Assembly: GCA_020073525.1 (NCBI GenBank)
Contig: JAIQFA010000007.1
Coordinates: forward strand, 1 to 64,000
Length of the DNA stretch: 64,000 nt
Source of the DNA: Terriglobia bacterium
GTDB lineage: Bacteria; Acidobacteriota; Terriglobia; Terriglobales; Acidobacteriaceae
Reading direction: 5' to 3'
Of the stretch, positions 1 through 64,000 are shown piece after piece; positions within the stretch are counted from its first letter, which is position 1; the number at the start of each line of letters is the position of its first letter. The notes below the pieces were generated by a model. It made no database searches, was not told the origin of the DNA, and was given only the letters and a program-made list of their open reading frames with translations. A program made the translations under genes and the position numbers.

Positions 1-402
1 ATGGAGAGCGATCTGCCGGAAAAGTTTCTTGAGCTAATTCTGCTGGAACTCAAGAACGCGCGGATTGTGGAGAGCGTGAGAGGCGCGAAAGGTGGCTACC
101 GTCTGCGGCGCGCACCTGAGGAGATCAAGCTCAGCGAGATTATTCGCCTGGTCGATGGACCGCTCGCTCCCTTTGGAGACGCGGATCAACTGCGGAGTCT
201 GATCGTCACCGATCCGGACCATCGCGCACTCTATGGCGTGTTCTTGGAGGTGCGGGATGCCGCGGCCAAGATACTGGAAAACACTAGTGTCGCGGATATT
301 CTCGGTGATAACGCTAAGTCGCGCAAACGATCAAAGGCAAAGAAAAAAGCGAAGAAGACGCCAGCGTTGGCGATCGTACACAAAGGTGGGAACAGTAACT
401 AG
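1..402 (+). CDS. Rrf2-family transcriptional regulator, 5'-truncated by window edge
   Basis: Helix-turn-helix regulator of the Rrf2/IscR family. The visible 133 residues begin inside the DNA-binding domain: the family pattern around LPEKFLELILLELKNA is followed by the wing segment with RGAKGGYRL, so roughly 40-45 N-terminal residues should lie before position 1. The segment where IscR and NsrR carry three Fe-S cysteines has none here, which places the protein with cysteine-free members that respond to other signals. The C-terminus is an unusual Lys/Arg-rich tail (SRKRSKAKKKAKK). It ends with TAG at 400-402. Its target is unknown. The family call is secure; the true start is outside the window. 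Confidence 0.85.
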   Translation: MESDLPEKFLELILLELKNARIVESVRGAKGGYRLRRAPEEIKLSEIIRLVDGPLAPFGDADQLRSLIVTDPDHRALYGVFLEVRDAAAKILENTSVADILGDNAKSRKRSKAKKKAKKTPALAIVHKGGNSN

Positions 403-490
403 CGGCGATTCAATCGCTGACATGCAAGGTGGTTCAGCTATATAAGGAGAGTAGGCTCGAAGCGGTTCTCCTTAACGGTGTAAAGTGCCA

Positions 491-559
491 ACCTCAGCGG
501 CTAAAGCCGCGCTCAGAACAGTCCATTAACCGCAGCGCTGAAGCGCTGCGCCACCCAAG
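491..559. repeat. Paired-hairpin intergenic repeat, copy 1
   Basis: Two palindromes lie about 20 bp apart: a left hairpin at 497-510 (GCGGC stem, TAAA loop) and a right hairpin at 531-550 (CGCAGCGC stem, TGAA loop) followed by the tail CCACCCAAGA. The same architecture recurs near 12.36, 28.6 and 36.9 kb, with different but internally complementary stems. It lies in the otherwise empty 403-632 gap between Rrf2 and the ABC-F gene. Confidence 0.8.
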
Positions 560-582
560 ACCAAGTGTGAAACGGGGAAAAG

Positions 583-609
583 CAGGTCCTTCGCTTCGCT
601 CAGATGGCA
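583..609. repeat. CTGAGCG-type dispersed repeat, short fragment
   Basis: Read on the minus strand, this stretch contains CTGAGCGAAGCGAAGGACC, a form of a dispersed bacterial repeat of the CCTGAGCG-AGCGAAGG type. A longer relative is at 10378-10443. It lies just downstream of the ABC-F stop codon at 633, between that gene and the paired-hairpin repeat. Confidence 0.45.
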
Positions 610-632
610 AGTTCTTTGCTGGAACCTACAAC

Positions 633-2261
633 TTACGCCAGAACGGCCTCGTACTCGCCATAGGCGCCCTTGAAATCGGTGATTTCGTGGGTGCCTTCAA
701 AGTGCCAGATTCGGGTCGCCACTTCATCGATCAAATCCTCGTCATGCGTGACCAGCAATACCGTTCCCGGGTAGCGCTGCAGGGAAATGTTGAGGGCGTT
801 GATCGATTCGAGATCGAGGTGGTTGGTCGGCTCGTCGAGCACGAGCAGGTTCGGCTTCTGCAGCATTAGTTTGCAGAAAAGCAGACGGGCTGCTTCTCCG
901 CCGGAAAGTACGTCGGTGCGTTTCTCGGCGTCATCGCGAGGAAAGAGCATCTGGCCGAGAATGCCGCGGATTTCTTCGGTGGATGCGGAAGGATCCCACT
1001 GATGGAGCCACTCCAGAACCTTGATGCCGGGTTCAATCAGCGCCTTGTGATCCTGGGCGAAATATCCCACGGCCGCTTCGTGGCCCCAGATCACTTTTCC
1101 GCCATCGACAAAGGGCCCATCGTAGCCGCTGGTTTTACGGAGTTCTGATTCCGAGATCGTCGGCGAGTTTGCGAGAAGCGCGTTGACTAGAGTGGTCTTG
1201 CCCGAGCCGTTGCGGCCCATCAGCGCGATTTTTTCGCCGCGCAGCACGCTTGCCGTAAAGCCGGAAATTACTTTCGTGTCTCCGTACGATTTCGTGATCC
1301 CTTCGACTTCGAGAATATGTTTGCCGGAGGGGCGCTTCTGCTCAAACTTCAGGTAGGGACGCTGGATGTTGGACTTCGCCAGTTCGGTAACTTGCAGGCG
1401 TTCGACTTCCTTGCGCCGCGACTGCACTTGGCTGGAGCGGGTTCCGGCGGCAAAGCGGGCAATGAACTCGTTCAACTGGGCAATCTTCTTTTCGCGTTGC
1501 GCGTTTTGCCCTTCAATCTGCGAGCGAATCTGGGTCTTCGCTACCACCATGTCGTCATACGTGCCGGTGTAAGTAATGATGGTTTCGTAATCGATATCGG
1601 CAATGTGGGTGCAAACGCCGTTGAGGAAATGGCGATCGTGCGAGATGACGATTAGCACGCCTTCATACTGATTGAGAAAATTCTTCAACCAGTGGATCGA
1701 GTCGAGATCGAGGTGGTTCGTAGGCTCGTCGAGCAGCAGCGCCTGCGGATGCCCAAACAGCGCCTGCGCCAGCAGAACGCGCATCTTTTGTCCGCCGGGG
1801 ATTTCTGACATTTTGCGCTCGTGCATCTCGTCGGGGATGTCGAGGCCCTGCAGCAAAATGGCGGCGTCGCTTTCGGCGGTATAGCCGTCTTCCTCGCCGA
1901 CGATGCCTTCGAGCTCGCCGAGCTTCATGCCGTCCGCGTCGGTCATCTCATGCTTGGCATAGATGAGTTCGCGTTCTTCAAGAGCCGCCCACAGGCGGCG
2001 GTTGCCCATGATGACCGCGTCGATCACTCGATATTTATCGAAGGCAAATTGATCCTGGCTCAAAACTCCAAGCTTGCGCGGACGGACGACGGTTCCCTTT
2101 TGCGGGTCAAGTTCACCGGTCAGAAGCTTCATGAAGGTGGATTTGCCCGCGCCGTTGGGGCCGGTGAGGCCGTAGCGTTTCCCCGGAATGAAGCCGGTGG
2201 AAACTTCGTCAAATAGAACTTTGGCGCCGTAGCGCATGGACACATTGCTGACTGAAATCAT
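633..2261 (-). CDS. ybiT: ABC-F family ATPase, YbiT type
   Basis: Cytosolic ABC-F protein with two ATPase domains and no membrane part, a class that acts on ribosomes (translation factors or ribosome protection). Of 542 residues, the first Walker A (GPNGAGKST) is near residues 34-42, and a Walker B with LLLDEPTNHLDLDSIHWL follows. The interdomain linker is rich in Lys/Arg/Gln; then come the second Walker A (GRNGSGKTT), signature LSGGE and a second LDEPTNHLDLESI. The stretch from RKLGVLSQDQFAFDKY to VIMGNRRLW closely follows E. coli YbiT. I chose the ATG at 2261 (MISVSNVSMRYG) because family members begin there; the frame stays open 27 codons further upstream. It is divergent from the RNase gene. 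Confidence 0.9.
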   Translation of the reverse strand: MISVSNVSMRYGAKVLFDEVSTGFIPGKRYGLTGPNGAGKSTFMKLLTGELDPQKGTVVRPRKLGVLSQDQFAFDKYRVIDAVIMGNRRLWAALEERELIYAKHEMTDADGMKLGELEGIVGEEDGYTAESDAAILLQGLDIPDEMHERKMSEIPGGQKMRVLLAQALFGHPQALLLDEPTNHLDLDSIHWLKNFLNQYEGVLIVISHDRHFLNGVCTHIADIDYETIITYTGTYDDMVVAKTQIRSQIEGQNAQREKKIAQLNEFIARFAAGTRSSQVQSRRKEVERLQVTELAKSNIQRPYLKFEQKRPSGKHILEVEGITKSYGDTKVISGFTASVLRGEKIALMGRNGSGKTTLVNALLANSPTISESELRKTSGYDGPFVDGGKVIWGHEAAVGYFAQDHKALIEPGIKVLEWLHQWDPSASTEEIRGILGQMLFPRDDAEKRTDVLSGGEAARLLFCKLMLQKPNLLVLDEPTNHLDLESINALNISLQRYPGTVLLVTHDEDLIDEVATRIWHFEGTHEITDFKGAYGEYEAVLA

Positions 2262-2413
2262 GATGTTTAGGGAACTGCGGGAATCGATCCAATCGGAGGA
2301 AGACGCAGCTACTCTTATTAGAATATCACGAGCCAAAGTCAAAGGCGTTTACCACGGAGGACACTGAGGTCACAGGGGAACCCTGGGATTCGTGTTAGCC
2401 TTTTCAGACGCTT

Positions 2414-3880
2414 ATGAACGACACTCGGCCTTCTGCTCTCAATCTTCAGGCACTGGCACGGCAGGTCATGCTGGCGGAGGGTTTCGAGCCGGATTTTCCA
2501 CCTGCGACGCGGCAACAACTGGCGGATATCAACGCGCATCCACCTGTGCTGGCGGCTTCGGACAAGGTGCGGGATCTTCGCGGGATGCTTTGGTCTTCGA
2601 TCGATAACGATAGCTCGAAGGACCTCGACCAGATCGAGGTTGTCGAGCGCTTGCCGAATGGCGGCGTCAAAGTGATGGTCGGCATCGCCGATGTGGACGC
2701 TTTTGTGGCCCAGAGCACGCCCATTGATCAGCACGCTGCCAAGGAAACGACTACCGTCTATACCGGCATCATCAATTTTTCTATGTTGCCGGAAGAGCTT
2801 TCGACGGGTGCGTCGTCTCTGCTCGAAAATGTCGACCGGCCGGGCATAGTGGTTGAATTCGTTGTGGACGCGGGCGGCTCGATCAGCTCCAGCGATGTGT
2901 ATCGGGCCATTCTTCGCAACAAGGCCCAGCTCACCTACAACGCGGTCGGACCGTGGCTGGAAGGGACGGCGGCGGCTCCGCCTAAAGTAGCCGCGTCTTC
3001 GGAGCTGCAGGCGCAACTCAAGCTGCAAAATGACGTTGCCCAGGAGCTTAAGAAATTACGCTTCGACCATGGCGCATTAAATATTGATACCAGCGAAGTG
3101 CATCCGGTGGTGCTCAACCAGCAGGTGGTCGACGTTGTAAAGCAGGAGAAGAACCACGCGACCGAATTGATCGAGGACTTCATGATCGCTGCCAACGGCG
3201 TAGTGGCGCGGCTGCTGGAAAAGGTTCCTTCCTTGCGCCGCATTGTGAAGACTCCAGCGCATTGGGATGGCATTGTGCGGATCGCGGCGGCGCACGGTGA
3301 AACGCTGCCCGCACAGGCTGATTCCAAGGCGCTCAACGATTTTCTGCTGAAGCGCAAGGCCGCTGACCCCGATCACTTTGCCGACCTGTCGCTGGCGGTC
3401 ATCAAGCTAATAGGACCGGGCGAATATGTGCTGGAGTGTCCGGGTGATCCGGAGCAGGGACACTTTGGGCTGGCCGTGCAGGATTACACGCACTCGACCG
3501 CGCCTAACCGGCGCTTTGCCGACGTGGTCACGCAACGACTGATCAAGGCGTTGCTCGACGGCAAGCCCGGGCCGTATTCCGACGACGAACTCACCGGCAT
3601 TGCCGCGAACTGCACGCAGAAAGAAGATGCGGCGCGCAAAGTGGAGCGGGAAATGTCGAAGCGGCTGGCCGCCGTGGCTATGAGTCATCGGGTAGGCGAG
3701 ACGTTCGACGCCATCGTCACTGGAGTGACTCCGAAGGGGACGTTTGTTCGGGTGATGAAGCCGCACATCGAAGGATTGCTGGCACAGGGAGCGCAGGGGT
3801 TGCACGTGGGCGACAAAGTGCGCGCAAAGCTGACGCGGACGGACGTGCAGCGAGGGTTTATTGATTTTGTGAAGGCGTAG
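2414..3880 (+). CDS. RNase II/R-family (RNB domain) exoribonuclease
   Basis: Predicted 3'-5' exoribonuclease, 488 residues. An RNB catalytic domain spans about residues 50-400. Its acidic metal-binding cluster is visible in SSIDNDSSKDLDQIE (about residues 58-72), and the region HSTAPNRRFADVVTQRLI matches the conserved S/T-P-x-R-R-Y-x-D-x-x-x-Q-R block of RNase II. A short S1-like OB fold forms the C-terminus (VGETFDAIVTGVTPKGTFVRV to the end). The N-terminal cold-shock domains of full RNase R or RNase II are absent, so this is the compact RNB form. The ATG at 2414 lacks a good ribosome binding site. Cytosolic; RNA turnover is known for the family, the specific substrate is not. Confidence 0.85.
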   Translation: MNDTRPSALNLQALARQVMLAEGFEPDFPPATRQQLADINAHPPVLAASDKVRDLRGMLWSSIDNDSSKDLDQIEVVERLPNGGVKVMVGIADVDAFVAQSTPIDQHAAKETTTVYTGIINFSMLPEELSTGASSLLENVDRPGIVVEFVVDAGGSISSSDVYRAILRNKAQLTYNAVGPWLEGTAAAPPKVAASSELQAQLKLQNDVAQELKKLRFDHGALNIDTSEVHPVVLNQQVVDVVKQEKNHATELIEDFMIAANGVVARLLEKVPSLRRIVKTPAHWDGIVRIAAAHGETLPAQADSKALNDFLLKRKAADPDHFADLSLAVIKLIGPGEYVLECPGDPEQGHFGLAVQDYTHSTAPNRRFADVVTQRLIKALLDGKPGPYSDDELTGIAANCTQKEDAARKVEREMSKRLAAVAMSHRVGETFDAIVTGVTPKGTFVRVMKPHIEGLLAQGAQGLHVGDKVRAKLTRTDVQRGFIDFVKA

Positions 3881-4020
3881 GAATCAACGACTCGTCTCGT
3901 GAATGGCCATTCGGATAGTTGGTGCAAACCCGGTTTGCCTCAACTAACCGCTGCAAAGTCTCAATTCGCTACCGGTCAAGCGCAATGATCCCACAAGCCG
4001 CTTGACCTCGGTCTCGAATG

Positions 4021-4050
4021 CAAAGAGCGGGAAGACCTTCCCGCTCTTTG
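4021..4050. terminator. Bidirectional intrinsic terminator candidate
   Basis: A perfect 13-bp stem with a GACC tetraloop (left arm 4021-4033, right arm 4038-4050) lies between the converging RNase gene (stop 3880) and the gene ending at 4074. The stem starts with CAAAGAG and ends with CTCTTTG, giving short T-rich tracts on both strands (TTTGTGGTTCTT on plus). Confidence 0.7.
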
Positions 4051-4073
4051 TGGTTCTTGCCAAGTCCGCATCT

Positions 4074-4979
4074 TCAGTCGCGCGGATCTGGCATCTGGCC
4101 GATGCGTTTGCCATAGGCGAAGGAATACGGAATCCCTTCGTCGATCGCCATCGCGTAGTATTCCTTGCCTTCGTTGAAGAAGACACCCTTTAAGACAATC
4201 GCGCCGGAGAAGAACTCGGGTACCTTGAGGGTACTGGTGAACGAACAATCGGGATTGACGGTGATCGTTCCCAACGCCGGTGTTTCGACGGACACGGTCC
4301 CGATCTTCTCGTACAGCGTACCTGTATAGTCGCCGGTCATTGAAACGTCTTCGCGTATGAACAGTGTGTCGGCGACGGCCGTGTGTGTGTCAGCCGCAAC
4401 GAGGTTTTCCGCAGTAAGCAGGTAGGTCCCATGAGCGGTGTGCGATCCGCAGGAGCGAACCGGCTTGCTCGATTTGCTGATGCGTTGCCCGGTACCGGTC
4501 CACGCCAGGGTGTCGATGCCACCGTGGATGGAAGTGGGCACGGAGCGGAACTCGCGACCCTCGTCGAAGACGATGATGCGTTCCTCGATGGTCGCCGAGA
4601 TGCCGGGCAAGTTGACCGAGTATTGCAGCTTGCCGGTGCAGTCCGGGTTCATCTCGGTGACTGTGACATGGACCGGAATGGGGTCAAGGCCGCCGTTCAG
4701 GGCTCCGATCCGGATCCAGTAAAAGCCCTCGCCGACTCCATACGGCGAGAAGGTGATTTCGGCTACGTTGACAAAAGGCGCGGTGATTCCCGAATAGAAC
4801 GGGAAGAGAGACGGATTCGGATTCGGGTCCAGGATTGAACTGGAGCCCTTCTCATAGATCGCATAAGTGCCTGCCAGGGTCCGCAAGCTGCATTTTTCCT
4901 TGGCGTAAAGAGCAGGAACAGCAACAAAGCAGACGAGAAACAGGCCAACCATCGCGGCAATTGTGATCTTGTTGCGCAT
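4074..4979 (-). CDS. Exported protein of unknown function with internal duplication
   Basis: I do not recognise the family. It has 301 residues with a clear signal peptide (MRNKITIAAMVGLFLVCFVA, cleavage near ALYA-KE). The mature part appears to hold two related beta-rich domains. Each begins with Cys...GTY (CSLRTLAGTY and CGSHTAHGTY), continues to an NPDC motif (MNPDCTGKLQ and VNPDCSFTST), and ends with an F-(D/N)-E-G-(R/K)-E-(F/Y) motif. The start ATG at 4979 has a good upstream GGGAGGT. It is divergent from the winged-helix regulator starting at 5160. Location is probably periplasmic or secreted; four or more cysteines could form disulphides. No function can be assigned. Confidence 0.7.
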   Translation of the reverse strand: MRNKITIAAMVGLFLVCFVAVPALYAKEKCSLRTLAGTYAIYEKGSSSILDPNPNPSLFPFYSGITAPFVNVAEITFSPYGVGEGFYWIRIGALNGGLDPIPVHVTVTEMNPDCTGKLQYSVNLPGISATIEERIIVFDEGREFRSVPTSIHGGIDTLAWTGTGQRISKSSKPVRSCGSHTAHGTYLLTAENLVAADTHTAVADTLFIREDVSMTGDYTGTLYEKIGTVSVETPALGTITVNPDCSFTSTLKVPEFFSGAIVLKGVFFNEGKEYYAMAIDEGIPYSFAYGKRIGQMPDPRD

Positions 4980-5159
4980 ACGCTACCTCCCGCCGACGAT
5001 TCTGGGCGCGCGGCGGGGATATGGAAATAGACGGGCGCTTGATTCGTCCTTAACTTTTGCCTACCGCGCAGGCTGCTGAGGACGAGTAGAGTTACTGGTC
5101 ATTGACCCTGGGTTGGGACGGGTGTAGCCTGCTCTTGATAACGCCCGCAGGAGCCGGAC

Positions 5160-6935
5160 ATGCCTAACACCGTCCGCTTCGACTGCTACGAAGTTGACCT
5201 GCCCGCCGGCCAACTCTACAAACACGGGACAAAGATCAGCCTCCGTGACAAATCGTTCCAGGTATTGACCGCACTACTCGAACACCCAGGAGAAGTGGTC
5301 ACGCGGGAAGATTTGTGCCGCCAGCTCTGGCGGGAAGAGGTGTTTGTCGACTTCGACAATAACCTGAACACGGCGATTGCCAGATTGCGCGAAGCGCTGG
5401 GCGACTCCGCCGATCATCCGCGCTTTATCGAGACGCTGCCGAAGCGCGGCTACCGCTTCCTGGTAAGTGTTTCCGAACTTCCTCGGACACCGGAAAAGCG
5501 AACGGGGCAGCGGGCCCGGCTGGTGGTGCTTCCATTCCTCAACTTGAGCGGCGATCCTGCTCAGGAGTACTTCAGCGACGCCATGACGGACGAAATCATC
5601 ACCGGACTGGCCAGCGTGGCGCCCGAGCAACTCGCCGTGATTGCCCGCACTACGGCGATGCACTACAAGGGGAGCCCGAAGGATGTGTCTCGGATCGGCC
5701 GCGAATTGAACGTGGATTACGTGGTGGAAGGCGGCGTCCATCGCGACAATGGTCAGGTTGGCATCAACGTGCAGCTCATTGAGGTCAGCGATCAGACCCA
5801 CCTGTTTGCCAGGAAGTACAATGCCGAGCTGCACGATCTTTTCGGCGTCCAGAACTCCATCGCACAGGCCATCGCCGCACGCATCGACATCGCTCCCCTG
5901 AAAGGTAAGAATCGCGCTGGATCGGCCGGCGACCACGCGGCGAAGAAGCCGACCGAAGATTTGACGGCCTATGACGCGTACATTCGGGGCCGCTACCATT
6001 TTTACAAGTGGACGCCGGAGGGAATTGCGAAGGGCAAACAGTTCTGTGAGGAAGCGGTGGCCCGCGACCCCAAGTTTGCGCTTGCCCACGATGCACTGGC
6101 CGAAGCGTACTGGTGGATCGGCTTCCTCGGGTTCGCGCAGCCGAAGGAGGCGTTTTCCGCCGGCGTCTTCTCCGCGTTGCGGGCCCTTGAAATCGACGAC
6201 ACGCTTGCCCAAACGCACGCCCTGCTCGGCATGTTTCGCAAGGAACTGGACTACAACTGGCCTGAGGTCCAGCGGGAAATGGCGCTGGCGCTGGAACTGG
6301 ATCCGATGTCACCGGTCGTCCGGTTCCGCTATGCGGGGAGTGGGCTGATGCCGCTGGGCCGCATCAAGGAAGCCGTGGCCGAGATCGACCGTGCTCTGGA
6401 ATCCGATCCCCTGTCCTTGTTCATGCGGGCATGGCTGGGGGAAACGCTGTATCTCGGGCGCCAATACGGGCGGGCCCTGGAGCAATGCCAGCTGATGATG
6501 AAACTTGATCCCGCCTATTTCCTCACCTACTTTGAAACGGGGCAGATTCGTTGCGAACAGGGCTTGTTTGATGAGGCTATCTCTGAACTGCGGAAAGCGG
6601 CCATTCTTTCGGGCAACGCGCCCCTGGTTCTTGGTTGGCTGGGCATGACGCTAGCCAGGAGTGGAGATACCTTCGGGGCGCGAGAGGTGCTCGCAGGTCT
6701 TCATGCGGCCGCGACCCAGATGTACGTGCTGCCGACGAGCTTCGCTTGGATTCACCTCGGCCTCGGGGAAATCGACCAGGCCTTTACCTGGATGGAGCGG
6801 GCGATTGACGATCGCGATCCGATCATTATTCCCATCAAGAGCTACCCGTTCCTTGATCCGGTCCGCAACGACCCGCGGTTCGCTGCCCTCCTCCGAAAGA
6901 TGAACTTGGACGGGCCGCGCCAGCCGTCTGGCTAA
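5160..6935 (+). CDS. Winged-helix / TolB-like / TPR one-component regulator
   Basis: 591 residues. Residues about 1-105 are an OmpR/PhoB-type winged helix (VRFDCYEVDLPAGQLYK, then a recognition segment through NNLNTAIARLREALGD and the wing at KRGYRFL). Residues about 118-260 follow the TolB/FlgO-like beta domain found after such winged helices (RLVVLPFLNLSGDPAQEYFS, VDYVVEGGVHRDNGQV). The remainder, about 275-580, is a run of TPR-like helical repeats. No transmembrane helix is evident, so unlike CadC this looks soluble. GCAGGAG about 7 nt before the ATG supports the start. It is probably a transcription regulator sensing through the TPR region; targets are unknown. Similar domain strings are common in Acidobacteria. 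Confidence 0.82.
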   Translation: MPNTVRFDCYEVDLPAGQLYKHGTKISLRDKSFQVLTALLEHPGEVVTREDLCRQLWREEVFVDFDNNLNTAIARLREALGDSADHPRFIETLPKRGYRFLVSVSELPRTPEKRTGQRARLVVLPFLNLSGDPAQEYFSDAMTDEIITGLASVAPEQLAVIARTTAMHYKGSPKDVSRIGRELNVDYVVEGGVHRDNGQVGINVQLIEVSDQTHLFARKYNAELHDLFGVQNSIAQAIAARIDIAPLKGKNRAGSAGDHAAKKPTEDLTAYDAYIRGRYHFYKWTPEGIAKGKQFCEEAVARDPKFALAHDALAEAYWWIGFLGFAQPKEAFSAGVFSALRALEIDDTLAQTHALLGMFRKELDYNWPEVQREMALALELDPMSPVVRFRYAGSGLMPLGRIKEAVAEIDRALESDPLSLFMRAWLGETLYLGRQYGRALEQCQLMMKLDPAYFLTYFETGQIRCEQGLFDEAISELRKAAILSGNAPLVLGWLGMTLARSGDTFGAREVLAGLHAAATQMYVLPTSFAWIHLGLGEIDQAFTWMERAIDDRDPIIIPIKSYPFLDPVRNDPRFAALLRKMNLDGPRQPSG

Positions 6936-7377
6936 CGAGATACCCACCATCCGCTGAGCGCAAGGTGGCAACTCGGAGACAATCCCGGCAGATTGCGGTT
7001 TTGGTTTTCCCCCTTGAAAGGGTAAGTGTTGACATATCGCCGCTGCACGAACTGACTGGATCAAATCCTTGCGGCGACCTCTTCTTCTACCTCCGTTCCG
7101 TTGACGTCACACAGGTTTTCACTGTGTCCTGGAGCCGTTGCAGGGGGGGCTGGCTTTTCCAATCGCTACTGTTCTGCGCGCAGTCGCTCGCCCTCTTCCA
7201 TTCGAGAGTTGACAAGAAATTTACATTCGATTCCTCGCCTGTGCGGCAGAATGGCTGGGCCCCAAGCGGGGCACCGGGCTTCGTGCCTACGCGCCGGCAA
7301 TCGTGGGCAGGAATCTCTTGACAATCTGTTTCCCCGGTAGCAGGATTCCCGGCATCGCATTTCCCACCAAGTTTCCC
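6936..7377. other. Long intergenic stretch before the amidase, no gene supported
   Basis: About 440 bp separate the regulator stop from the amidase ribosome binding site. TTGACA hexamers at about 7030 and 7209 lack a convincing -10 element at the right spacing. An open frame crosses 6965-7321, but its predicted peptide is low-complexity, has no recognisable domain and no ribosome binding site. I see no repeat or terminator here. Confidence 0.4.
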
Positions 7378-7389
7378 AGGAGGAACAAT

Positions 7390-9213
7390 ATGATCATCCC
7401 AGCCGTACGCACGCTCCTTCTTGCAGCTTTGCTGGCGCTTCCTCTGGCGGCAGCAGATGATGCTTCGCGAAACATCGAATCAAAAGACTTTCCCAAAGCG
7501 CACAACGAATGGACGGTAGCCCAACTGGAGGCGGCGATGGCCGCGGGCACGCTCACCTCAGTAGCATTAACCAACGAATACATTAACCGCATCCTCGCGA
7601 TTGACCAGAACGGACCTGGTGTCAACGCGGTGATCGAACTAAACCCCGACGCGCTCGATATGGCTCGTAATGCCGACAAACTGCGTCGGCACGGCATCGT
7701 GCTCGGGCCGATGCACGGGATCCCGGTGCTGCTCAAGGCCAATGTGGACACCGGCGACAAGATGCAGACCACGGCTGGATCGTTCGCGCTGAAAGGTAAA
7801 CCGGCGCTGGTCGACTCCACGGTCGCCCAGAACCTGCGCAATGGCGGCGCGGTGATCCTGGGAAAGACGAACTTGTCGGAATGGGCGAACTTCCGCTCCT
7901 TCGAATCGGTTAGTGGATGGTCGGGTGTGGGCGGGCAGACGAACAATCCCTATGGCATCGATCGCAATCCCTGCGGATCCAGTTCCGGTTCAGCTGCTGC
8001 GGCGTCGTCGAATTTCTCCACCGTATCGTTTGGTACAGAGACGGACGGCAGCATCGTGTGTCCAGCCAATGCTAGTGGCGTGGTCGGCCTAAAACCGACG
8101 GTGGGTCTAACCAGCCGCGCGGGCATTGTGCCGATCTCCCACACACAGGACACGTTTGGTCCGCATGGACGCACCGTAGCAGATACAACCATAGCCCTGG
8201 GCGTGGTGCAGAGCCGTACCTTCGACGGTCGCGATCCGGCGACCGGCAGCGTTCCGTTGGGATGGCAGGGCCGGTTCCCGCGACCCACAAACATCCCCAC
8301 CGATTACACGCAGTTTCTAAACCCGAACGGGCTGCAGGGCGCGGTCCTTGGCGTGACCCGGGTGGGACTCGACGGATTCACAAACGTGACGACGCCGCCG
8401 CTGGTGCTGGAACAATTCGAGGCGGCGATCACCGCGATGCAGAACGCGGGAGCCACAATCATCGACCTCGACGCAGCGGGCTTTACGTTTCCGAACGGCG
8501 GCAGCGGCCCGGGGGAGTTCCTGATACTGTGCTTCGATTTCAGGAATGACGTTCAGGCTTACTTTGCCACGCGCGCTGGAGTACCGATGGCGGGCAAGAC
8601 CTTGAACGACGCCATCAACTTCAACAACGCTCACGCGGATCAGGAGATGCCGTACTTCAATCAGGACATTTGGGACCTCATCGCTACGATGCCGACGGGA
8701 CCCGACGATCCGCAGCCGGCCTTTGGCGGGATGACTTACAACCAGGCGCTCGCTGCCGACCAGGCCTTCGGGGTCAACGGCATCGATGCGGCGCTGAGCC
8801 AATTCCATCTCGACGCGGTGGTCAGCGCTACTGACAATCCTGCCTGGGCAACCGACCTGCTCTACGGCGATCACTTCATTTACGGCACTTCGGGGCTGGC
8901 AGCACCGGAGGGTTATCCCATCGTGCAGGTGCCGGCAGGGATGGCGTTCGGCGTGCCCATGGGCGTGAGCTTCTTCGGAACGGCGTTCAGCGAGCCTACG
9001 CTCATCAAGCTGGCCTCCGGATTCGAGGCCGTCACGCAGGTGCGCGTGCATAACCTGCCGACGTTCGCGGAGACGGTGCCGTTCGACCACATCCAGGGAA
9101 CGAAGCTGAAACAGCCGCAATTACAGAGGGCCAAGGTTGGCCAGCCGCTGGGTCCACAGGCGAGGCCGAACCCGAAACCAGGTCAAGAAACGAGGAAGCC
9201 GCATCATCTGTAA
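7390..9213 (+). CDS. Exported amidase (amidase signature family)
   Basis: 607-residue enzyme of the amidase signature superfamily, which hydrolyses amides through a Ser-cisSer-Lys triad. A signal peptide (MIIPAVRTLLLAALLALPLAAAD) implies export. The catalytic Lys is in VLLKANVDT; the Gly/Ser-rich signature is CGSSSGSAAAASS; the nucleophile Ser lies in GTETDGSIVCPA. It then continues as a typical family core (GVVGLKPTVGL). The ATG at 7390 is preceded by AGGAGGA at 7378-7384; the frame stays open upstream but that part is not needed. The protein is longer than most members and ends in a basic, Pro/Gln-rich tail. Substrate (peptide amide, amino-acid amide or other) cannot be read from sequence. 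Confidence 0.9.
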   Translation: MIIPAVRTLLLAALLALPLAAADDASRNIESKDFPKAHNEWTVAQLEAAMAAGTLTSVALTNEYINRILAIDQNGPGVNAVIELNPDALDMARNADKLRRHGIVLGPMHGIPVLLKANVDTGDKMQTTAGSFALKGKPALVDSTVAQNLRNGGAVILGKTNLSEWANFRSFESVSGWSGVGGQTNNPYGIDRNPCGSSSGSAAAASSNFSTVSFGTETDGSIVCPANASGVVGLKPTVGLTSRAGIVPISHTQDTFGPHGRTVADTTIALGVVQSRTFDGRDPATGSVPLGWQGRFPRPTNIPTDYTQFLNPNGLQGAVLGVTRVGLDGFTNVTTPPLVLEQFEAAITAMQNAGATIIDLDAAGFTFPNGGSGPGEFLILCFDFRNDVQAYFATRAGVPMAGKTLNDAINFNNAHADQEMPYFNQDIWDLIATMPTGPDDPQPAFGGMTYNQALAADQAFGVNGIDAALSQFHLDAVVSATDNPAWATDLLYGDHFIYGTSGLAAPEGYPIVQVPAGMAFGVPMGVSFFGTAFSEPTLIKLASGFEAVTQVRVHNLPTFAETVPFDHIQGTKLKQPQLQRAKVGQPLGPQARPNPKPGQETRKPHHL

Positions 9214-9236
9214 TTTGGAGTGAAGGCTTCAACGTG

Positions 9237-9275
9237 CGCCCTCCTGTCCGGAAACTAAGGATAGGAGGGCGTTTT
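9237..9275 (+). terminator. Rho-independent terminator after the amidase
   Basis: A 13-bp stem (9237-9249 with 9259-9271, one G-T pair) and a 9-nt loop are followed directly by TTTT on the plus strand, 24 bp after the amidase stop codon. Confidence 0.85.
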
Positions 9276-9318
9276 GTTGATCGGGACATTCCTGGAGAAG
9301 GTAGTTTTCGAAACAAAT

Positions 9319-9360
9319 CTCCAACCCCTCCCCCCTCCCCCGAAGGGAACGAGGTTGGAG
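9319..9360 (-). terminator. Possible terminator after the collagen-like gene
   Basis: CTCCAACC at 9319-9326 pairs with GGTTGGAG at 9353-9360. On the minus strand the stem is followed by ATTTGTTTCG. The loop is large (26 nt, C-rich on plus), so this is weaker than the stem at 9237. It lies 25 bp beyond the stop of the minus-strand gene ending at 9385. Confidence 0.4.
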
Positions 9361-9384
9361 AAGCCTTGCAAAAACGACGACAGC

Positions 9385-10158
9385 TTATTCGATCGCTTTC
9401 GGGTTAGGAAGGCGGACCGAGCCTGCGTGGGGCAACGGCTTGTCTTTCGCACCCTTGGCCACCGGCGAATTCGTGGAATAGGCGCAAAGGGCGCCGTAGG
9501 CAACATCGTGAGAGCTGAAAGGATCGGTGTTCAGCACTTTGCAGACCCAGCTATCTCCGTAGCCGCTCAACCCAGACCCGTCCACGATGACCGCTGAGGC
9601 GGAAGGATAATACTCCGCGCTGCCGCAGGAGCCCCCAATCGGAACGCCGTTAGGATAAGCAAAACAGGTGGAGTACAGAATTTGCTGCTGTAACGGAGCT
9701 AGCGTATAGATTTGCAGAGGAGTATTGACAACGCCCATGCCGGGCGCGCCTTGTGGCCCCTGCGGACCTTGCGGTCCCGTTGCTCCCGTGGCCCCCTGCG
9801 GTCCGGGTTGCCCTTGAGGTCCCTGAGGCCCGGTCGTTCCCAGCGTGACATCAAACGTAGCCACAAGGTTGTTTACCTTATTGGTCAGGCTCAACAAGTA
9901 AGCGCCCGGTGCGATGCCGTTGGGAAGGTCAGCAACGACTGTCGTTGGTGTGTAGGTCACGACGGTAGCCGCCAGTTTGTCTATGGTGACATAGGGCGGA
10001 GCAGTTCCAAAATTCGCGCCGGTGATCGTGATCTGGTTGGTCTGGAAGTCAGCAACCGCGCTGGTAATGGATGGTTTTGACGCTGCCCAAACAACCGAGG
10101 AAGCGAGCACGGTGAAGCATACCAGTGTGAGCAAGAGAGAAAGACCAGTCTTTTTCAC
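9385..10158 (-). CDS. Exported IPT/TIG domain protein with collagen-like repeat
   Basis: 257 residues: a signal peptide (VKKTGLSLLLTLVCFTVLAS, cleavage near VWAA-SK), an IPT/TIG-like immunoglobulin fold (about 29-105; ITITGANFG is typical), about 12 uninterrupted Gly-X-Y triplets (about 107-142, mostly GPQ and GAT), then a Cys-containing C-terminal domain of about 115 residues. I set the start at the GTG near 10158, preceded by AAGGAGA; an upstream GTG at 10224 would add a non-signal-like leader. Collagen-like triplets form trimeric stalks in bacterial surface proteins, so a surface fibre or adhesin with a C-terminal head is plausible. Function is inference only. Confidence 0.78.
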   Translation of the reverse strand: MKKTGLSLLLTLVCFTVLASSVVWAASKPSITSAVADFQTNQITITGANFGTAPPYVTIDKLAATVVTYTPTTVVADLPNGIAPGAYLLSLTNKVNNLVATFDVTLGTTGPQGPQGQPGPQGATGATGPQGPQGPQGAPGMGVVNTPLQIYTLAPLQQQILYSTCFAYPNGVPIGGSCGSAEYYPSASAVIVDGSGLSGYGDSWVCKVLNTDPFSSHDVAYGALCAYSTNSPVAKGAKDKPLPHAGSVRLPNPKAIE

Positions 10159-10377
10159 AGAAGTCTCCTTATTGTTGAATCTGCTGGCTGCGGCCAGAAC
10201 GGGATGTCTACCTGGGTGGCGCACTGTGCGCTGACGCGTTTCACAGCCGTTCCCACTTCTAAGAGCGACGTTGCTCGGGCAATTCCCTCACGAGTTGTGC
10301 TTTTTCCTGGCGTGGGGCTGAGCGAGCGTCGAGGGTGTCGTGAGAATGCCTTGCGGCGGAAGAGATGATTGGGGTGC
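10159..10377. promoter_or_regulatory. Upstream region of the collagen-like gene
   Basis: This is the only place for that gene's promoter. I see no confident -35/-10 pair. The adjacent 10378-10443 is a dispersed repeat, after which the Uup gene ends at 10467. Confidence 0.35.
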
Positions 10378-10443
10378 AGAGGCCCTTCGACTCCGCAGTT
10401 CATCTCGCTTCGCGAGGCGGGCTGCTCCGCTCAGGGTGACAAA
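10378..10443. repeat. CTGAGCG-type dispersed repeat
   Basis: On the minus strand the element runs TTGTCACCCTGAGCGGAGCA, then a small CTCGC-TTC-GCGAG hairpin, then GGAGTCGAAGGGCC. This matches the general form of an abundant intergenic repeat (TGTCA-CCTGAGCG-...-GAAGG) seen in many environmental bacterial genomes. It sits between the Uup stop and the collagen-like gene. Confidence 0.6.
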
Positions 10444-10466
10444 CACTAAGGAGTGGCTGGATGCGC

Positions 10467-12275
10467 TTAGCCGTTCTTTTTTTCCAGTTCAGCCCAGCGA
10501 GTGTAGAGGCCGTCTAGGGCTTGCTGGGCCGCATCTAGCGCGGCTTGCGCCGAGACAAGACGGGGAGCATCCGTGGCGTTGGCTGGGTCTTCGAGCTCCG
10601 CACGTTTGGAGTGCACTAACTGCTCAGCTTCTTCGACTCTCTGTTCGATGGTGGCGTATTCCCGCGCTTCCAGATAGGAAAGCTTCTTTTTCGTTGGCGT
10701 TGCCTGGGAAGAGCTAGCCGACATCTGCGAATTCGCCACCGTTGCTGTCGCGTCTGACTTTGAGCGCTGCGCTTGCCATTGCTCCCACTGGCCGTAGTCG
10801 GCGAAGGTGTCGGCGCCGCCTTTTCCGTTCAATCCCAGGACGATGGTGGAGACGCGGTCAAGCATATAGCGGTCATGCGTCACCAGCACGAGCGAGCCGG
10901 GGAAATCGATCAGGCTTTCTTCCAGAATTTCCAGGGTTGGGATGTCGAGATCGTTGGTGGGCTCGTCGAGCAGAAGAATGTCGGCGGGCTGGAGCATGAG
11001 CTGCGCGATCAGGACGCGGGCACGTTCGCCTCCGGAAAGGCGGCCAACGGGCTGGCTGAGTTGCTCGCCGGTAAACAGGAATCTTGCCGCCCATCCGGCG
11101 ACGTGAATTACTCGATCGCGATAGACGACGGAATCGCCGTCAGGGGCGAGCGCGCGGCGCAGAGTTACGTCGGGATTGAGAGTGCGGGTCTGATCGAAGT
11201 ACACGATACGCAACCAATCGGCGCGGCGAATCTCGCCACCGGTCGGAGCGAGATCTCCCTGCAACAAGCGGAGCAGGGTCGTCTTGCCGCTGCCATTCGG
11301 GCCCACCAGGCCCACGCGCATTCCGGCCGTCAGAATGAAGTTGAGGCCTTCAAATAGCGCGCGTGACCCCATAGTGCAGGTGACGTCCTGCAGTTCGATC
11401 AGCCGCTTGGTTTTGCGGTCGGTGGCCGAAAAATCGATCTGCGCGGTCGTGCTTCGAGTTCTTTGATTCAAGTCGGCGAGCTCTCCCATGAGCTCGCCCG
11501 CCTTGCTGATGCGCGCTTTCGATTTACGGGTGCGGGCTTTCGCTCCGCGGCGGAGCCACTCGATTTCTCCGTGGACCAGATTTTCGAGCGCTTCCTGACG
11601 CTTGGACTGCGCGTGCAGAAACTCTTCTTTCTTCTCCAGAAAGGTGCTGTAGTTGCCGTGGACGCGGAGCGAACCGTCGGGATAAATGCGATTCAGCTCG
11701 ACCATGTCGGTGGTGATGTTTTCCAGAAAGTAGCGATCATGGCTCACGATGACGCTGGCGAAGGCCGCTCCCTCAAGCAGGTCTTCGAGCCACGTGATTC
11801 CCGGGAGATCGAGATGGTTGGTGGGCTCGTCAAGCAGGAGAATGTCGGGATGCTGCACCAGGGCTTCAACGATTGCCAAGCGCTTCTGCCAGCCGCCGGA
11901 CAACTCTGTCGCTGGCGCATCAAGGTCTTCAAAGCCGGCACGGCCGAGGGTCTCGGCAAAACGGGCGCCGCGCTCGGAGCCAGAGACGCCGGAGCGATCG
12001 AGCGCGCCTTCGATCACGGAACGCACCGTGCTTCCTGGATCGAATCGCGAGTCCTGCTCGATACAGGCGAGGCGGGTGCGTTTGCGGAACGAGACTTCCC
12101 CGCCATCGGTGTCAACCTGGCCCGCCAGAATTCGTAGCAGCGTCGATTTGCCGGAGCCGTTCGGGCCAATCAGGCCGATGCGGTCTCCTACAGAAATGGT
12201 GAAGGAAACGTTCTGGAAGAGCGGGTTGGCGCCAAATGATTTGGTGATTTCTTTCGCGTTTACGATGGGCGGCAA
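10467..12275 (-). CDS. uup: ABC-F family ATPase, Uup type
   Basis: 602 residues with two ATPase domains: Walker A GPNGSGKST near residue 35, signature LSGGWQKR, LLLDEPTNHLDL; second Walker A GPNGSGKTT, LSGGERAR, LLLDEPTNDLDI. Unlike the YbiT-type protein at 633-2261, it has a charged coiled-coil C-terminal domain (about 530-602, LSYLEAREYATIEQRVEEAE onward), which in Uup binds nucleic acid. Uup is linked to ribosome function and to precise excision of transposons. I favour the TTG at 12275 (LPPIVNAKEITKSFG, with GGAG 10 nt upstream); an ATG at 12335 is in frame but adds 20 residues foreign to the family. Confidence 0.88.
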   Translation of the reverse strand: MPPIVNAKEITKSFGANPLFQNVSFTISVGDRIGLIGPNGSGKSTLLRILAGQVDTDGGEVSFRKRTRLACIEQDSRFDPGSTVRSVIEGALDRSGVSGSERGARFAETLGRAGFEDLDAPATELSGGWQKRLAIVEALVQHPDILLLDEPTNHLDLPGITWLEDLLEGAAFASVIVSHDRYFLENITTDMVELNRIYPDGSLRVHGNYSTFLEKKEEFLHAQSKRQEALENLVHGEIEWLRRGAKARTRKSKARISKAGELMGELADLNQRTRSTTAQIDFSATDRKTKRLIELQDVTCTMGSRALFEGLNFILTAGMRVGLVGPNGSGKTTLLRLLQGDLAPTGGEIRRADWLRIVYFDQTRTLNPDVTLRRALAPDGDSVVYRDRVIHVAGWAARFLFTGEQLSQPVGRLSGGERARVLIAQLMLQPADILLLDEPTNDLDIPTLEILEESLIDFPGSLVLVTHDRYMLDRVSTIVLGLNGKGGADTFADYGQWEQWQAQRSKSDATATVANSQMSASSSQATPTKKKLSYLEAREYATIEQRVEEAEQLVHSKRAELEDPANATDAPRLVSAQAALDAAQQALDGLYTRWAELEKKNG

Positions 12276-12358
12276 TGATTGCGGTCTCCGGAAATGTGGA
12301 TGTCTCCAGAGTATCAGGTGGTAGCGTACAGCCATGACTCGGCGTCCGTCGAAGCGTT

Positions 12359-12430
12359 ACCTCAGCGGCTGAAGCCGCCTCCGAAAAGAAGGGAGTTATC
12401 GCAGCGGTGAACCGCTGCGCCACCCAAAAT
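12359..12430. repeat. Paired-hairpin intergenic repeat, copy 2
   Basis: Left hairpin at 12365-12378 (GCGGC stem, TGAA loop); right hairpin at 12400-12419 (CGCAGCGG stem, TGAA loop) followed by CCACCCAAAATCA. It lies between the MurU-like gene (stop 12449) and the start of uup. Both arms of the right stem differ from copy 1 and remain complementary. Confidence 0.8.
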
Positions 12431-12448
12431 CAGTTGCAACACCTTGAT

Positions 12449-13195
12449 CTACTGCTCGATACCTTTTTGCTTCAGGTCCTGAGCGGCTTGGGCGATGTTC
12501 TCTGGCTTGCCTAGATCGCGCCAGTAGTATTCATCGGCGCGGAAGGCGAGGATTTTCTCTCCTTGGGCGGCCAGACGCAAATAGGAGGTGATGATGGAGA
12601 ACGCGCCGCCTTCACTCATCATCCCAAGAAGACGGGGCGAGATCACGTGGATGCCGGAAAAGGCCAGCGGTTGTAGTTGCTGGGCAGGTCGAACGAGTTC
12701 CGGCTCGTGATCGTTCCCGGCGCGACGTCCGCAAAGCTGGAGCTGGTCGTCGAACAACAGGTAGCGGGAGGTCTTTCGGTCCTGCACCGCCAACGTAGCA
12801 AGAGCGTGATTTTCGGCGTGAAATTGCATCATGCGCCGCAGGTCGATCGTGCTGAGGACATCGACGTTGTGCACAATGAAGGGCTCTTCTGCGCAGTCGG
12901 AATTCTCGAAAAAGTAAGCTGCCTTTTTCAGGCCGCCGCCGGTGTCGAGCAAAACTTCCTCGCGCGAAATTTCAATGCGCATGCCAAAATTGTCGTTCGC
13001 TTTCAAGTACTCCTGAATCATGTCCGCGAAGTGAAAAACGTTGATGACCACCTCGCGAACTCCGAAGCTGCGCAGGCGGGACAGCGTGATTTCCAACAGT
13101 GTGCGGCCGTTGATTTCGACCAGCGCTTTGGGACGATCGTCGGTGAGTGGACGCAGGCGCGTACCCAGGCCGGCGGCCAGGACCATCGCTTTCAT
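12449..13195 (-). CDS. murU: Sugar-1-phosphate nucleotidyltransferase, MurU-like
   Basis: 248-residue nucleotidyltransferase of the NTP_transferase (RmlA/GlmU-like) fold. The N-terminus carries the nucleotide-binding signature AAGLGTRLRPLTDDRPKAL (about residues 6-24); the metal-binding aspartate is in VHNVDVLS and the C-terminal active-site part includes YYWRDLGKPENI. MurU makes UDP-MurNAc from MurNAc-1-phosphate in peptidoglycan recycling. The start ATG at 13195 overlaps the stop of the upstream kinase as ATGA, implying translational coupling. That partner is AmgK-like, the usual companion of MurU, which is the main reason for this name over mannose-1-phosphate guanylyltransferase. Substrate is inferred from context. 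Confidence 0.75.
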   Translation of the reverse strand: MKAMVLAAGLGTRLRPLTDDRPKALVEINGRTLLEITLSRLRSFGVREVVINVFHFADMIQEYLKANDNFGMRIEISREEVLLDTGGGLKKAAYFFENSDCAEEPFIVHNVDVLSTIDLRRMMQFHAENHALATLAVQDRKTSRYLLFDDQLQLCGRRAGNDHEPELVRPAQQLQPLAFSGIHVISPRLLGMMSEGGAFSIITSYLRLAAQGEKILAFRADEYYWRDLGKPENIAQAAQDLKQKGIEQ

Positions 13196-14628
13196 GGATT
13201 CAGTTGCTCCTGCTCGCGATGATGTACCACTACTTCCACTCCATCCTTGGCACGCAGGTGTTTTGCCAACTGCTCTGCCAGGTACACCGAGCGATGCTGG
13301 CCGCCGGTGCAACCAAATGACACCATCAAGTGCCGGAAGCCGCGGCGCTGATAGGTGCTTACGCTGGCGTCCACCAGAGACGTGGCGCTGGCGAGAAACT
13401 GGTGCACGCTTTCCTGCTGATCGAGGTACTCGGCAACCGGGGCGTCATTGCCGGTGAGGGTCTTGAAGCGCTCTTCGCGACCGGGGTTCGGGAGGCTCCG
13501 GCCATCGAAAACGAATCCGCCGCCATTGCCCGTATCGTCTTGCGGCAGACCGCGGTGAAAAGAAAAACTGAAAATCCGCACTCTCAACTTTTCCGCTTTT
13601 CCCGCTTCCATCGTCAGGCCCTGCAACTTATCCGAGGCCACCATGCTTTTGAAGGCCTCCATCAGTGTGGGGAGTGCGATGGGCAACTCCACGTTGTGCA
13701 GCAGCCAACGGATGTTTTTCAGCGCGTAGGGCACGCTTTGCAGGAAATGCTCTTTGCGTTCGTAAAAGCCGCGAAAGCCATACGCTCCGAGCGCCTGCAT
13801 GATGCGGACATAAACATAGGCGTAGTAATACTGCATGAATGCGGGGCGATCGGGATCAAGGAAACCGGCGAGGCTGTCGAGATAATGATCGAGCAGTTGC
13901 TGGCGCAGATCCGGCGGCAGGTCGGCCTTGGCGTCATACAGAAGCGAGGCGATATCGTATTGCAGCGCGCCTTTGCGTCCGCCCTGGTAGTCGAGGAAAA
14001 ACGGACGGCCATCGCGCAACATGATGTTACGAGACTGGAAATCGCGATAGAGAAAATAGTCGCGGCTGGCGCTTAGGAGGAATTTTGTCAGGCGGCTGAA
14101 ATCCGTTTCCAGCGCCTGCTCGTTGAAGGGAATTCCTGCCAGCCGGAGAAAGTAGTATTTGAAATAATTCAGATCCCACGCGATGGACTGGCGATCGAAG
14201 CTGCTTCGTGGATAGCACACCTTGTAGTTCAGGTCGCGGCCCGCTTCGACCTGAAAGCGTGGCAGGACCGCGACAACGTCGCGATACGCCGCGACGGCCT
14301 CGGGAGCGATGGTTGCGCCGTTGCGATGGTCGGAAAGAAACTCAAAGAGCGTGGTGTTGCCAAAGTCCTGTTCCAGATACGCGCCTTGGTTCAAGTCTTC
14401 GGCATAGATTTCGGGCACGGGCAGACCGTGGCGGCGAAAGTGACGTGAAAATTCGAGGAAGGCGACATTCTCCTCGCGCACGTTGTACAGGATGCCAATC
14501 GCGCTGAGTCTTTCGCTGGAAAGGCGGATGATTTTGCGGCCCGACCCGCCTAGCTGGCCCTGCAGCGGCTCCACGCGCTCGACCGGCGCGTGGAAATGCT
14601 GCTCAAAAAGTCTCTTGAGAACTTCCAT
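13192..14628 (-). CDS. amgK: AmgK-like amino-sugar kinase fused to a RapZ C-terminal domain
   Basis: 478 residues. Residues about 1-340 are an aminoglycoside-phosphotransferase-type kinase: catalytic loop YRDFQSRN (194-201, Asp196) and the metal-binding FLDYQGG (Asp213). AmgK phosphorylates MurNAc/GlcNAc at the anomeric position. Residues about 348-478 are a RapZ C-terminal domain: IFSFSFHRGLP, SLPNPG, TLTGNDAPV and FGCTGGQHRSVYLAEQLA (438-455). RapZ uses that domain to sense glucosamine-6-phosphate; its N-terminal P-loop domain is missing here. ATG at 14628 gives the family-like N-terminus (MEVLKRLFEQ). It is coupled by an ATGA overlap to the MurU-like gene. Probably cytosolic cell-wall recycling with a built-in metabolite sensor; the sensing role is inference. 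Confidence 0.8.
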   Translation of the reverse strand: MEVLKRLFEQHFHAPVERVEPLQGQLGGSGRKIIRLSSERLSAIGILYNVREENVAFLEFSRHFRRHGLPVPEIYAEDLNQGAYLEQDFGNTTLFEFLSDHRNGATIAPEAVAAYRDVVAVLPRFQVEAGRDLNYKVCYPRSSFDRQSIAWDLNYFKYYFLRLAGIPFNEQALETDFSRLTKFLLSASRDYFLYRDFQSRNIMLRDGRPFFLDYQGGRKGALQYDIASLLYDAKADLPPDLRQQLLDHYLDSLAGFLDPDRPAFMQYYYAYVYVRIMQALGAYGFRGFYERKEHFLQSVPYALKNIRWLLHNVELPIALPTLMEAFKSMVASDKLQGLTMEAGKAEKLRVRIFSFSFHRGLPQDDTGNGGGFVFDGRSLPNPGREERFKTLTGNDAPVAEYLDQQESVHQFLASATSLVDASVSTYQRRGFRHLMVSFGCTGGQHRSVYLAEQLAKHLRAKDGVEVVVHHREQEQLNP

Positions 14629-14731
14629 GAAGGTGGTTTTGGGCGATTCGGTACCTTGATAAAGATAACATCGGAAGCGAGCGCACAAGAACCGCGATTC
14701 CTGCGAATAGGGTGTATCCCCAAAGTCGTCT

Positions 14732-15748
14732 TCACGCTACCGAATTGCTGAGGGCAACGATGATCACTGCGGCGATCAGCACCAGCAATCCAAAATTGAG
14801 CAGGCGACGGGCTGAGACGGCGGCTCCCTGCCACTCGCCTCTCCATAATCCCCAAAGATTTCCGGTGACGATGGAAAGTGAAATGAACAGCGGCCAGCCA
14901 GCGACCACTCCCCAGTGGCCAAGCCTGGCAGCGCCGGCGCCGTAGAGATAGAAGCTTCCAATCCACATTAGAGCCATGACTGCGCTCAGGCCTAGATTGC
15001 GCGGAGTCTCCTGACCCCAGTACTGGCTCAGCGTTTTCTTGTTGATCATCAGGTAAAGGCAATATGCGAGATTAGCAATACAGCCCATCGTGAACAGAAG
15101 TGCCCACACGGTATTGCCGGAAGAGGACTGCGAGACCCCTAGCGCCTCGGCAGCTTGGGTCAAGTTTTTGCCGAAAGCCATCCCGACGTTTGGCAGGCAG
15201 GAGAGTATTCCGGCCAGCACGGCAATGATGAGCCCGGTGCTGAAAACATTCGACCGGCCTGACTGGGATTTGTTCTCTGACGGGTCTCGGCGGGCACCGG
15301 CCATTGAGCACAACACAATGCCGACAATCACCACGGCCGTGCCCGCGAGAAGCACCAGCCCTTTCGAGGTGAGAATTGCCTCCGGGAAGAAGATGAGGAG
15401 CGGGATCAAAGCGCCGAGGCTCGCGATCAGGCCCATGATGATCGGATAGCCGAGAGCCATGCCTAGTTTGTCCATTCCCAGTCCAAAGAGCACGGCGCCG
15501 ATTCCCCAGCCCACGCCAAAGAGGGCGAGGATGAACAAGTCTCGCGAGGACGACGCCGCATAGACTTTGAATATCTGCGGCACCAACAGGAGGGTGATGA
15601 TCCAGTTGAAGACGAACATGCCGAGCAGCGAAAACGTTGCCCAAGTGTGCTCCCACGACCATTTCCTGACCAGCGTCATGGGAAGCACGAAGGTTCCCTG
15701 GAGCAAACCCGCCAGCAGCACGAGCAGAAAGCCTGCGACCAAAGTCAT
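14732..15748 (-). CDS. RhaT-family sugar permease
   Basis: 338-residue integral membrane protein with about ten hydrophobic helices, resembling the L-rhamnose-proton symporter RhaT (drug/metabolite transporter superfamily): N-terminal AGLLQGTFVLPMTLVRKWSWEH, WNWI-type helix FNWIITLLLVPQI, glycine-rich GWGIGAVLFGLGMDKLGMALG, and C-terminal RRLLNFGLLVLIAAVIIVAL. It follows ribokinase and deoC on the same strand (62 bp after the deoC stop), so it may import the pentose or methylpentose those enzymes use rather than rhamnose itself; no rhamnose genes are nearby. The start ATG at 15748 has only a weak ribosome binding site. Confidence 0.82.
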   Translation of the reverse strand: MTLVAGFLLVLLAGLLQGTFVLPMTLVRKWSWEHTWATFSLLGMFVFNWIITLLLVPQIFKVYAASSSRDLFILALFGVGWGIGAVLFGLGMDKLGMALGYPIIMGLIASLGALIPLLIFFPEAILTSKGLVLLAGTAVVIVGIVLCSMAGARRDPSENKSQSGRSNVFSTGLIIAVLAGILSCLPNVGMAFGKNLTQAAEALGVSQSSSGNTVWALLFTMGCIANLAYCLYLMINKKTLSQYWGQETPRNLGLSAVMALMWIGSFYLYGAGAARLGHWGVVAGWPLFISLSIVTGNLWGLWRGEWQGAAVSARRLLNFGLLVLIAAVIIVALSNSVA

Positions 15749-15810
15749 AGGTGTCTCTTACGTTCAAGATCGCGCCGGGAAGCAACGCCAGCCGCGCACT
15801 TCAGAGATCA

Positions 15811-16545
15811 TTAATATTGCGAAGGATCACGTTTCGTGGCCAACGATCCTCCTCCCAGCAGTTCCGCCATGATTTGAGCGCCGGAACTGGTTCCCACCAC
15901 ATCCGCGCCGGCCTGCACGAGGTCGCGCACCTGCTGTGCCGTCTTGATTCCACCAGAAGCTTTGACGTGAACGTGGGGCGGGGCAAGACGGCGAAGAAAA
16001 GCAATCTGCTCGGGCGTCGCGATTCCGACCGCGCCACCACTGGCGTTCTTCAGGTACGACACACCGGCATCGACACTGATTTTTACCGCGCGCTCCTTTT
16101 GTTGCGCATTCAAGAGCGGAAGTTCAAGCATGATTTTTACGGGAACATTGCCGGCGGCTTTCACCACTCCGCGGATATCGTCCGCGTATTCTCGCTCCAT
16201 GCCGGAGAGAAGGAACCCGACATTCGGCATGAGATCCACTTCCTCGGCGCCAGCCTCGACCAGTTGCCCGGTTTCGTAAGCCTTGCCTGCGCTGGTCATC
16301 GTCCCGTAGGGAAAATCGACGAATGATGCCGTTCTGATTCCGGTTCCGCGAAGAGCTTCGGCAGTCTTCTTCACCCAGGCCGGAGGAATCATGGCTGCCT
16401 GGAAATGGTATTTGACGCACTCCGCAACGTGCTCTTCCCAGCGGGCGCGCGTCAGAGTATTTGAAATGATCGTGGATTGAATGCGGCTCGCGAGGCGCAA
16501 CGCCTCGGCCTGCGCGGTGTCAGAAGTGTTCTTGGATTCGCTCAT
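15811..16545 (-). CDS. deoC: Deoxyribose-phosphate aldolase
   Basis: 244-residue class I aldolase that splits 2-deoxyribose-5-phosphate to glyceraldehyde-3-phosphate and acetaldehyde. The two active-site lysine regions are present: YLKNASGG (Schiff-base Lys) and HVKASGGIKT. The barrel strands SFVDFPYGT and EEVDLMPNVG also match DeoC. I place the start at the ATG at 16545 (MSESKNTSD); an in-frame ATG 15 codons earlier would overlap the ribokinase end by 17 nt. It lies directly after the ribokinase, as in nucleoside or deoxyribose catabolism operons. Cytosolic. Confidence 0.92.
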   Translation of the reverse strand: MSESKNTSDTAQAEALRLASRIQSTIISNTLTRARWEEHVAECVKYHFQAAMIPPAWVKKTAEALRGTGIRTASFVDFPYGTMTSAGKAYETGQLVEAGAEEVDLMPNVGFLLSGMEREYADDIRGVVKAAGNVPVKIMLELPLLNAQQKERAVKISVDAGVSYLKNASGGAVGIATPEQIAFLRRLAPPHVHVKASGGIKTAQQVRDLVQAGADVVGTSSGAQIMAELLGGGSLATKRDPSQY

Positions 16546-16573
16546 GATGATCGCTTCTGTCCCCTTCGTGCGG

Positions 16574-17545
16574 TCACTGGGCGCCGCCACTGGCGAGCAG
16601 CCAATCCGGAGGCTTCAGGCTGCACTGCCGGTAGAACTGCGCCACATCTTCGCGCTTCGGCAGGGAGGGAATGACTCCTTCTTTCGTAACTGCCAAACCC
16701 CCAATGACCACGGCAAACTCGACCGCCGAGTCGAGGCTTTCACCGGAGGCAAGGGCCGTTGCCAGACCGGCGTTGAAGGCGTCGCCCGCGCCCGTGGTAT
16801 CGACTGCGGACATTTTCATCGCGGGGACGTAACGGGAGGACGATGCCGTCACAATGAGCGCGCCCTCCTCACCCAGTGTCATGACGACCTGCTTGACGCC
16901 CGCAAGAATCAGGTCACGCGCTACTTTTTCTGGATCCACGACCGCATCGGGACTGCGTCCGGTGAGCACCTTGGCTTCGGTTTGGTTCGGAGTGAGCACG
17001 TCCACCAACTGCAACACGGAAGCAGGGAGTGGCCGGACCGGCGCAGGATTCAGAATCGTGGTTGCACCCTGTGCTCGTCCGCGGGAAAGAGCCGCCTCGG
17101 CAGCCGCCACGGGAATTTCCAGCTGCGTCAGCACCACTGCCGCTGTTTTCAATGCGGGGTCGCATTGAGCAATGTCGGCAGCCGACAGAAGCTCGTTCGC
17201 TCCGGGATCCAACGCGATGCAATTGTTTCCCGTATCGGCCTCCACCAGGATAAAACCTACTCCGGTGGGATGCTCAGCGGTCTGTTGTACGAAGGCGATG
17301 TCAATTCCCTCTTCGCGATAAAGGCGGAGCGCCATTTCGCCGAATGCGTCCTTCCCGATTCGAGCGACGAAGGCGACTTCCGCGCCCAGCCTCGCACAAC
17401 CCACCGCCTGATTGGAGCCCTTGCCGCCGTAGTCCACGCGGTAACCCGACGCCAAAACGGTCTCGCCCGTGCTGGGCAGACGCTTCACTTTCATGGTCAG
17501 GCCGGTCGCATAACTTCCGACAACCGTGATGCGCGGGATGCTCAA
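16574..17545 (-). CDS. rbsK: Ribokinase-like PfkB-family sugar kinase
   Basis: 323 residues of the PfkB carbohydrate kinase family. It has the N-terminal substrate-binding DYGGKGSNQAVGCARLG, the NPAPVRPLP segment typical of ribokinase, TPNQTEAKVLTG, and the C-terminal signature DTTGAGDAFNAGLA containing the catalytic Asp and the anion hole. Ribokinase makes ribose-5-phosphate; with deoC immediately downstream, a 2-deoxyribose kinase (DeoK-like) role is equally possible. The start is a TTG at 17545 with GGAGA upstream. Probable operon rbsK-deoC-permease. Confidence 0.88.
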   Translation of the reverse strand: MSIPRITVVGSYATGLTMKVKRLPSTGETVLASGYRVDYGGKGSNQAVGCARLGAEVAFVARIGKDAFGEMALRLYREEGIDIAFVQQTAEHPTGVGFILVEADTGNNCIALDPGANELLSAADIAQCDPALKTAAVVLTQLEIPVAAAEAALSRGRAQGATTILNPAPVRPLPASVLQLVDVLTPNQTEAKVLTGRSPDAVVDPEKVARDLILAGVKQVVMTLGEEGALIVTASSSRYVPAMKMSAVDTTGAGDAFNAGLATALASGESLDSAVEFAVVIGGLAVTKEGVIPSLPKREDVAQFYRQCSLKPPDWLLASGGAQ

Positions 17546-17710
17546 CGGGAATCTCCGGTTCTCAAATTGGACGCCTGCGACCCTTAACCTACCACAGGAA
17601 ACAATTTTTGCCTGTTGCGAAGCAAAAGATTAGCCGTAGAATTTTTGACCTTGGTAAGTTCTAGTCGAAGAGCAAGGTTATCTCCCCGCAAGGGTCTGCA
17701 ACCGCCCGTG

Positions 17711-18931
17711 CTACGAACCGAACTGAATGCCTTTCTTCTCGCGTCCGAGAGCCACTACTACTGCCGCCAGCGTGAACACCACAAACGCGGTCAGGGCCAT
17801 GGCGTTGGCGTAGCTCATGTGCTGAGCGAGAATCGCCTCGATGTAGGCGACTGAGCCCGCCAGAAGCACGCCGCACTGGTATGCGAATCCGGGAAGGAAT
17901 CCGCGAACCGAATCGGGCGATAGTTCCGAGAGGTGCGCCGGAATGATGCCCCACGCTCCCTGCACCATGAACTGGATCAAGAAGGCTCCGACGACCAGCA
18001 AGGTCAGAGACGGCGCGTAGGCCCACAGAGGGACCAATGCGACCGCGCACACGAGTGAGGCGACCATGGCCTTGCGGCGTCCGAAGCGGTCGGAGAGCAA
18101 GCCCACCAGCAGGCCACCGAGAATCGCTCCCACCATGGAGATCGAAGTAACTACCGCAACCTGAGTCGGCCTCATTCCCCATTGACGCTGCAGGAAGGTC
18201 GGAAACATATCCTGCGTGCCGTGCGAGGTGAAGTTCATCATCATCATTAGCAGGGTCAAATAGAGAAACAACTTCCAGTGCGAAAGGATCTCTCGGCCGA
18301 GATTGCTCCAGCTCGATTGCCGAGTTTGCTTCCACACCTCCGACTCTTTCACTTTGAAGCGAACGAAGATGCCCAGCAGGGCGGGCAATCCTCCGATAAA
18401 GAACATCGGACGCCAGCCCCAGCGCGGGAAGACAAAGTAGAAACAGACCGCCGCCAGAAGGTAGCCGAGAGCGTATCCCTGCTGCAGCATCCCGGAAAGG
18501 AAGCCGCGCAGTTTGGGCGGAACTTTTTCCATAGCAAGAGAGGCGCCCACGCCCCACTCTCCGCCCATGCCGATGCCGAACAAGGCGCGAAGTACCAGGA
18601 AGGTAGTGAAACTGTGCGCGAACCCGGTGAGTACTTCGACCACGGAGTAGAAGACGAGGTCGATCATCAAGGGGATGCGGCGCCCATAGCGGTCGGCCAT
18701 CAGCCCGAAGATGAACGCGCCCACGGGACGGAACGCGAGAGTAAGGGTGATGGAGAAAGCAATCTCCGCGTCGGAGCGGTGAAACTCCTTAGCGATGGCC
18801 GTCAGCGAGAGGACGACCAGGAAGAAGTCGAAGGCATCGAGCGTCCAGCCGAGGAAACCGGCGAATACGGCCGGACCGTGGCCGTCTTTGTTCGGCGCGC
18901 TGGCGGACTCTGTGGCCGGTGGGGGACTCAA
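17711..18931 (-). CDS. MFS carboxylate/sugar transporter (SHS-like)
   Basis: 406-residue major facilitator with about 12 membrane helices. GWTLDAFDFFLVVLSLTAIA in helix 1 and RPVGAFIFGLMADRYGRR (the loop 2-3 MFS motif) resemble the sialate:H+/lactate (NanT/Jen1, SHS) group; the second-half repeat is GLLSDRFGRRKAM. The start is best at TTG 18931, with AGGAGAAAAG immediately upstream; the frame stays open 32 codons before it but that part is not membrane-like. It lies 165 bp before the ribokinase on the same strand, so co-transcription is possible but unproven. The substrate may be a monocarboxylate or sugar acid. Confidence 0.82.
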   Translation of the reverse strand: MSPPPATESASAPNKDGHGPAVFAGFLGWTLDAFDFFLVVLSLTAIAKEFHRSDAEIAFSITLTLAFRPVGAFIFGLMADRYGRRIPLMIDLVFYSVVEVLTGFAHSFTTFLVLRALFGIGMGGEWGVGASLAMEKVPPKLRGFLSGMLQQGYALGYLLAAVCFYFVFPRWGWRPMFFIGGLPALLGIFVRFKVKESEVWKQTRQSSWSNLGREILSHWKLFLYLTLLMMMMNFTSHGTQDMFPTFLQRQWGMRPTQVAVVTSISMVGAILGGLLVGLLSDRFGRRKAMVASLVCAVALVPLWAYAPSLTLLVVGAFLIQFMVQGAWGIIPAHLSELSPDSVRGFLPGFAYQCGVLLAGSVAYIEAILAQHMSYANAMALTAFVVFTLAAVVVALGREKKGIQFGS

Positions 18932-19039
18932 CTTTTCTCCTCTTGCGCAGTAGCGATGTGCAGGAAAGAAAGATCGACGCGGAGATTCCGTGCCGCGTAC
19001 TCCCGACCAGCTATCCCGAGCCCACAAGTGTAATGCAAA

Positions 19040-19063
19040 GGCCGGAGTAGAAGTGCTCCGGCC
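19040..19063 (-). terminator. Hairpin after the YVTN-propeller gene
   Basis: A GGCCGGAG/CTCCGGCC stem of 8 bp with an 8-nt loop, followed on the minus strand by TTTGCATT. It lies 7 bp past the stop of the gene ending at 19070 and before the MFS gene, so it probably ends the efflux transcript. The T-tract is short. Confidence 0.5.
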
Positions 19064-19069
19064 TCCACC

Positions 19070-20125
19070 CTACTTTTTTCCGACCACTATCACCTCGAAC
19101 GAATTCGGCAACGGCGCGGGGCGGCCTCGCGGATTGTCAGGACTTGGTTTCTGCGCTGGGCCGAAATCGGCGCTCACCGTCAGGAACTGGCTGGTGGTGG
19201 CGTCAAACCCGATAGTGCGCGCGCCTTTCTTGGTCGGAACGTTCTCTAACAGCACATATTTTCCGTCGCGTTTGCCGACGAAGGTCATGTTGCCTTCGCC
19301 GTTGGAAGTCACTGCAATCTTGGCTTTGGGATCGTAGGCCAGGCCATCGCTGCCGTCACCGGTAGGAATAGTGGCGATCAGTTTGCCTGTTTTCGAATCG
19401 ACGATCACCATGACTTTGTTGCCGCAGGCAACGAACAATGTGCCATCGTCGTGATCCATATCCAGGCCGCTGGGCTCGTCGCATCCGGCGAGCGGCCACT
19501 CGGTGACAACCTTGTTCGCCTTGGTATCGACGACCGCGATGGTGTTCTTGTCTTCGATGTTGATGTACATGCGGCCATTTCCATCAGGTACGGGAGTTTC
19601 GGGTTTGCCACTGAGGGGAATGGTCGCGACAACTTTGCGTGTCTTCGGGTCGATCACGGAAGCGTTCTTGCCGCGGCCGTTCATGGTGAATACATTCCCG
19701 GAGGCAGCGTCGTAAACGATTGCGTCCGGACCTTCGGCGGTCTTTATTTTTTCTGAGACCTTCAGCGTCTTCAGATCAAACACACTGGACGTGTCTTCGC
19801 GGCCGTTACTGGTAAAGCCGACGCCGAGAGCGGGGACGAGCGCCACACCGTGGGCGCCGAGTGTATCCGAAATTTCACCAGCCAGTTTGCCGGACTCGAG
19901 GTCAACCACCATGAAACGCGTTGCGCGGGCAATATAGGCGCGGCGTGCACCCGAGTCAACGAAGATGTAGTCCCATCCGCCGTCGCCGCCTAGAAGCATG
20001 GTGCGGACGACGCCGTAGCCCGGTGCGGATTCGGCCGCCGCAGGTCCAGCCACAAGAAGGCAGGCGCTGAGCGCGGCAAGGAGAAGGGTCAGGCACAGAA
20101 TCGGGTTTGCGAATTTTGTTTTCAT
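19070..20125 (-). CDS. Exported YVTN-type beta-propeller protein
   Basis: 351 residues: a signal peptide (MKTKFANPILCLTLLLAALS, cleavage near PAAA-ES) and about seven propeller blades of the YVTN/SMP-30-like kind, each with a V-D-x-K-(S/T)-x-K-(V/L) turn (DPKTRKVVATIPL, DTKANKVVTEWPL, DSKTGKLIATIPT). Start ATG 20125 has GGAGG upstream; an in-frame start at 20182 is less likely. It is the last gene after the RND pump, 56 bp downstream of its stop, and may be co-transcribed. Probably a periplasmic binding or scaffold protein; ligand unknown. A second YVTN propeller is fused to a cytochrome domain at 40577-42481. Confidence 0.8.
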   Translation of the reverse strand: MKTKFANPILCLTLLLAALSACLLVAGPAAAESAPGYGVVRTMLLGGDGGWDYIFVDSGARRAYIARATRFMVVDLESGKLAGEISDTLGAHGVALVPALGVGFTSNGREDTSSVFDLKTLKVSEKIKTAEGPDAIVYDAASGNVFTMNGRGKNASVIDPKTRKVVATIPLSGKPETPVPDGNGRMYINIEDKNTIAVVDTKANKVVTEWPLAGCDEPSGLDMDHDDGTLFVACGNKVMVIVDSKTGKLIATIPTGDGSDGLAYDPKAKIAVTSNGEGNMTFVGKRDGKYVLLENVPTKKGARTIGFDATTSQFLTVSADFGPAQKPSPDNPRGRPAPLPNSFEVIVVGKK

Positions 20126-20181
20126 AAGCCTCCGGAAATGCCAGCGGGCGTTTTGGCCATCTGGACTGGTTTCTTGACGCA

Positions 20182-23100
20182 TTATTGGCCGATCTGCGAA
20201 TCGCTCGCAGAGGCGCTGTTTCCCACGCCGCCCGTCACAAAGAAATGTACGGCGGGGGTGATGATGAGCGAAAGGACCATGGAAACTACGACTCCTCCGA
20301 TCACGGCAATGGCCAGGGGCTGCAACATTTGCGAACCAGCGCCGATGGCAAAGGATAGCGGCAACATTCCGGCCAGCGTTGCCAGCGCTGTCATAACGAT
20401 CGGCCGCAGTCTTCTTCGGCTCGACTGCAATATTGCCTTTTCCGCCGAGAAGCCCAGGTCGCGGAACTTCTGATCGGCATCCAGCAACAGGATTCCATTC
20501 TTGGCCACGATGCCGATCACCATGATCATTCCCATGAAAGAGGAAATATTGAAGCTCGTGTGGGTAATCAGCAAGGCAAGGATGACGCCCGAGGTGGAAA
20601 GCAGAGCTGAGGACAGGATGGCAATGGGAGCGGCGAAGGTCCCGAACTCGAACAGCAAGACGCAGAAGACCATGACGATGGCGAGGACGAGCACGAGAAC
20701 CAGGTCGCGGAAAGAGCGTTGCTGTTCTTTGTAGGTGCCGGCATACTCTACGCGGATGGACGGCGGCAGATGCAGGGCGGCGACGGCGCGTTGGACTTTG
20801 GCCATGGCGGTGCCCAGGTCCGTGTTCTCCAGGCGTCCGGAGACGGTGACTTGACGCTGCAAGTTATCGCGACGGATTTCGGTCTGTCCAGGAATCGTAG
20901 TCACAGTAGCGAGAGCGCCGAGCGTGGCGGTTCTTCCGCTACTGCTGGTGAGCAGAGTATTGCTCAGGGCTTCGACGGAAGTGCGGCTGGTGGCGGGGAA
21001 ACGGACGCGGAGGGTGTAGGCGCGATCATTGGTGACCACGGGAATCGGAGACGGTTCGCCCTCAACCATGGCGGCAGTGGTGGTGGCAACTTCTTCCGGA
21101 GTGAATCCAGCGCGGGCAGCGACCGAAGGATTAATCTGAAACATGACAGCCGGACCGCTAATGGTGTCGTCGATACCATTCAACACATCGACGACGCCCT
21201 GGATTCCGCTGATCGTCTTGCCGTCTTTGTCTTTGACTTCGGCAATCGCGTCGCCCACCTTGGGCGCCCACTGCGCCAGCAGCGCCGGATCCTGCGAGAA
21301 CAGCTTGACTTCGATCGGCTGCGGCTCACCCGTGAGATCGGCGATCATGTCCTGCAAAGTCTGCGTGAACTCCGTGTCCAACACAGGTTCCTGCTGCTTA
21401 ACCTTGGCGCGCACTCCGGCGATGACGTCTTCGATGCCGCGGCTGCGTTTGTTCTTGAGCTTAACCAGGATGTCACCGTAGTTCGCCTCGGTGACGGCAG
21501 CCAGACCTAACTGCATACCCGTGCGCCGCGAAGTGCTTTCGACCTCCGGAACTTCGCTGAGAATTTTCTCAACGTGGGTCACCACGCGGTTGGTTTCGGC
21601 GAGTGAACTGCCAGCCGGCATCAAGTAGTCCAGCACAAACGCGCCCTCGTCCATTTCAGGGAGCAAGTCCGAACCCAGGAAGCGATAGCCGGCATACGAG
21701 AGAACGATCAAGGCCAGACTGAGCGCGGCAAGTGTTTTTGGATATTGCAGGGCGCGGCGAAGCCACTTCTCGTGGAAGTTGATTACTTTCAGGAAGAAGC
21801 CGCTGACGGAAGCCTCTTCGGCCGCGAGCAGGCGAGTGATGGCTTCTTCTTCGGGCTCGGGGGCGGTATTCGCGGGGATGGCGGCAGTGGCAGCTTCACT
21901 GTACTTACCGTGCCGGATCAGGAACTGGCTGAGGGTCGGCGTCCACGTCAGAGCCAGGGCGAGCGAGGTGAACAATGAAACCGCCATGGTGACGGCGAGC
22001 GCGCGGAAAAATACTCCGGTCACGCCGGCAATCGAGATCAAGGGCAAGAACACCACGACCGGTGTCACGGTCGAGCCGATCAATGGTTTAGTAATTTCGC
22101 CGAGCGCGCTGTGAATGGCTTGCAGGCGCGTCTGCCCGGTGTCCCGATGCAGGACGATGTTCTCGACTACGACGATGGCATCATCGATGACCAGGCCCAC
22201 AGCAGCGGCGAGGCCACCGAGCGTCATCAGGTTGAAGCTCTGGCCGAGAAGTTTCAGGGCAATGAAGGTGACGGCAATCGTGACCGGAATTACCAGGCCC
22301 GCGACAATGGAAGTGCCCCAATCGCGGAGGAAGACGACGAGAATGATGGAAGCAAGGACCAGTCCAATCAGAATTGCGTCGCGCACGCTCGAAATCGATT
22401 GATGAACAATCTCCGACTGGTCGTAGAACGGCTCCATGGTGACGCCGTGGGGAAGGGCTGCGCGAATGCGATCGATTTCGGTGTGGACTTCGTCGGCGAC
22501 CTGGACGGTGTTGCTGTCCGGCTGGCGATTGATATTAATAAGGAGCGACGGCTTACCATTCGCGGTAACGATGGTATAGACGGGCTTCACGGCCGGCGTG
22601 ATGGCGGCCACGTCGCCAATACGCACGGGGATGCCTGCAGGAGTCGTCTTGATGACGACGTCGGCGATCTCTTCGGGAGTGCGTACCTGGCCGTTGATGA
22701 GGCCCAAGATGAGCTGGTGGTTCTCTTCGAGCAGACCAGGCGAATCGATCAGGTTCGTGCGGCGGACCGATTCGAGAATATCAGGCACCGTGACGCTCGC
22801 CACCAAGAGCTTGGCGGGGTCGGGAATGATGTGGAACTCAGGCTCCTGCCCGCCCTGAATAACGACCGTCGAGACGCCATCGAGACGATTCAGGCGCGGC
22901 TTGATTTCGTAGGTTGCCATTTCCCAGAGCTTGGTGGGCTGCAGGGTTTTGGAGGTCAGGCTGTAGCCCATGATGGGGAAACTGGCGAACGTCATGCGAT
23001 GGGCTTCGACCTTCGCGCTCGATGGCAGTTCAGTTTGAACGCGGGACAGAGCGGCATTCACGTACTGCAGCGTCTGGAACATATCGACGTTCCAGTCGAA

Positions 23101-23403
23101 GAAGAGATCAATTTCAGCAGACCCGCGGCTGGTGACGGAGCGGACATTCTGCAGCCCCGGTACACTGTTGACCGCCTCTTCCAGAGGCCGGGTGATGGTC
23201 ACCATCATCTGATCGATCGGCATTACACCGTTATCGACGGCGATCAGAATTCGGGGAAAGTTCGTCGCTGGAAAAACCGCTACCGGGACAGTGAAAGCGA
23301 GATAGCCACCGATCAATGCAAGTGTGACGGTGAGGAAAACGACGGAGCGTGAGTGACGCGCAAACCAGTACGAAGACTTCCTGTCATTGGAATTGGAGGC
23401 CAC
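20182..23403 (-). CDS. RND-family efflux permease
   Basis: 1073-residue inner-membrane proton antiporter of the AcrB/CusA superfamily: N-terminal helix, two large periplasmic loops, 12 helices. The TM4 motif GLVIDDAIVVVENI holds the paired aspartates of the proton relay, and GIVAKNGILLLD in TM10 supplies the Lys found in drug-type (HAE) pumps. The stretch LPEMDEGAFVLDYLMPAGSS is more like metal-type (HME) pumps, so the protein is intermediate and I do not assign a substrate. GTG start at 23403, directly after the TAA of the adaptor gene (zero spacing). It forms a tripartite pump with the adaptor and TolC genes upstream and is probably controlled by the two-component system at 26298-28420. Confidence 0.92.
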   Translation of the reverse strand: MASNSNDRKSSYWFARHSRSVVFLTVTLALIGGYLAFTVPVAVFPATNFPRILIAVDNGVMPIDQMMVTITRPLEEAVNSVPGLQNVRSVTSRGSAEIDLFFDWNVDMFQTLQYVNAALSRVQTELPSSAKVEAHRMTFASFPIMGYSLTSKTLQPTKLWEMATYEIKPRLNRLDGVSTVVIQGGQEPEFHIIPDPAKLLVASVTVPDILESVRRTNLIDSPGLLEENHQLILGLINGQVRTPEEIADVVIKTTPAGIPVRIGDVAAITPAVKPVYTIVTANGKPSLLININRQPDSNTVQVADEVHTEIDRIRAALPHGVTMEPFYDQSEIVHQSISSVRDAILIGLVLASIILVVFLRDWGTSIVAGLVIPVTIAVTFIALKLLGQSFNLMTLGGLAAAVGLVIDDAIVVVENIVLHRDTGQTRLQAIHSALGEITKPLIGSTVTPVVVFLPLISIAGVTGVFFRALAVTMAVSLFTSLALALTWTPTLSQFLIRHGKYSEAATAAIPANTAPEPEEEAITRLLAAEEASVSGFFLKVINFHEKWLRRALQYPKTLAALSLALIVLSYAGYRFLGSDLLPEMDEGAFVLDYLMPAGSSLAETNRVVTHVEKILSEVPEVESTSRRTGMQLGLAAVTEANYGDILVKLKNKRSRGIEDVIAGVRAKVKQQEPVLDTEFTQTLQDMIADLTGEPQPIEVKLFSQDPALLAQWAPKVGDAIAEVKDKDGKTISGIQGVVDVLNGIDDTISGPAVMFQINPSVAARAGFTPEEVATTTAAMVEGEPSPIPVVTNDRAYTLRVRFPATSRTSVEALSNTLLTSSSGRTATLGALATVTTIPGQTEIRRDNLQRQVTVSGRLENTDLGTAMAKVQRAVAALHLPPSIRVEYAGTYKEQQRSFRDLVLVLVLAIVMVFCVLLFEFGTFAAPIAILSSALLSTSGVILALLITHTSFNISSFMGMIMVIGIVAKNGILLLDADQKFRDLGFSAEKAILQSSRRRLRPIVMTALATLAGMLPLSFAIGAGSQMLQPLAIAVIGGVVVSMVLSLIITPAVHFFVTGGVGNSASASDSQIGQ

Positions 23404-24774
23404 TTACTCTTTGTCCCCCTTGCTGGAATCCTTCGTGGCGGGCTCTTCGCCCGCTGATGGCTTGTCGCTTCCCTTCTCTGTTTCTTTCTCCTTGGTTTCG
23501 ACGGAAACCTTGCTGTTGTCCGGTAGACCATAGGCACCGGCTGCGACGACGATCTGCCCCTCTTTCAACCCTTCCAGGATCTGCACATTGTCTTCCTGCT
23601 TGACACCGACTTTGACCGCGGTCTGATGAGCTTTTTGATCGGAGCCGATAACCATTACGGTCGTAGCGCCATCGGCCCCCGTCAAAACCGACGCCGCGGG
23701 CACTACCAACGCATCGGGCACCGCTTCGGAAACCATGGACAAGCGCACACTGGTGCCGGGTTTCAGAGTCTGCTTAGGATTCTTGGCTTGCACCCAAACT
23801 TCGACCGTGGTGCTGTTGGGATCAAGAGCGGGACTGACGAGAGTCACTTTGCCTTCCACGGGTTTTTCGAGTCCCGGAACTTCGATCGTGGCGTCGTCTC
23901 CCACCTTGAGCATGGCCGCATCTTTTTGCGGGATGTGGGCGCGCGCGGTCACGCGCGAAATGTCCATGACCGTGATCAGGGGAACTCCAGCGGCGGGCAT
24001 CTCTCCCGGGTACAGAGGGCGCTCCGTTACGACGCCGTCAATAGGGCTGCGAATCTCCGAATAGCTGTACTGGGCCTGCGCTCCCATGTACTTGCCTTTT
24101 GCCGACGACAACTGTCCCTGGAAACTCTTGAGTTCCTGCTGTCTGACCACGGCATTGAGGGAATCGAGATGCCTTTTCGCCAACTCGTATTGAGCGCGTG
24201 CCTGGGTAAGCGCGACTCCAGCCTGATCCATGTCCTTACGAGGCAAAGCGCCTTGCCGGAACAGCTCTTGCCGGCTGTCGTAGACCTTCTGCTCGGCGTC
24301 GAACTGCTCCTTGGCGAATTGCGCATCCGAGGTGGCCTTCTGAACTTCTTCCGGCAAACTGGCGGCAGTGCTCGTGACGTACGCGGCTTCCGCTTGTTCA
24401 AACGCGCCCTTGTTTTCTTCCTTGGCCGCCGCCAGATCCATGTTTTCCAGAACGGCCAGCAGTTGCCCCTTATGTACCTTGCTTCCCCGGCTGACCTTGA
24501 ACTCTTTTACGGGCGCGGTGATCTTCGGCACGATCGCGGATTGTTGCAGCGGAAATAAAACGGCATCGGCTTCGACGACGCGTTGAACAGTGGCTTTCTG
24601 GACGCTCGCCGCCGTGACCGGAACGGCGGCTTCTTCGGTCTTCTCCTTGGAGCAAGCCGCGGAGAATATCGCGATCGAGCTTGCAAGGAAAATTGAAACC
24701 GCAAGCTGACGTAAACGGCAATTCCGAGCGCCTCCGCGAATTGCCTTCAGGGCTGTGAGTTTTTGAGTGTTCAT
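23404..24774 (-). CDS. RND periplasmic adaptor (membrane fusion) lipoprotein
   Basis: 456 residues of the HlyD/AcrA type. The N-terminal region ends in a lipobox (IAIFSAAC), so it is probably lipidated. Then come the barrel/lipoyl half-motif (VKEFKVSRGSKVHKGQLLAV), a long alpha-hairpin coiled coil (about 105-215), the second lipoyl half (IRSPIDGVVTERPLYPGEMP) and beta-barrel and proximal domains. The C-terminus is a Lys/Glu/Ser-rich tail after VSVETKEKE. It bridges the pump and outer-membrane channel. It is 6 bp after the TolC gene and immediately before the RND gene. Confidence 0.9.
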   Translation of the reverse strand: MNTQKLTALKAIRGGARNCRLRQLAVSIFLASSIAIFSAACSKEKTEEAAVPVTAASVQKATVQRVVEADAVLFPLQQSAIVPKITAPVKEFKVSRGSKVHKGQLLAVLENMDLAAAKEENKGAFEQAEAAYVTSTAASLPEEVQKATSDAQFAKEQFDAEQKVYDSRQELFRQGALPRKDMDQAGVALTQARAQYELAKRHLDSLNAVVRQQELKSFQGQLSSAKGKYMGAQAQYSYSEIRSPIDGVVTERPLYPGEMPAAGVPLITVMDISRVTARAHIPQKDAAMLKVGDDATIEVPGLEKPVEGKVTLVSPALDPNSTTVEVWVQAKNPKQTLKPGTSVRLSMVSEAVPDALVVPAASVLTGADGATTVMVIGSDQKAHQTAVKVGVKQEDNVQILEGLKEGQIVVAAGAYGLPDNSKVSVETKEKETEKGSDKPSAGEEPATKDSSKGDKE

Positions 24775-24780
24775 CGGTTT

Positions 24781-26181
24781 TCAGAATTTTCCAGTCAGTG
24801 TCTGAATGTTCGCGAGCGCGACTTTGAACCGCACCTGCCCGTCATCGTAGGCGTTGCTGGCAGCAGTCAGCGTGTTCTGTGCGTCCACTACTTCCAACAC
24901 CGTGGCCTCGCCCGACTGGTAGCGCAGTGTCGTCAACCGCAGGCTCTCGGCTGCCAGTTGCGCGGACTGGCTCAGCAGATCCAATTCGGCGCGCGCAGCC
25001 TGTGCCTCATTGTAGAAGGAACGTAAGTTCGCCAGCAGAGTTCGTTGAGCCGCGCTCAACTCAATCACCGCCTGCTTCTTCTGCAGATTCGCCTGCTTCA
25101 CCTTGCTGTAGTTCGCTCCCCAGTTCCAGATGGGAAGTTGCAGAGTTGCCGCGGCCGAACTGCCAAGGTTGTTGATGCGATCGGGAGCAGGACCACGGGT
25201 GGCAAACTGGTTGGCATCGATTCCATACCAGTAATCGAGCGTGATGGCGGGTAGAACTCCTCCCCACGCGCTGGTGACTTCATGGCTGGCCTGCCGGAGA
25301 GCGGCTTGCGCGGCCCGGAGATCAGGATAATTCCTCGTACCTGCCGCACTCACCTCGTCAAACGTCGGCAACGAATCCGGAGAGCCAAAGTCGTCCACCA
25401 CGGCGAAGCTTTCGTTGAAATCCTTGAATATCAAAACGGCGAGTTCGAGACGGCTCTTATTCATGCCTAACTCGGCTTCCTGCAGGTCGCGCTGTTGCTG
25501 ATGAAACTGAAGGTCGGCTTTGATGACGTCCGAATGCGCCACCTCGCCGCCCTTTTCCAATTTGTCGCTGATCCCCAGAAATCGTTTCGCCTCGGTATGG
25601 GCTCGTTGCGCCGTAGCATACTTCCGTTGTGCCGCAAGATAGCTGTAATACGCCTGAGCGACCGTCACTGCCAAGCCGCGCAAAGCGATCTCCGACTTCG
25701 CCCTGGCCACTGCCTGCGCGGCGGACGCTCGTCCGTAATCCGCGAAAGTCTGCAAGGAGAGATCCTGATGCACGTTCCCTTGCGCGATGTACTCGTGCAC
25801 TGCGTTATTCGCAATGAAGATTGGGGCGTGGGTTATCGGCGAGTTGGACTGTGTATACAAATACCCCATGTTGTAATTGATATTCGGAAGAAGAGCGGCA
25901 CGGCTCTGCACGAGATCCTGGTGGGCTGAGCCCAGTGCGGTGAAGGCCGCTTGCGTCTGGGGATTGTTTGCCGTGGCTCGCTGCAGCGCGTCAGAGAAGG
26001 TGATGGTCGGCGGCGCACTGGTGGCTGAACTCGGCGGAGGGCCTGCCTGCGTGGCCGTGATTTGAGCGCTGGGGAAAGGCTCGTTCGACTGCGCGGCGAC
26101 GCTCACGGGCAGTACGACGAGGAACTGGATCAAAAGAATTCCGGCAATCGGTGCTCTTCGATTTTGCATACTTCTCAGCAT
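24781..26181 (-). CDS. TolC-family outer-membrane efflux protein
   Basis: 466-residue outer-membrane channel component. Signal peptide (GILLIQFLVVLPVSVAAQ), then the two TolC repeats of paired long helices (ITFSDALQRATANNPQTQAA, and FDEVSAAGTRNYPDLRAAQA starting the second). C-terminal SGEATVLEVVDAQNTLTAAS is a hallmark of the family. Start is ambiguous: GTG 26193, ATG 26181 or ATG 26169 in the same frame; none has a strong ribosome binding site. It is the first gene of the pump cluster. The 116 bp upstream of this start include a motif shared with the response-regulator promoter. Confidence 0.88.
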   Translation of the reverse strand: MLRSMQNRRAPIAGILLIQFLVVLPVSVAAQSNEPFPSAQITATQAGPPPSSATSAPPTITFSDALQRATANNPQTQAAFTALGSAHQDLVQSRAALLPNINYNMGYLYTQSNSPITHAPIFIANNAVHEYIAQGNVHQDLSLQTFADYGRASAAQAVARAKSEIALRGLAVTVAQAYYSYLAAQRKYATAQRAHTEAKRFLGISDKLEKGGEVAHSDVIKADLQFHQQQRDLQEAELGMNKSRLELAVLIFKDFNESFAVVDDFGSPDSLPTFDEVSAAGTRNYPDLRAAQAALRQASHEVTSAWGGVLPAITLDYWYGIDANQFATRGPAPDRINNLGSSAAATLQLPIWNWGANYSKVKQANLQKKQAVIELSAAQRTLLANLRSFYNEAQAARAELDLLSQSAQLAAESLRLTTLRYQSGEATVLEVVDAQNTLTAASNAYDDGQVRFKVALANIQTLTGKF

Positions 26182-26276
26182 TTGTTCGCTCACTCACGTG
26201 TCACCGCGAGACCGGGAAATCCCCAATCGCGGACACAACTAGATTTACCGGTAACAGATTAAAGCGCTCTGAAAGA

Positions 26277-26301
26277 AGGATGAAATTGCGTTCAGATTCA
26301 G
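26277..26301 (-). promoter_or_regulatory. Candidate response-regulator box upstream of tolC
   Basis: On plus: AGGATGAAA, 5 nt, TTCAGATTCAG. The same arrangement with identical spacing occurs at 28475-28499 upstream of the response regulator. Read on the minus strand the hexamers TCTGAA, TTTCAT and TTTCAG (the last at about 26269-26274) follow one another every 11 bp, the pattern bound by OmpR-family dimers. It overlaps the last codons of the kinase gene. Confidence 0.6.
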
Positions 26302-27743
26302 TGTGTTCGGAGGGCTGGCTTGGCCAAGTCGTTTTCAGAAACATCCAAGAGGGGCAACTCCACTGTGAAACGACTTCCGTGGCCTTCCTGGCTGGAAACC
26401 TTGATTTCTGCGCCATGCGCGGTGCAGATGGCTTTCACGATGGCCAAGCCCAATCCCGCCCCGCCGGAGTTGCGGGAGCGTGCTTTGTCTGCCCGGTAAA
26501 AGCGCTCGAAGACATGAGGAAGGGCCTGGGCCGATATGCCGACGCCATTGTCAGAGACCTCGAGAACCGCGGTACGTCCGTTTCCGCGAACACTCACTTC
26601 GACTTCGCCGGCTTCGGGCGTGTATTTGATGGCGTTGGCGATCAGGTTCACAATGACTTGCTGCAGGCGCGACCGGTCGCCCTCGACGTAGATATCGACC
26701 GCTACGTTACTGCGGAACAAGATCCCCTTTTCCTCCGCTAACAGTCTCATTTGCTCAGCAGTCGAGGCCGCCAACTGGCCGAGGTCCAGCCGCGCCTTGC
26801 CCATTTTCACTTCACCCGCATCGAGGCGCGAAATGGCCAAGAGGCTCTCGACGATTTGCGACATCCTCTGGGTCTCTTCCAAGGCGCTGCCAATCTGATC
26901 CGTCAGCAAAGGGTTGAGGCAGTGGCTCTGCGCGATCCCCTCGAGTTCCAATTGGAGAACGGTCAACGGTGTCCGCAATTCGTGAGAAGCGTCGGCGGAA
27001 AAGCGGTTGATGTGCTGGAAGGCCTCGTCCAGCCGTTCGATCATGCGGTTCAAGGAAGTCGAGAGCCTTTCTAGTTCATCCCCGGTTCGGATCACGGGCA
27101 GGCGTTCGCTCAGGTTGGTGGAGGTGATGCCTTCTGCCCTTCTCGTGATCTCGTCCACGGGCTGCAACGACCGGCGCATCAGCCAGTAGCCGCTCCCCAC
27201 AGCCAGAGAAATAAGGAAGGGCATGTAAACAGCAAAGGTCACCAGCAATCCGTGGAGCACGACCTCGATCTGGTGATAGGGCACTCCACTTTCAACGACA
27301 AACTTGGTTCCATCTGGAGCGGTGTACTCCGCCTCGCCAACCAATAACCGGTGTCCTCCAGCCAACGCCACTTTTCGGGAACTGTTTTTTTCGTTTCCGT
27401 TGGGCAGGGGAACCTGGGACGGATCAAAGGCGCCGTCCTTGGGCGCACCGGAAAGGTAAATCACTCCAATCTCCGGTTGAATCACGCGGATAAAACGAGC
27501 ATTGAGCGCGGGCGAATAAGCCTCTTCGATTTCATCGGAAAGCCAGTCTGAACTTCTAAAAGGATGCTGCGAAAGCAACTGGATTGCGATGCTGCGGCAG
27601 TCTGCGCCGAGGGTTCTTTGGAGATCCCAGTAAAGATATCGTTCCAGCCCGAGGTAAACAGAAACTCCAAAGATCAGCAAGGCACCGGCCAGAAGTCCGG
27701 CATACCAAGCCGTGATACGGAAGCGAAGGGAGCGAGTGTTCAC
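26298..27743 (-). CDS. Sensor histidine kinase, CusS-like
   Basis: 481 residues: TM1 about 10-32, periplasmic sensor about 33-160, TM2 about 165-188, HAMP about 190-242, HisKA with phosphoacceptor His254 in DASHELRTPL, then the HATPase domain (NLIANAIKYTP, DNGVGI, GGAGLGLAI). It is an inner-membrane kinase of the heavy-metal/efflux-type group by domain order and context. It overlaps the response-regulator stop by 4 nt, so the two are coupled. The signal is not readable from sequence; the periplasmic part has no obvious His/Met/Cys metal cluster. Confidence 0.92.
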   Translation of the reverse strand: MNTRSLRFRITAWYAGLLAGALLIFGVSVYLGLERYLYWDLQRTLGADCRSIAIQLLSQHPFRSSDWLSDEIEEAYSPALNARFIRVIQPEIGVIYLSGAPKDGAFDPSQVPLPNGNEKNSSRKVALAGGHRLLVGEAEYTAPDGTKFVVESGVPYHQIEVVLHGLLVTFAVYMPFLISLAVGSGYWLMRRSLQPVDEITRRAEGITSTNLSERLPVIRTGDELERLSTSLNRMIERLDEAFQHINRFSADASHELRTPLTVLQLELEGIAQSHCLNPLLTDQIGSALEETQRMSQIVESLLAISRLDAGEVKMGKARLDLGQLAASTAEQMRLLAEEKGILFRSNVAVDIYVEGDRSRLQQVIVNLIANAIKYTPEAGEVEVSVRGNGRTAVLEVSDNGVGISAQALPHVFERFYRADKARSRNSGGAGLGLAIVKAICTAHGAEIKVSSQEGHGSRFTVELPLLDVSENDLAKPALRTH

Positions 27744-28420
27744 GAATCCGCTCCGTCGCTGATGCTGTAGCCCACCCCCCGCACGGTGCGAATCAGCTTC
27801 TGTTCGTAAGGATCGTCCACCTTGCTGCGGAGGTGCCGTACATAGACGTCCACGATATTGTTGATGCCATCGAAACTTTGATCCCAGACATGCTCGATGA
27901 TCATGGTTCGCGATAAAACCCTGCCGGCATTCGACATCAGATATTCGAGCAGAGAATATTCCTTAGAGGTCAGATCAATCCGCTTGCCAGCGCGCTTCAC
28001 TTGCTGCGAGAGACGGTCGAGTTCCAAGTCTCCCACACGAACCACGCTGCTTCGACTGACCGGTCCACGACGGAGCAACGCCTTCACGCGGACGAGCAGT
28101 TCCGCGAAGGCGAAGGGCTTGGTGAGATAGTCATCCGCGCCGGCTTCAAAGTTACCCACCTTGTCCGAGACCGCATCGCGAGCCGTCAAGATCAATACCG
28201 GAACGTGGGCGTTCTGGCTTCGAAGACGGCGGAGCACCTGAGTGCCGTCCATCTTGGGCAGCATTAGGTCAAGAATCACGAGGTCATAGCTGTACGTAGT
28301 CGCCATTTCGAGCCCCGCTTGGCCATCCGCGATCACGTCGACCGCGAATCGCTCGGCCATCAGCCCGCGCGCCACAAAACTCGATACCTTCTCTTCGTCT
28401 TCGACCAGCAGAATCCGCAT
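27740..28420 (-). CDS. OmpR/PhoB-family response regulator, CusR-like
   Basis: 226 residues. The receiver domain has the acidic pair in VEDEE, phosphorylation site Asp51 (LVILDLMLPKMDG), Thr79 and Lys101 (DDYLTKPF). The C-terminal winged helix (about 130-222) ends in YVRHLRSKVDDPYEQKLIRT and RGVGY. It should activate the downstream kinase and pump genes. Upstream, 28475-28499 carries the same bipartite motif as the tolC promoter, which fits autoregulation plus target control. Start ATG at 28420. Confidence 0.93.
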   Translation of the reverse strand: MRILLVEDEEKVSSFVARGLMAERFAVDVIADGQAGLEMATTYSYDLVILDLMLPKMDGTQVLRRLRSQNAHVPVLILTARDAVSDKVGNFEAGADDYLTKPFAFAELLVRVKALLRRGPVSRSSVVRVGDLELDRLSQQVKRAGKRIDLTSKEYSLLEYLMSNAGRVLSRTMIIEHVWDQSFDGINNIVDVYVRHLRSKVDDPYEQKLIRTVRGVGYSISDGADS

Positions 28421-28474
28421 TGATTCTCTGCGACATAGTATATTGCGATTCCAAGATGAACCCTAAACAAAGCG

Positions 28475-28499
28475 AGGATGAAAAGTTATTCAGAATCAG
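28475..28499 (-). promoter_or_regulatory. Candidate autoregulatory box upstream of the response regulator
   Basis: On plus: AGGATGAAA, 5 nt, TTCAGAATCAG, 55-79 bp before the start codon. It matches the 26277-26301 box in 19 of the 20 non-spacer positions. A TATACT hexamer on the minus strand about 30 bp further downstream could be the -10 element. Confidence 0.6.
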
Positions 28500-28588
28500 G
28501 GGGAACTCAGGTGGAAGACAAGGATTGATTGTCGCGTGGAGCGACGCTAGAAGCCACCTCACGAATCGACGAAGGATCTAACGCCGAA

Positions 28589-28660
28589 CTCCCTCAGGGG
28601 CTAAAGCCCACATTATGGTTGGCGCTCACCGGCACGGCTGAAGCCGTGCCCTACCCAAAA
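28589..28660. repeat. Paired-hairpin intergenic repeat, copy 3
   Basis: Left hairpin 28598-28609 (GGGC stem, TAAA loop); right hairpin 28631-28650 (GGCACGGC stem, TGAA loop), tail CTACCCAAAA. It occupies the gap between the response regulator promoter and the hydrolase gene ending at 28687. The right stem sequence differs from all other copies but pairs perfectly. Confidence 0.8.
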
Positions 28661-28686
28661 GCCGATTCACGAGATAGCTTGCGGAA

Positions 28687-30060
28687 CTACCTCGTACCTG
28701 ATGGCTGGTACTTCTTGAAGCCGGCGCGATCCATGCCGCGCTTTGCCTCTGGGTTTTTCATGAAGGTATCCCAAACGAAACCAGTGCGAGCATTTTCTGC
28801 CATGAGCATAGTGATTCCTACGTCGATGCCTACTACGTCGCCGTCGTACCAATTCTTGAGTGGATTGAACGCATTTACAAATCCGTATTGGCTCCATGCT
28901 TGTCCATAATGATCCTTGATGTTCTTTAGCACACGCATCACGGGTTGCGGCAAAAAGGTCAAGGAACCTGCCGAAGCGCTCGGGACCACGGTGCCATCAA
29001 TCGGCCCCATCGTTGGCGGACCTCCCCAAATCACGTAACCCTTCTGCGAATCCGAAGCCGAAATACCCCACAGATCATCGCTATAATCGGGGAACTGCTT
29101 GCCCAACTCCAGACAGAAAAGGCGGTGGACATCGGTCGCCGATATCGAGTTCTGGAAATAATCGGCATAGGCGTCGCGTTTGCCACGAAAATCAAACCAA
29201 GCCTGGGAGTATTGATGCACAAACAAAGGAGCGAATGCGCCGATATAACGAATGCCGCCATATTCGAACTTGGTGCGCTTCCAGGCATTCCAGGCTTCCT
29301 TGGGAAGGGGATGAGTAAGCGATCCCAATCCCAGGAGATAGATCATCATCATCTCGCTGTAGTAGTCCCAGCGATAGGGCAGAAAACCGAATTCGGGAGT
29401 CCAGCCATGCGGCAGTAGCGAGGTGTCTTCGGACAGCCAGCTCCAATCAACCCGGTTAAAGATCTGGTAAGCCAGAAGACTGATTTCAGAATGTTCCTCA
29501 AAGTGTTGCCGGCAAGTGAGAATTCCGCAGAGCAGGATGGACGTGTCGACGGACGAAACCTCAGAATCCCACACTCTCTCTCCGGTGTTGATGTCGGCGA
29601 AATGGTAGAAGAATCCCCGATGAGTCGGCATCTTTTTCCATAGGAAGCGGAGAGTCACCAGAACCCGCTCCCGCGCATCGGATAGTGAAATAAACCCACG
29701 CTTTTGTGCGATACAGAGAGCGGTTAGCCCGAACCCCGTGGCCGCAATACTGGCGACCACGGTGTTGGAATTCGCTCGCACACTGCACCGATCCCTTACC
29801 AACCCGGTTTGCGGGCTTGCTTGGTCCCAAAAAAATTGGAAGTTTCGCTTCTCCAGTTCGTCGAGAAACTGGTCGTCCGCTGGCGAAAGAGAGGTTGGGG
29901 CCGGGGAGGGTTGGGGAGCGGTGTGCGGGTCCTCCGCCGCAGGGAGGGCAAATCCCTTCTGGTGGAACACGCTCCACAAGCTCATGCCCGCGATCTGCAA
30001 CAGGAGGTCCCGTCGGGAAAGGTGGTTCGTACAAAGGCTGTTCGTTCTCTTTTGACGCAT
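28687..30060 (-). CDS. Exported GH144-like glucanase / glucoamylase-domain protein
   Basis: 457 residues with a twin-arginine-like leader (SRRDLLLQIAGMSLWSVF), so possibly Tat-exported. After a Pro/Ser linker the body matches the (alpha/alpha)6 'glucoamylase' domain family that includes GH144 endo-beta-1,2-glucanases: FLDELEKRNFQFFWDQ, GLVRDRCSVRANSNTVVASI, ATGFGLTALCIA, FFYHFADINTGER, LPYRWDYYSEMMMIYLLGLG, HQYSQAWFDFRGKRD. A role in beta-glucan hydrolysis is known for part of the family; substrate here is not proven. ATG 30060 is chosen; a GTG at 30084 is in frame. Divergent from the gene at 30227. Confidence 0.78.
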   Translation of the reverse strand: MRQKRTNSLCTNHLSRRDLLLQIAGMSLWSVFHQKGFALPAAEDPHTAPQPSPAPTSLSPADDQFLDELEKRNFQFFWDQASPQTGLVRDRCSVRANSNTVVASIAATGFGLTALCIAQKRGFISLSDARERVLVTLRFLWKKMPTHRGFFYHFADINTGERVWDSEVSSVDTSILLCGILTCRQHFEEHSEISLLAYQIFNRVDWSWLSEDTSLLPHGWTPEFGFLPYRWDYYSEMMMIYLLGLGSLTHPLPKEAWNAWKRTKFEYGGIRYIGAFAPLFVHQYSQAWFDFRGKRDAYADYFQNSISATDVHRLFCLELGKQFPDYSDDLWGISASDSQKGYVIWGGPPTMGPIDGTVVPSASAGSLTFLPQPVMRVLKNIKDHYGQAWSQYGFVNAFNPLKNWYDGDVVGIDVGITMLMAENARTGFVWDTFMKNPEAKRGMDRAGFKKYQPSGTR

Positions 30061-30202
30061 CAGTTGAAGTTTAGATGCTCCCACATACGGATTGGGATCT
30101 CGAAGTTCAAGAGAGAATTGTGGCCCTTGGCCGCATGGTTGAGTAAATTGCTAACGAACGATCTGCGATATCCAGCAACCCCGCCACCCGGAAAGAGCGT
30201 CC

Positions 30203-30208
30203 TATAAT
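30203..30208 (+). promoter_or_regulatory. -10 hexamer before the 30227 gene
   Basis: A perfect TATAAT lies 19 bp before the ATG at 30227, with AAAGGG as ribosome binding site between. No good -35 hexamer is visible at 16-18 bp upstream, so either an activator is needed or the match is fortuitous. Confidence 0.4.
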
Positions 30209-30226
30209 GTTAACCTAAAGGGTACG

Positions 30227-31210
30227 ATGAGCAGCCGAAAAACGACCGCGATCTGGACCATTCTGGCGTTCGGGATTATGGGGGCGATCTTGACCATCGC
30301 CCTTTTGTACCGTCGGCAACCGGTCGTATTGAGGGGTGCCGTCGTACAAGAGGACCGCGACCCAAATAAGCAATTACCGCTTGCAGACGTCCAAATCACC
30401 GCGACCAACAGTTTGGGCAGCGGGAAATCCCAGTCAAATCCTTCCGGCTTTTTCCGTTTGACACTACCCAAAGGACTCCGGCGACGTCAGCCCGTCATTC
30501 TCCAATTCCGGCACAAGGATTATCAGCCGCTTGATTTGGATGACTTTATTGGGGACAAACTTTATATCGCTCGCATGGTCCGAATCCACCAGGACACAAA
30601 GGCCGAGTCAGGGCCCGGGTCCGTGGTCTCGAATGCGCGGATAAGGTATTCAGTAAAGGCGACGACCGAGGCGAATATCGGAACTGCAGTGAAGACGTTC
30701 CAAGTCGTCAACATCGGGAATAAGCCGTGTAACCAGCAGCCTCCGTGCTCGCCCGGCGGCGGCAAGTGGAAGGCAGCGATCGGTTCTCTGTCTGTCGATG
30801 CCGGAGAGGGGAATGAATTCCGCAACCCAAGAGTTTCTTGCATCGCCGGACCGTGCCCCTTCGCAAAGATCGAACAAGAGAACCTCTCGCAGGACGGGCG
30901 CCACTTCAACGTATCGGTTCGTAATTGGTCGGACACAACCACTTTTTTGTTGGAGGCTGAAGTGGTTCACCGCATGACCAGTGATATGGTACGGGAATCC
31001 TATCCCGTAATTTTCGGACGCGCTTTGAACTTCAGCCTGCCCGCGGAAGCGGAGGGCCCGAGCATCGAAGCAGAAATCGATAAAGAAGCCATTGTTTTTC
31101 CGCTCGGACCAAATCTCTTCTTACGATGGGCAGATTGTCACAGCGAAGTCGACAAGGACCAATCCAAAACCTATCGCTGCGAACTCAAACCCGGATACCA
31201 GTTCCAGTGA
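30227..31210 (+). CDS. Membrane-anchored protein with carboxypeptidase-regulatory-like domain
   Basis: 327 residues, function unknown. One N-terminal membrane helix (AIWTILAFGIMGAILTIALL, about 8-28) anchors the rest outside the cytosol. Residues about 34-105 resemble a carboxypeptidase-regulatory-like beta sandwich (LRGAVVQEDRDPNKQLPLAD, SGFFRLTLPKG). The remaining 220 residues form a beta-rich domain with paired cysteines (GNKPCNQQPPCSPGG, SCIAGPC, ADCHS...YRCEL). It is the only plus-strand gene between 10 and 54 kb, divergent from the GH144-like gene and convergent with the GH39 gene. Confidence 0.65.
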   Translation: MSSRKTTAIWTILAFGIMGAILTIALLYRRQPVVLRGAVVQEDRDPNKQLPLADVQITATNSLGSGKSQSNPSGFFRLTLPKGLRRRQPVILQFRHKDYQPLDLDDFIGDKLYIARMVRIHQDTKAESGPGSVVSNARIRYSVKATTEANIGTAVKTFQVVNIGNKPCNQQPPCSPGGGKWKAAIGSLSVDAGEGNEFRNPRVSCIAGPCPFAKIEQENLSQDGRHFNVSVRNWSDTTTFLLEAEVVHRMTSDMVRESYPVIFGRALNFSLPAEAEGPSIEAEIDKEAIVFPLGPNLFLRWADCHSEVDKDQSKTYRCELKPGYQFQ

Positions 31211-31244
31211 AGGGGTTGGTGCGCTCACTTTCTTCACCCCGTTC

Positions 31245-32765
31245 TTACTTCACTTCGATGACTGCCAGCGCGTCCGGAGCCAGATCAAGAGTCAATTCGC
31301 CCTCGGTCAACTCACGGATTTCGGCCGGAGGCAATTGCGAGGCCTGTTGCAACGCCTTGAGTTGTTCCTGGCTGGGGTAGCGCGGTTGTCCCATTTTTTC
31401 GTAGGCCGGATGCACGTCCCCGTGGTCGCGATCCACGCGCGAAATATACGCCCGGCGGCTTCCGGCAAGATGGTCGAATCGCAGATGAATTGTCTTGGAC
31501 GATCCGGTCTGGTCCAGAGGAACGAGATTCCACGCCGCGACTACCAACGAACCATCCTTCTTGCGCGTCACCAGCACGGAACTGGAGTCCACCGTAATTC
31601 GTTCGTTACCTAATTCGTGCAGCAATTTGAATGCGTTGAACGACGGCTTGGGAATACCGCCGGCCGCGATCAGTCCAAAGCCACCGTAGAAGGGCTCTTT
31701 CACTACGCCCTGTTCCTCGAAGACGTCAGAGAACGTCCAGTAGGACATCATATCCGCCAAGCCATCGCACTGACGGATGGTGTCAGCCATCCAGGGACCC
31801 ATGTAGATAGAGTCGGTAACGGCAGGCTCAAAAAAGTAGCTGGCGTTGTACTCGGTCCAGATCAGAGGCAGGCTGGGCATGGTCGACGCCCGGATCTCGT
31901 CGTGCACTTTCTTGACCGCACGGCACACCATCTGGTCGCACGGAATCTTCTCGTCCGTGCCAAAGACATCTTGGGCGCGGTCGTTGCCGTAAACGTGGGA
32001 GGAGACGAAATCCACGGGAACCTTGTTTTCGGCACAGTGCCGAATGAAGATGTCGGCCCATGCGGCCTGCGCGGTGGAGGGTCCACCCACACGCAGGCGC
32101 GTACTCACTTGCTTAATGGAGCGCGCCGTGTGATCGTAAAGCTCCCAGTAGGTGGCCTGTTTCGGTTCCCCCGCCCAGAAATCAATATTCGGTTCGTTCC
32201 AGACTTCAAAGTACCACTGCGCGACCTCGTCGATGCCGTAACGCTCCACGAGGTGCTTGGTGAACGCGGTAATGAGATCATCCCACTTGTCCCAATCTTT
32301 CGGCGGAGAGACGTTCTGCTTATACCAAAAAGGATGCAGGTCGCCTTCGCGGGCAGCCAGCTTCTTGGGCATGAAACTTAGTTCGACGAGCGGGCGCACA
32401 CCGTTGGCCAGCAAGCCGTCATAGATCTGATCCACGTAGGAAAAGTTGTACTGGGGACGCCCCTGCGGGTCCTCGTCGTAGACGCCGACTTCATCATGGA
32501 AGATGGCGTGGAAGCGAACGTATTCGAAGCCTGTAATCTTTTTGACATCGCGGAGATCCTTGCGGTAGCTCTCGCGCAACGTCACGATGGCGCGCTCGGA
32601 ACCAAACATCTGCTCCCAGAAGTGGGGGAGGGGATGGGTGGGGGCGGTGGCATCGATGACGACTACGCTGGAGTCTTCAGGTGTACTCGCTCCCTGAGCG
32701 GGCGCGCGATGTATCAACGTCAGGGCAAAGACGACGACAACGACAAGTCGGGTGTTCTTTCTCAT
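31245..32765 (-). CDS. Exported GH39-like glycoside hydrolase
   Basis: 506 residues, signal peptide (MRKNTRLVVVVVFALTLIHR, cleavage near PAQG). (beta/alpha)8 hydrolase of clan GH-A resembling GH39 beta-xylosidases: YVRFHAIFHDEVGVY near the N-terminus, acid/base Glu in FEVWNEPNIDFW, nucleophile Glu in LIWTEYNASY, followed by GLADMMSYWTFSDVFEE and a C-terminal beta domain. Predicted to release xylose or a related sugar from glycans outside the cytosol. ATG 32765 with AGGATC upstream. No immediate partner gene; otsB ends 170 bp upstream on the same strand. Confidence 0.87.
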   Translation of the reverse strand: MRKNTRLVVVVVFALTLIHRAPAQGASTPEDSSVVVIDATAPTHPLPHFWEQMFGSERAIVTLRESYRKDLRDVKKITGFEYVRFHAIFHDEVGVYDEDPQGRPQYNFSYVDQIYDGLLANGVRPLVELSFMPKKLAAREGDLHPFWYKQNVSPPKDWDKWDDLITAFTKHLVERYGIDEVAQWYFEVWNEPNIDFWAGEPKQATYWELYDHTARSIKQVSTRLRVGGPSTAQAAWADIFIRHCAENKVPVDFVSSHVYGNDRAQDVFGTDEKIPCDQMVCRAVKKVHDEIRASTMPSLPLIWTEYNASYFFEPAVTDSIYMGPWMADTIRQCDGLADMMSYWTFSDVFEEQGVVKEPFYGGFGLIAAGGIPKPSFNAFKLLHELGNERITVDSSSVLVTRKKDGSLVVAAWNLVPLDQTGSSKTIHLRFDHLAGSRRAYISRVDRDHGDVHPAYEKMGQPRYPSQEQLKALQQASQLPPAEIRELTEGELTLDLAPDALAVIEVK

Positions 32766-32935
32766 TCAAACGATCCTGGAGTCGGGAAACGGCGGACTTG
32801 TTTCCACCGTCCTGAAATGTTATACGCGAAACCTAGAAGCTGAAGCGAGCCTGGAGTTCCAGCACGCGTCCGGCTAAGCCGGGGGAAACCCCGTGAATAA
32901 AGCGGTGCCCCTGGAGAGTGCGAAAGCTGCAGTCG

Positions 32936-33763
32936 TCATCCATTCACGGCCGCAGCCGCGCCGCTGTCAAAAGTATCATATTGAGTACACATCTTGAGCC
33001 ATAGCCCGAGAAAATCGAGGAGTTCGTCGGGAGGCTGCAACCACAACTGGGCAGCAGTCTGGCGCCACTTGGGACGCACCAGCACGCTGATGCCGCGGCC
33101 CTCCATGGCCCTAAATGCGGATTCGTCGGTGGCGTCGTCGCCCAGATAAGCGGCTGGGGCGTCGGGACTGATTTCACTCAAAAAGGCGCGAACCGCATCT
33201 CCCTTATCGGCATGGCTCGCGCGTATTTCCACGCCGCCGTCGAATTCCAGGAGATCGAGTCCGCTGTGCTGCGCTATGGGGCGCCAGCCAAGCATGACGC
33301 GGGCGCAAAGATCCTCCACCTCGATTTCACTCAATCCGCGCCAGTGAACGGCAATGCTTCCTGCCTTGAATTCCGCAGTGTGGCGCAGTTGCTGGTAACC
33401 AAGCCAGCGATCGGCATCCGACAGACCATCGAGTGTTCGCTCGTCCAGGTGCGGCATCTCCAAACTCCCGTCAGTCCTCAAACGCTGCAGCCCGTGGACT
33501 CCCCAGACTTCGGGACACGGGTGAATGTTGAGCAGGGGGAGGACATCGGGCGCATCTCGGCCGGAGATGACAACTACTCGCGTGCGGCCATTGCGTATGA
33601 TGTCTTGCAGGATGAGCGCTGCCCCGGGATACGGGTAGGCCTGGTCGCGCCGGGCGTGAAATGGCGCCAGCGTTCCGTCGTAATCGAGCAATAGTACCGC
33701 CTGCGACGCATGGGCAACAGTGTGTAGAAACGGTGTAAGTTCGGATTGCACTTCTGGCCTCAA
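32936..33763 (-). CDS. otsB: Trehalose-6-phosphate phosphatase
   Basis: 275-residue HAD-superfamily phosphatase. Motif I LLLDYDGTLAPF carries the nucleophile and acid aspartates; motif II is VVISGRD; motif IV is LGDDATDESAFRA. HADKGDAVRAFL is also OtsB-like. It removes phosphate from the OtsA product to give trehalose. The start is inferred at TTG 33763 (LRPEVQSELTPFL) because AAGGAGA lies 6 nt upstream; the frame is open further, into otsA, up to 33895. It is 62 bp after the otsA stop on the same strand, so an otsAB operon. Confidence 0.88.
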   Translation of the reverse strand: MRPEVQSELTPFLHTVAHASQAVLLLDYDGTLAPFHARRDQAYPYPGAALILQDIIRNGRTRVVVISGRDAPDVLPLLNIHPCPEVWGVHGLQRLRTDGSLEMPHLDERTLDGLSDADRWLGYQQLRHTAEFKAGSIAVHWRGLSEIEVEDLCARVMLGWRPIAQHSGLDLLEFDGGVEIRASHADKGDAVRAFLSEISPDAPAAYLGDDATDESAFRAMEGRGISVLVRPKWRQTAAQLWLQPPDELLDFLGLWLKMCTQYDTFDSGAAAAVNG

Positions 33764-33825
33764 TCCCGTTCTCCTTTCTCCTTCTCGATGGTCATGCTCT
33801 TTCTCTGTGTTCGCGAACAGCGGAA

Positions 33826-36129
33826 TCACGCCACGGTCGCGCTGGCATGAACCTTGCCCGGCACATCCTCGGGAGCATCCAAACGCACCTCGCAAAGTTC
33901 GGTAATCAGGTTTCCGGCCCAGCGGTATATGTTGTTCTCCTTGATCACCTTTCGCATACGACGCATACGCAACTCTTTGTCTTCCGGTTCCATCTCTAAC
34001 GCGGCGCGAATCGCCTCGGCGGTCTGATCGATGTCGTAAGGATTCACCAGCAGGGCGTCGCGCAGTTCGCGGGCCGCTCCCGTGAACTGGCTGAGGATCA
34101 GCACGCCGCGCTCGTCCCGGCGTGCAGCCAAAAATTCCTTGGCCACAAGATTCATGCCATCGTGCAACGAAGTCACCAGGCAGAGATCGGCGGCTCGGTA
34201 ATAAGGCTCGATCTCTTTATGACTGTGCTGGCGGTTGAGGAACACGATGGGCTTCCACTTTCCGCCTTGGAAACGCCAATTGATGCGCTCCGCCTCGGCC
34301 TCCACTTCGGCGAGCAAGTCGTGATAGCGCTTGATGTGAGTGCGGCTGGGCGCTCCAATCTGCACGAACGTGAACTTCCCCTGATAACGGGGATATTTTT
34401 CGAGGAACCGCTCAATCGCCAGGAAGCGCTCCAAAATTCCCTTGGTATAGTCGACACGATCGACGCCAACCCCCATGAGAGTCGCCTCCACGCCCAGAGT
34501 TCGCAACAGAGCGGAACGTTCGAGGTAGTTGAAGCCGTGATTGTTGTTTTCGGCGGCGTCATCCTCGCTGAAGGCAACGCTGATAGGAAAGGGCCGCACC
34601 AGGGTGCGGTGATCCTGGCGGAGCACGGAAAAATGTTCCCGGTCCACGCGCGACTCCACGACACGGTCGACGGTCTCCAGAAAATTGTTGCAGTGCGACT
34701 GGACGTGAAACCCGATCAGGTCGGCTCCGAGCAGACCGTCCACCAACTGGCGCTGCCAGGGGCAGATGCCAAAGGCTTCCGGATTCGGCCACGGAATGTG
34801 CCAGAAGATCGCCACGCGCGCATCCGGCCGCTTTTCCTTGATCAGCCGCGGCAGTAACGCGAAATGATAATCCTGAACGAGCACCATCGGTTTCGCGACA
34901 TTCTCGATTTCTTCGAGCACCGCGGCCGTGAACTTGCGATTGACCTCCTGGTAGTACTGCCAGTCGGCGGCCCGAAATAGAGGGCGGGTGTGTGCGATAT
35001 GACAAAGGGGCCAAAGCCCTTCGTTGGCAAAGCCGTAGTAGTAACCCTCCTCTTCCTCCTTGGTAAGCCATACCCGGCGCAAAGTATAGCGGGGATCTTC
35101 GGGAGGAACGCGCAACCGGTCGGCGGCGTCCACGACTTCAGTGTCGGCATTGCCACTGCCGTGCGCGATCCAAGTGCCGTCGCATGCATTCAGAACAGGT
35201 TCGAGCGCGGTGACCAGGCCGCTCGGCGGAACGACCACCTCGAGCGCCTTCCCGTTTCGCTGGTGCATGTAAGGCTCACGATTGGAGACGACGACTAGAT
35301 GGCCATCCTCCAGACGGGTGCGGAGTTGCACCGAGAGGCGATCCGCAGTCCACATAGACTCACCCGCTTCGCGCAGGCGAGCCTCATTTTCGGCTGCGTT
35401 GCGGGCATGGCTGAGGCTCTCAGCCATAGTCGCAACTTCGCGCACCAGCGGCCGGAAAATGTCAAAGTCCGGCACCTCCTGGTGGAAGGAGATCTTTCCC
35501 GTGCGCAGCGCGCGCATCCACACGGCGGCCCGGGCAATCGGACCCGTGATACTCCAGCGGACAATCAACAGCGTGATCAGAACGATCAGGAAAACCTGCG
35601 CCAGCACGCGGAAGAATGTCTGGCGCCAGACGAGCAGGATCTGCGCGCGGATGTAGCTCACATCATGCACTACGGCCATGCCGCCCAAGACTTCATCCTG
35701 GCGGCGAATCGGCAACCCAAGGATGTGAACCGGCGTGCTCCCCAGCCTGAGGAACGAACTCTCTTCGTGACCCTGCGTGATGGCCTGCGCCATGGGCCCC
35801 GGACACCCGGTCAGTGTTTTCGCCAGCTCCGTAGTTACCGCGACGACGGTGCCCTGCCGGTCACAGATCACCACTCCCAGCAGGTGCTCCCGGTTTCCGA
35901 AGCGCTGCACAAGTCGCTGCAGCTCCTTGTTTGGACCTGCTGGCGAGCCGGCGTTCCACGACCGCTCGACATTGCCCACCAGGCTTTCCCCAAGAATCTC
36001 GTCGCGACGCTCCACATCGCTCCGCAGAGCGCGCTTTTCGCCCAGTACTTCGTAGTAGGAAAAGCCAGAGGATACAAGCGTGATGCCGACAATCAGAGAG
36101 ACGATGAGGCGAACGCTCAACAGTCGCAT
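33826..36129 (-). CDS. otsA: Trehalose-6-phosphate synthase fused to a membrane sensor and HAMP module
   Basis: 767 residues against about 470 for ordinary OtsA. N-terminal part: TM1 (about 7-27), extracytoplasmic domain (about 28-175, with [16 protein letters not shown] like a Cache fold), TM2 (about 175-192), HAMP (about 193-245, [20 protein letters not shown] and a second helix). GT20 catalytic domain about 277-745: [78 protein letters not shown]. It makes trehalose-6-phosphate from UDP-glucose and glucose-6-phosphate at the inner membrane. Signal-controlled synthesis is inferred. ATG 36129 with AAAGGA upstream. Confidence 0.9.
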
Positions 36130-36301
36130 GCATAGTCCTTTAGGCCTGGATTTTGACGCGATGGCGTTCGAACGGGTTGTCCGCTAAGTTCAAACGCCAG
36201 TTGGAAATAGAAGTTCAACCATCGCTGGAAAAAGGGGACGGATATCCACCCGCCCCCTTCCCCGTGGATACCCTGCTCAGAGGCACCACATATTGGGGAA
36301 A

Positions 36302-36649
36302 TCAGACGGGCTCGATCGCGGTGACCCGAATCGTTCCAGTGGAGGGATCGAGAACCCCGTTAACCCTCACGTTTTTGTTTAGGAAGTCCTGAGCCTTTTG
36401 CTGGTCATCAAGCTGATACGTTGTCTTGTTGTTGGCGTCTGTAAGGACGAATTTGTTTCCGGATTTCACGATCTTTCCGCTGAACGTCTTCACCGCAGCC
36501 TGATCGTCTGGCTGCATTCGCTCCTGTTGGGTTGCCGGATTGTGCGAGGGGTCACTCTGCGCAAACATTGACTGGCTCGTGAAACACAACACGACACTGA
36601 GCGCCATCACCGGCAACATCGTGGACACAGCGAATTGTACTCTCGTCAT
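36302..36649 (-). CDS. Small exported DUF5818-like protein
   Basis: 115 residues. Signal peptide (FAVSTMLPVMALSVVLCF, cleavage near MFAQ-SD) then a single small beta-barrel-like domain (SGKIVKSGNKFVLTDANNKT ... NVRVNGVLDPSTGTIRVTAI), of the DUF5818 kind common in Acidobacteria. The ATG at 36649 has AGGAG 7 nt before it; the open frame continues 55 codons upstream into the repeat region but that part is not protein-like. Function unknown; it resembles OB-fold 'bacterial OB' proteins of the periplasm. Divergence or operon partners: none (otsA starts 172 bp downstream). Confidence 0.7.
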   Translation of the reverse strand: MTRVQFAVSTMLPVMALSVVLCFTSQSMFAQSDPSHNPATQQERMQPDDQAAVKTFSGKIVKSGNKFVLTDANNKTTYQLDDQQKAQDFLNKNVRVNGVLDPSTGTIRVTAIEPV

Positions 36650-36819
36650 CGCAGTCTCCTGGGGGAGGGATTTGGGTGTGGAATGGTTAGATGCAAGTCC
36701 GCTGCCAACGGAGGATGGATGCCGCAAGTTGTTGATAATGCCACTCACTCGGGGTACTGGGAGAAATGGCGCAGTGCAAGGATGACCGGTGGAAAGAAAA
36801 TTGTTCCGCCCCATGTCCA

Positions 36820-36970
36820 GCCCCTAAAGGGGCATTCGATGTCGATGGAATCGGTATCGCTGAAGCGATATCCTGATACGAAACCGGAAAGACTTCGCCT
36901 CGGCGGCTAGAGCCGACATTCAAAGTGGGCCAACTATCGCAGCGATGAATCGCTGCGCCACCCAAAATCA
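36820..36970. repeat. Hairpin repeat cluster, copy 4 (four palindromes)
   Basis: Four hairpins in 150 bp: 36820-36833 (GCCCC stem, TAAA loop), 36855-36870 (TATCGC stem, TGAA loop), 36904-36915 (CGGC stem, TAGA loop), 36938-36957 (CGCAGCGA stem, TGAA loop) ending with CCACCCAAAATCA. It fills the 36650-36988 gap between the binding-protein gene and the DUF5818-like gene. It looks like two tandem units of the two-hairpin element. Confidence 0.8.
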
Positions 36971-36988
36971 AAAACGGGATGGGGCTGC

Positions 36989-38914
36989 TTATCGGAAGGC
37001 GGCGGGCTCGCCGGTGGATTCAAAGCTAGATCCGCCCAAACGCTTGCCCGACGCCAGTACATTGCGAATCTTTTCACGGTTCGGTCCCGCCTGATTGATG
37101 GCCTCGACGAGGCTGCCGAGTGCTTGCTCGATCGGCGTACCTTCCGGCAGGCGGAAGATCCATGGAATGTTAGTGGTGGTCAGGGCGCGGTCGGAGGAGA
37201 TGGCAACCACAGGAATGAACGATTTTACGGCGATCTGCTCCGCCAGGTGACTGGAGGGGCGGTCGAGAGCGATCAGGGCCACAGCACGATCTTGATAGAC
37301 CGCCTTTACGAGTTCGTCGGAAGCCTTTCCCCAGGACAGCTGAGAGGGGATCCCAACCAGGGATATGGGTTGGCCTTTGATGGCACGGAGTAAACGGACC
37401 ACCTCAGCAGAGTGGACGATTTCATCGGCTCGCGGTCCGAAGACGCCGATTTGCAGGCTGTCAGGCTTTTCGTCGGCCAGAGGCGGCCCCGAGTACTCAA
37501 CTCCGTTCTCCCCCACGCGAGCGTACGGCTTTTCCATGGTGATGCGGCGGTACTCGATGCTTCCGTTGTGCACGTGGGCGAGAAAGAGTGGAGCAATGTT
37601 CTTGGAGTTCGGATCAAAGACCATGTCTCCGGTCACACCCTTGTGGCTTTCGACGCCGGTCAGTGCGTCCCGAATCCTGCCCTTGTTCAAGCCCGCGCGG
37701 CAGATTGCGTCCAGCAGAATCTGCATGGCATCGTAAGCGAGAGCCGCGAAGTGATCGGGCTTCTCGTGGAAGCGCGTGTCGTAGCGGGCATTGAAGTCGA
37801 GCCAGCGCGGATCGGTGCGATTGGGATCGTATGGGAAAACGGCCTCGAAGCCTTCTGCAGCAGGTCCGGCCAGTTTGACTAGTTCGTCGCCGGTGACGCC
37901 GCTGGCAGTGCCGCTAATCGTCCGGTGACTGCCGAACGCCCTCTGTTTCATTCCCAGTTCCTGCATCTGCTTTAGGATCATCGCGGCGGGGCCAACGTCG
38001 GTCCAGAGCACGATCGCGTCTACCCGCGAATCTTCAATCACCTGCAGTTGGCGGCGGAAGTCGCTGTCGCCCCGCAGGAACTTCTGCTCGATCACCACCG
38101 GGTGGCCGAGGCGGCGCGAAGCATCGCGAAACTTGATGACTCCGAAACGGCCGTAGCGATCGTTGACCCGCAAAATGGCGACCCGTTTGAGTCCGAGTTC
38201 GGTGTAGATGTGGCGCGCCAGCGTGTAGCCCTGCACGCGGTCATCCTGAAGGTTGGTGAAGTACCAGGGGATGATGGTCTCGGGGATGGTGGGATCCGTG
38301 GAAGCACTGTTGATGAGCGGCGTCTCGGCTTTCAACGTCAGACGAAGGGCGATGTGGGTGGATTCCGCACTAATGGAGCCGAACATTGCCCAAACCTTGT
38401 CGTCATAGATCATCCTGACCGCATCGTTCGAGGCCGCGCCCCAGATGGCGGAATCTCTTGAAGCGCCCGCTGGCCCAGCGCTGCTCATCTGCCAGTTGTC
38501 ATAGTCGTTGTGGGTCACGAGGCGGAAAGGCTTACCACCGTAGCCGCCGGCAGCGTTGGCATCGTCGATCGCCATGCTTGCGCCATTCAGCATGCGATTG
38601 CCGAGCACCTGGTCGGGGTGGTCGTAGAGCGGCGCCAGAAAGCCAATACGAATCTCGTTGAGGCTCTTTGGGTCGGGGTCGGGGATGTCGCGAGCTGCGC
38701 CGTTATATTCGACCAAATCCTGATAGAACTCGTAGTAAGGAGTTGTGAACCTGGAGAACGGCCGTAAGTCTTCAGGCGCGCCAGTATAGGGTTTCAGCGA
38801 GCGCGGCGCGGGCGGGCCCGGGGGATTGCTCCCGCAGGAACACGGCGGGGACGATTGACCCCACGCCGTGGCAACGAGGACAGCCGCGACAACATACTTC
38901 AGGACGCGAGGCAT
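36989..38914 (-). CDS. Orphan periplasmic binding protein with an extra half-domain
   Basis: 641 residues; signal peptide (MPRVLKYVVAAVLVATAWGQ), then a CSCGSNPPGPPAP linker. Residues about 87-440 are a type-1 (branched-chain amino-acid, Peripla_BP_6) binding protein: EIRIGFLAPL, IDDANAAGGYGGKPFRLVTH, VWAMFGSISAESTHIALRL, PWYFTNLQDDRVQGYTLARHI. Residues about 485-625 look like a second N-terminal lobe (LQIGVFGPRADE ... VAISSDRALTTTNIPWIFRL ... ALGSLVEAI) without its partner lobe. Ordinary family members have about 380-420 residues. No ABC permease or ATPase gene is nearby, so import is doubtful; a sensor or carrier role in the operon's exported redox set is possible. Last gene of the seven-gene operon. 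Confidence 0.8.
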   Translation of the reverse strand: MPRVLKYVVAAVLVATAWGQSSPPCSCGSNPPGPPAPRSLKPYTGAPEDLRPFSRFTTPYYEFYQDLVEYNGAARDIPDPDPKSLNEIRIGFLAPLYDHPDQVLGNRMLNGASMAIDDANAAGGYGGKPFRLVTHNDYDNWQMSSAGPAGASRDSAIWGAASNDAVRMIYDDKVWAMFGSISAESTHIALRLTLKAETPLINSASTDPTIPETIIPWYFTNLQDDRVQGYTLARHIYTELGLKRVAILRVNDRYGRFGVIKFRDASRRLGHPVVIEQKFLRGDSDFRRQLQVIEDSRVDAIVLWTDVGPAAMILKQMQELGMKQRAFGSHRTISGTASGVTGDELVKLAGPAAEGFEAVFPYDPNRTDPRWLDFNARYDTRFHEKPDHFAALAYDAMQILLDAICRAGLNKGRIRDALTGVESHKGVTGDMVFDPNSKNIAPLFLAHVHNGSIEYRRITMEKPYARVGENGVEYSGPPLADEKPDSLQIGVFGPRADEIVHSAEVVRLLRAIKGQPISLVGIPSQLSWGKASDELVKAVYQDRAVALIALDRPSSHLAEQIAVKSFIPVVAISSDRALTTTNIPWIFRLPEGTPIEQALGSLVEAINQAGPNREKIRNVLASGKRLGGSSFESTGEPAAFR

Positions 38915-38939
38915 AAGCGCTGCTCCTTACTCTTGTTCC

Positions 38940-39422
38940 TTATTCCGTGGGCGATTCGTGACGAAACATGGCAATCGCCTCGATCTCAATGAGCAGGTCC
39001 GAGCGGCAGAGAATAGCTTGGATGCCGGTGGACGCTGGCAGTGGATGCAGTCCTTGCTCTTTGTAGAATGCGGTTCGCTCTTCGTTGAAGGCCTGATAGT
39101 CGCGCTCGATATCGCGCAGATAGCACGTCGTACGCACGATGTCGTGCCAGGTTGCCCCCTCGGAAGCAAGCAGCGCGCTGATGTTCTCGAATGTGCGACG
39201 CAACTGGGCGCGCAGATCGCCCACATGCACCGTCTTGCCCTCGTCGTCGATGCTGGCTGTGCCTGAGATCAGCAGAATGGTCAACCCGTTCAAGTCGATC
39301 CGCATGCCGCGCGAGAACGCACTGCCGTATGCGTAGGCTTCATTCAGGGCTGAATGGTTGGTGATGGCGCGCTTGACCACCGGCGCCGTGGTTACTTCCG
39401 CGAGAAGCTCTTGAACGTTCAT
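38940..39422 (-). CDS. RidA/YjgF family protein
   Basis: 160 residues without signal peptide, so cytosolic. RidA-fold pattern: ISGTASIDDEGKTVHVGDLR, LRRTFENISALLASEGATWHDIVRTTCYLRD, and C-terminal LPASTGIQAILCRSDLLIEIEAIAMF with the conserved Arg and Glu. RidA proteins hydrolyse reactive enamine/imine intermediates from PLP enzymes; some subgroups act in aromatic or pyrimidine catabolism. It is longer than the usual about 130 residues owing to an N-terminal extension. It lies 21 bp after the Reg_prop gene and 25 bp before the binding-protein gene. Confidence 0.88.
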   Translation of the reverse strand: MNVQELLAEVTTAPVVKRAITNHSALNEAYAYGSAFSRGMRIDLNGLTILLISGTASIDDEGKTVHVGDLRAQLRRTFENISALLASEGATWHDIVRTTCYLRDIERDYQAFNEERTAFYKEQGLHPLPASTGIQAILCRSDLLIEIEAIAMFRHESPTE

Positions 39423-39443
39423 TGGTAAGACTCCTTGAAGAAT

Positions 39444-40580
39444 TCACTTCTTCGGTACGGACTTTGCTAGTGCTGACTTCTGGACTTGCAAAACTTGTGC
39501 GCTTTCTGTCGAGTCATGCTGCCGAATGCCATGGCTCAAACCCTTAGCCGTCGCTACCCAGAGATCGTCTCCCTGAAAATCGACTCCGAGAACGTAGTTA
39601 TGCGCAGGCGCACTTTGCACTGCTATCTCCCTGACAGTGCCGGCCGCATCGCGAACCTGCATCTCCGGCTTGTGCGTGTCGAGAGCAGGCCGATACAGGG
39701 CCCAGCTGGTGCCATCGTAATAAGCCAGTCCTTTGTCGGTGGAGAACCAGGCGCGATTGCCGTCCACGCCTTTGATCTGGTTCAAGAAATTACTGGGCAG
39801 ACCGCTGTCCTTCTGCAGGAAGTTATGCCAATACCGGCCGTCGTAGCGGCTGGCGCCGAAGTACGTAGCGACCCAGAGAATCTTGTCGACATAACTCACC
39901 GATGTCGTGATCTCGTGAATCAGTCCCTGGTCCTTCATCAACACCAACTCGGTCTCACCGTCGGGATCGTTGTAGTCTTTCCAACGCTCGGTCTTGACGT
40001 CGTATTCGAGCACTCCTCCGCCCCATACCGCGTAGTAAACCTTGTCTTCCGCGGGACTGACGGCATACGTCCAGATCTCGTACATCGGAGTGTTACGTTC
40101 ATTGAACAACGCCCACACGCCAGTACGCGTATTCAGACGGCTGGCGCCAGCAGCGGTCGCGGTCCACACGAAGTCTCCCTGCACGCCGACGCCATACACG
40201 ATGTCGTTGCTCAAGCCGGAGTTGAGTTGCGTGAAGGTATCAATACGGCCGGCCGAGATGCGGTTCAGCCCGCCCATCGTTCCAACCCACAGATCGCCGG
40301 TGCGTTTATCGAGCGCGAGCGAGAGCACGGCCTGGTGGGCAAGACCATCGACGGGGCGAAAGACTTTCCATGCTCCGCCTTCGTAGAGGCCAAGCCCGTT
40401 CTCTGTGCCCGCCCAGATGCGATTCCCGTCCACGAGAACGCAGAAAACGTGATTGTCGGGAAGGCCGTCTGCGGTAGTGAAGTTCTCCCAGCGGAAGCGG
40501 GGCATGTCTTGTGCAGCCGCGAGGGCAACCATGACCATCGTAGCTAGCGTCGCAAGCAAGATTTTCGGCGTCGTCTTCAT
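39444..40580 (-). CDS. Exported Reg_prop beta-propeller protein
   Basis: 378 residues; signal peptide (PKILLATLATMVMVALAAAQ). Repeats of the two-component-regulator propeller type: WENFTTADGLPDNHVFCVLV, IWAGTENGLGLYEGGAWKVF, LWVGTMGGLNRISAGRIDTF, AWFSTDKGLAYYDGTSW. These blades normally form the periplasmic sensor of hybrid histidine kinases, but no kinase part follows here, so the propeller stands alone. It overlaps the YVTN-cytochrome gene by 4 nt (ATGA), indicating coupled translation. Function unknown; extracytoplasmic. Confidence 0.8.
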   Translation of the reverse strand: MKTTPKILLATLATMVMVALAAAQDMPRFRWENFTTADGLPDNHVFCVLVDGNRIWAGTENGLGLYEGGAWKVFRPVDGLAHQAVLSLALDKRTGDLWVGTMGGLNRISAGRIDTFTQLNSGLSNDIVYGVGVQGDFVWTATAAGASRLNTRTGVWALFNERNTPMYEIWTYAVSPAEDKVYYAVWGGGVLEYDVKTERWKDYNDPDGETELVLMKDQGLIHEITTSVSYVDKILWVATYFGASRYDGRYWHNFLQKDSGLPSNFLNQIKGVDGNRAWFSTDKGLAYYDGTSWALYRPALDTHKPEMQVRDAAGTVREIAVQSAPAHNYVLGVDFQGDDLWVATAKGLSHGIRQHDSTESAQVLQVQKSALAKSVPKK

Positions 40581-42481
40581 AGCGTTTTCAAATACTCAAT
40601 GAGATCGTTCAGTTCATCTTTCGTGAGATCGTTGGTCACGCCGTGCGTGTCTTTCGGGTTGAACACCGTCCAGATTTCTTCCAGCGAATTCGCCGAGCCA
40701 TCGTGCAGATAGGGCGCGGAATAAACGACATTGCGGAGGTGTGCCACATCCACCAACGGCGAACGGTCCGTCGGTTTGCCACTGCCGACATCGAGTTGCT
40801 TTTGGTTCGTGTACTTGGGACCGCTATGACAGTACCCGCACTGGTTCTTCTCGGGAATCGGACTGCCATTCTTGTATTTCGTCCGCTCAAAGATCGCCTT
40901 GCCGCGCTCTTGTGCCGGGGTCAACTCTCCATTGGCGAGGCGATAGCGATTCGGACGATACGGAAGCGAGTAAACAAAAGTCACCAGGTCGGTGAGTTCG
41001 TGATCGCCGAAACTCTGCGAGCGGAAGAAGTACTTCTCCACGCGCGGGCCGCACTCGGTGGGCATGTCGGGATTGCCGCCGTTCCACTTGAAGGGCTCCG
41101 TGCCGGCGAGATCTTCGAGCGAGCGGTTGTCCACAATATCTTTGCCAAAGCCGTCCGGCTCAAGATCCCATTGCAGGCCATCGATGGTGGCATCCAGATG
41201 GCAATTCGAACAGCCAAACTGGCCCTGGAAGGCGTAGTCGGCGGTAAAGAAGATGCGCTCGCCGCGGCGAAAAGCATTGATCGTTTTCGGGCCACCCAGG
41301 TCGATGGTGGAGACGACCTGGTTCTTGGCTGTGTCGATGACACTGACATTATCGTCAAGCCGGTTTGCGACGTAGAGCAGCTTGCCATCCTTCGACAGTA
41401 AGAGGCCGCGCGGATTATGGCCCACGGGAATTCTTGCCACCACGTAGTTGGCTGAAGCGGAGAGATCATTGACGAAAGGTTCCCGCCGCGTGCGCACGTA
41501 GCCGAGTAGATTGGGAACGTCGATGACCGTTACGCTCTCCGATGCGGCGGTGGTGATGAACATCTTCGATTTATCAGGCGCGATGACGACGCCCCAAGGC
41601 AGGGAGTAGTAGCGGTCGAGTTCGTCGATCGGGACCTGGACCGTTCCACCAACATCCTCGCCGAACAGCGTGAGCGAATTGCCAAAGACCCAGCCGTGCT
41701 CCACATGCGCCAGAGGAACAAGATTCTTGGGGCGAAGTTGAGTGACTACGCCCAACCTGCCGTCGGCTGATAGTTCCACGTGAAACATGCCCGCCACGTT
41801 ATGCAGCGGCTTACGCTCAACCACGGTTTGCCGCGCAGTGTCGATGACAGTGATCTCGGAAGTCGGCGGCGTTCGAAATGCGCCCGGGTTCGGATAGATA
41901 TGGGTTGCATAAACGGATTTGCCATCTGGCGAGAGCGCCAAATAGCTTGCCCCGCGGCCGGCGAGGAGACGGTTCATTTCCAAGCCCGTCTTCACATCGA
42001 TCACGGAAATGTCGCCGCTGAGGCGGTTGGCAACATAGAGAGTTTCGCCCGTCCGGTCGGATACGACCCCGGCAGGCTCGAATCCTGTGGGCAGCGTGCG
42101 CGTCACTTTCAGGGTGGCGGCGTCAATTACCGACACCGTATCGTCGGTAGAATTTGTGACATAGATTTGAGCACGGTCGGGTGAAAGCGTGATTCCGCGC
42201 GGTGCCCGGCCCAGGGGCACGACGGTCTCCACCTTGCCGGACCCGATATTCACAACGCGCAGCTCGTCGCTGGCTTGGCAGACGACGTAGAGCAAGCGCC
42301 CGTCCGGCGAAAGGCGCATTTCCAACGGCGACAGGTAGCGCTCGCTGCTTTCTGTCTTCGACCGCGCTGCTGCGGGTTTAACGGTGGGCGCGAGCCACAG
42401 CAGTGCCATGATCACCGCTAACGCCGGAGCGATGCTCGCGATCAGCCTCGCCTTGCCGCGCAATGTAGTCGCCACGGACAT
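40577..42481 (-). CDS. Exported YVTN propeller fused to di-haem peroxidase-like domain
   Basis: 634 residues. A signal/anchor sequence (about 13-38) precedes a seven-bladed YVTN-type propeller (about 45-400; GRLLYVVCQASDELRVVNIG, AQIYVTNSTDDTVSVID, ETLYVANRLSGDISVIDVK, KLLYVANRLDDNVSVIDTAK). The C-terminal part is a cytochrome-c peroxidase/MauG-like domain with two c-type haem sites, CSNCH (424-428) and CGYCH (548-552), and the typical ending LRNVVYSAPYLHDGS...IEYLK. Predicted periplasmic redox enzyme or electron carrier. Its start codon directly abuts the TAG of the CRTAC1 gene. Whether it is a peroxidase, oxidase or cofactor-maturing enzyme cannot be told. Confidence 0.85.
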   Translation of the reverse strand: MSVATTLRGKARLIASIAPALAVIMALLWLAPTVKPAAARSKTESSERYLSPLEMRLSPDGRLLYVVCQASDELRVVNIGSGKVETVVPLGRAPRGITLSPDRAQIYVTNSTDDTVSVIDAATLKVTRTLPTGFEPAGVVSDRTGETLYVANRLSGDISVIDVKTGLEMNRLLAGRGASYLALSPDGKSVYATHIYPNPGAFRTPPTSEITVIDTARQTVVERKPLHNVAGMFHVELSADGRLGVVTQLRPKNLVPLAHVEHGWVFGNSLTLFGEDVGGTVQVPIDELDRYYSLPWGVVIAPDKSKMFITTAASESVTVIDVPNLLGYVRTRREPFVNDLSASANYVVARIPVGHNPRGLLLSKDGKLLYVANRLDDNVSVIDTAKNQVVSTIDLGGPKTINAFRRGERIFFTADYAFQGQFGCSNCHLDATIDGLQWDLEPDGFGKDIVDNRSLEDLAGTEPFKWNGGNPDMPTECGPRVEKYFFRSQSFGDHELTDLVTFVYSLPYRPNRYRLANGELTPAQERGKAIFERTKYKNGSPIPEKNQCGYCHSGPKYTNQKQLDVGSGKPTDRSPLVDVAHLRNVVYSAPYLHDGSANSLEEIWTVFNPKDTHGVTNDLTKDELNDLIEYLKTL

Positions 42482-44113
42482 CTAGGGCTCCTCCACCGTG
42501 AGCACGCGATCCACTCCCGGGTTCTCCAGAACCTGCTCCTGGCCGCTGGGCCAGTGAATCGTCAGCTTGTCAGCCTTCGTTGCACTACCCAAACCAAAGT
42601 GAACACGGCCGTCGTCCTGCGAGAGATAGCCCGATCCGGCAATGCGCTCGGCGATCTGCTTACGTCCACCGGAGAGCAACTCCAGGTGCGCGCCGATTCC
42701 GTCGCGATTGCTCTTCCTTCCTTTTAGCTTCACGGTAAGCCAGTGATTGGTGTTCTGAGTGGCGTTGTGCAGAAGCGTGGCGGGCGCGCCCAGGTTCACA
42801 ACGAATGCATCGATCTTGCCGTCATTGTCGTAGTCGGCAAAACAAGCGCCGCGCGACACAGTCTTAACGTCAAGGGCCGGGCCTGCGTCGCGCGAAACGT
42901 CGGCAAACTTTCCGGCACCGAGTCCGCGAAACAACGACTGCTCCTGCGGAACCAAGTGAACCAAACCACCGTGGAAGATCAGAATGTCGAGCCAACCGTC
43001 ATTATCGAAGTCGTAAATGCCGGTGCCCCAACTGGTGTATTGCGCGGTGGCCTGAGAGATTCCCGAACTCGGTCCGAGATCTTCGAATCCATTCTTTCCG
43101 CTGTTGCGCATGAGCCGGTTGTACTTCGAGTCCGAGACCCAGAGATCCACGCGCCCGTCGCCGTCAATGTCGGCAAACACCGGTCCCATCGCAGAAGTGT
43201 TCTCCCCGTTCTGACCGTAGGCGACGCCGAGATCAGCGGCAATCTCCTCGAACGTGCCATCGTGCTTGTTGTGAAAAAGGAAGTTCTCCGTCTTGTCGTT
43301 GGCAACATAGATGTCGGGATAGCCGTCGCCGTCAAAATCCGCAGCGGTCACGCCCATGGTCCGGCCTTTGTAGGCACCGATTCCCGATTTGTCGGTTGCG
43401 TCTGTAAACGTGCCGTTGCAGTTGTTGTGGTAGAGACGGTTGGTGTCCGCGGCGTAGTCGAGTGGGCCAGGATAATTGTCGGCAGCGTAAAAGTTGCGAT
43501 ATTTGGGATCGAACTTCACATAGCGGCCAACGAACAGGTCGACACAGCCGTCACGATCGTAGTCGAGCCACGCGGAACCGATCGACCAGCCGTCAACCCT
43601 GATGCCGGCCTTCACGGTTATGTCTTCAAACGTGCCATCGCCGCGGTTGCGATAGAGGATCGCGCGCCCGTAGCCGGTGACGAACAGATCAACGAAGCCG
43701 TCGTTGTCGAAGTCAGCGGCAATCGCAGCCATTCCGTAGATGTTGGCGGCGACACCAGCTTGATCTGTGACATCGGTAAATGTGCCATCACCATTGTTTC
43801 TGTAGAGGTGATTGTGCGGGGCAACGGCTGGGGCTTGCTTCAGCGGGTAAGGATGAATCCCGGCTTCGAGCGGCTTCCCGCTGACCACGTAGAGATCGGG
43901 CAGTCCATCGTTGTTGTAGTCGAACCAGACGCAGCCCGCTCCCGTGCTTTCGAGCAACGACCCCAGTCGCTGTGCGCCGAAGCTGTGAGTGAATTGGATA
44001 CCTGACTTTGCCGTCACGTCGTCGAAGCGAATTGCGCCGGGCGCGCTCGCTGGTGGCGATTGCGCCAGCAGGGCGCAAGATATTAGGAGGAATATGAATA
44101 CTCGGATTATCAA
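42482..44113 (-). CDS. Exported CRTAC1-type FG-GAP / ASPIC-UnbV protein
   Basis: 543 residues; signal peptide (MIIRVFIFLLISCALLAQ). A propeller of FG-GAP/VCBS repeats with calcium-binding loops of the D-x-(D/N)-x-D-G-x-x-D kind (DYNNDGLPDL, DFDNDGFVDL, DYDRDGCVDL, DFDGDGYPDI, DIDGDGRVDL, DFDNDGWLDI, DYDNDGKIDA). The C-terminal ASPIC/UnbV domain follows (NHWLTVKLKGRKSNRDGIGA, LSQDDGRVHFGLG, TIHWPSGQEQVLENP). TTG start at 44113; its GGAGGA ribosome binding site lies inside the last codons of the upstream gene. Extracytoplasmic; likely ligand or protein binding. Paralogue at 57408-59189. Confidence 0.87.
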   Translation of the reverse strand: MIIRVFIFLLISCALLAQSPPASAPGAIRFDDVTAKSGIQFTHSFGAQRLGSLLESTGAGCVWFDYNNDGLPDLYVVSGKPLEAGIHPYPLKQAPAVAPHNHLYRNNGDGTFTDVTDQAGVAANIYGMAAIAADFDNDGFVDLFVTGYGRAILYRNRGDGTFEDITVKAGIRVDGWSIGSAWLDYDRDGCVDLFVGRYVKFDPKYRNFYAADNYPGPLDYAADTNRLYHNNCNGTFTDATDKSGIGAYKGRTMGVTAADFDGDGYPDIYVANDKTENFLFHNKHDGTFEEIAADLGVAYGQNGENTSAMGPVFADIDGDGRVDLWVSDSKYNRLMRNSGKNGFEDLGPSSGISQATAQYTSWGTGIYDFDNDGWLDILIFHGGLVHLVPQEQSLFRGLGAGKFADVSRDAGPALDVKTVSRGACFADYDNDGKIDAFVVNLGAPATLLHNATQNTNHWLTVKLKGRKSNRDGIGAHLELLSGGRKQIAERIAGSGYLSQDDGRVHFGLGSATKADKLTIHWPSGQEQVLENPGVDRVLTVEEP

Positions 44114-44114
44114 G

Positions 44115-45491
44115 TTAATGTCCTCCTGAAGAAGTGTGGGCGCTCGCGCCCGTCATGTCGGCCGGAGTTGTCGACCTCAGCAGAACCATGGGCACTGCGT
44201 TTTCGGGCGCCGTTTCCGGGCCCGCGTGACATCCGATGCATGCTCGTTGTTCGCCGCGACGCATCCAGAACCAGCCGGCTTGCCGCTTCAACGTCTTGCC
44301 AGAGTTGTCGAGCAGTTCGATTTGCAGGGGCTGCTCCGTCGGAACCTGAACAAAAAACGATCCGTCGCGTTCCACCGGCGCCGCCCCCAGCAGCTTCGTG
44401 GTTCCCGTGCTGTCCCGCGTGTACAGTCGCACCGAGTGGATCGATCCAGCAGCAAACTTGTACTTCGAGGTGTAAGCATTCAGACAGAGAAGGTTGGCAT
44501 TCGGCCAGTCATGCAAGGCCGAGGGATGCCGCTTCGGTACCGTGCGTTCCGCAACGAGCGTCGGCTGGATCACGTTGGCGCTTTGTTCTGCCAAGACGGA
44601 GACCAAGTTGCCATCACCTCGTTTCCATCGCTTCACTTGGAAATAGCTCTTCGCATCCGGCCGCCAAGCAAGCAGCCAGTCGCCCGACGAAGTCTCGGCG
44701 GCGTCATCGGCATATTCTCCAGCTGGCGCGAGAATGGGAACTTCCTGTGCGCGGGCAGAAGTAAACCGGCCCAGGCCAGAGCCGGATATAAAGATGATGT
44801 CGCCCGAGGCGACCTGCTTGCCGGAGTGGCGTGCCTTGCCATGATCGCAGCGATAGGACTCAACTCCACTGCCATCCGAATAAACGGTATAGAGTTCCGG
44901 CATGCCGTTGCTTCCGAGCGGATAGGCCGCCTCAAACAAGATGCGGCCGTCGCGCAGAACATCGGTCGGCAGGAAGTTTCCGGAGCCATGCGTCAACTGG
45001 ACGGCCTTGCCTTGCCCGAGGTCAGCGGCCTCAATCACAAAACGGCCCCCGATCTTCTTCGCATATACGAAGCGCTCGTCCGGCAGGTAGAGGGGGCGGA
45101 CGCAGTCCCCCGCGCACGACGTGATGCGCCGCGCCGCGCCACCAGTCAACCCAACTTCCCAGATCTGCCAGGGATCATGAGTCGTCTGCTTGCCGGCGAA
45201 TAGAACACTTTTACTGTCGAACGAAACGGTGGGATCGGCAGAAACCGCAAAACCTGGGATCAGAGGATGCCGGCCCCGCGCGTCTTGAAGAAATATGATT
45301 GCGTCGGAGCTAAATCGGTCGGCGCCACGGATCCAGGCGAGCGGCTCATATCGTTTCGCAACAGTGAAAAGCAATGCCTTGGTATCGGAGCCCGCGGAGA
45401 GCACGGAGGGCACCGGTGCGAATCCAGAAATCGCGATTCCAATAAGAATGATGCGAGAGAGCAGCCTCACCGAAATAGGCGGCGTCCGCAC
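44115..45491 (-). CDS. Exported HzsA-like mono-haem propeller protein
   Basis: 458 residues; a membrane-insertion signal (LLSRIILIGIAISGFAPVPS). PD40-like WD repeats fill about 60-270. The second half follows the hydrazine-synthase-alpha-like pattern: VERDGSFFVQVPTEQPLQIE, KRQAGWFWMRRGEQRACIGCH, then PETAPENAVPMVL. CIGCH (418-422) is one c-type haem site. Real hydrazine synthase subunits are longer, and HzsA-related proteins occur widely outside anammox bacteria, so hydrazine chemistry is not implied. Start GTG 45491 overlaps the TAG of the DAHP synthase gene (TAGTG); the longer open frame upstream lies antiparallel to no domain and is discarded. Redox function inferred. Confidence 0.72.
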   Translation of the reverse strand: MRTPPISVRLLSRIILIGIAISGFAPVPSVLSAGSDTKALLFTVAKRYEPLAWIRGADRFSSDAIIFLQDARGRHPLIPGFAVSADPTVSFDSKSVLFAGKQTTHDPWQIWEVGLTGGAARRITSCAGDCVRPLYLPDERFVYAKKIGGRFVIEAADLGQGKAVQLTHGSGNFLPTDVLRDGRILFEAAYPLGSNGMPELYTVYSDGSGVESYRCDHGKARHSGKQVASGDIIFISGSGLGRFTSARAQEVPILAPAGEYADDAAETSSGDWLLAWRPDAKSYFQVKRWKRGDGNLVSVLAEQSANVIQPTLVAERTVPKRHPSALHDWPNANLLCLNAYTSKYKFAAGSIHSVRLYTRDSTGTTKLLGAAPVERDGSFFVQVPTEQPLQIELLDNSGKTLKRQAGWFWMRRGEQRACIGCHAGPETAPENAVPMVLLRSTTPADMTGASAHTSSGGH

Positions 45492-46372
45492 TAATCCGTT
45501 CCCCCAGCCGCGACCAGTTGAGGGCCAGGTCGCCGGGGTAGGTCCCGTAACGCCAGATAAGGCTCCAGATCGTCCATCATGTCGCGAAAGCCGTCGAGAG
45601 TAAGCGACTGCGCTCCATCGCTCATAGCCTGATCCGGCGACGGATGCACTTCGACGAGCAAACCGTCTGCACCCGCGACCGCGGCAACCCGCGCCAGAAC
45701 GGGAACGAGGCAACGCACTCCAGCGGCGTGGCTGGGATCGACAATCACCGGCAGGCGCGACACCGTTTTCAGTACCGGCACCGCGGCGATATCCAACGTG
45801 TTGCGCGTCGCGGTTTCAAAAGTTCGGATGCCGCGCTCGCAAAGAACAATGTCCCGGTTGCCATTCACCGCGATGACTTGCGCGGAGAACAGAAATTCCT
45901 CCAACGTCGCGGTCATTCCCCTTTTCAGCAGCACCGGCCGCCCACATCCGCCTAGTCTTTCGAGCAGCGCATAGTTTTGCATGCTGCGTGTGCCCACTTG
46001 CATGAGGTCGGCATACTCCGCGACCACGTCGACGTCTTCCTCGCTCATCACTTCAGTCACGATCGCGAGCCCGGTCTCTTCGCGCGCCTTGCGCAGAATC
46101 TTCAAACCTTCGACGCCTAAACCCTGAAACGCATAAGGCGAAGAGCGTGGTTTGTAGGCGCCTCCGCGCAGAATTCGCGCGCCCGCTGCGACAACGGCTT
46201 CCGCCGTCTGCAGCAACTGCCGCTCCGATTCCACCGCACATGGTCCCGCCATCACGACAAAATCGTCACTGCCGATCTCGACATTGCCAGCGCGAACGAT
46301 GCTTGACACGCTATCGTCGGTTCTGGCGACGAGATCGAAACACGAAAATTGGCCGTTCCATTTTGGGTTCAT
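45491..46372 (-). CDS. aroF: 3-deoxy-7-phosphoheptulonate (DAHP) synthase, type I-beta
   Basis: 293 residues, cytosolic. It condenses phosphoenolpyruvate and erythrose-4-phosphate in the first shikimate-pathway step. Barrel motifs: [96 protein letters not shown]. There is no chorismate-mutase or ACT domain, so feedback control through a fused domain is absent. It is the first gene of a seven-gene operon whose other exported members have no known link to the pathway. The promoter region upstream carries two palindromes. Confidence 0.9.
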
Positions 46373-46403
46373 GAGTTGCGAAGCGCAATTCTATGTAGAT
46401 ACA

Positions 46404-46417
46404 AATGATTAATCATT
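46404..46417. promoter_or_regulatory. 14-bp perfect palindrome before the aroF-like operon
   Basis: AATGATTAATCATT lies 32 bp before the operon's start codon, in a clearly AT-rich segment (46387-46440) of an otherwise GC-rich window. It could be an operator close to the transcription start. No Trp/Tyr repressor family can be named from this alone. Confidence 0.5.
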
Positions 46418-46455
46418 AGTAAGAAAGTATTAAATTGGTCAGATAACCCGTGGTC

Positions 46456-46471
46456 TGTGATGTAAGTCACA
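46456..46471. promoter_or_regulatory. CRP/FNR-family operator candidate
   Basis: TGTGATGTAAGTCACA fits the CRP consensus TGTGA-N6-TCACA with all ten key bases. Its centre is about 91 bp upstream of the operon start codon, a normal distance for class I activation if the transcription start is 25-30 bp before the ATG. It lies downstream of the stop of the gene ending at 46562 and so belongs to the operon promoter. Confidence 0.65.
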
Positions 46472-46561
46472 ACGCAGTGTGCGCCCGCGATGTTTTTCTT
46501 GGGGTTCAGCGGCGAGAATCTTCGTCAGGCGTTCTCAGGATGATGGATGAAGGAGTAGCCA

Positions 46562-49075
46562 TCACCACGAGAGAGTCACCACTTTTTCGACATATCCGGT
46601 GCCCGACGGGAACCGCATCCGAAGGTGTGCGGAATCGGGGGATAGTTCGGCGCCATCGAGCTTCAGGTGAATCTTCGGATCGTTCAAGCGCAGGAGCAAA
46701 GCCTGATCGCTGTTGGCGGGGGCGGACAATTGCAGTCGTAAAGAGTGTGGCGACTCCTGCTGATCGAGAACCTTCATCTGTGAAGTAACCGACCCTGCTT
46801 CAGGCAATCCATGCGGAACGCCCACTTCTACGACTGGCAGCGGGATCCGCAACTCTCCATTCTCTATCCTCGCTTCGGCGGCACGAGACCGCAACTTGGT
46901 GGCTTTTGCTCCCTCCCCCTTGAGACGCACTAAGAGTGTCGCCCCATTGCGCCGGATCTCGACGTCAACATGCGAACCGGCAATGGGCACTCTCAGAATC
47001 TTCGCTTCATTCCACTCGGCGGGCAAACTTGGCGTAACCGTCAGCGTATTTTCACTGGCGCTCCATTCCAATCCAAACATTCCGCGTACTGTTGGCGTAA
47101 CCACCATGGCTGAGGACCATAGCTGATGCGAGGTGCTGCGGCCGAGCCATCGAAAGAACTCACCAGAGAGCAACTCCGTCACTGCTCCTAAGTCTTGCGC
47201 CCAAGTCAGGTCCGCATTTTGCATAAGGTGAGCGTAGCCGGAGAGACTCCGGCCGTTGCGATACTCGGAGAGAGACACCCACCCGGTGAACAAAGGCCAC
47301 ACGCTACCCTGGTGGTAGCTGATCGGATCGTAGAAGCTCACACTTGGACTCAAATCACGGGTACCCCAATCGGTGGAGAATTCCTGCGAAGCCCATCGGT
47401 TTAGCATTCCGCTGGAGTGTGCAAGGTTGAAAGTTCCATCCCAGGCTGCCACCGCAGGATAGATTGTGGGACTCGTGTCTTGGGTTCCATCTGCATTGCG
47501 GCTAAACGCGTAGAAATTTGCGTCGGGGAGGAAGTATTCTTTTTCCACTTGCTGTGCAATGTGAGCGGCGCGCTTGGCAGCATCTTCCGCCAACTGCGAA
47601 TTCCCGGTGGCCTTGGCCATCTTGGCGAATGCTGTGCTTGCTTGCTGGTCCAGAGCCGCCAGGTAGATTTCCTGATGCGGCATACCCGGAGGCCATGATT
47701 CCACCCATCCCGATCCTGCAATGTTCTCGTAGATGCCGTCGCCGTCGGAATCGTGCGAACACTCGAACTGCCATGCCTTTTCCAGCGAAGGCCAGTGCGC
47801 CTTCACGAACGCGACGTCACCACTGATCTGAAGATAGTCGTTGGCCGCCATGAGTAGGAGCGGTGTGGCGTCCGATGAAGCGAACTCATAGGGCAGACTT
47901 TTCCAGTCCACTATGCCGGCGGTCTGAGACCATTCGTGGATGATCTGTCCCGCGGGACTTTGCCGCCGCAACAAAAACTCCAACTGGTCGCGGGTCAGCT
48001 GAAAATCTCCGTACGCATTAACCGCATAGAGGGTCCACAGCGAGTCTCGCCCAAAGTACCAGCCAAAACCTGGCCGCGCGGAATCGCCTGATCCGTCGAT
48101 TCCGGCTACCAATGCGGTCTCCTTGTGAGACGGAGTGGTCTGCACCTTCAATTGATCGATCGAGACTTCCGCCCAGTTGAATGCATCATCGAATTGTTTA
48201 TCGGGGGTTTCGATCGTCAGATGCTCCGACAAGAACTTCTTGTAGTAGCTTCCGGTCTCTTCATAGAGCGATTGAAACGAATGTCGGAGCGCAGACAACT
48301 TTTCCGCGAGCGCAGCGCTATTTGACTCCGCAGTCGTATCGGCGGTTGTCAGCAGCAAGGGAAACAGTATATTGGCATCGTGAGCGGGATCGAAATGCAG
48401 TACAAACTGGGCGGGGTAAGTCTTCGCACGCTCCTGGTAAGGAGCAAGGATGCCGGATTCGGCTCCGGGTATTTCGACCGCTGCCGCGTGATCGGGGAAA
48501 CTCTGATGCAACACATAGAACCCGCCCGACGGCGTTTTCACCCATTCCGCCGATGAATAATCGTCGGACGACGCTGGCCACATGCGCTTCATCTCGGGAG
48601 TGAATTGAACGGTAAACGTCATTGGTCGCACCGCTTCGACCTGGAAGAACGCCAGGACCCCTGCTCCATCGGGCGCGTTGTGTGGCGCAAATAGAACTTC
48701 GCGCAAGGTGAAATTCGCATGCGAGAAAGTGATGGTCGTGTGATCGGGGCGCACGTCGATTACAGCCGCCTGCTCGTTCACGTCGATGGGTACGGGATAG
48801 TTCTGCATCTCGGCGCTGATGCGGAGATTGCTGAAAATCTTCCACGGAAAAATCCATGCCTCAAAGGCGCCGTCCTGCCGGCCCAGGATCGCCCCGCGCG
48901 GGCCAACCACAGTAAAGGACCTCGACGGAATCACGTCTCGCACAATCTTCAGCGGCACGCTGTCTTCCCATGGAAATCTGTCCAAAGAAGAAGGATCGTT
49001 GGCTTGGCCGTTGGACTGCGGAATTGCAGGACGACTGAAGAACAGAAGCAGAGCCACTGCCAGAAAACGATTCAT
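46562..49075 (-). CDS. Exported (alpha/alpha)6 glycosidase, debranching/GH63-like
   Basis: 837 residues; signal peptide (MNRFLAVALLLFFSRPAIPQ). N-terminal beta-sandwich about 30-270, (alpha/alpha)6 catalytic part about 300-660 (WYFGRDSLWTLYAVNAYG, SPAGQIIHEWSQTAGIVDW, DWGTRDLSPSVSFYDPISYH, QGSVWPLFTGWVSLSEYRNG), then a C-terminal beta domain. Resembles amylo-alpha-1,6-glucosidase/GH63-type enzymes; substrate unknown. The ATG at 49075 has AAAGGAGAG 3-4 nt upstream; an alternative ATG at 49120 would overlap the trehalase stop as ATGA. It follows the trehalase in an operon and is a paralogue of the protein at 59186. Confidence 0.75.
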   Translation of the reverse strand: MNRFLAVALLLFFSRPAIPQSNGQANDPSSLDRFPWEDSVPLKIVRDVIPSRSFTVVGPRGAILGRQDGAFEAWIFPWKIFSNLRISAEMQNYPVPIDVNEQAAVIDVRPDHTTITFSHANFTLREVLFAPHNAPDGAGVLAFFQVEAVRPMTFTVQFTPEMKRMWPASSDDYSSAEWVKTPSGGFYVLHQSFPDHAAAVEIPGAESGILAPYQERAKTYPAQFVLHFDPAHDANILFPLLLTTADTTAESNSAALAEKLSALRHSFQSLYEETGSYYKKFLSEHLTIETPDKQFDDAFNWAEVSIDQLKVQTTPSHKETALVAGIDGSGDSARPGFGWYFGRDSLWTLYAVNAYGDFQLTRDQLEFLLRRQSPAGQIIHEWSQTAGIVDWKSLPYEFASSDATPLLLMAANDYLQISGDVAFVKAHWPSLEKAWQFECSHDSDGDGIYENIAGSGWVESWPPGMPHQEIYLAALDQQASTAFAKMAKATGNSQLAEDAAKRAAHIAQQVEKEYFLPDANFYAFSRNADGTQDTSPTIYPAVAAWDGTFNLAHSSGMLNRWASQEFSTDWGTRDLSPSVSFYDPISYHQGSVWPLFTGWVSLSEYRNGRSLSGYAHLMQNADLTWAQDLGAVTELLSGEFFRWLGRSTSHQLWSSAMVVTPTVRGMFGLEWSASENTLTVTPSLPAEWNEAKILRVPIAGSHVDVEIRRNGATLLVRLKGEGAKATKLRSRAAEARIENGELRIPLPVVEVGVPHGLPEAGSVTSQMKVLDQQESPHSLRLQLSAPANSDQALLLRLNDPKIHLKLDGAELSPDSAHLRMRFPSGTGYVEKVVTLSW

Positions 49076-49116
49076 TGACTCTCCTTTTGAAACGCGCACA
49101 GGACGCAACGGCGGCT

Positions 49117-50865
49117 TCATTGGCGCGGGGCAGCCACCGGCCGAATGGCATCCGCCACGTGGTTGATTTTCTCTGGCGGCAGCGAATGCAGGAGCTCAAC
49201 AAAGGCGGCATTGGTCCAGCCAAATCCAATGACGTTCGCAGCATATCCCGCCGTAACGCTGGTCTCCGAAGATCGCGTCACCACGTTATACTTCTCGCGA
49301 ATCGTCTTGTCGCGTTCGAAGTTTTCCAACACCGTCGACAGAAATTCTGTCGAAACGCGGTCCGCCTCCGCATTGTGTCCATAGCGGCGCATACCCTCCA
49401 CCGCAAGCAACTGGATCGGCGCCCATCCAAAAGGATAATCCCACTGGCCCTGCGTCTCCTGCACACTCATCGCGATGCCGCCCGCTCTTTCAAAAGCGCT
49501 CAAGTTCTTCATCACGGCGTTCGCTTGCGCTTCGGTTGTCAGGCCGGCCCACAGAGGATAGAACGTAGTCGCATAGCGATAGGTTGATCTCTGTCCGCTG
49601 TCGAAGTTGTAATCGAAAAAGAGGCCTTGCCGCTCATCCCAAAGGTATTTCTGCATCGATTGCTTGCGCGCCTCGGCCAGTCTTTGCCACTGGCTGGCGT
49701 CCGAATTCTTGCCCAGCAACCGGCTTATCTCTTCCAGGTCGCGCTCGGTTTTGAAGAGAAGACTGTTTAAGCATACGGGAGCAAAGTGGTGAGTGGCAGC
49801 GCCATACGGCCCAAAGCGGAAGGAGATATCGAATCCTGATTCGCGCATGGATCGGTCACCCTTGTAGTAGTCCGGCTTCAGCTTGATGCGGCGCGCAGGT
49901 TCGCAGGACGACTCGGATTGTTCCGTACTGCAAACTCGCACCGAATAAGCCGAACCGGACGCTCGTCCGGCCGGAACATCCGAATCCTCAGCCTCGTAGG
50001 TTGGGATGGTGGGGTGCAAAAGAAAATAAGCCGCCACTTGCCGATAGATATCGTTTTCGTCTTGCAATGCCTCCGCCGCAGGCCCGTCGCCGAAATCGTA
50101 ATAACGGGAAAGACCGGTGCCTCCGGCCAGATGGGGGGCCTGCGTCCACATGGCGTGATCGCGCTTCACATATGAGTAAGCCATCTCCAGCCATGCTCGG
50201 TCGTCTTGGCCTGCCGTCTTTTGCGCCTCATGGACGGCCATCACCATTGAACTGAGAAATGGAGGCTGGGAGCGCGTCAGATAGTAAGTGCGGTTGGCAT
50301 TGAGTACTGCGCCATAATTCTCGATCTCAAAGAAGAAGTTATCCACCATACCGCGCGCTAGATCCAGACGTCCATCCCGTAGTAACCCGCGGATAATGAA
50401 ATAACTGTCCCATCCGTACATTTCATTGAAACGTCCGCCCGGGACTACGTACTTATTCTTGAGATAAAGCAATCCCGGCGGTTGAATCGACTCGGCGTCG
50501 GCGGATCCAAGTTGGTGAATAACTTGCGGCAGATGAGCAATCTTGACCTGACAATCGCGTTGCATCTGATCAAGTTCTTTGGGCTCTTGAAAGCCAGCGG
50601 GGAGATAAAGTACCGGCGCGGCGGAGAACTTGGTGTCCGAAACCGCCGCGCAAGAATTCGTCGAGCGCGTCAAAGAATCCCATCCCGTATGGATATAAGC
50701 GAGGATGTCGTTCAGGTTTGCGTTCCCTGTGAGGCGTTCCGGCTGGGATTGCCCGAAAGCCGCGATCGATAGGATCGCGGTAACGGTGAACGCCGCGAGC
50801 CAACATCGCATCAGCTTTACACAGCGTCGTCGTTGTTCAAGGGAACCCAGCCATGAATCCCGCAT
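49117..50865 (-). CDS. treA: Exported GH37 trehalase
   Basis: 582 residues; long n-region then a signal helix (CWLAAFTVTAILSIAAFGQ). GH37 signature 1 is PGGRFNEMYGWDSYF (about 141-155) and signature 2 is QGQWDYPFGWAPIQLL (about 469-484), which together identify trehalase, hydrolysing trehalose to two glucoses. The catalytic Asp region includes YMRESGFDISFRFG-like SMRESGFDISFRFG. ATG 50865 has TAGGAGGGA 4 nt upstream. It lies between the TonB receptor and the debranching-like enzyme on the same strand. A periplasmic enzyme of this type serves use of external trehalose. Confidence 0.92.
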   Translation of the reverse strand: MRDSWLGSLEQRRRCVKLMRCWLAAFTVTAILSIAAFGQSQPERLTGNANLNDILAYIHTGWDSLTRSTNSCAAVSDTKFSAAPVLYLPAGFQEPKELDQMQRDCQVKIAHLPQVIHQLGSADAESIQPPGLLYLKNKYVVPGGRFNEMYGWDSYFIIRGLLRDGRLDLARGMVDNFFFEIENYGAVLNANRTYYLTRSQPPFLSSMVMAVHEAQKTAGQDDRAWLEMAYSYVKRDHAMWTQAPHLAGGTGLSRYYDFGDGPAAEALQDENDIYRQVAAYFLLHPTIPTYEAEDSDVPAGRASGSAYSVRVCSTEQSESSCEPARRIKLKPDYYKGDRSMRESGFDISFRFGPYGAATHHFAPVCLNSLLFKTERDLEEISRLLGKNSDASQWQRLAEARKQSMQKYLWDERQGLFFDYNFDSGQRSTYRYATTFYPLWAGLTTEAQANAVMKNLSAFERAGGIAMSVQETQGQWDYPFGWAPIQLLAVEGMRRYGHNAEADRVSTEFLSTVLENFERDKTIREKYNVVTRSSETSVTAGYAANVIGFGWTNAAFVELLHSLPPEKINHVADAIRPVAAPRQ

Positions 50866-50972
50866 CGCTTCCCTCCTAGGCAGTTACGATAGCAAGAATC
50901 CTGGCCGAGCTAAGATCATCAACCGCTTTTCATTCCTCGTCTGATCAGTTTCCCGCCATGCTCTGTACAGAA

Positions 50973-53900
50973 TCAGAATTCAAGCCGTAGGGAGAACTGC
51001 AATCGCCGCATCGAACTTCCATCTTGCGAGCTGATAATGCTCGTGATCTGGCCAGCTCCCTGGCCCTGGCAATCGACGCAGCTGTTGGGCTGGCCGAGGT
51101 TGGCTTTGTTGAACAGATTGAAAGCGTCGGCGCGAAAGCTTAGCGCAACGCTTTCTCTCAAGGTGAACTTCTTCGCGATGGAAAGATCCGTGTTTACCAA
51201 TCCCGGCCCATAGAGCGAGTCGCGAAAGATATTTCCGAAGGTTCCGAACGCGGGACGAACGTAGGGACCGAAACTAGTCGGATTGGTACAACCGACCCCG
51301 CATGAACCTCCGAGAATATAAGGAGAAGGGGTAAAGTACGGAACGGAATCGGTCGCGGCGTTGAATTTACCGGCCCCGACATTGTAGGCCGAACCATTCG
51401 TGCTGGGGCGGCAAATTCCCAAGTCCTGATCCGCACTGCAACTGGCGTAGCCAGGCGTATACGGCAGTCCGGCTTCCACAGACAACGTGCCATTCATGGA
51501 ATATCCGCCAATAATGTAATCAAGGAGGCGTGAGGAATTGCCACCTAGCGCCTTGCCTTTGCCGACCGGCAAGTCCCAATTGCCCGCCAACACAAACGCT
51601 TGTGGGCGATTGTAATAGCTGGCCCCATAACCAACTTTCTTGTCGATGGCGAAGTAATAGGATTCATGCGACATGGCGCGCGACCAGGTGTAGTGAGACA
51701 GGAACTGGACGCCATGGCCGAATCGCTTTTCCAGTTTCACCTGCAATGCGTTGTAGCTGCTGGTCGCTTGGTTGGCGTTGTAGCGAAGACTTTGTGTCCA
51801 ACCGAAGGGATGACCGTAGGTGACGCCGAGCGCCTGGGCATCACCGTGGAAGTAGGGCTGCCGGTCGTTATAGGTGAAGAGATCTCCCGGGGTGGCAGGG
51901 TCGATTGTGTTGACCTGGCCAAACCCAGCGATCGTAGCCTGGTTCGGATCAAACTGGTTCGACGAATCGAACATGTTGTGGATGCCATGGCTGCCGACAT
52001 ACGCAATCTGTAGTGCCATGGTCTTGGTGATTTCCTGCTGGATCGCCAAATTCCATGCGTCCAGCGTTGGCAGGCGCACTTCAGTTGGACGGGTGGGAAC
52101 GCCAACCCCGTTCGGAAGCAGAAATTGGCCGTTTGATGGAATCGGAGCAAAGGTGTAAGCTGGCGGCCCGTTCGTCAATGTAACTGGTGTGGTGCCGTCT
52201 GGGTATGTTGAAGGGGCATATTGCGTGCTAGGGTTCAGGTTTTGCGAAACTTGTACAGGGTAGGTCCAGGCGAGCACTTCTCCAAACGTGTTGCCCGACC
52301 AGCCCTGGCCGTAAACGCGCCCGAAGCCAGCTCTTACAACAGTGTTAGGACGAGCCTGCCAGCTGAGACCGAGCCGCGGTGCAAATTTCGTCCAGCTCTT
52401 GGCCACGTTGATAGAGTTGTTATAAGGCCCATATCCGGCGATGTTCACATTGCCGGTATCGAGGTTAAGCAAACCTCCTTGACCCTTTCCGTCCACAGCC
52501 TCCGGAAAATACCACTCCCAGCGCAAGCCGTAACTGAGCGTCAAGGTGCTAGTAATGCGCCACTGATCCTGCGCGTAGTAAAACGCCCGCCACTGGTGCG
52601 TCGCGGCACTGGTATTGGCGGTTTGCGTCCTCTGGAACGGACCTACATCACCAAGAAGGAAGGTAGCCAAGCCCACCCCGGTGGCAGCTGTGGTATCGGC
52701 AGACCCTGTGATAGAAGTCGGGAAGTGAAAGTTGCCGGAGCGGAAGTTGTTGTTGTCGAGGCCGACGGCAAATTGGGTCGCGCGGCGGATGTCCGCGCCA
52801 AATTTAATGTTGTGCCTACCAACGGCGTGACTCCAATTGTTGGTCACCTGATAGGAATTCTCGGTTTCCAGGAACGGAGCGGTGGTTACGCCATAGGTGG
52901 AAAGCCCGTCAATATTGAATGAAGGCAACCCTCCGTTTAGGTTGATGTCACCCGTATTCACACCTGGAATACCTAAATTCGTTCCCAGTGGCTGGTTGTA
53001 TCCAGGCTGAAGTTCATTGAAGTGGAAGCGGAACCAGCCGAAGCGAAAGTCGGTGAGCCACTTCGGCGAAAGAGTGTAGTCCCCACCCGCCGCCAGGCTG
53101 TGATCTTGACTCGTATCGGTGCCCGCAAAGCCGTTGACGCCAAACCCGGAACCTCCTGCGTCTCCGAACACGGAAGCTCCGTCCAGCGAAGAGTTGAAGA
53201 AAGTGTAACGTCCGAACAAGTGAAGCTTGTCTGAGAATTGATTGTCCACGCGCACATCGAACTGATTCGTGTGGAACGAACCCGTACCCGATGCTGCGTA
53301 ATTGTTGAACAGGAGGCCGGGCGCCCCATGATTCGGCGCCGGAAGCAAGCTAAGGAGGTTGATTGCCGGTGCGGACAGCGCGCTTCCGGGAATTTGATTA
53401 TTGACGAAGGGTGATCGTCCATGGCCCGTGGTATCGGTGCCGGGGTCGTAAATCTGGCCGACTGCAAGGTATTCACTCAGGTCGCAGTTGAGCGTGGGGT
53501 CGGCAGCCGCCGCCAAGCAAGTAGAACGGGCATTCGCCGTAGGGACAGTAAACAGTCCCGAGACGCCATTCTTCTCGCGCAGCCCCTGGTAGTCGCCAAA
53601 GAAGAACAGCTTGTTCTTGATGATAGGGCCGCCGACTGAACCGCCGAACTGATTGTGCAGATTCGTCGGAATGTATTTGCCGGTGATGTCGTTCCGCGTG
53701 GACTGTGAGAATGGATCGCGGGCCTGTTGTGCATCGGAGCGCCGGAATTCGAACGCCGATCCGTGGAGGCTGTTGCTGCCGGATTTGGTCTGCGCCGTCA
53801 CCAATCCCGCCACCGCTTTCCCAAACTCGGCATCGTAGTTCTGTGACGTGACTTTCATTTCCGACACGGCATCGAGGTTCGGGTTGATCACCGCTATCCC

Positions 53901-54584
53901 AATGACCGGGTCCTGATTGTCCGTGCCATCCAATTCGTATCCGGTAGCAAACGGAAGTTGCCCGTTGACTTCAATCTGTTGGCTGCGCTGCGGGTTCTGC
54001 GATTCGTCGACGCCCCACCCAATATAAGTGGTGCCGGGAGTGAGCAATTCGAAGGCAGTAAAATTGCGATTCAAATTGGGAAGTGTCTGGACCGCGCGCT
54101 CATTTAGGATCACGTTCACGTCGGTGCGCTCGGTCTGCAGCAAAGGCGCCGCGGACGTCACGGTCACCTCATTGCTGACCGAGCCAATCGTCATGCTGAA
54201 GTCCACCTTGGGCGCGGTGTCCGCATACACGACTACATTTTGCGTCGTTACCTTGCTAAAACCAGTGGCTTCGGCGGTGACATTATATGTATCGGGAATG
54301 AGGTGCTGCACCCGGTAGTCGCCGGTCGCATCGCTTTGAACGCTCACGGAAGTGCCTTTGGCGACGTTGGTCACCGTGACGGTGGCGTTGGGAACGACCG
54401 CACCGGTGCTGTCGGTGACCGTCCCAAATATCGACCCGTAGACAGCTTGTGCTGAGGCGTATTGTGTCCCTGCCAAGGCGCAAACTGTGAATAATGCTAG
54501 CGTTATCCAAAAACCCACGCTCCCTGTGCGCGGAAACCTCGGCAGACCATCCCCCACCCCACCACCGCCATCGCAGTTTTTCAT
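50973..54584 (-). CDS. TonB-dependent receptor, Oar/SusC-like with carboxypeptidase-regulatory domain
   Basis: 1203 residues. Signal peptide, then a carboxypeptidase-regulatory-like domain (about 48-130: VYGSIFGTVTDSTGAVVPNA, GDYRVQHLIPDTYNVTAEAT), a plug domain (about 150-260, RAVQTLPNLNRNFTAFELLT), and a large barrel ending in MRRLQFSLRLEF with terminal Phe, the outer-membrane signal. This is the very long acidobacterial receptor type. It probably imports oligosaccharide products for the trehalase and debranching-like genes 107 bp downstream. ATG 54584 has AGGAGG upstream; a start at 54653 is in frame. The divergent gene at 54947 is a likely regulator. Confidence 0.88.
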   Translation of the reverse strand: MKNCDGGGGVGDGLPRFPRTGSVGFWITLALFTVCALAGTQYASAQAVYGSIFGTVTDSTGAVVPNATVTVTNVAKGTSVSVQSDATGDYRVQHLIPDTYNVTAEATGFSKVTTQNVVVYADTAPKVDFSMTIGSVSNEVTVTSAAPLLQTERTDVNVILNERAVQTLPNLNRNFTAFELLTPGTTYIGWGVDESQNPQRSQQIEVNGQLPFATGYELDGTDNQDPVIGIAVINPNLDAVSEMKVTSQNYDAEFGKAVAGLVTAQTKSGSNSLHGSAFEFRRSDAQQARDPFSQSTRNDITGKYIPTNLHNQFGGSVGGPIIKNKLFFFGDYQGLREKNGVSGLFTVPTANARSTCLAAAADPTLNCDLSEYLAVGQIYDPGTDTTGHGRSPFVNNQIPGSALSAPAINLLSLLPAPNHGAPGLLFNNYAASGTGSFHTNQFDVRVDNQFSDKLHLFGRYTFFNSSLDGASVFGDAGGSGFGVNGFAGTDTSQDHSLAAGGDYTLSPKWLTDFRFGWFRFHFNELQPGYNQPLGTNLGIPGVNTGDINLNGGLPSFNIDGLSTYGVTTAPFLETENSYQVTNNWSHAVGRHNIKFGADIRRATQFAVGLDNNNFRSGNFHFPTSITGSADTTAATGVGLATFLLGDVGPFQRTQTANTSAATHQWRAFYYAQDQWRITSTLTLSYGLRWEWYFPEAVDGKGQGGLLNLDTGNVNIAGYGPYNNSINVAKSWTKFAPRLGLSWQARPNTVVRAGFGRVYGQGWSGNTFGEVLAWTYPVQVSQNLNPSTQYAPSTYPDGTTPVTLTNGPPAYTFAPIPSNGQFLLPNGVGVPTRPTEVRLPTLDAWNLAIQQEITKTMALQIAYVGSHGIHNMFDSSNQFDPNQATIAGFGQVNTIDPATPGDLFTYNDRQPYFHGDAQALGVTYGHPFGWTQSLRYNANQATSSYNALQVKLEKRFGHGVQFLSHYTWSRAMSHESYYFAIDKKVGYGASYYNRPQAFVLAGNWDLPVGKGKALGGNSSRLLDYIIGGYSMNGTLSVEAGLPYTPGYASCSADQDLGICRPSTNGSAYNVGAGKFNAATDSVPYFTPSPYILGGSCGVGCTNPTSFGPYVRPAFGTFGNIFRDSLYGPGLVNTDLSIAKKFTLRESVALSFRADAFNLFNKANLGQPNSCVDCQGQGAGQITSIISSQDGSSMRRLQFSLRLEF

Positions 54585-54946
54585 TGACCAGCCTCCTGGA
54601 TTTAGCAGCCTCTTGACTCGCACTCGCATCTCATCAACGGACCAGGCTTCCACTTTCAGAAGCTATGAAATATGGAATCTCTGATTCACACACGGTCGCC
54701 AACTTGCTTGAAGTTGGATTCTGGATTGGAGTAGCATACAAACGATGCTCTGTAGATCCTGCACTCTGTGGGGGTACAGGAACTGGATTTCACCCCGATC
54801 ACCGAACAATCGCCAAACGGGGATGCTGTTCCTAGTTGATTTGAGTTAGAAGTATCACTGTGTCAGTTACGCGTCAGTTACGCGTCACAGAACTAGTTAT
54901 GTTATTTACTGTCTGCTAGATACAAAGAACTAGGTTTGAAAGTTAC
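54585..54946. promoter_or_regulatory. Divergent promoter region with tandem 11-bp repeats
   Basis: Between the receptor and its divergent regulator. GTCAGTTACGC occurs twice in direct succession (54862-54872, 54873-54883), and GTCAC begins a third unit at 54884. GTCTGTTAC recurs at 54949-54957, over the regulator start codon. An outer CTGTG/CACAG dyad (54858-54862, 54886-54890) frames the repeats. Spacing of 11 bp suits head-to-tail binding by winged-helix-like dimers. Confidence 0.6.
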
Positions 54947-56221
54947 ATGTCTGTTACAGCGCCTCAGTTCGCCGACAAAGAGAGCTATCTCGGCCAGATC
55001 GACAAGCTTACCCATAGCCACGCCCTGCGCAAGGCTGAGTCGCTCTGCAAACTACTTCGTTATCTAGCCGACCACGCGCTCACTCAGCCCGGAGTGGCGT
55101 TGAAGGAATATCAGATCGCCACTGAGGTTTTCGGGCGGTCGAACGACTTCGATCCACAAGCCGATTCGGCGATTCGTGTGCAGGCGGGGCGATTACGTCT
55201 CAAGTTGCTCGATTACTATAGCCACGAAGGTTTGGCGGATACCATTTTGGTGGAAATGCCGAATGGGTCCTACACCATCAATTTCCAACATCGGGAACCA
55301 CCAGCCCCGGTTGCCGTTCCAGTTCCACCGAGACATCCGGCGCCGGTTGAGATCCTCAAGCCACGCAAAGGCAACCGGAGATGGATCATCGCCGTAACCG
55401 GTCTGTCCTTGGCGCTGGCTGCGGCCTTGGCTGGGGTCGCAATTCTCTCGATGACGCTCCATTCCGCACGCACGGGAAAAGAGAGCGAATCGGCAACTTC
55501 GGAATCGGGCGCTTTACATACTTTTTGGAGTCAATTTGCATCGGGCCCAGAAGCGCCGTGGGTAATTTTTAGCAACGCGGCGTTTGTGGGACGGCCGGAA
55601 ACCGGCATGCGTTACTTGAATCCCGCACGCGACTCCGGCGATCTTATTTTGGACCATTACACTGGGGTCGGCGAAGTCCTGGCTGTCCACGAACTCGACC
55701 GGGTCTTCAACCTGTTGAATCATCCCATCGACGTAAAGCGCGGCAGTCTCTTTACTCTCGATGACGCCAAGAAAGCTGATCTCATCTTCGTAGGTTCCCC
55801 CGCCGAGAACCTCACTCTGCTGGATCTACCGGGCAGCCAGGAATTCATCTTTAAGCGGCTCGCCTCCAGTCCGCATAAGGGCGATTTGGGAATTGTCAAC
55901 GTCCATCCGGAGCCGGGGCAGCCGACTATCTTCTATCCGAGCAACTCGTCTCAACCGCTGACTGAGGATTATGCGATCGTTGCTCTTGTGCCTGGACTCA
56001 ACCCGGATCGCCACGTGATCATTTTGGCGGGAACTACAACCATCGGGACGCAGGCTGCGGTCGAGTACGTTTGCGAAAAGGAGTCGGTCGAAGAATTGCT
56101 GCGGAGCCTCGGCGTACAGCCGGGTGGCGACGTGAAGCCGTTTGAAGCGTTGTTGCGCGTAAAGGTAACGCGCGGCGTTCCGGTCGGTGTTCAGTTGGTG
56201 GCGGTACGCAACCGCCAGTAG
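54947..56221 (+). CDS. Membrane-anchored one-component regulator
   Basis: 424 residues. Residues about 10-115 match the cytosolic DNA-binding-like domain common in Acidobacteria (SLCKLLRYLADHALTQPG, LKEYQIATEVFGRSNDFDPQ, DSAIRVQAGRLRLKLLDYY, VEMPNGSYTINF). A Pro-rich linker follows, then one membrane helix (WIIAVTGLSLALAAALAGVA, about 147-170) and a 250-residue extracytoplasmic domain (WVIFSNAAFVGRPE, IIIFVGSPAENL-like IFVGSPAENL, VIILAGTTTIGTQAAVEYV). This is CadC-like logic: an outside sensor tied to a DNA-binding domain. Divergence from the TonB receptor and the repeats between them suggest it controls that locus; binding is inference. It converges, with only 9 bp between stops, on the TPR gene. 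Confidence 0.75.
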   Translation: MSVTAPQFADKESYLGQIDKLTHSHALRKAESLCKLLRYLADHALTQPGVALKEYQIATEVFGRSNDFDPQADSAIRVQAGRLRLKLLDYYSHEGLADTILVEMPNGSYTINFQHREPPAPVAVPVPPRHPAPVEILKPRKGNRRWIIAVTGLSLALAAALAGVAILSMTLHSARTGKESESATSESGALHTFWSQFASGPEAPWVIFSNAAFVGRPETGMRYLNPARDSGDLILDHYTGVGEVLAVHELDRVFNLLNHPIDVKRGSLFTLDDAKKADLIFVGSPAENLTLLDLPGSQEFIFKRLASSPHKGDLGIVNVHPEPGQPTIFYPSNSSQPLTEDYAIVALVPGLNPDRHVIILAGTTTIGTQAAVEYVCEKESVEELLRSLGVQPGGDVKPFEALLRVKVTRGVPVGVQLVAVRNRQ

Positions 56222-56230
56222 GAATGACGA

Positions 56231-57337
56231 TTACTGCGCGGGCTGTAGCTTCAATTGCTCTTCATTATGAATTTTCGAGGCTGCTGCGAACTCCTTCTTT
56301 GAGTCCTCCACGCGCCCGAGACTGCGATACGCCTGGGCTAACAACGTGTGCGTCATGTAGTTACCCGGATCCATTTTTTCCGCGTGCTGCAAATAAAGTA
56401 GCGAGGTTTGAGGGTCGTTTCGCCGCATGAGCACTTTCCCCATTTGTATGAATGGTCCGGTGCTTGAAGTATCGAGAGAAATTGCTTTGGCGAGGACCTC
56501 TTGAGCTTTCTCATACTGCCCGGCGCGCGTGTAGACGTCGCCCAAACGATCATAGACGGCGAAGTTGACAGGGTTGATCTCCCGCTCCTGCTCGAATTCC
56601 CGCAGCGCCTGTTCCGTATCCGACTTGAATAGATAAAATTCACCCAACAGGAAATGCGCCAGGGGAAGCCGGGGTGTGAGCTCTAGCGCCTTCTTCGCGG
56701 CTTCGGCGGAGGCCTCGGGCAAGTTTGCCTGCTTCAGCATCTTGCCCAGGAGAAGATAAGCCGCCCCCGAGTTTGGAGCGACGACAAACTGATTGGCGAA
56801 AGCGGCTCGCGCATCGTCGAAACGTTGCGAGTTGAGGTAGCAGAGACCAAGAACGTAGTTCGCGTCCGCATTCGCATTGGGCATCCATTGCCGGGCCTTT
56901 TCTAGAAATGGAATGGCCGCCGCTGGACGTCCCAAACGATAGAGTGCCAGTCCGCGCATCTGGACCGATTCGATGTCGTTCGGGTCCTCGTCGATGGCAC
57001 GTGCAAAAGCCCGCTCGGCGGACAGCAACTTTCCTGTCCGGTAGTATGCGATGCCTAACTCGTGCTGCACTCCTTTGGGCGATTCTCCTGTAGTTGCCAC
57101 CAGCGGTTCGAGCATCGCGAGCGCTTCTTGGGCCTGACCGTGCTCCAGTTTTTGATGCGCCGCCACCAGGGTCTCTTCTACATTCCCCTTCTCGGCAACG
57201 GCGCCGGCGGGGTGATCTGGAGATGCTGGCACAAGTTGATCATGATTTGCTCCCGAAGTTGGCTGGCTGTTGGATGACTGTCCGGAGGCGACTCCGCTGA
57301 TCAGCAATAGCACAAGGAAGGCCGCAGAAATTCGCAT
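56231..57337 (-). CDS. Exported TPR protein
   Basis: 368 residues; signal peptide (MRISAAFLVLLLISGVASGQ). About seven to eight TPR motifs between residues 60 and 355 (VQHELGIAYYRTGKLLSAER, VQMRGLALYRLGRPAAAIPF, NYVLGLCYLNSQRFDDARAA, YDRLGDVYTRAGQYEKAQEV, THTLLAQAYRSLGRVEDSKK). TPRs are protein-interaction scaffolds. It is divergent from the CRTAC1 gene at 57408 (70 bp between starts), so joint regulation is possible. Periplasmic or secreted; no enzymatic motif. Confidence 0.82.
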   Translation of the reverse strand: MRISAAFLVLLLISGVASGQSSNSQPTSGANHDQLVPASPDHPAGAVAEKGNVEETLVAAHQKLEHGQAQEALAMLEPLVATTGESPKGVQHELGIAYYRTGKLLSAERAFARAIDEDPNDIESVQMRGLALYRLGRPAAAIPFLEKARQWMPNANADANYVLGLCYLNSQRFDDARAAFANQFVVAPNSGAAYLLLGKMLKQANLPEASAEAAKKALELTPRLPLAHFLLGEFYLFKSDTEQALREFEQEREINPVNFAVYDRLGDVYTRAGQYEKAQEVLAKAISLDTSSTGPFIQMGKVLMRRNDPQTSLLYLQHAEKMDPGNYMTHTLLAQAYRSLGRVEDSKKEFAAASKIHNEEQLKLQPAQ

Positions 57338-57407
57338 GCTTGAATTCTACCCAGAAATACTGGCCGGTTGCATTCGCTTGCCGCGGTAGGATGATACGAT
57401 TTCCTCT

Positions 57408-59189
57408 GTGTGCGGGTGGCGGAAATCTCTTGGCGGTTGCTTGATCCTCATAGCCTGCGCCGTTACATCGACCTCCGGACAAGGCGCGAAAGCTATACCT
57501 TCAATACCTTCAGCCAAGAAGTCGCCCACCTCTGCCTATCCGGCCAGCAACACTCACCCAGGCCCCGTCTGGTTCATTGATGTAGCCTCACAGGCTGGGC
57601 TCAGGATGGAAAACGTGAACGGAGGGGTCGACACCAAGAAATACATTATTGAGACCACTGGTAGCGGCGTGGCGATTCTCGACTACGACAACGACGGATG
57701 GCCGGACATCTTTCTTGTGAACGGCACCACGCTGGACGAAGCGAAAGAAAGAGACCTGAAGCCAACCAGCCACCTGTTTCACAACAACCGTGATGGAACA
57801 TTCACCGACGTTACCCATGCGGCCGGGCTGGATTTTACGGGTTGGGGACAGGGGGCATGCGTCGGCGACTACGACAACGACGGCTTCGACGACCTTTACG
57901 TCACGTATTACGGTAAGAACCGTCTCTACCACAACGAAGGGAAGGGCACCTTCAAGGAAGTCGCGACCTCGGCCGGAGTCGCAGGCGACGGCACCGCTTG
58001 GGGCACGGGTTGCGCCTTTGTCGACTATGACCGCGACGGGAAACTCGATCTTCTCGTCTCCAACTATGTGCTCTTCGACATTAAGACGGTGCCAAAGCCG
58101 GGAGAGGGATTGATGTGCGTGTGGAAGGGCACGCCGGTGATGTGCGGACCGCGCGGACTCGAATCCTCGCCTAATATCCTCTATCACAATCTCGGCGGCG
58201 GTAGGTTCGCGAACGTCAGCAAGTCTAGCGGGATCGAAAGAACGAACGGGCATTACTGTTTCAGCGTCTCCACCCTCGACTACGACGACGACGGCTGGCC
58301 CGACCTCTACGTGGCATGCGACAGCACGCCCAGCATTCTCTACCACAACCTGAGAAATGGAACCTTTACCGACGTAGCTCCCGAAGCGGGCGTGGCCTTC
58401 AATGAAGACGGGCGCGAACAAGCCGGCATGGGTTCCACGGTCGGCGATTATGACAATGACGGGCGTCCCGACATTTTCAAGACAAACTTTTCCGACGATT
58501 CCTCCTCTCTCTATCACAACAACGGGGATGAGACGTTTACCTCGACGATCTTTGAGGCGGGCCTCGGCCTCAACACGCATTACCTGGGCTGGGGAACCAT
58601 GTTTATTGACGTCGACAACGATGGTCGTCTTGATATTCTTTCGGTCAATGGCCACGTTTATCCGGAAGTCGATACCTCTCATCTCGGGTCCACCTATCGG
58701 CAATCCCGGCTTTTGTATTGGAATGCGGGAGACGGAAAGTTTAAAGACATCAGCCAGCAATGCGGACCGGGCTGCACGCAGCCGCAATCCAGTCGCGGTC
58801 TGGCGGTCGGCGATTTGTGGAATGACGGCCGCATGTCAGCGGTGGTGAACAACATGAGCGGCCAGCCCATGCTCCTGGTGAACGATGCCAGCAATAAGAA
58901 CCATTGGCTGGGTGTGGTCACAAGGGGCACAAAGTCAAATCGAGACGGCATCGGCGCCAAGGTTACGGTTGTCGCTGGGAGCCATAAGTTTGTGCAGGAG
59001 GTGCGGAGTGGCTCCAGCTACATTTCAAGTAATGACCTGCGCCTTCATTTCGGGCTTGGAAACGGCGCGGAGGTCGAGCACATCGAAGTTCGGTGGCCCA
59101 ATGGCAGCACTGAACGTTTTCCGGGTGGAAGTGTCAACCGTTTCGTTACATTGATTGAAGGTCGAGGAAAAAGTCCGAAGGGGCCGTGA
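57408..59189 (+). CDS. Exported CRTAC1-type FG-GAP / ASPIC-UnbV protein (second copy)
   Basis: 593 residues from a GTG start; signal peptide (CLILIACAVTSTSGQ). FG-GAP/VCBS propeller with calcium loops (DYDNDGWPDI, DYDNDGFDDL, DYDRDGKLDL, DYDDDGWPDL, DYDNDGRPDI, DVDNDGRLDI) and a C-terminal ASPIC/UnbV domain (NHWLGVVTRGTKSNRDGIGA, YISSNDLRLHFGLG, VRWPNGSTERFPG). It is coupled by a GTGA overlap to the glycosidase downstream, so it is probably made with it and may bind the glycan or the enzyme outside the cytosol. Paralogue of 42482-44113. Confidence 0.88.
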   Translation: MCGWRKSLGGCLILIACAVTSTSGQGAKAIPSIPSAKKSPTSAYPASNTHPGPVWFIDVASQAGLRMENVNGGVDTKKYIIETTGSGVAILDYDNDGWPDIFLVNGTTLDEAKERDLKPTSHLFHNNRDGTFTDVTHAAGLDFTGWGQGACVGDYDNDGFDDLYVTYYGKNRLYHNEGKGTFKEVATSAGVAGDGTAWGTGCAFVDYDRDGKLDLLVSNYVLFDIKTVPKPGEGLMCVWKGTPVMCGPRGLESSPNILYHNLGGGRFANVSKSSGIERTNGHYCFSVSTLDYDDDGWPDLYVACDSTPSILYHNLRNGTFTDVAPEAGVAFNEDGREQAGMGSTVGDYDNDGRPDIFKTNFSDDSSSLYHNNGDETFTSTIFEAGLGLNTHYLGWGTMFIDVDNDGRLDILSVNGHVYPEVDTSHLGSTYRQSRLLYWNAGDGKFKDISQQCGPGCTQPQSSRGLAVGDLWNDGRMSAVVNNMSGQPMLLVNDASNKNHWLGVVTRGTKSNRDGIGAKVTVVAGSHKFVQEVRSGSSYISSNDLRLHFGLGNGAEVEHIEVRWPNGSTERFPGGSVNRFVTLIEGRGKSPKGP

Positions 59190-61825
59190 ACAATCGGAAT
59201 CAAACTGCGCAAATGTTGCAATCGACTAAAGTGCGTCTGGGGCAAATCGCGAAAGGCGCGCTTCTTTCGCTAGCTGTGCTAATCGCACGCTCGGCGGGGC
59301 TTGGAGCGCAGACCCGAGCCGACAACACGACCTTGAACAAGCTTGCCTGGAGTACGGATTCCACGGGTCCCAGGCGGTTCATCTCAGTTCATGGACGCCG
59401 AGCTGCCATGTTCGGCTATCCCCAAAGCGACTCGGGAGACGGCTTGGAAGTCTGGGCCTATCCTGTGCAAATTCTCAGCTCCTATGGAGTAAGCTTTCGT
59501 CAACAAGGTGCCACAACTGCGATTGACGGTCAGACTCTACTTCGCCGCATCATCTACAACCCTGAAGCGGTGACCCGCATCTACGCCGGACCGGACTTCG
59601 TCGTCCGCGAGAAGCTTTTTGTTCCGCTCGATGAGCCGGGCGCAATCGTTCGTTATGAAGTCGAGAGCGCACGAGCTGTCGACATTGAGATCCGTTTCGT
59701 CCCGGTGCTGGATCTGATGTGGCCGGCCTCAATCGGCGGCCAGGACGCCATATGGAGCCCGGCGGCATCAGCTTATTTGCTTACCGAGTTGACACACCGA
59801 TTTAGGGCGAGTGTCGGCTCTCCCGATATCGTGGGGCATGATGAAACGCCGAACACAGGTCAACAGGTGGGACGCGCGCGCGGCTTAGCCTTCACGATTC
59901 GCGCCGGCGGCAGCCACAAGACAGCGCGAGTAATTATCGCGGGAAGCGGACCGGGACAAGAGGCGAGCTTGATCGCGAAGAGACTGCTTGCGGACGGCGA
60001 TTCCTTAGAGAAGGCTGCAGCCGATCATTACTCCAGTGTGCTTAGCCGTGCCTTGCAGATTGAAACGCCCGACCCCGATACCAATCGAGCATTGGCGTGG
60101 TCTGAAATTGCGCTCGACCAAGCGTGGGTCTGCAATTCCGATCTGGGATGCGGCCTAGTCGCGGGCTACGGTCCCTCGCGTAAGGCTCGACGTCCGCAGT
60201 ACGACTGGTTTTTCGCTGGCGATGGTTTGGTTGCCATTCAGGCGCTGCTTGCCGCGGGGCAGTACGACCGGGCTCGCGAGGAACTCGAATTCATTCTCAA
60301 GTATCAGGATCAGAAAACCGGCATGATCTGGCATGAGCTGTCGCAGAGTGCCGGATTGCTCGACTGGGGCAAGTATCCTTATATGTACGTGCATGTCGAC
60401 CTGACCTTTGATTTTCTTAATACAGTCGGCGATTACTTCTCTACAACCGGCGATCGGAAATTTGTGAATGCCCATTGGGCTTCGATTCAGAGTGCGTACG
60501 AATATTGCCGGTCCCTCCTCAATCCGAAAGATGGCCTGCCGCGCATCCCTGCTGATAAAGAAGGTGGGAGAGAGCAGGATGCGCTCAGCGATGAGCTGGC
60601 GTTGTCGGCGAGTTGGGTAGAGGCTGCGCAGGCGTTTGCGGATCTGGCCGCCGCGACCGGTCGCAATGCGACGTCCCAGGAAGCACACACGGCCGCCGAA
60701 CAAGCGAGCCGCGCGACTGCCCAGAGATATTGGGATGAACACCACGATTCTTGGATCACAGGCTATACCCGTTCTGGAGCGCCGCTGGTCGATCGCGGGA
60801 TCGGGCCGGTAAGTGTTCGAGGGAAGCCTTTGTTTTCTGAAGGGCAGCGTACCTCCGTTCTCGACCAGCTTGCCGCTTTTGATTTCCAGGCCGACTGGGG
60901 CACGCGCGGACGCGCATCGAGCGCCAGCAGCTACGACCCAAATTCCTATGCCAGCGGAAGCGTCTGGGCTACTGGAACTGCCGGCACCGCCGATGCATTC
61001 TGGGCCGAGCATCGACCGGCGACTGCGCTACCGATTTGGAGCGCGCTCGTACCGTGGAGTTCTCTCGATTCTCTGGGACACATGCATGAAGCACTCGCAG
61101 GGGACTACTATCACGAAGAAGTGGAGTCTGTACCGGAGCAAACTTGGTCGTCAGCGGCATTTTTCACCACTGCCGTGCATGGATTGCTGGGATTGCAGGT
61201 CGACGGCGTGAGGAATCGCATTACCCTTGTTCCACATCTGCCACCGAACTGGAATGCGATCAGCCTGCGCAATGTTCATGTGGGAACCTCTGAAATCAGC
61301 ATCCACATGGCTCAGTCCGCGAATGAAATACGACTCGATCTGCAAAATGAAGGCGACCCGGTGGAGATGGTGTTTAATCCCGAAATCGCTTTTGGAGCGA
61401 AGCTACTCCATGCACAACTGGGAAATCGATTGATCGCCGCGTCACTTGAGCCGCATCCGCAAGATACTCACGCCAGAGTGGAATTCAACCTGCCCCACGG
61501 GACTACTTCGCTCACAATGAACTACGTGGGTGGAGTTGCGATTGTTACGGATCCTCCACGGCTCATGATTGGAGAGCCCAGCAGGGCGATTAAGATTATC
61601 GGAGTGAATCTGAGGGGTCGAGTCTATTCCGTCGCTGTCGATTCCCTGCCATCGGCGGCGAACGGCTTCGAGCTGCGCACTCCTTGGACAATCAAGGACG
61701 TGCAAGGCGCAACCTTCGAGGCCACTTCGCCATCCTTATATCGATTTACCGTGAACGCACCGATCCACGAGAAAGAGCCGCACGTCTATCAACGTGGCAA
61801 AGTTGTCGTAACATTTGCGCGATGA
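59186..61825 (+). CDS. Exported (alpha/alpha)6 glycosidase, debranching/GH63-like (second copy)
   Basis: 879 residues from GTG 59186, overlapping the CRTAC1 stop (GTGA); an internal ATG is at 59213. Signal peptide GALLSLAVLIARSAGLGAQ. Same organisation as 46562-49075: N-terminal beta-sandwich (MWPAS in both), catalytic part with YDWFFAGDGLVAIQALLAAG, KTGMIWHELSQSAGLLDW, DWGTRGRASSASSYDPNSYA, SGSVWATGTAGTADAFWAEH, and a C-terminal beta domain with YVGGVAIVTDPPRLMIGEPS. The first catalytic region has GDG where the other copy has RDS, so activity or specificity may differ. It is followed 13 bp later by an alpha-galactosidase-like gene. Confidence 0.75.
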   Translation: MNNRNQTAQMLQSTKVRLGQIAKGALLSLAVLIARSAGLGAQTRADNTTLNKLAWSTDSTGPRRFISVHGRRAAMFGYPQSDSGDGLEVWAYPVQILSSYGVSFRQQGATTAIDGQTLLRRIIYNPEAVTRIYAGPDFVVREKLFVPLDEPGAIVRYEVESARAVDIEIRFVPVLDLMWPASIGGQDAIWSPAASAYLLTELTHRFRASVGSPDIVGHDETPNTGQQVGRARGLAFTIRAGGSHKTARVIIAGSGPGQEASLIAKRLLADGDSLEKAAADHYSSVLSRALQIETPDPDTNRALAWSEIALDQAWVCNSDLGCGLVAGYGPSRKARRPQYDWFFAGDGLVAIQALLAAGQYDRAREELEFILKYQDQKTGMIWHELSQSAGLLDWGKYPYMYVHVDLTFDFLNTVGDYFSTTGDRKFVNAHWASIQSAYEYCRSLLNPKDGLPRIPADKEGGREQDALSDELALSASWVEAAQAFADLAAATGRNATSQEAHTAAEQASRATAQRYWDEHHDSWITGYTRSGAPLVDRGIGPVSVRGKPLFSEGQRTSVLDQLAAFDFQADWGTRGRASSASSYDPNSYASGSVWATGTAGTADAFWAEHRPATALPIWSALVPWSSLDSLGHMHEALAGDYYHEEVESVPEQTWSSAAFFTTAVHGLLGLQVDGVRNRITLVPHLPPNWNAISLRNVHVGTSEISIHMAQSANEIRLDLQNEGDPVEMVFNPEIAFGAKLLHAQLGNRLIAASLEPHPQDTHARVEFNLPHGTTSLTMNYVGGVAIVTDPPRLMIGEPSRAIKIIGVNLRGRVYSVAVDSLPSAANGFELRTPWTIKDVQGATFEATSPSLYRFTVNAPIHEKEPHVYQRGKVVVTFAR

Positions 61826-61838
61826 ATTCGAGAACATT

Positions 61839-64000
61839 ATGAACAGCCATCGCCGATGGTGGATTGTGTTCTGGTGGTTATCAGTCTCTGCGATCGCCGT
61901 TGCACAAACATCAGCCAGCCTGGAGACCGCTGAAACTCACCTGCGATTTGAGGCTGGCCAGTATGCGCCCCAGCTCTCCGTTCTGCAGAACGGCACATTG
62001 ACCTGGAAAAACCATGCTGCCGAGACTCTCATTCCGACTGCTGACATCGACGGCCAGACCGTAGCAATGAGGTGGAGCTTCAACCGCTCTGACAGCCGCG
62101 CGAATAAATCCCTTGTGACGTTTGTCTATGATGCGGCGTCACCGCATTTGCGCCTGACGTGGGAGTGGGAAGTTCGCTCCGGGCACGGCCCGATCGAGCA
62201 CCAGATCCGGATTGAAAACCGCGACTCCAGGGAACTCTGGTTGCCACTGCAGAACAGCTTTGTTTTTGACTGGCAGACGTCGGCGGCCGATCGCCTCGAA
62301 CAGTTCTATGTGGAAAAGGGGGCGGACACTCCTTCTGCCGTGGGAACTCACTTAATCCCGGTGCCGGACGGATACGAGTGGGAAGGAACATCCAGCACTT
62401 ATGCCCAGCCGCGTCTGGGAGAGGCGCGCGAAATCATTCCCTATTTTCTGGTCGAGCGCGCTGACGAAACGCAGCCTGGCTGGTACGTCGGCATCGAGTT
62501 CAGCGGTCGCACGCATTTGACCCTGGCACGCAAGGGCGAATCCCTTCACGGAGAAGTAGGACTCAATCCCAATCCCGCGCCCTTTCGGACGCGATTGAAG
62601 CCCGGTGAGATTTTTGAAACTCCACGGATCTTTCTTGGTGCGACCAGCGGCGGTCCGGATGCCACTGCGAATGTTCTTCGTCAGTGGGTTCGAGATGTCC
62701 TCACGAACCAAGAAGCCTGGAAGGACCCGCACTATCCGCTTGCAGTGAACAACAGTTGGGGCGGCGGGATGGTGGTGAACGAAGAAATTGCGCTCCGGAT
62801 GATTCACGATTCTGCCAAACTCGGCCTTGAGATGTTTCACGTTGATGCCGGCTGGTTCCGAGGCGTGGGCGATTGGTACCCCGATCCGAAGAAATTCCCT
62901 CACGGACTGCAACCCATTGCTGATGAGGCACACACGCAGGGTATGAAATTCGGCCTTTGGGTGGACTGGGCACAAGCTGCACTCGCGACTGCGCCGGGCG
63001 CGTTGAATATCCGCAATCCCGAAGTGCGCGATTGGTTAACGACGGATTTGCCTGCAACCTGGAAACCGGAAGAGTTCAAAGGTCAAACCATCGATATCAG
63101 TGCGCCCAAGGCGAAGGAGTGGGCTCTACGGGAGACCGATCGTATCGTGACCGACTACAAACTCGACATGCTCGAGCATGACGGGTACCTGGTAGCCCAG
63201 GGCTGCGACGCGTCCGATCATCCGCACGCCGCCCCGGACCCTCTGAACCGGTGTACCTACCGTGACGCCGGTTTCGTATTTGTACGGAGTTCGAATTCAA
63301 CCGACGTCAGCTACCATGCGGTTCGGGCTTACTACGACATTCAATCGAATCTTCACCGCAAGCATCCGGGGTTGCTGCTTGAAGTATGTAATGATGGCGG
63401 GCGGATGGTGGATTTCGGCAGCGCCGCGCACGGCGATTATTTTTCCATTACCGACACGTACGATCCGCTTTCGAACCGGCGCGCCTTCTACGACACCAGC
63501 TTCGTTTTGCCTCCCGCCATGCTCGAGGCTTATGTGGAACGGTGGCCGACTCCGAAGATCGAGAATTTTCGTTATATGCTGCGGAGCGGCATGATGGGCT
63601 GGTTAAGCATCATGATCGACACGACCTCTTGGGATGCGCGGCAACACGAGGCGGCAAAAGAAGAGATTCGGCTTTACAAGTCGCAGTTGCGCCCTCTGAT
63701 TCGAGACGCCAATCTTTACCACATCTCGGAACGTCCGGACGGGGTGCGTTGGGACGGCATGGAATACTTTGATTCCCAGGCGCATCGCGGCATCGTGTAT
63801 GCGTTTCGTGGCTCGACCAAGATTGAAGCAGAACACACATTTGTTCTGCGTGGTCTCGACGCGGCCTCCCGTTATCGGTTGCGATTCCACGATCATTCCG
63901 CAAATGACCAAACTATCGGCGGTGACGAACTCATGAAAGCCGGCCTCGCGGTACGGCTCCCCATCGCGAACAGTTCCGAGATTATTTTCCTGGAGGAGTT
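61839..64000 (+). CDS. Exported GH36-like alpha-galactosidase, 3'-truncated by window edge
   Basis: 720 residues visible, open to the window end. Signal peptide (WWIVFWWLSVSAIAVAQ). Beta-sandwich about 25-270, then a (beta/alpha)8 barrel: LAVNNSWGGGMVVNE, EMFHVDAGWFRGVGDWYPD, GMKFGLWVDWAQA, DYKLDMLEHDGY (probable nucleophile Asp in the K-x-D motif) and EVCNDGGRMVDFG (probable acid/base region). Pattern matches GH36/clan GH-D enzymes, usually alpha-galactosidases. ATG 61839 is 13 bp after the stop of the glycosidase gene, so CRTAC1, the glycosidase and this gene form one operon. The usual length suggests little is missing. Confidence 0.85.
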   Translation, partial: MNSHRRWWIVFWWLSVSAIAVAQTSASLETAETHLRFEAGQYAPQLSVLQNGTLTWKNHAAETLIPTADIDGQTVAMRWSFNRSDSRANKSLVTFVYDAASPHLRLTWEWEVRSGHGPIEHQIRIENRDSRELWLPLQNSFVFDWQTSAADRLEQFYVEKGADTPSAVGTHLIPVPDGYEWEGTSSTYAQPRLGEAREIIPYFLVERADETQPGWYVGIEFSGRTHLTLARKGESLHGEVGLNPNPAPFRTRLKPGEIFETPRIFLGATSGGPDATANVLRQWVRDVLTNQEAWKDPHYPLAVNNSWGGGMVVNEEIALRMIHDSAKLGLEMFHVDAGWFRGVGDWYPDPKKFPHGLQPIADEAHTQGMKFGLWVDWAQAALATAPGALNIRNPEVRDWLTTDLPATWKPEEFKGQTIDISAPKAKEWALRETDRIVTDYKLDMLEHDGYLVAQGCDASDHPHAAPDPLNRCTYRDAGFVFVRSSNSTDVSYHAVRAYYDIQSNLHRKHPGLLLEVCNDGGRMVDFGSAAHGDYFSITDTYDPLSNRRAFYDTSFVLPPAMLEAYVERWPTPKIENFRYMLRSGMMGWLSIMIDTTSWDARQHEAAKEEIRLYKSQLRPLIRDANLYHISERPDGVRWDGMEYFDSQAHRGIVYAFRGSTKIEAEHTFVLRGLDAASRYRLRFHDHSANDQTIGGDELMKAGLAVRLPIANSSEIIFLEE

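Follow-up and report, generated by a model that had tools for sequence, protein, structure and literature searches.

A GT20 enzyme of probable OtsA type joined to a transmembrane Cache-HAMP-like module: a conserved fusion with the anatomy of a receptor

Introduction

Rapid synthesis of protective solutes under stress is usually explained by transcription and by a diffuse influence that ions or metabolites have on the enzymes involved. A gene of a Terriglobia bacterium (Acidobacteriota; assembly GCA_020073525.1), a soil bacterium, raises the question of whether an enzyme of this kind can also be the direct output of a transmembrane receptor. The window referred to below is the whole stretch of DNA that was analysed, 64,000 nucleotides in length (positions 1 to 64,000 of contig JAIQFA010000007.1). 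An original prediction, made from the letters of the window, placed a trehalose-6-phosphate synthase of the GT20 family, built onto a membrane sensor with a HAMP domain, at 33826-36129. These coordinates are exact, with the gene itself lying on the minus strand, where 33826-36129 forms one open reading frame of 767 amino acids with an ATG start; the plus-strand reading of the same interval is interrupted by stops. The encoded protein consists of a transmembrane helix (TM1), a Cache-fold domain, a second transmembrane helix (TM2), a HAMP-like domain, a pair of helices and the GT20 domain, and the analysis presented here shows that the fusion is real, conserved and intact, and that it has the anatomy of a receptor.

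The membrane-bound sensor module

The predicted order of TM, sensor, TM, HAMP and GT20 was borne out by a profile-profile match, by the alignment with a histidine kinase, by an AlphaFold model and by structural matches. TM1 comprises approximately residues 3-27 (36049..36123, minus strand) at the start of a modelled helix, whereas TM2 is found at approximately residues 166-190 (35560..35634, minus strand), both being placed by the hydropathy of relatives and by the helices of the model. Between the two lies the extracytoplasmic domain, approximately residues 28-165 (35635..36048, minus strand), which is modelled with a single Cache/PDC fold. As a fold search with the full model was filled by GT20 matches, the N-terminus was folded and searched separately. 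The resulting model of residues 1-277 (monomer; mean pLDDT of 85.2, pTM of 0.62) contains a long N-terminal helix (residues 2-59) and, between the two TM helices, a PDC sheet (83-156), followed by a helix traversing the membrane into the HAMP-like domain (158-210) and by two further helices (223-259 and 262-275).

The nearest solved folds are the extracellular domains of WalK/YycG, with Z-scores of 16.2-16.8 over 133-138 residues, the best of them being 4ywz (Z 16.8, rmsd 2.5, 138 residues), and the full WalK integrative model 9a5d is also matched (Foldseek E 3.7e-10; Z 16.0, rmsd 5.9, 275 residues). These are followed by CitA, DcuS, DctB and the ligand domains of chemoreceptors, and complexes with citrate, malonate, succinate and amino acids are found among the matches; in other receptors, a sensor fold of this kind binds small molecules. 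At the level of sequence families the domain is divergent: the Pfam model sCache_3_2 gives 18.5 bits on the window protein, under its cut-off of 28.4, reaches 32.9 bits in one relative (L130), and matches 3 of 49 relatives at E ≤0.01, while among PDB sequences compared with a profile of 28 N-termini a histidine kinase ranks first, weakly (E 0.0024).

The domain that follows TM2 (residues 189-239; 35413..35565, minus strand) is called HAMP-like, or a divergent HAMP, because the Pfam HAMP model has no match in the window protein; PF00672 matches 2 of 49 relatives at E ≤0.01, the best at 0.006. Its assignment is based on HAMP sequences of the same genome, a profile of which aligns gap-free with residues 189-239 along all of its 51 columns, at an hhalign probability of 80.6 and an E-value of 1.3e-5 (one comparison), whereas the control profiles, eight column-shuffled and one reversed, each gave a probability below 1. 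It has to be noted that this profile was built from 23 stretches of that genome (24 matches, one of them left out) and that nine of the 24 fall in one protein, an open frame of 1951 amino acids (G000:C124:52600-54960). In addition, residues 5-250 of the window protein align (BLASTP E 3e-13) with a histidine kinase (L200) that scores 53 bits on Pfam HAMP and comes from a different genome of the phylum. The divergent domain keeps Pro197 and Gly211, and the DE.G motif of many HAMP domains of the same genome is replaced by xPLxRE.

The HAMP-like domain is connected to the enzyme by helices at residues 241-276 (AR.aA..EArlR...es.WT.eRL; 35302..35409, minus strand). Among 81 representatives of the main clade described below, the mean pairwise identity is 0.28 in the sensor, 0.31 in TM1/TM2, 0.33 in the HAMP-like domain, 0.48 in residues 241-276 and 0.57-0.64 in GT20. 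In the same set, the spacing from P227 to W260 is 33 residues in 70 and 34 in 11, and that from W260 to R284 is 24 residues in 77 and 25 in 4, whereas the HAMP connector (P197-P227) ranges from 22 to 32 residues and the sensor varies in length as well. The helices, through which a signal would have to pass, thus combine a near-fixed length with the best conservation outside the enzyme. Several of the soluble sister proteins start near W260 and are without the AR.aA..EArlR stretch, which therefore seems to be proper to the membrane forms. In the alignment, a fixed linker length was not found in a second group of sensor-HAMP proteins, where the segment leading up to W260 is shorter and differs between members.

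The GT20 enzyme and the adjoining otsB gene

The catalytic domain occupies residues 278-745 (33895..35298, minus strand), where PF00982 scores 401.3 bits against a cut-off of 32.5, and the gene is the sole GT20 over the Pfam cut-off in its genome. The window protein shares 32% identity with OtsA of E. coli, and the GT20 part of the model matches the OtsA structures 5jio (Z 44.6) and 1gz5 (Z 43.3). Sixteen positions were tried as the donor- and glucose-6-phosphate (G6P)-binding active-site positions of E. coli OtsA, with the chain counted without its Met. At fifteen of them, including R9, G22, Y76, W85, D130, H154, R262, K267, R300, D361 and E369, the window protein, E. coli OtsA and six relatives have the same residue; the sixteenth, numbered Trp40, is Gly in E. 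coli and Ala in the window protein, so that this number is off. An inactive GT20 domain serving as a sensor is not favoured, as the active-site residues are kept.

The otsB gene, coding for trehalose-6-phosphate phosphatase, directly adjoins the fusion gene on the same strand (32936..33763, minus; PF02358 58.8 bits; TIGR00685 79.1 bits, cut-off 68.05). Its probable start, judging from the sequence, is a TTG at 33763, behind AAAGGAG and about 60 nt past the otsA stop, while the longest otsB open reading frame extends to 33895. Farther downstream, also on the minus strand, are found a GH39 glycoside hydrolase (31245-32765) and a putative glucoamylase (PF10091; 28687-30084).

The conserved residues and the adjacent otsB make it likely that the GT20 domain is of the OtsA type and makes trehalose 6-phosphate. 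The product is nevertheless deduced, because the window protein does not reach the cut-off of TIGR02400, the NCBIfam equivalog model of OtsA (429 vs 564.85 bits), and because the model of glucosylglycerol-phosphate synthase gives 311.5 bits; the model of the bifunctional OtsA-OtsB scores 483. The genome encodes, elsewhere, a TreS as well (911 bits), so that the fusion gene is not its only possible route to trehalose.

Distribution of the fusion

The architecture recurs among relatives: the complete sensor-HAMP-GT20 order is found in 153 of 208 classified loci, or 140 of 195 distinct GT20 sequences, in a set that was gathered with the window protein as query and is thus not a random sample. Completeness was scored by a script rule, under which one locus discussed below (L118) counted as complete. 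The carriers belong to Acidobacteriota, Omnitrophota, Elusimicrobiota, Bacteroidota, Patescibacteria and others, with the names of phyla taken as labelled in the database records. Named loci were the best 80 of 579 confirmed full-length matches, and those fetched by genome search were likewise the best of their lists; such a choice favours the complete architecture, whereas the following counts of genomes are free of that filter.

With a full-length match defined as starting at or before position 33 of the query and ending at or after 724 (matches cut by contig ends or split were not counted), the fusion was found, among the matches listed, in 36 of 100 genomes of the family, the bacterium's own included, and in at least 33 of 396 genomes of the phylum. 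The samples of other phyla, each including the genome on which it was centred, gave 37 of 145 genomes for Omnitrophota, 15 of 119 for Elusimicrobiota, 9 of 239 for Patescibacteria and 4 of 247 for Bacteroidota, again among the matches listed. The nearest named relatives, within the best 80 of 579, are from Terriglobia, Acidobacteriaceae and Candidatus Sulfotelmatobacter (Acidobacteriota), with 66-87% identity. Named records add Nitrospirae, Methylomirabilis, Rokubacteria and a Gemmatimonadetes metagenome-assembled genome (MAG), for which binning errors are possible. Nearly all of the named carriers are MAGs; Niastella soli MAH-29 (L133), in which the gene lies on a 716 kb contig, is a named strain.

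Phylogeny and selection

In a quick tree of 138 GT20 domains, the window protein falls in a clade of 88 rows (SH-aLRT 96), 81 of which are complete, whereas five have TM and HAMP pieces (two of them, L032 and L134, being cut by contig ends) and two were scored as having none. Of the latter, one (L148) is cut by a contig end with its HAMP still visible, and the other (L050) is split by a frame change with the N-terminal module present. A second quick tree, of 78 rows, gave a clade of 37 rows around the window protein, with a support of only 86, and placed the soluble forms, among them those from Omnitrophota and Elusimicrobia, in a sister clade (SH-aLRT 98). Random loss of the module among close relatives, which the original prediction had named as evidence against its reading, is therefore not what is observed, since neither the 88-row nor the 37-row clade holds an intact soluble member. 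A further group of six sensor-HAMP rows (L051, L053, L057, L058, L198 and L199) is placed among the soluble forms and, to judge by this position, may represent a separate second fusion.

The main clade has exceptions of another kind. Four genes are without the extracytoplasmic domain, three of them with two TM helices and HAMP (L042/L245, L144 and L149) and one with a single TM helix and HAMP (L237), and no remnant of the domain was detected in another frame of these genes at E 1e-3. As they have kept TM and HAMP without the domain outside the membrane, they weaken the notion of an outside signal. In two MAG genes (L118 and L236), TM2 and part or all of HAMP are missing in frame, which may be an assembly error, decay or a real oddity.

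Distances between N-terminal modules follow those between GT20 domains (Mantel r 0.79 for 81 representatives, with 0 of 999 permutations as high). The dN/dS values are 0.09-0.22 for residues 1-190 in nine pairs and, in the eight pairs that allowed each to be calculated, 0.06-0.16 for HAMP and linker and 0.03-0.07 for GT20, with synonymous sites near saturation in most pairs; the pair least affected by saturation (with L087) gave 0.13, 0.08 and 0.05, respectively. The module is under purifying selection and is evolving together with the enzyme. A decaying or randomly lost module is not supported in the main clade, given the lack of an intact soluble member and a dN/dS well below 1.

Gene neighbourhoods and related fusions

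Of 77 named loci (from the best 80 of 579, three being left out as too short), 46 have otsB immediately downstream. In the window, no osmotic gene was found beside otsA, and the genome has elsewhere one weak match to DUF5752 (24.9 bits, cut-off 23). Four neighbourhoods of relatives that were examined singly (L099, L111, L118 and L120) hold DUF5752 and TreT, a trehalose synthase. Two of these contain an MscS domain (PF00924) fused to DUF5752 (PF19027), at L099:1261-2640 and L120:6997-8388, in clusters with otsA-otsB and treT, while DUF5752 stands alone between otsB and treT in L111 and L118. Na+/H+ exchanger genes are near the fusion in L118 and L120 and a CLC channel in L111; another locus (L152) has a separate MscS gene upstream, and GH15 proteins with a trehalase-like N-terminus neighbour the fusion in L135 and L142. 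A Pfam scan of 79 of 141 listed neighbour open reading frames from 30 loci, called by length only, returned six DUF5752, six TreT, two Na+/H+ exchangers and two MscS, most of the proteins being unrelated; two further, partly overlapping sets of ten were scanned as well.

A related clade of GT20 proteins has an antiporter at the N-terminus. PF00999, the Na+/H+ exchanger family, was found in three of the four presumed antiporter fusions scanned (L183, L184 and L188) and not in the fourth (L187), and the clade amounts to nine rows by TM count (with L179, L185, L186, L187, L189 and L191). In L183 (1708-4467), L184 and L188 the exchanger and GT20 share one open frame, and the clade is from the same phylum. 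In the 138-domain tree, this clade branches outside the group formed by the sensor-HAMP proteins and the nearer soluble forms and thus does not stand as the direct sister to the clade of the window protein. Taken together, the MscS-DUF5752 proteins, MscS, exchangers and antiporter fusions of the relatives point to an osmotic or ionic physiology.

Proposed mechanism and alternative explanations

The model that we regard as probable, with appreciable room for doubt, is that of a receptor in a single protein, which gates the synthesis of trehalose 6-phosphate through HAMP; we infer its product, its dimerisation, the flow of the signal and the direction of control. The stimulus would be perceived either by the extracytoplasmic Cache-fold domain or within the membrane bundle, and TM2 would in response shift the bundle that the HAMP domains form in a dimer. 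Through the HAMP output helix and its continuation in the near-fixed-length helices 241-276, this shift would then alter the N-terminal Rossmann domain of GT20, as TM2, HAMP and these helices are predicted to run straight into its first Rossmann strand, beside the active-site residues Arg284 and Gly304. Trehalose 6-phosphate would thereby be made faster or slower without delay, and OtsB, encoded by the adjoining gene, would complete trehalose. In mycobacterial OtsA, the N-terminal domain is reported to have the greater mobility, with its first helix shifting during catalysis (PMC6879718), so that a HAMP twist applied at this domain would be a plausible lever. The two genes without TM2 (L118 and L236) can be reconciled with such a receptor only as products of misassembly or as decaying genes. 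Osmotic or ionic stress is favoured as the stimulus on the basis of the product and of gene context in the relatives, not in the window. The original prediction, in which an outside signal such as osmotic stress would directly control trehalose synthesis, is in this way supported in part, namely in its architecture, whereas control of activity by the module and an osmotic signal are putative.

Other explanations differ from this model to varying degrees. One that shares its core, and that we hold to be a real possibility, if short of probable, is that the receptor-enzyme answers to a small-molecule ligand such as an organic acid, an amino acid or a sugar, and not to osmotic stress. The sensor fold, which is nearest to WalK and then to CitA, DcuS, DctB and chemoreceptors, with citrate, malonate, succinate and amino-acid complexes among the matches, speaks for such a ligand, but against it stand the neighbours of the fusion in some relatives, which are of an osmotic or ionic kind (MscS-DUF5752, MscS, Na+/H+ exchangers, CLC), and the antiporter fusions of the related GT20 clade. 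A greater departure would be a module that serves mainly to hold the synthase at the membrane, e.g. near a transporter or OtsB, with HAMP and Cache relaying no signal. The retention of TM and HAMP by four genes without a sensor domain, and the sensor being the fastest-changing part (identity of 0.28), speak for such a tether; it needs, however, neither a Cache-fold domain kept across phyla nor a HAMP, nor a linker of near-fixed length with the top conservation outside the enzyme, and the N-terminal dN/dS is well below 1, all of which makes it unlikely.

Two further possibilities concern the enzyme and the gene. That GT20 yields another product, e.g. glucosylglycerol phosphate, under the same receptor would agree with the missed OtsA equivalog cut-off, but the higher scores of the OtsA (429) and OtsA-OtsB (483) models compared with that of glucosylglycerol-phosphate synthase (311.5), the preserved residues of the G6P site and the adjoining otsB leave it a very slight chance. 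As for the fusion being an artefact of assembly or annotation, the genome is indeed an assembly of 210 contigs, but a misassembly or a mis-called start is ruled out by the recurrence of the architecture in 140 of 195 distinct sequences, including that of Niastella soli MAH-29 on its 716 kb contig, and the idea deserves practically no credence. With the receptor that gates the synthase thus preferred, cells carrying the fusion may switch the making of trehalose on or off straight from an outside signal.

Relation to known systems and significance

The window protein shares with OtsA of E. coli (1gz5) and Mycobacterium (5jio) the catalytic fold, the active-site residues and the adjoining otsB, but differs in having an N-terminal receptor, which neither of those enzymes possesses. 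Conversely, it shares with transmembrane sensor histidine kinases of the WalK/YycG type the order TM-Cache/PDC-TM-HAMP and the fold, whereas their output is a kinase and the window protein has, by Pfam, no kinase domains, its output being a biosynthetic glycosyltransferase. A sensor and HAMP fused directly to an enzyme, with no phosphorelay, are likewise found in transmembrane receptor-enzymes such as the HAMP-coupled adenylate cyclases; these make second messengers, however, whereas the product of the HAMP-GT20 protein would be the precursor of a protective solute. The Na+/H+ exchanger-GT20 fusions carry a related GT20 and an N-terminal membrane module, but the latter is a polytopic antiporter and the clade is a separate one. 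Post-translational regulation of a GT20 enzyme is also described for mycobacterial OtsA, which is reported to be under allosteric control by 2-oxoglutarate and 2-phosphoglycerate, acting at an interfacial site, and thus by metabolites and not by a membrane receptor (PMC6879718). The same study cites OtsA as an osmotic stress sensor in Arthrobacter.

A search of the open-access literature found nothing on HAMP-GT20 proteins or on a sensor or antiporter joined to OtsA, and no paper on DUF5752; in the portion of a 2024 review of prokaryotic alpha-glucan enzymes that was available, with 36 mentions of OtsA, the term "HAMP" was not found. The parts of the receptor and the enzyme are known, then, while this class of output is not described in the literature searched, and databases may list the architecture uncommented. 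We put forward, tentatively and as somewhat short of an even chance, that these proteins form an undescribed class of receptor biosynthetic enzymes carried under at least eight phylum labels, in which a transmembrane Cache-HAMP receptor would have a compatible-solute enzyme as its output and an osmotic or chemical signal from outside would lead directly to solute synthesis, without a kinase, a second messenger or transcription, with a related line coupled to a Na+/H+ antiporter and with DUF5752 coupling the pathway to a mechanosensitive channel.

A HAMP receptor with an OtsA-type enzyme as its direct output would add a further route to rapid solute synthesis, and the outputs of HAMP would extend from signalling enzymes to biosynthesis. 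The fusion recurs in groups that are known largely from MAGs, such as Acidobacteriota, Omnitrophota, Elusimicrobiota and Patescibacteria, as well as in one named strain at least, Niastella soli, an entry point for work in the laboratory, and the antiporter-GT20 and MscS-DUF5752 fusions indicate the same physiology from other sides.
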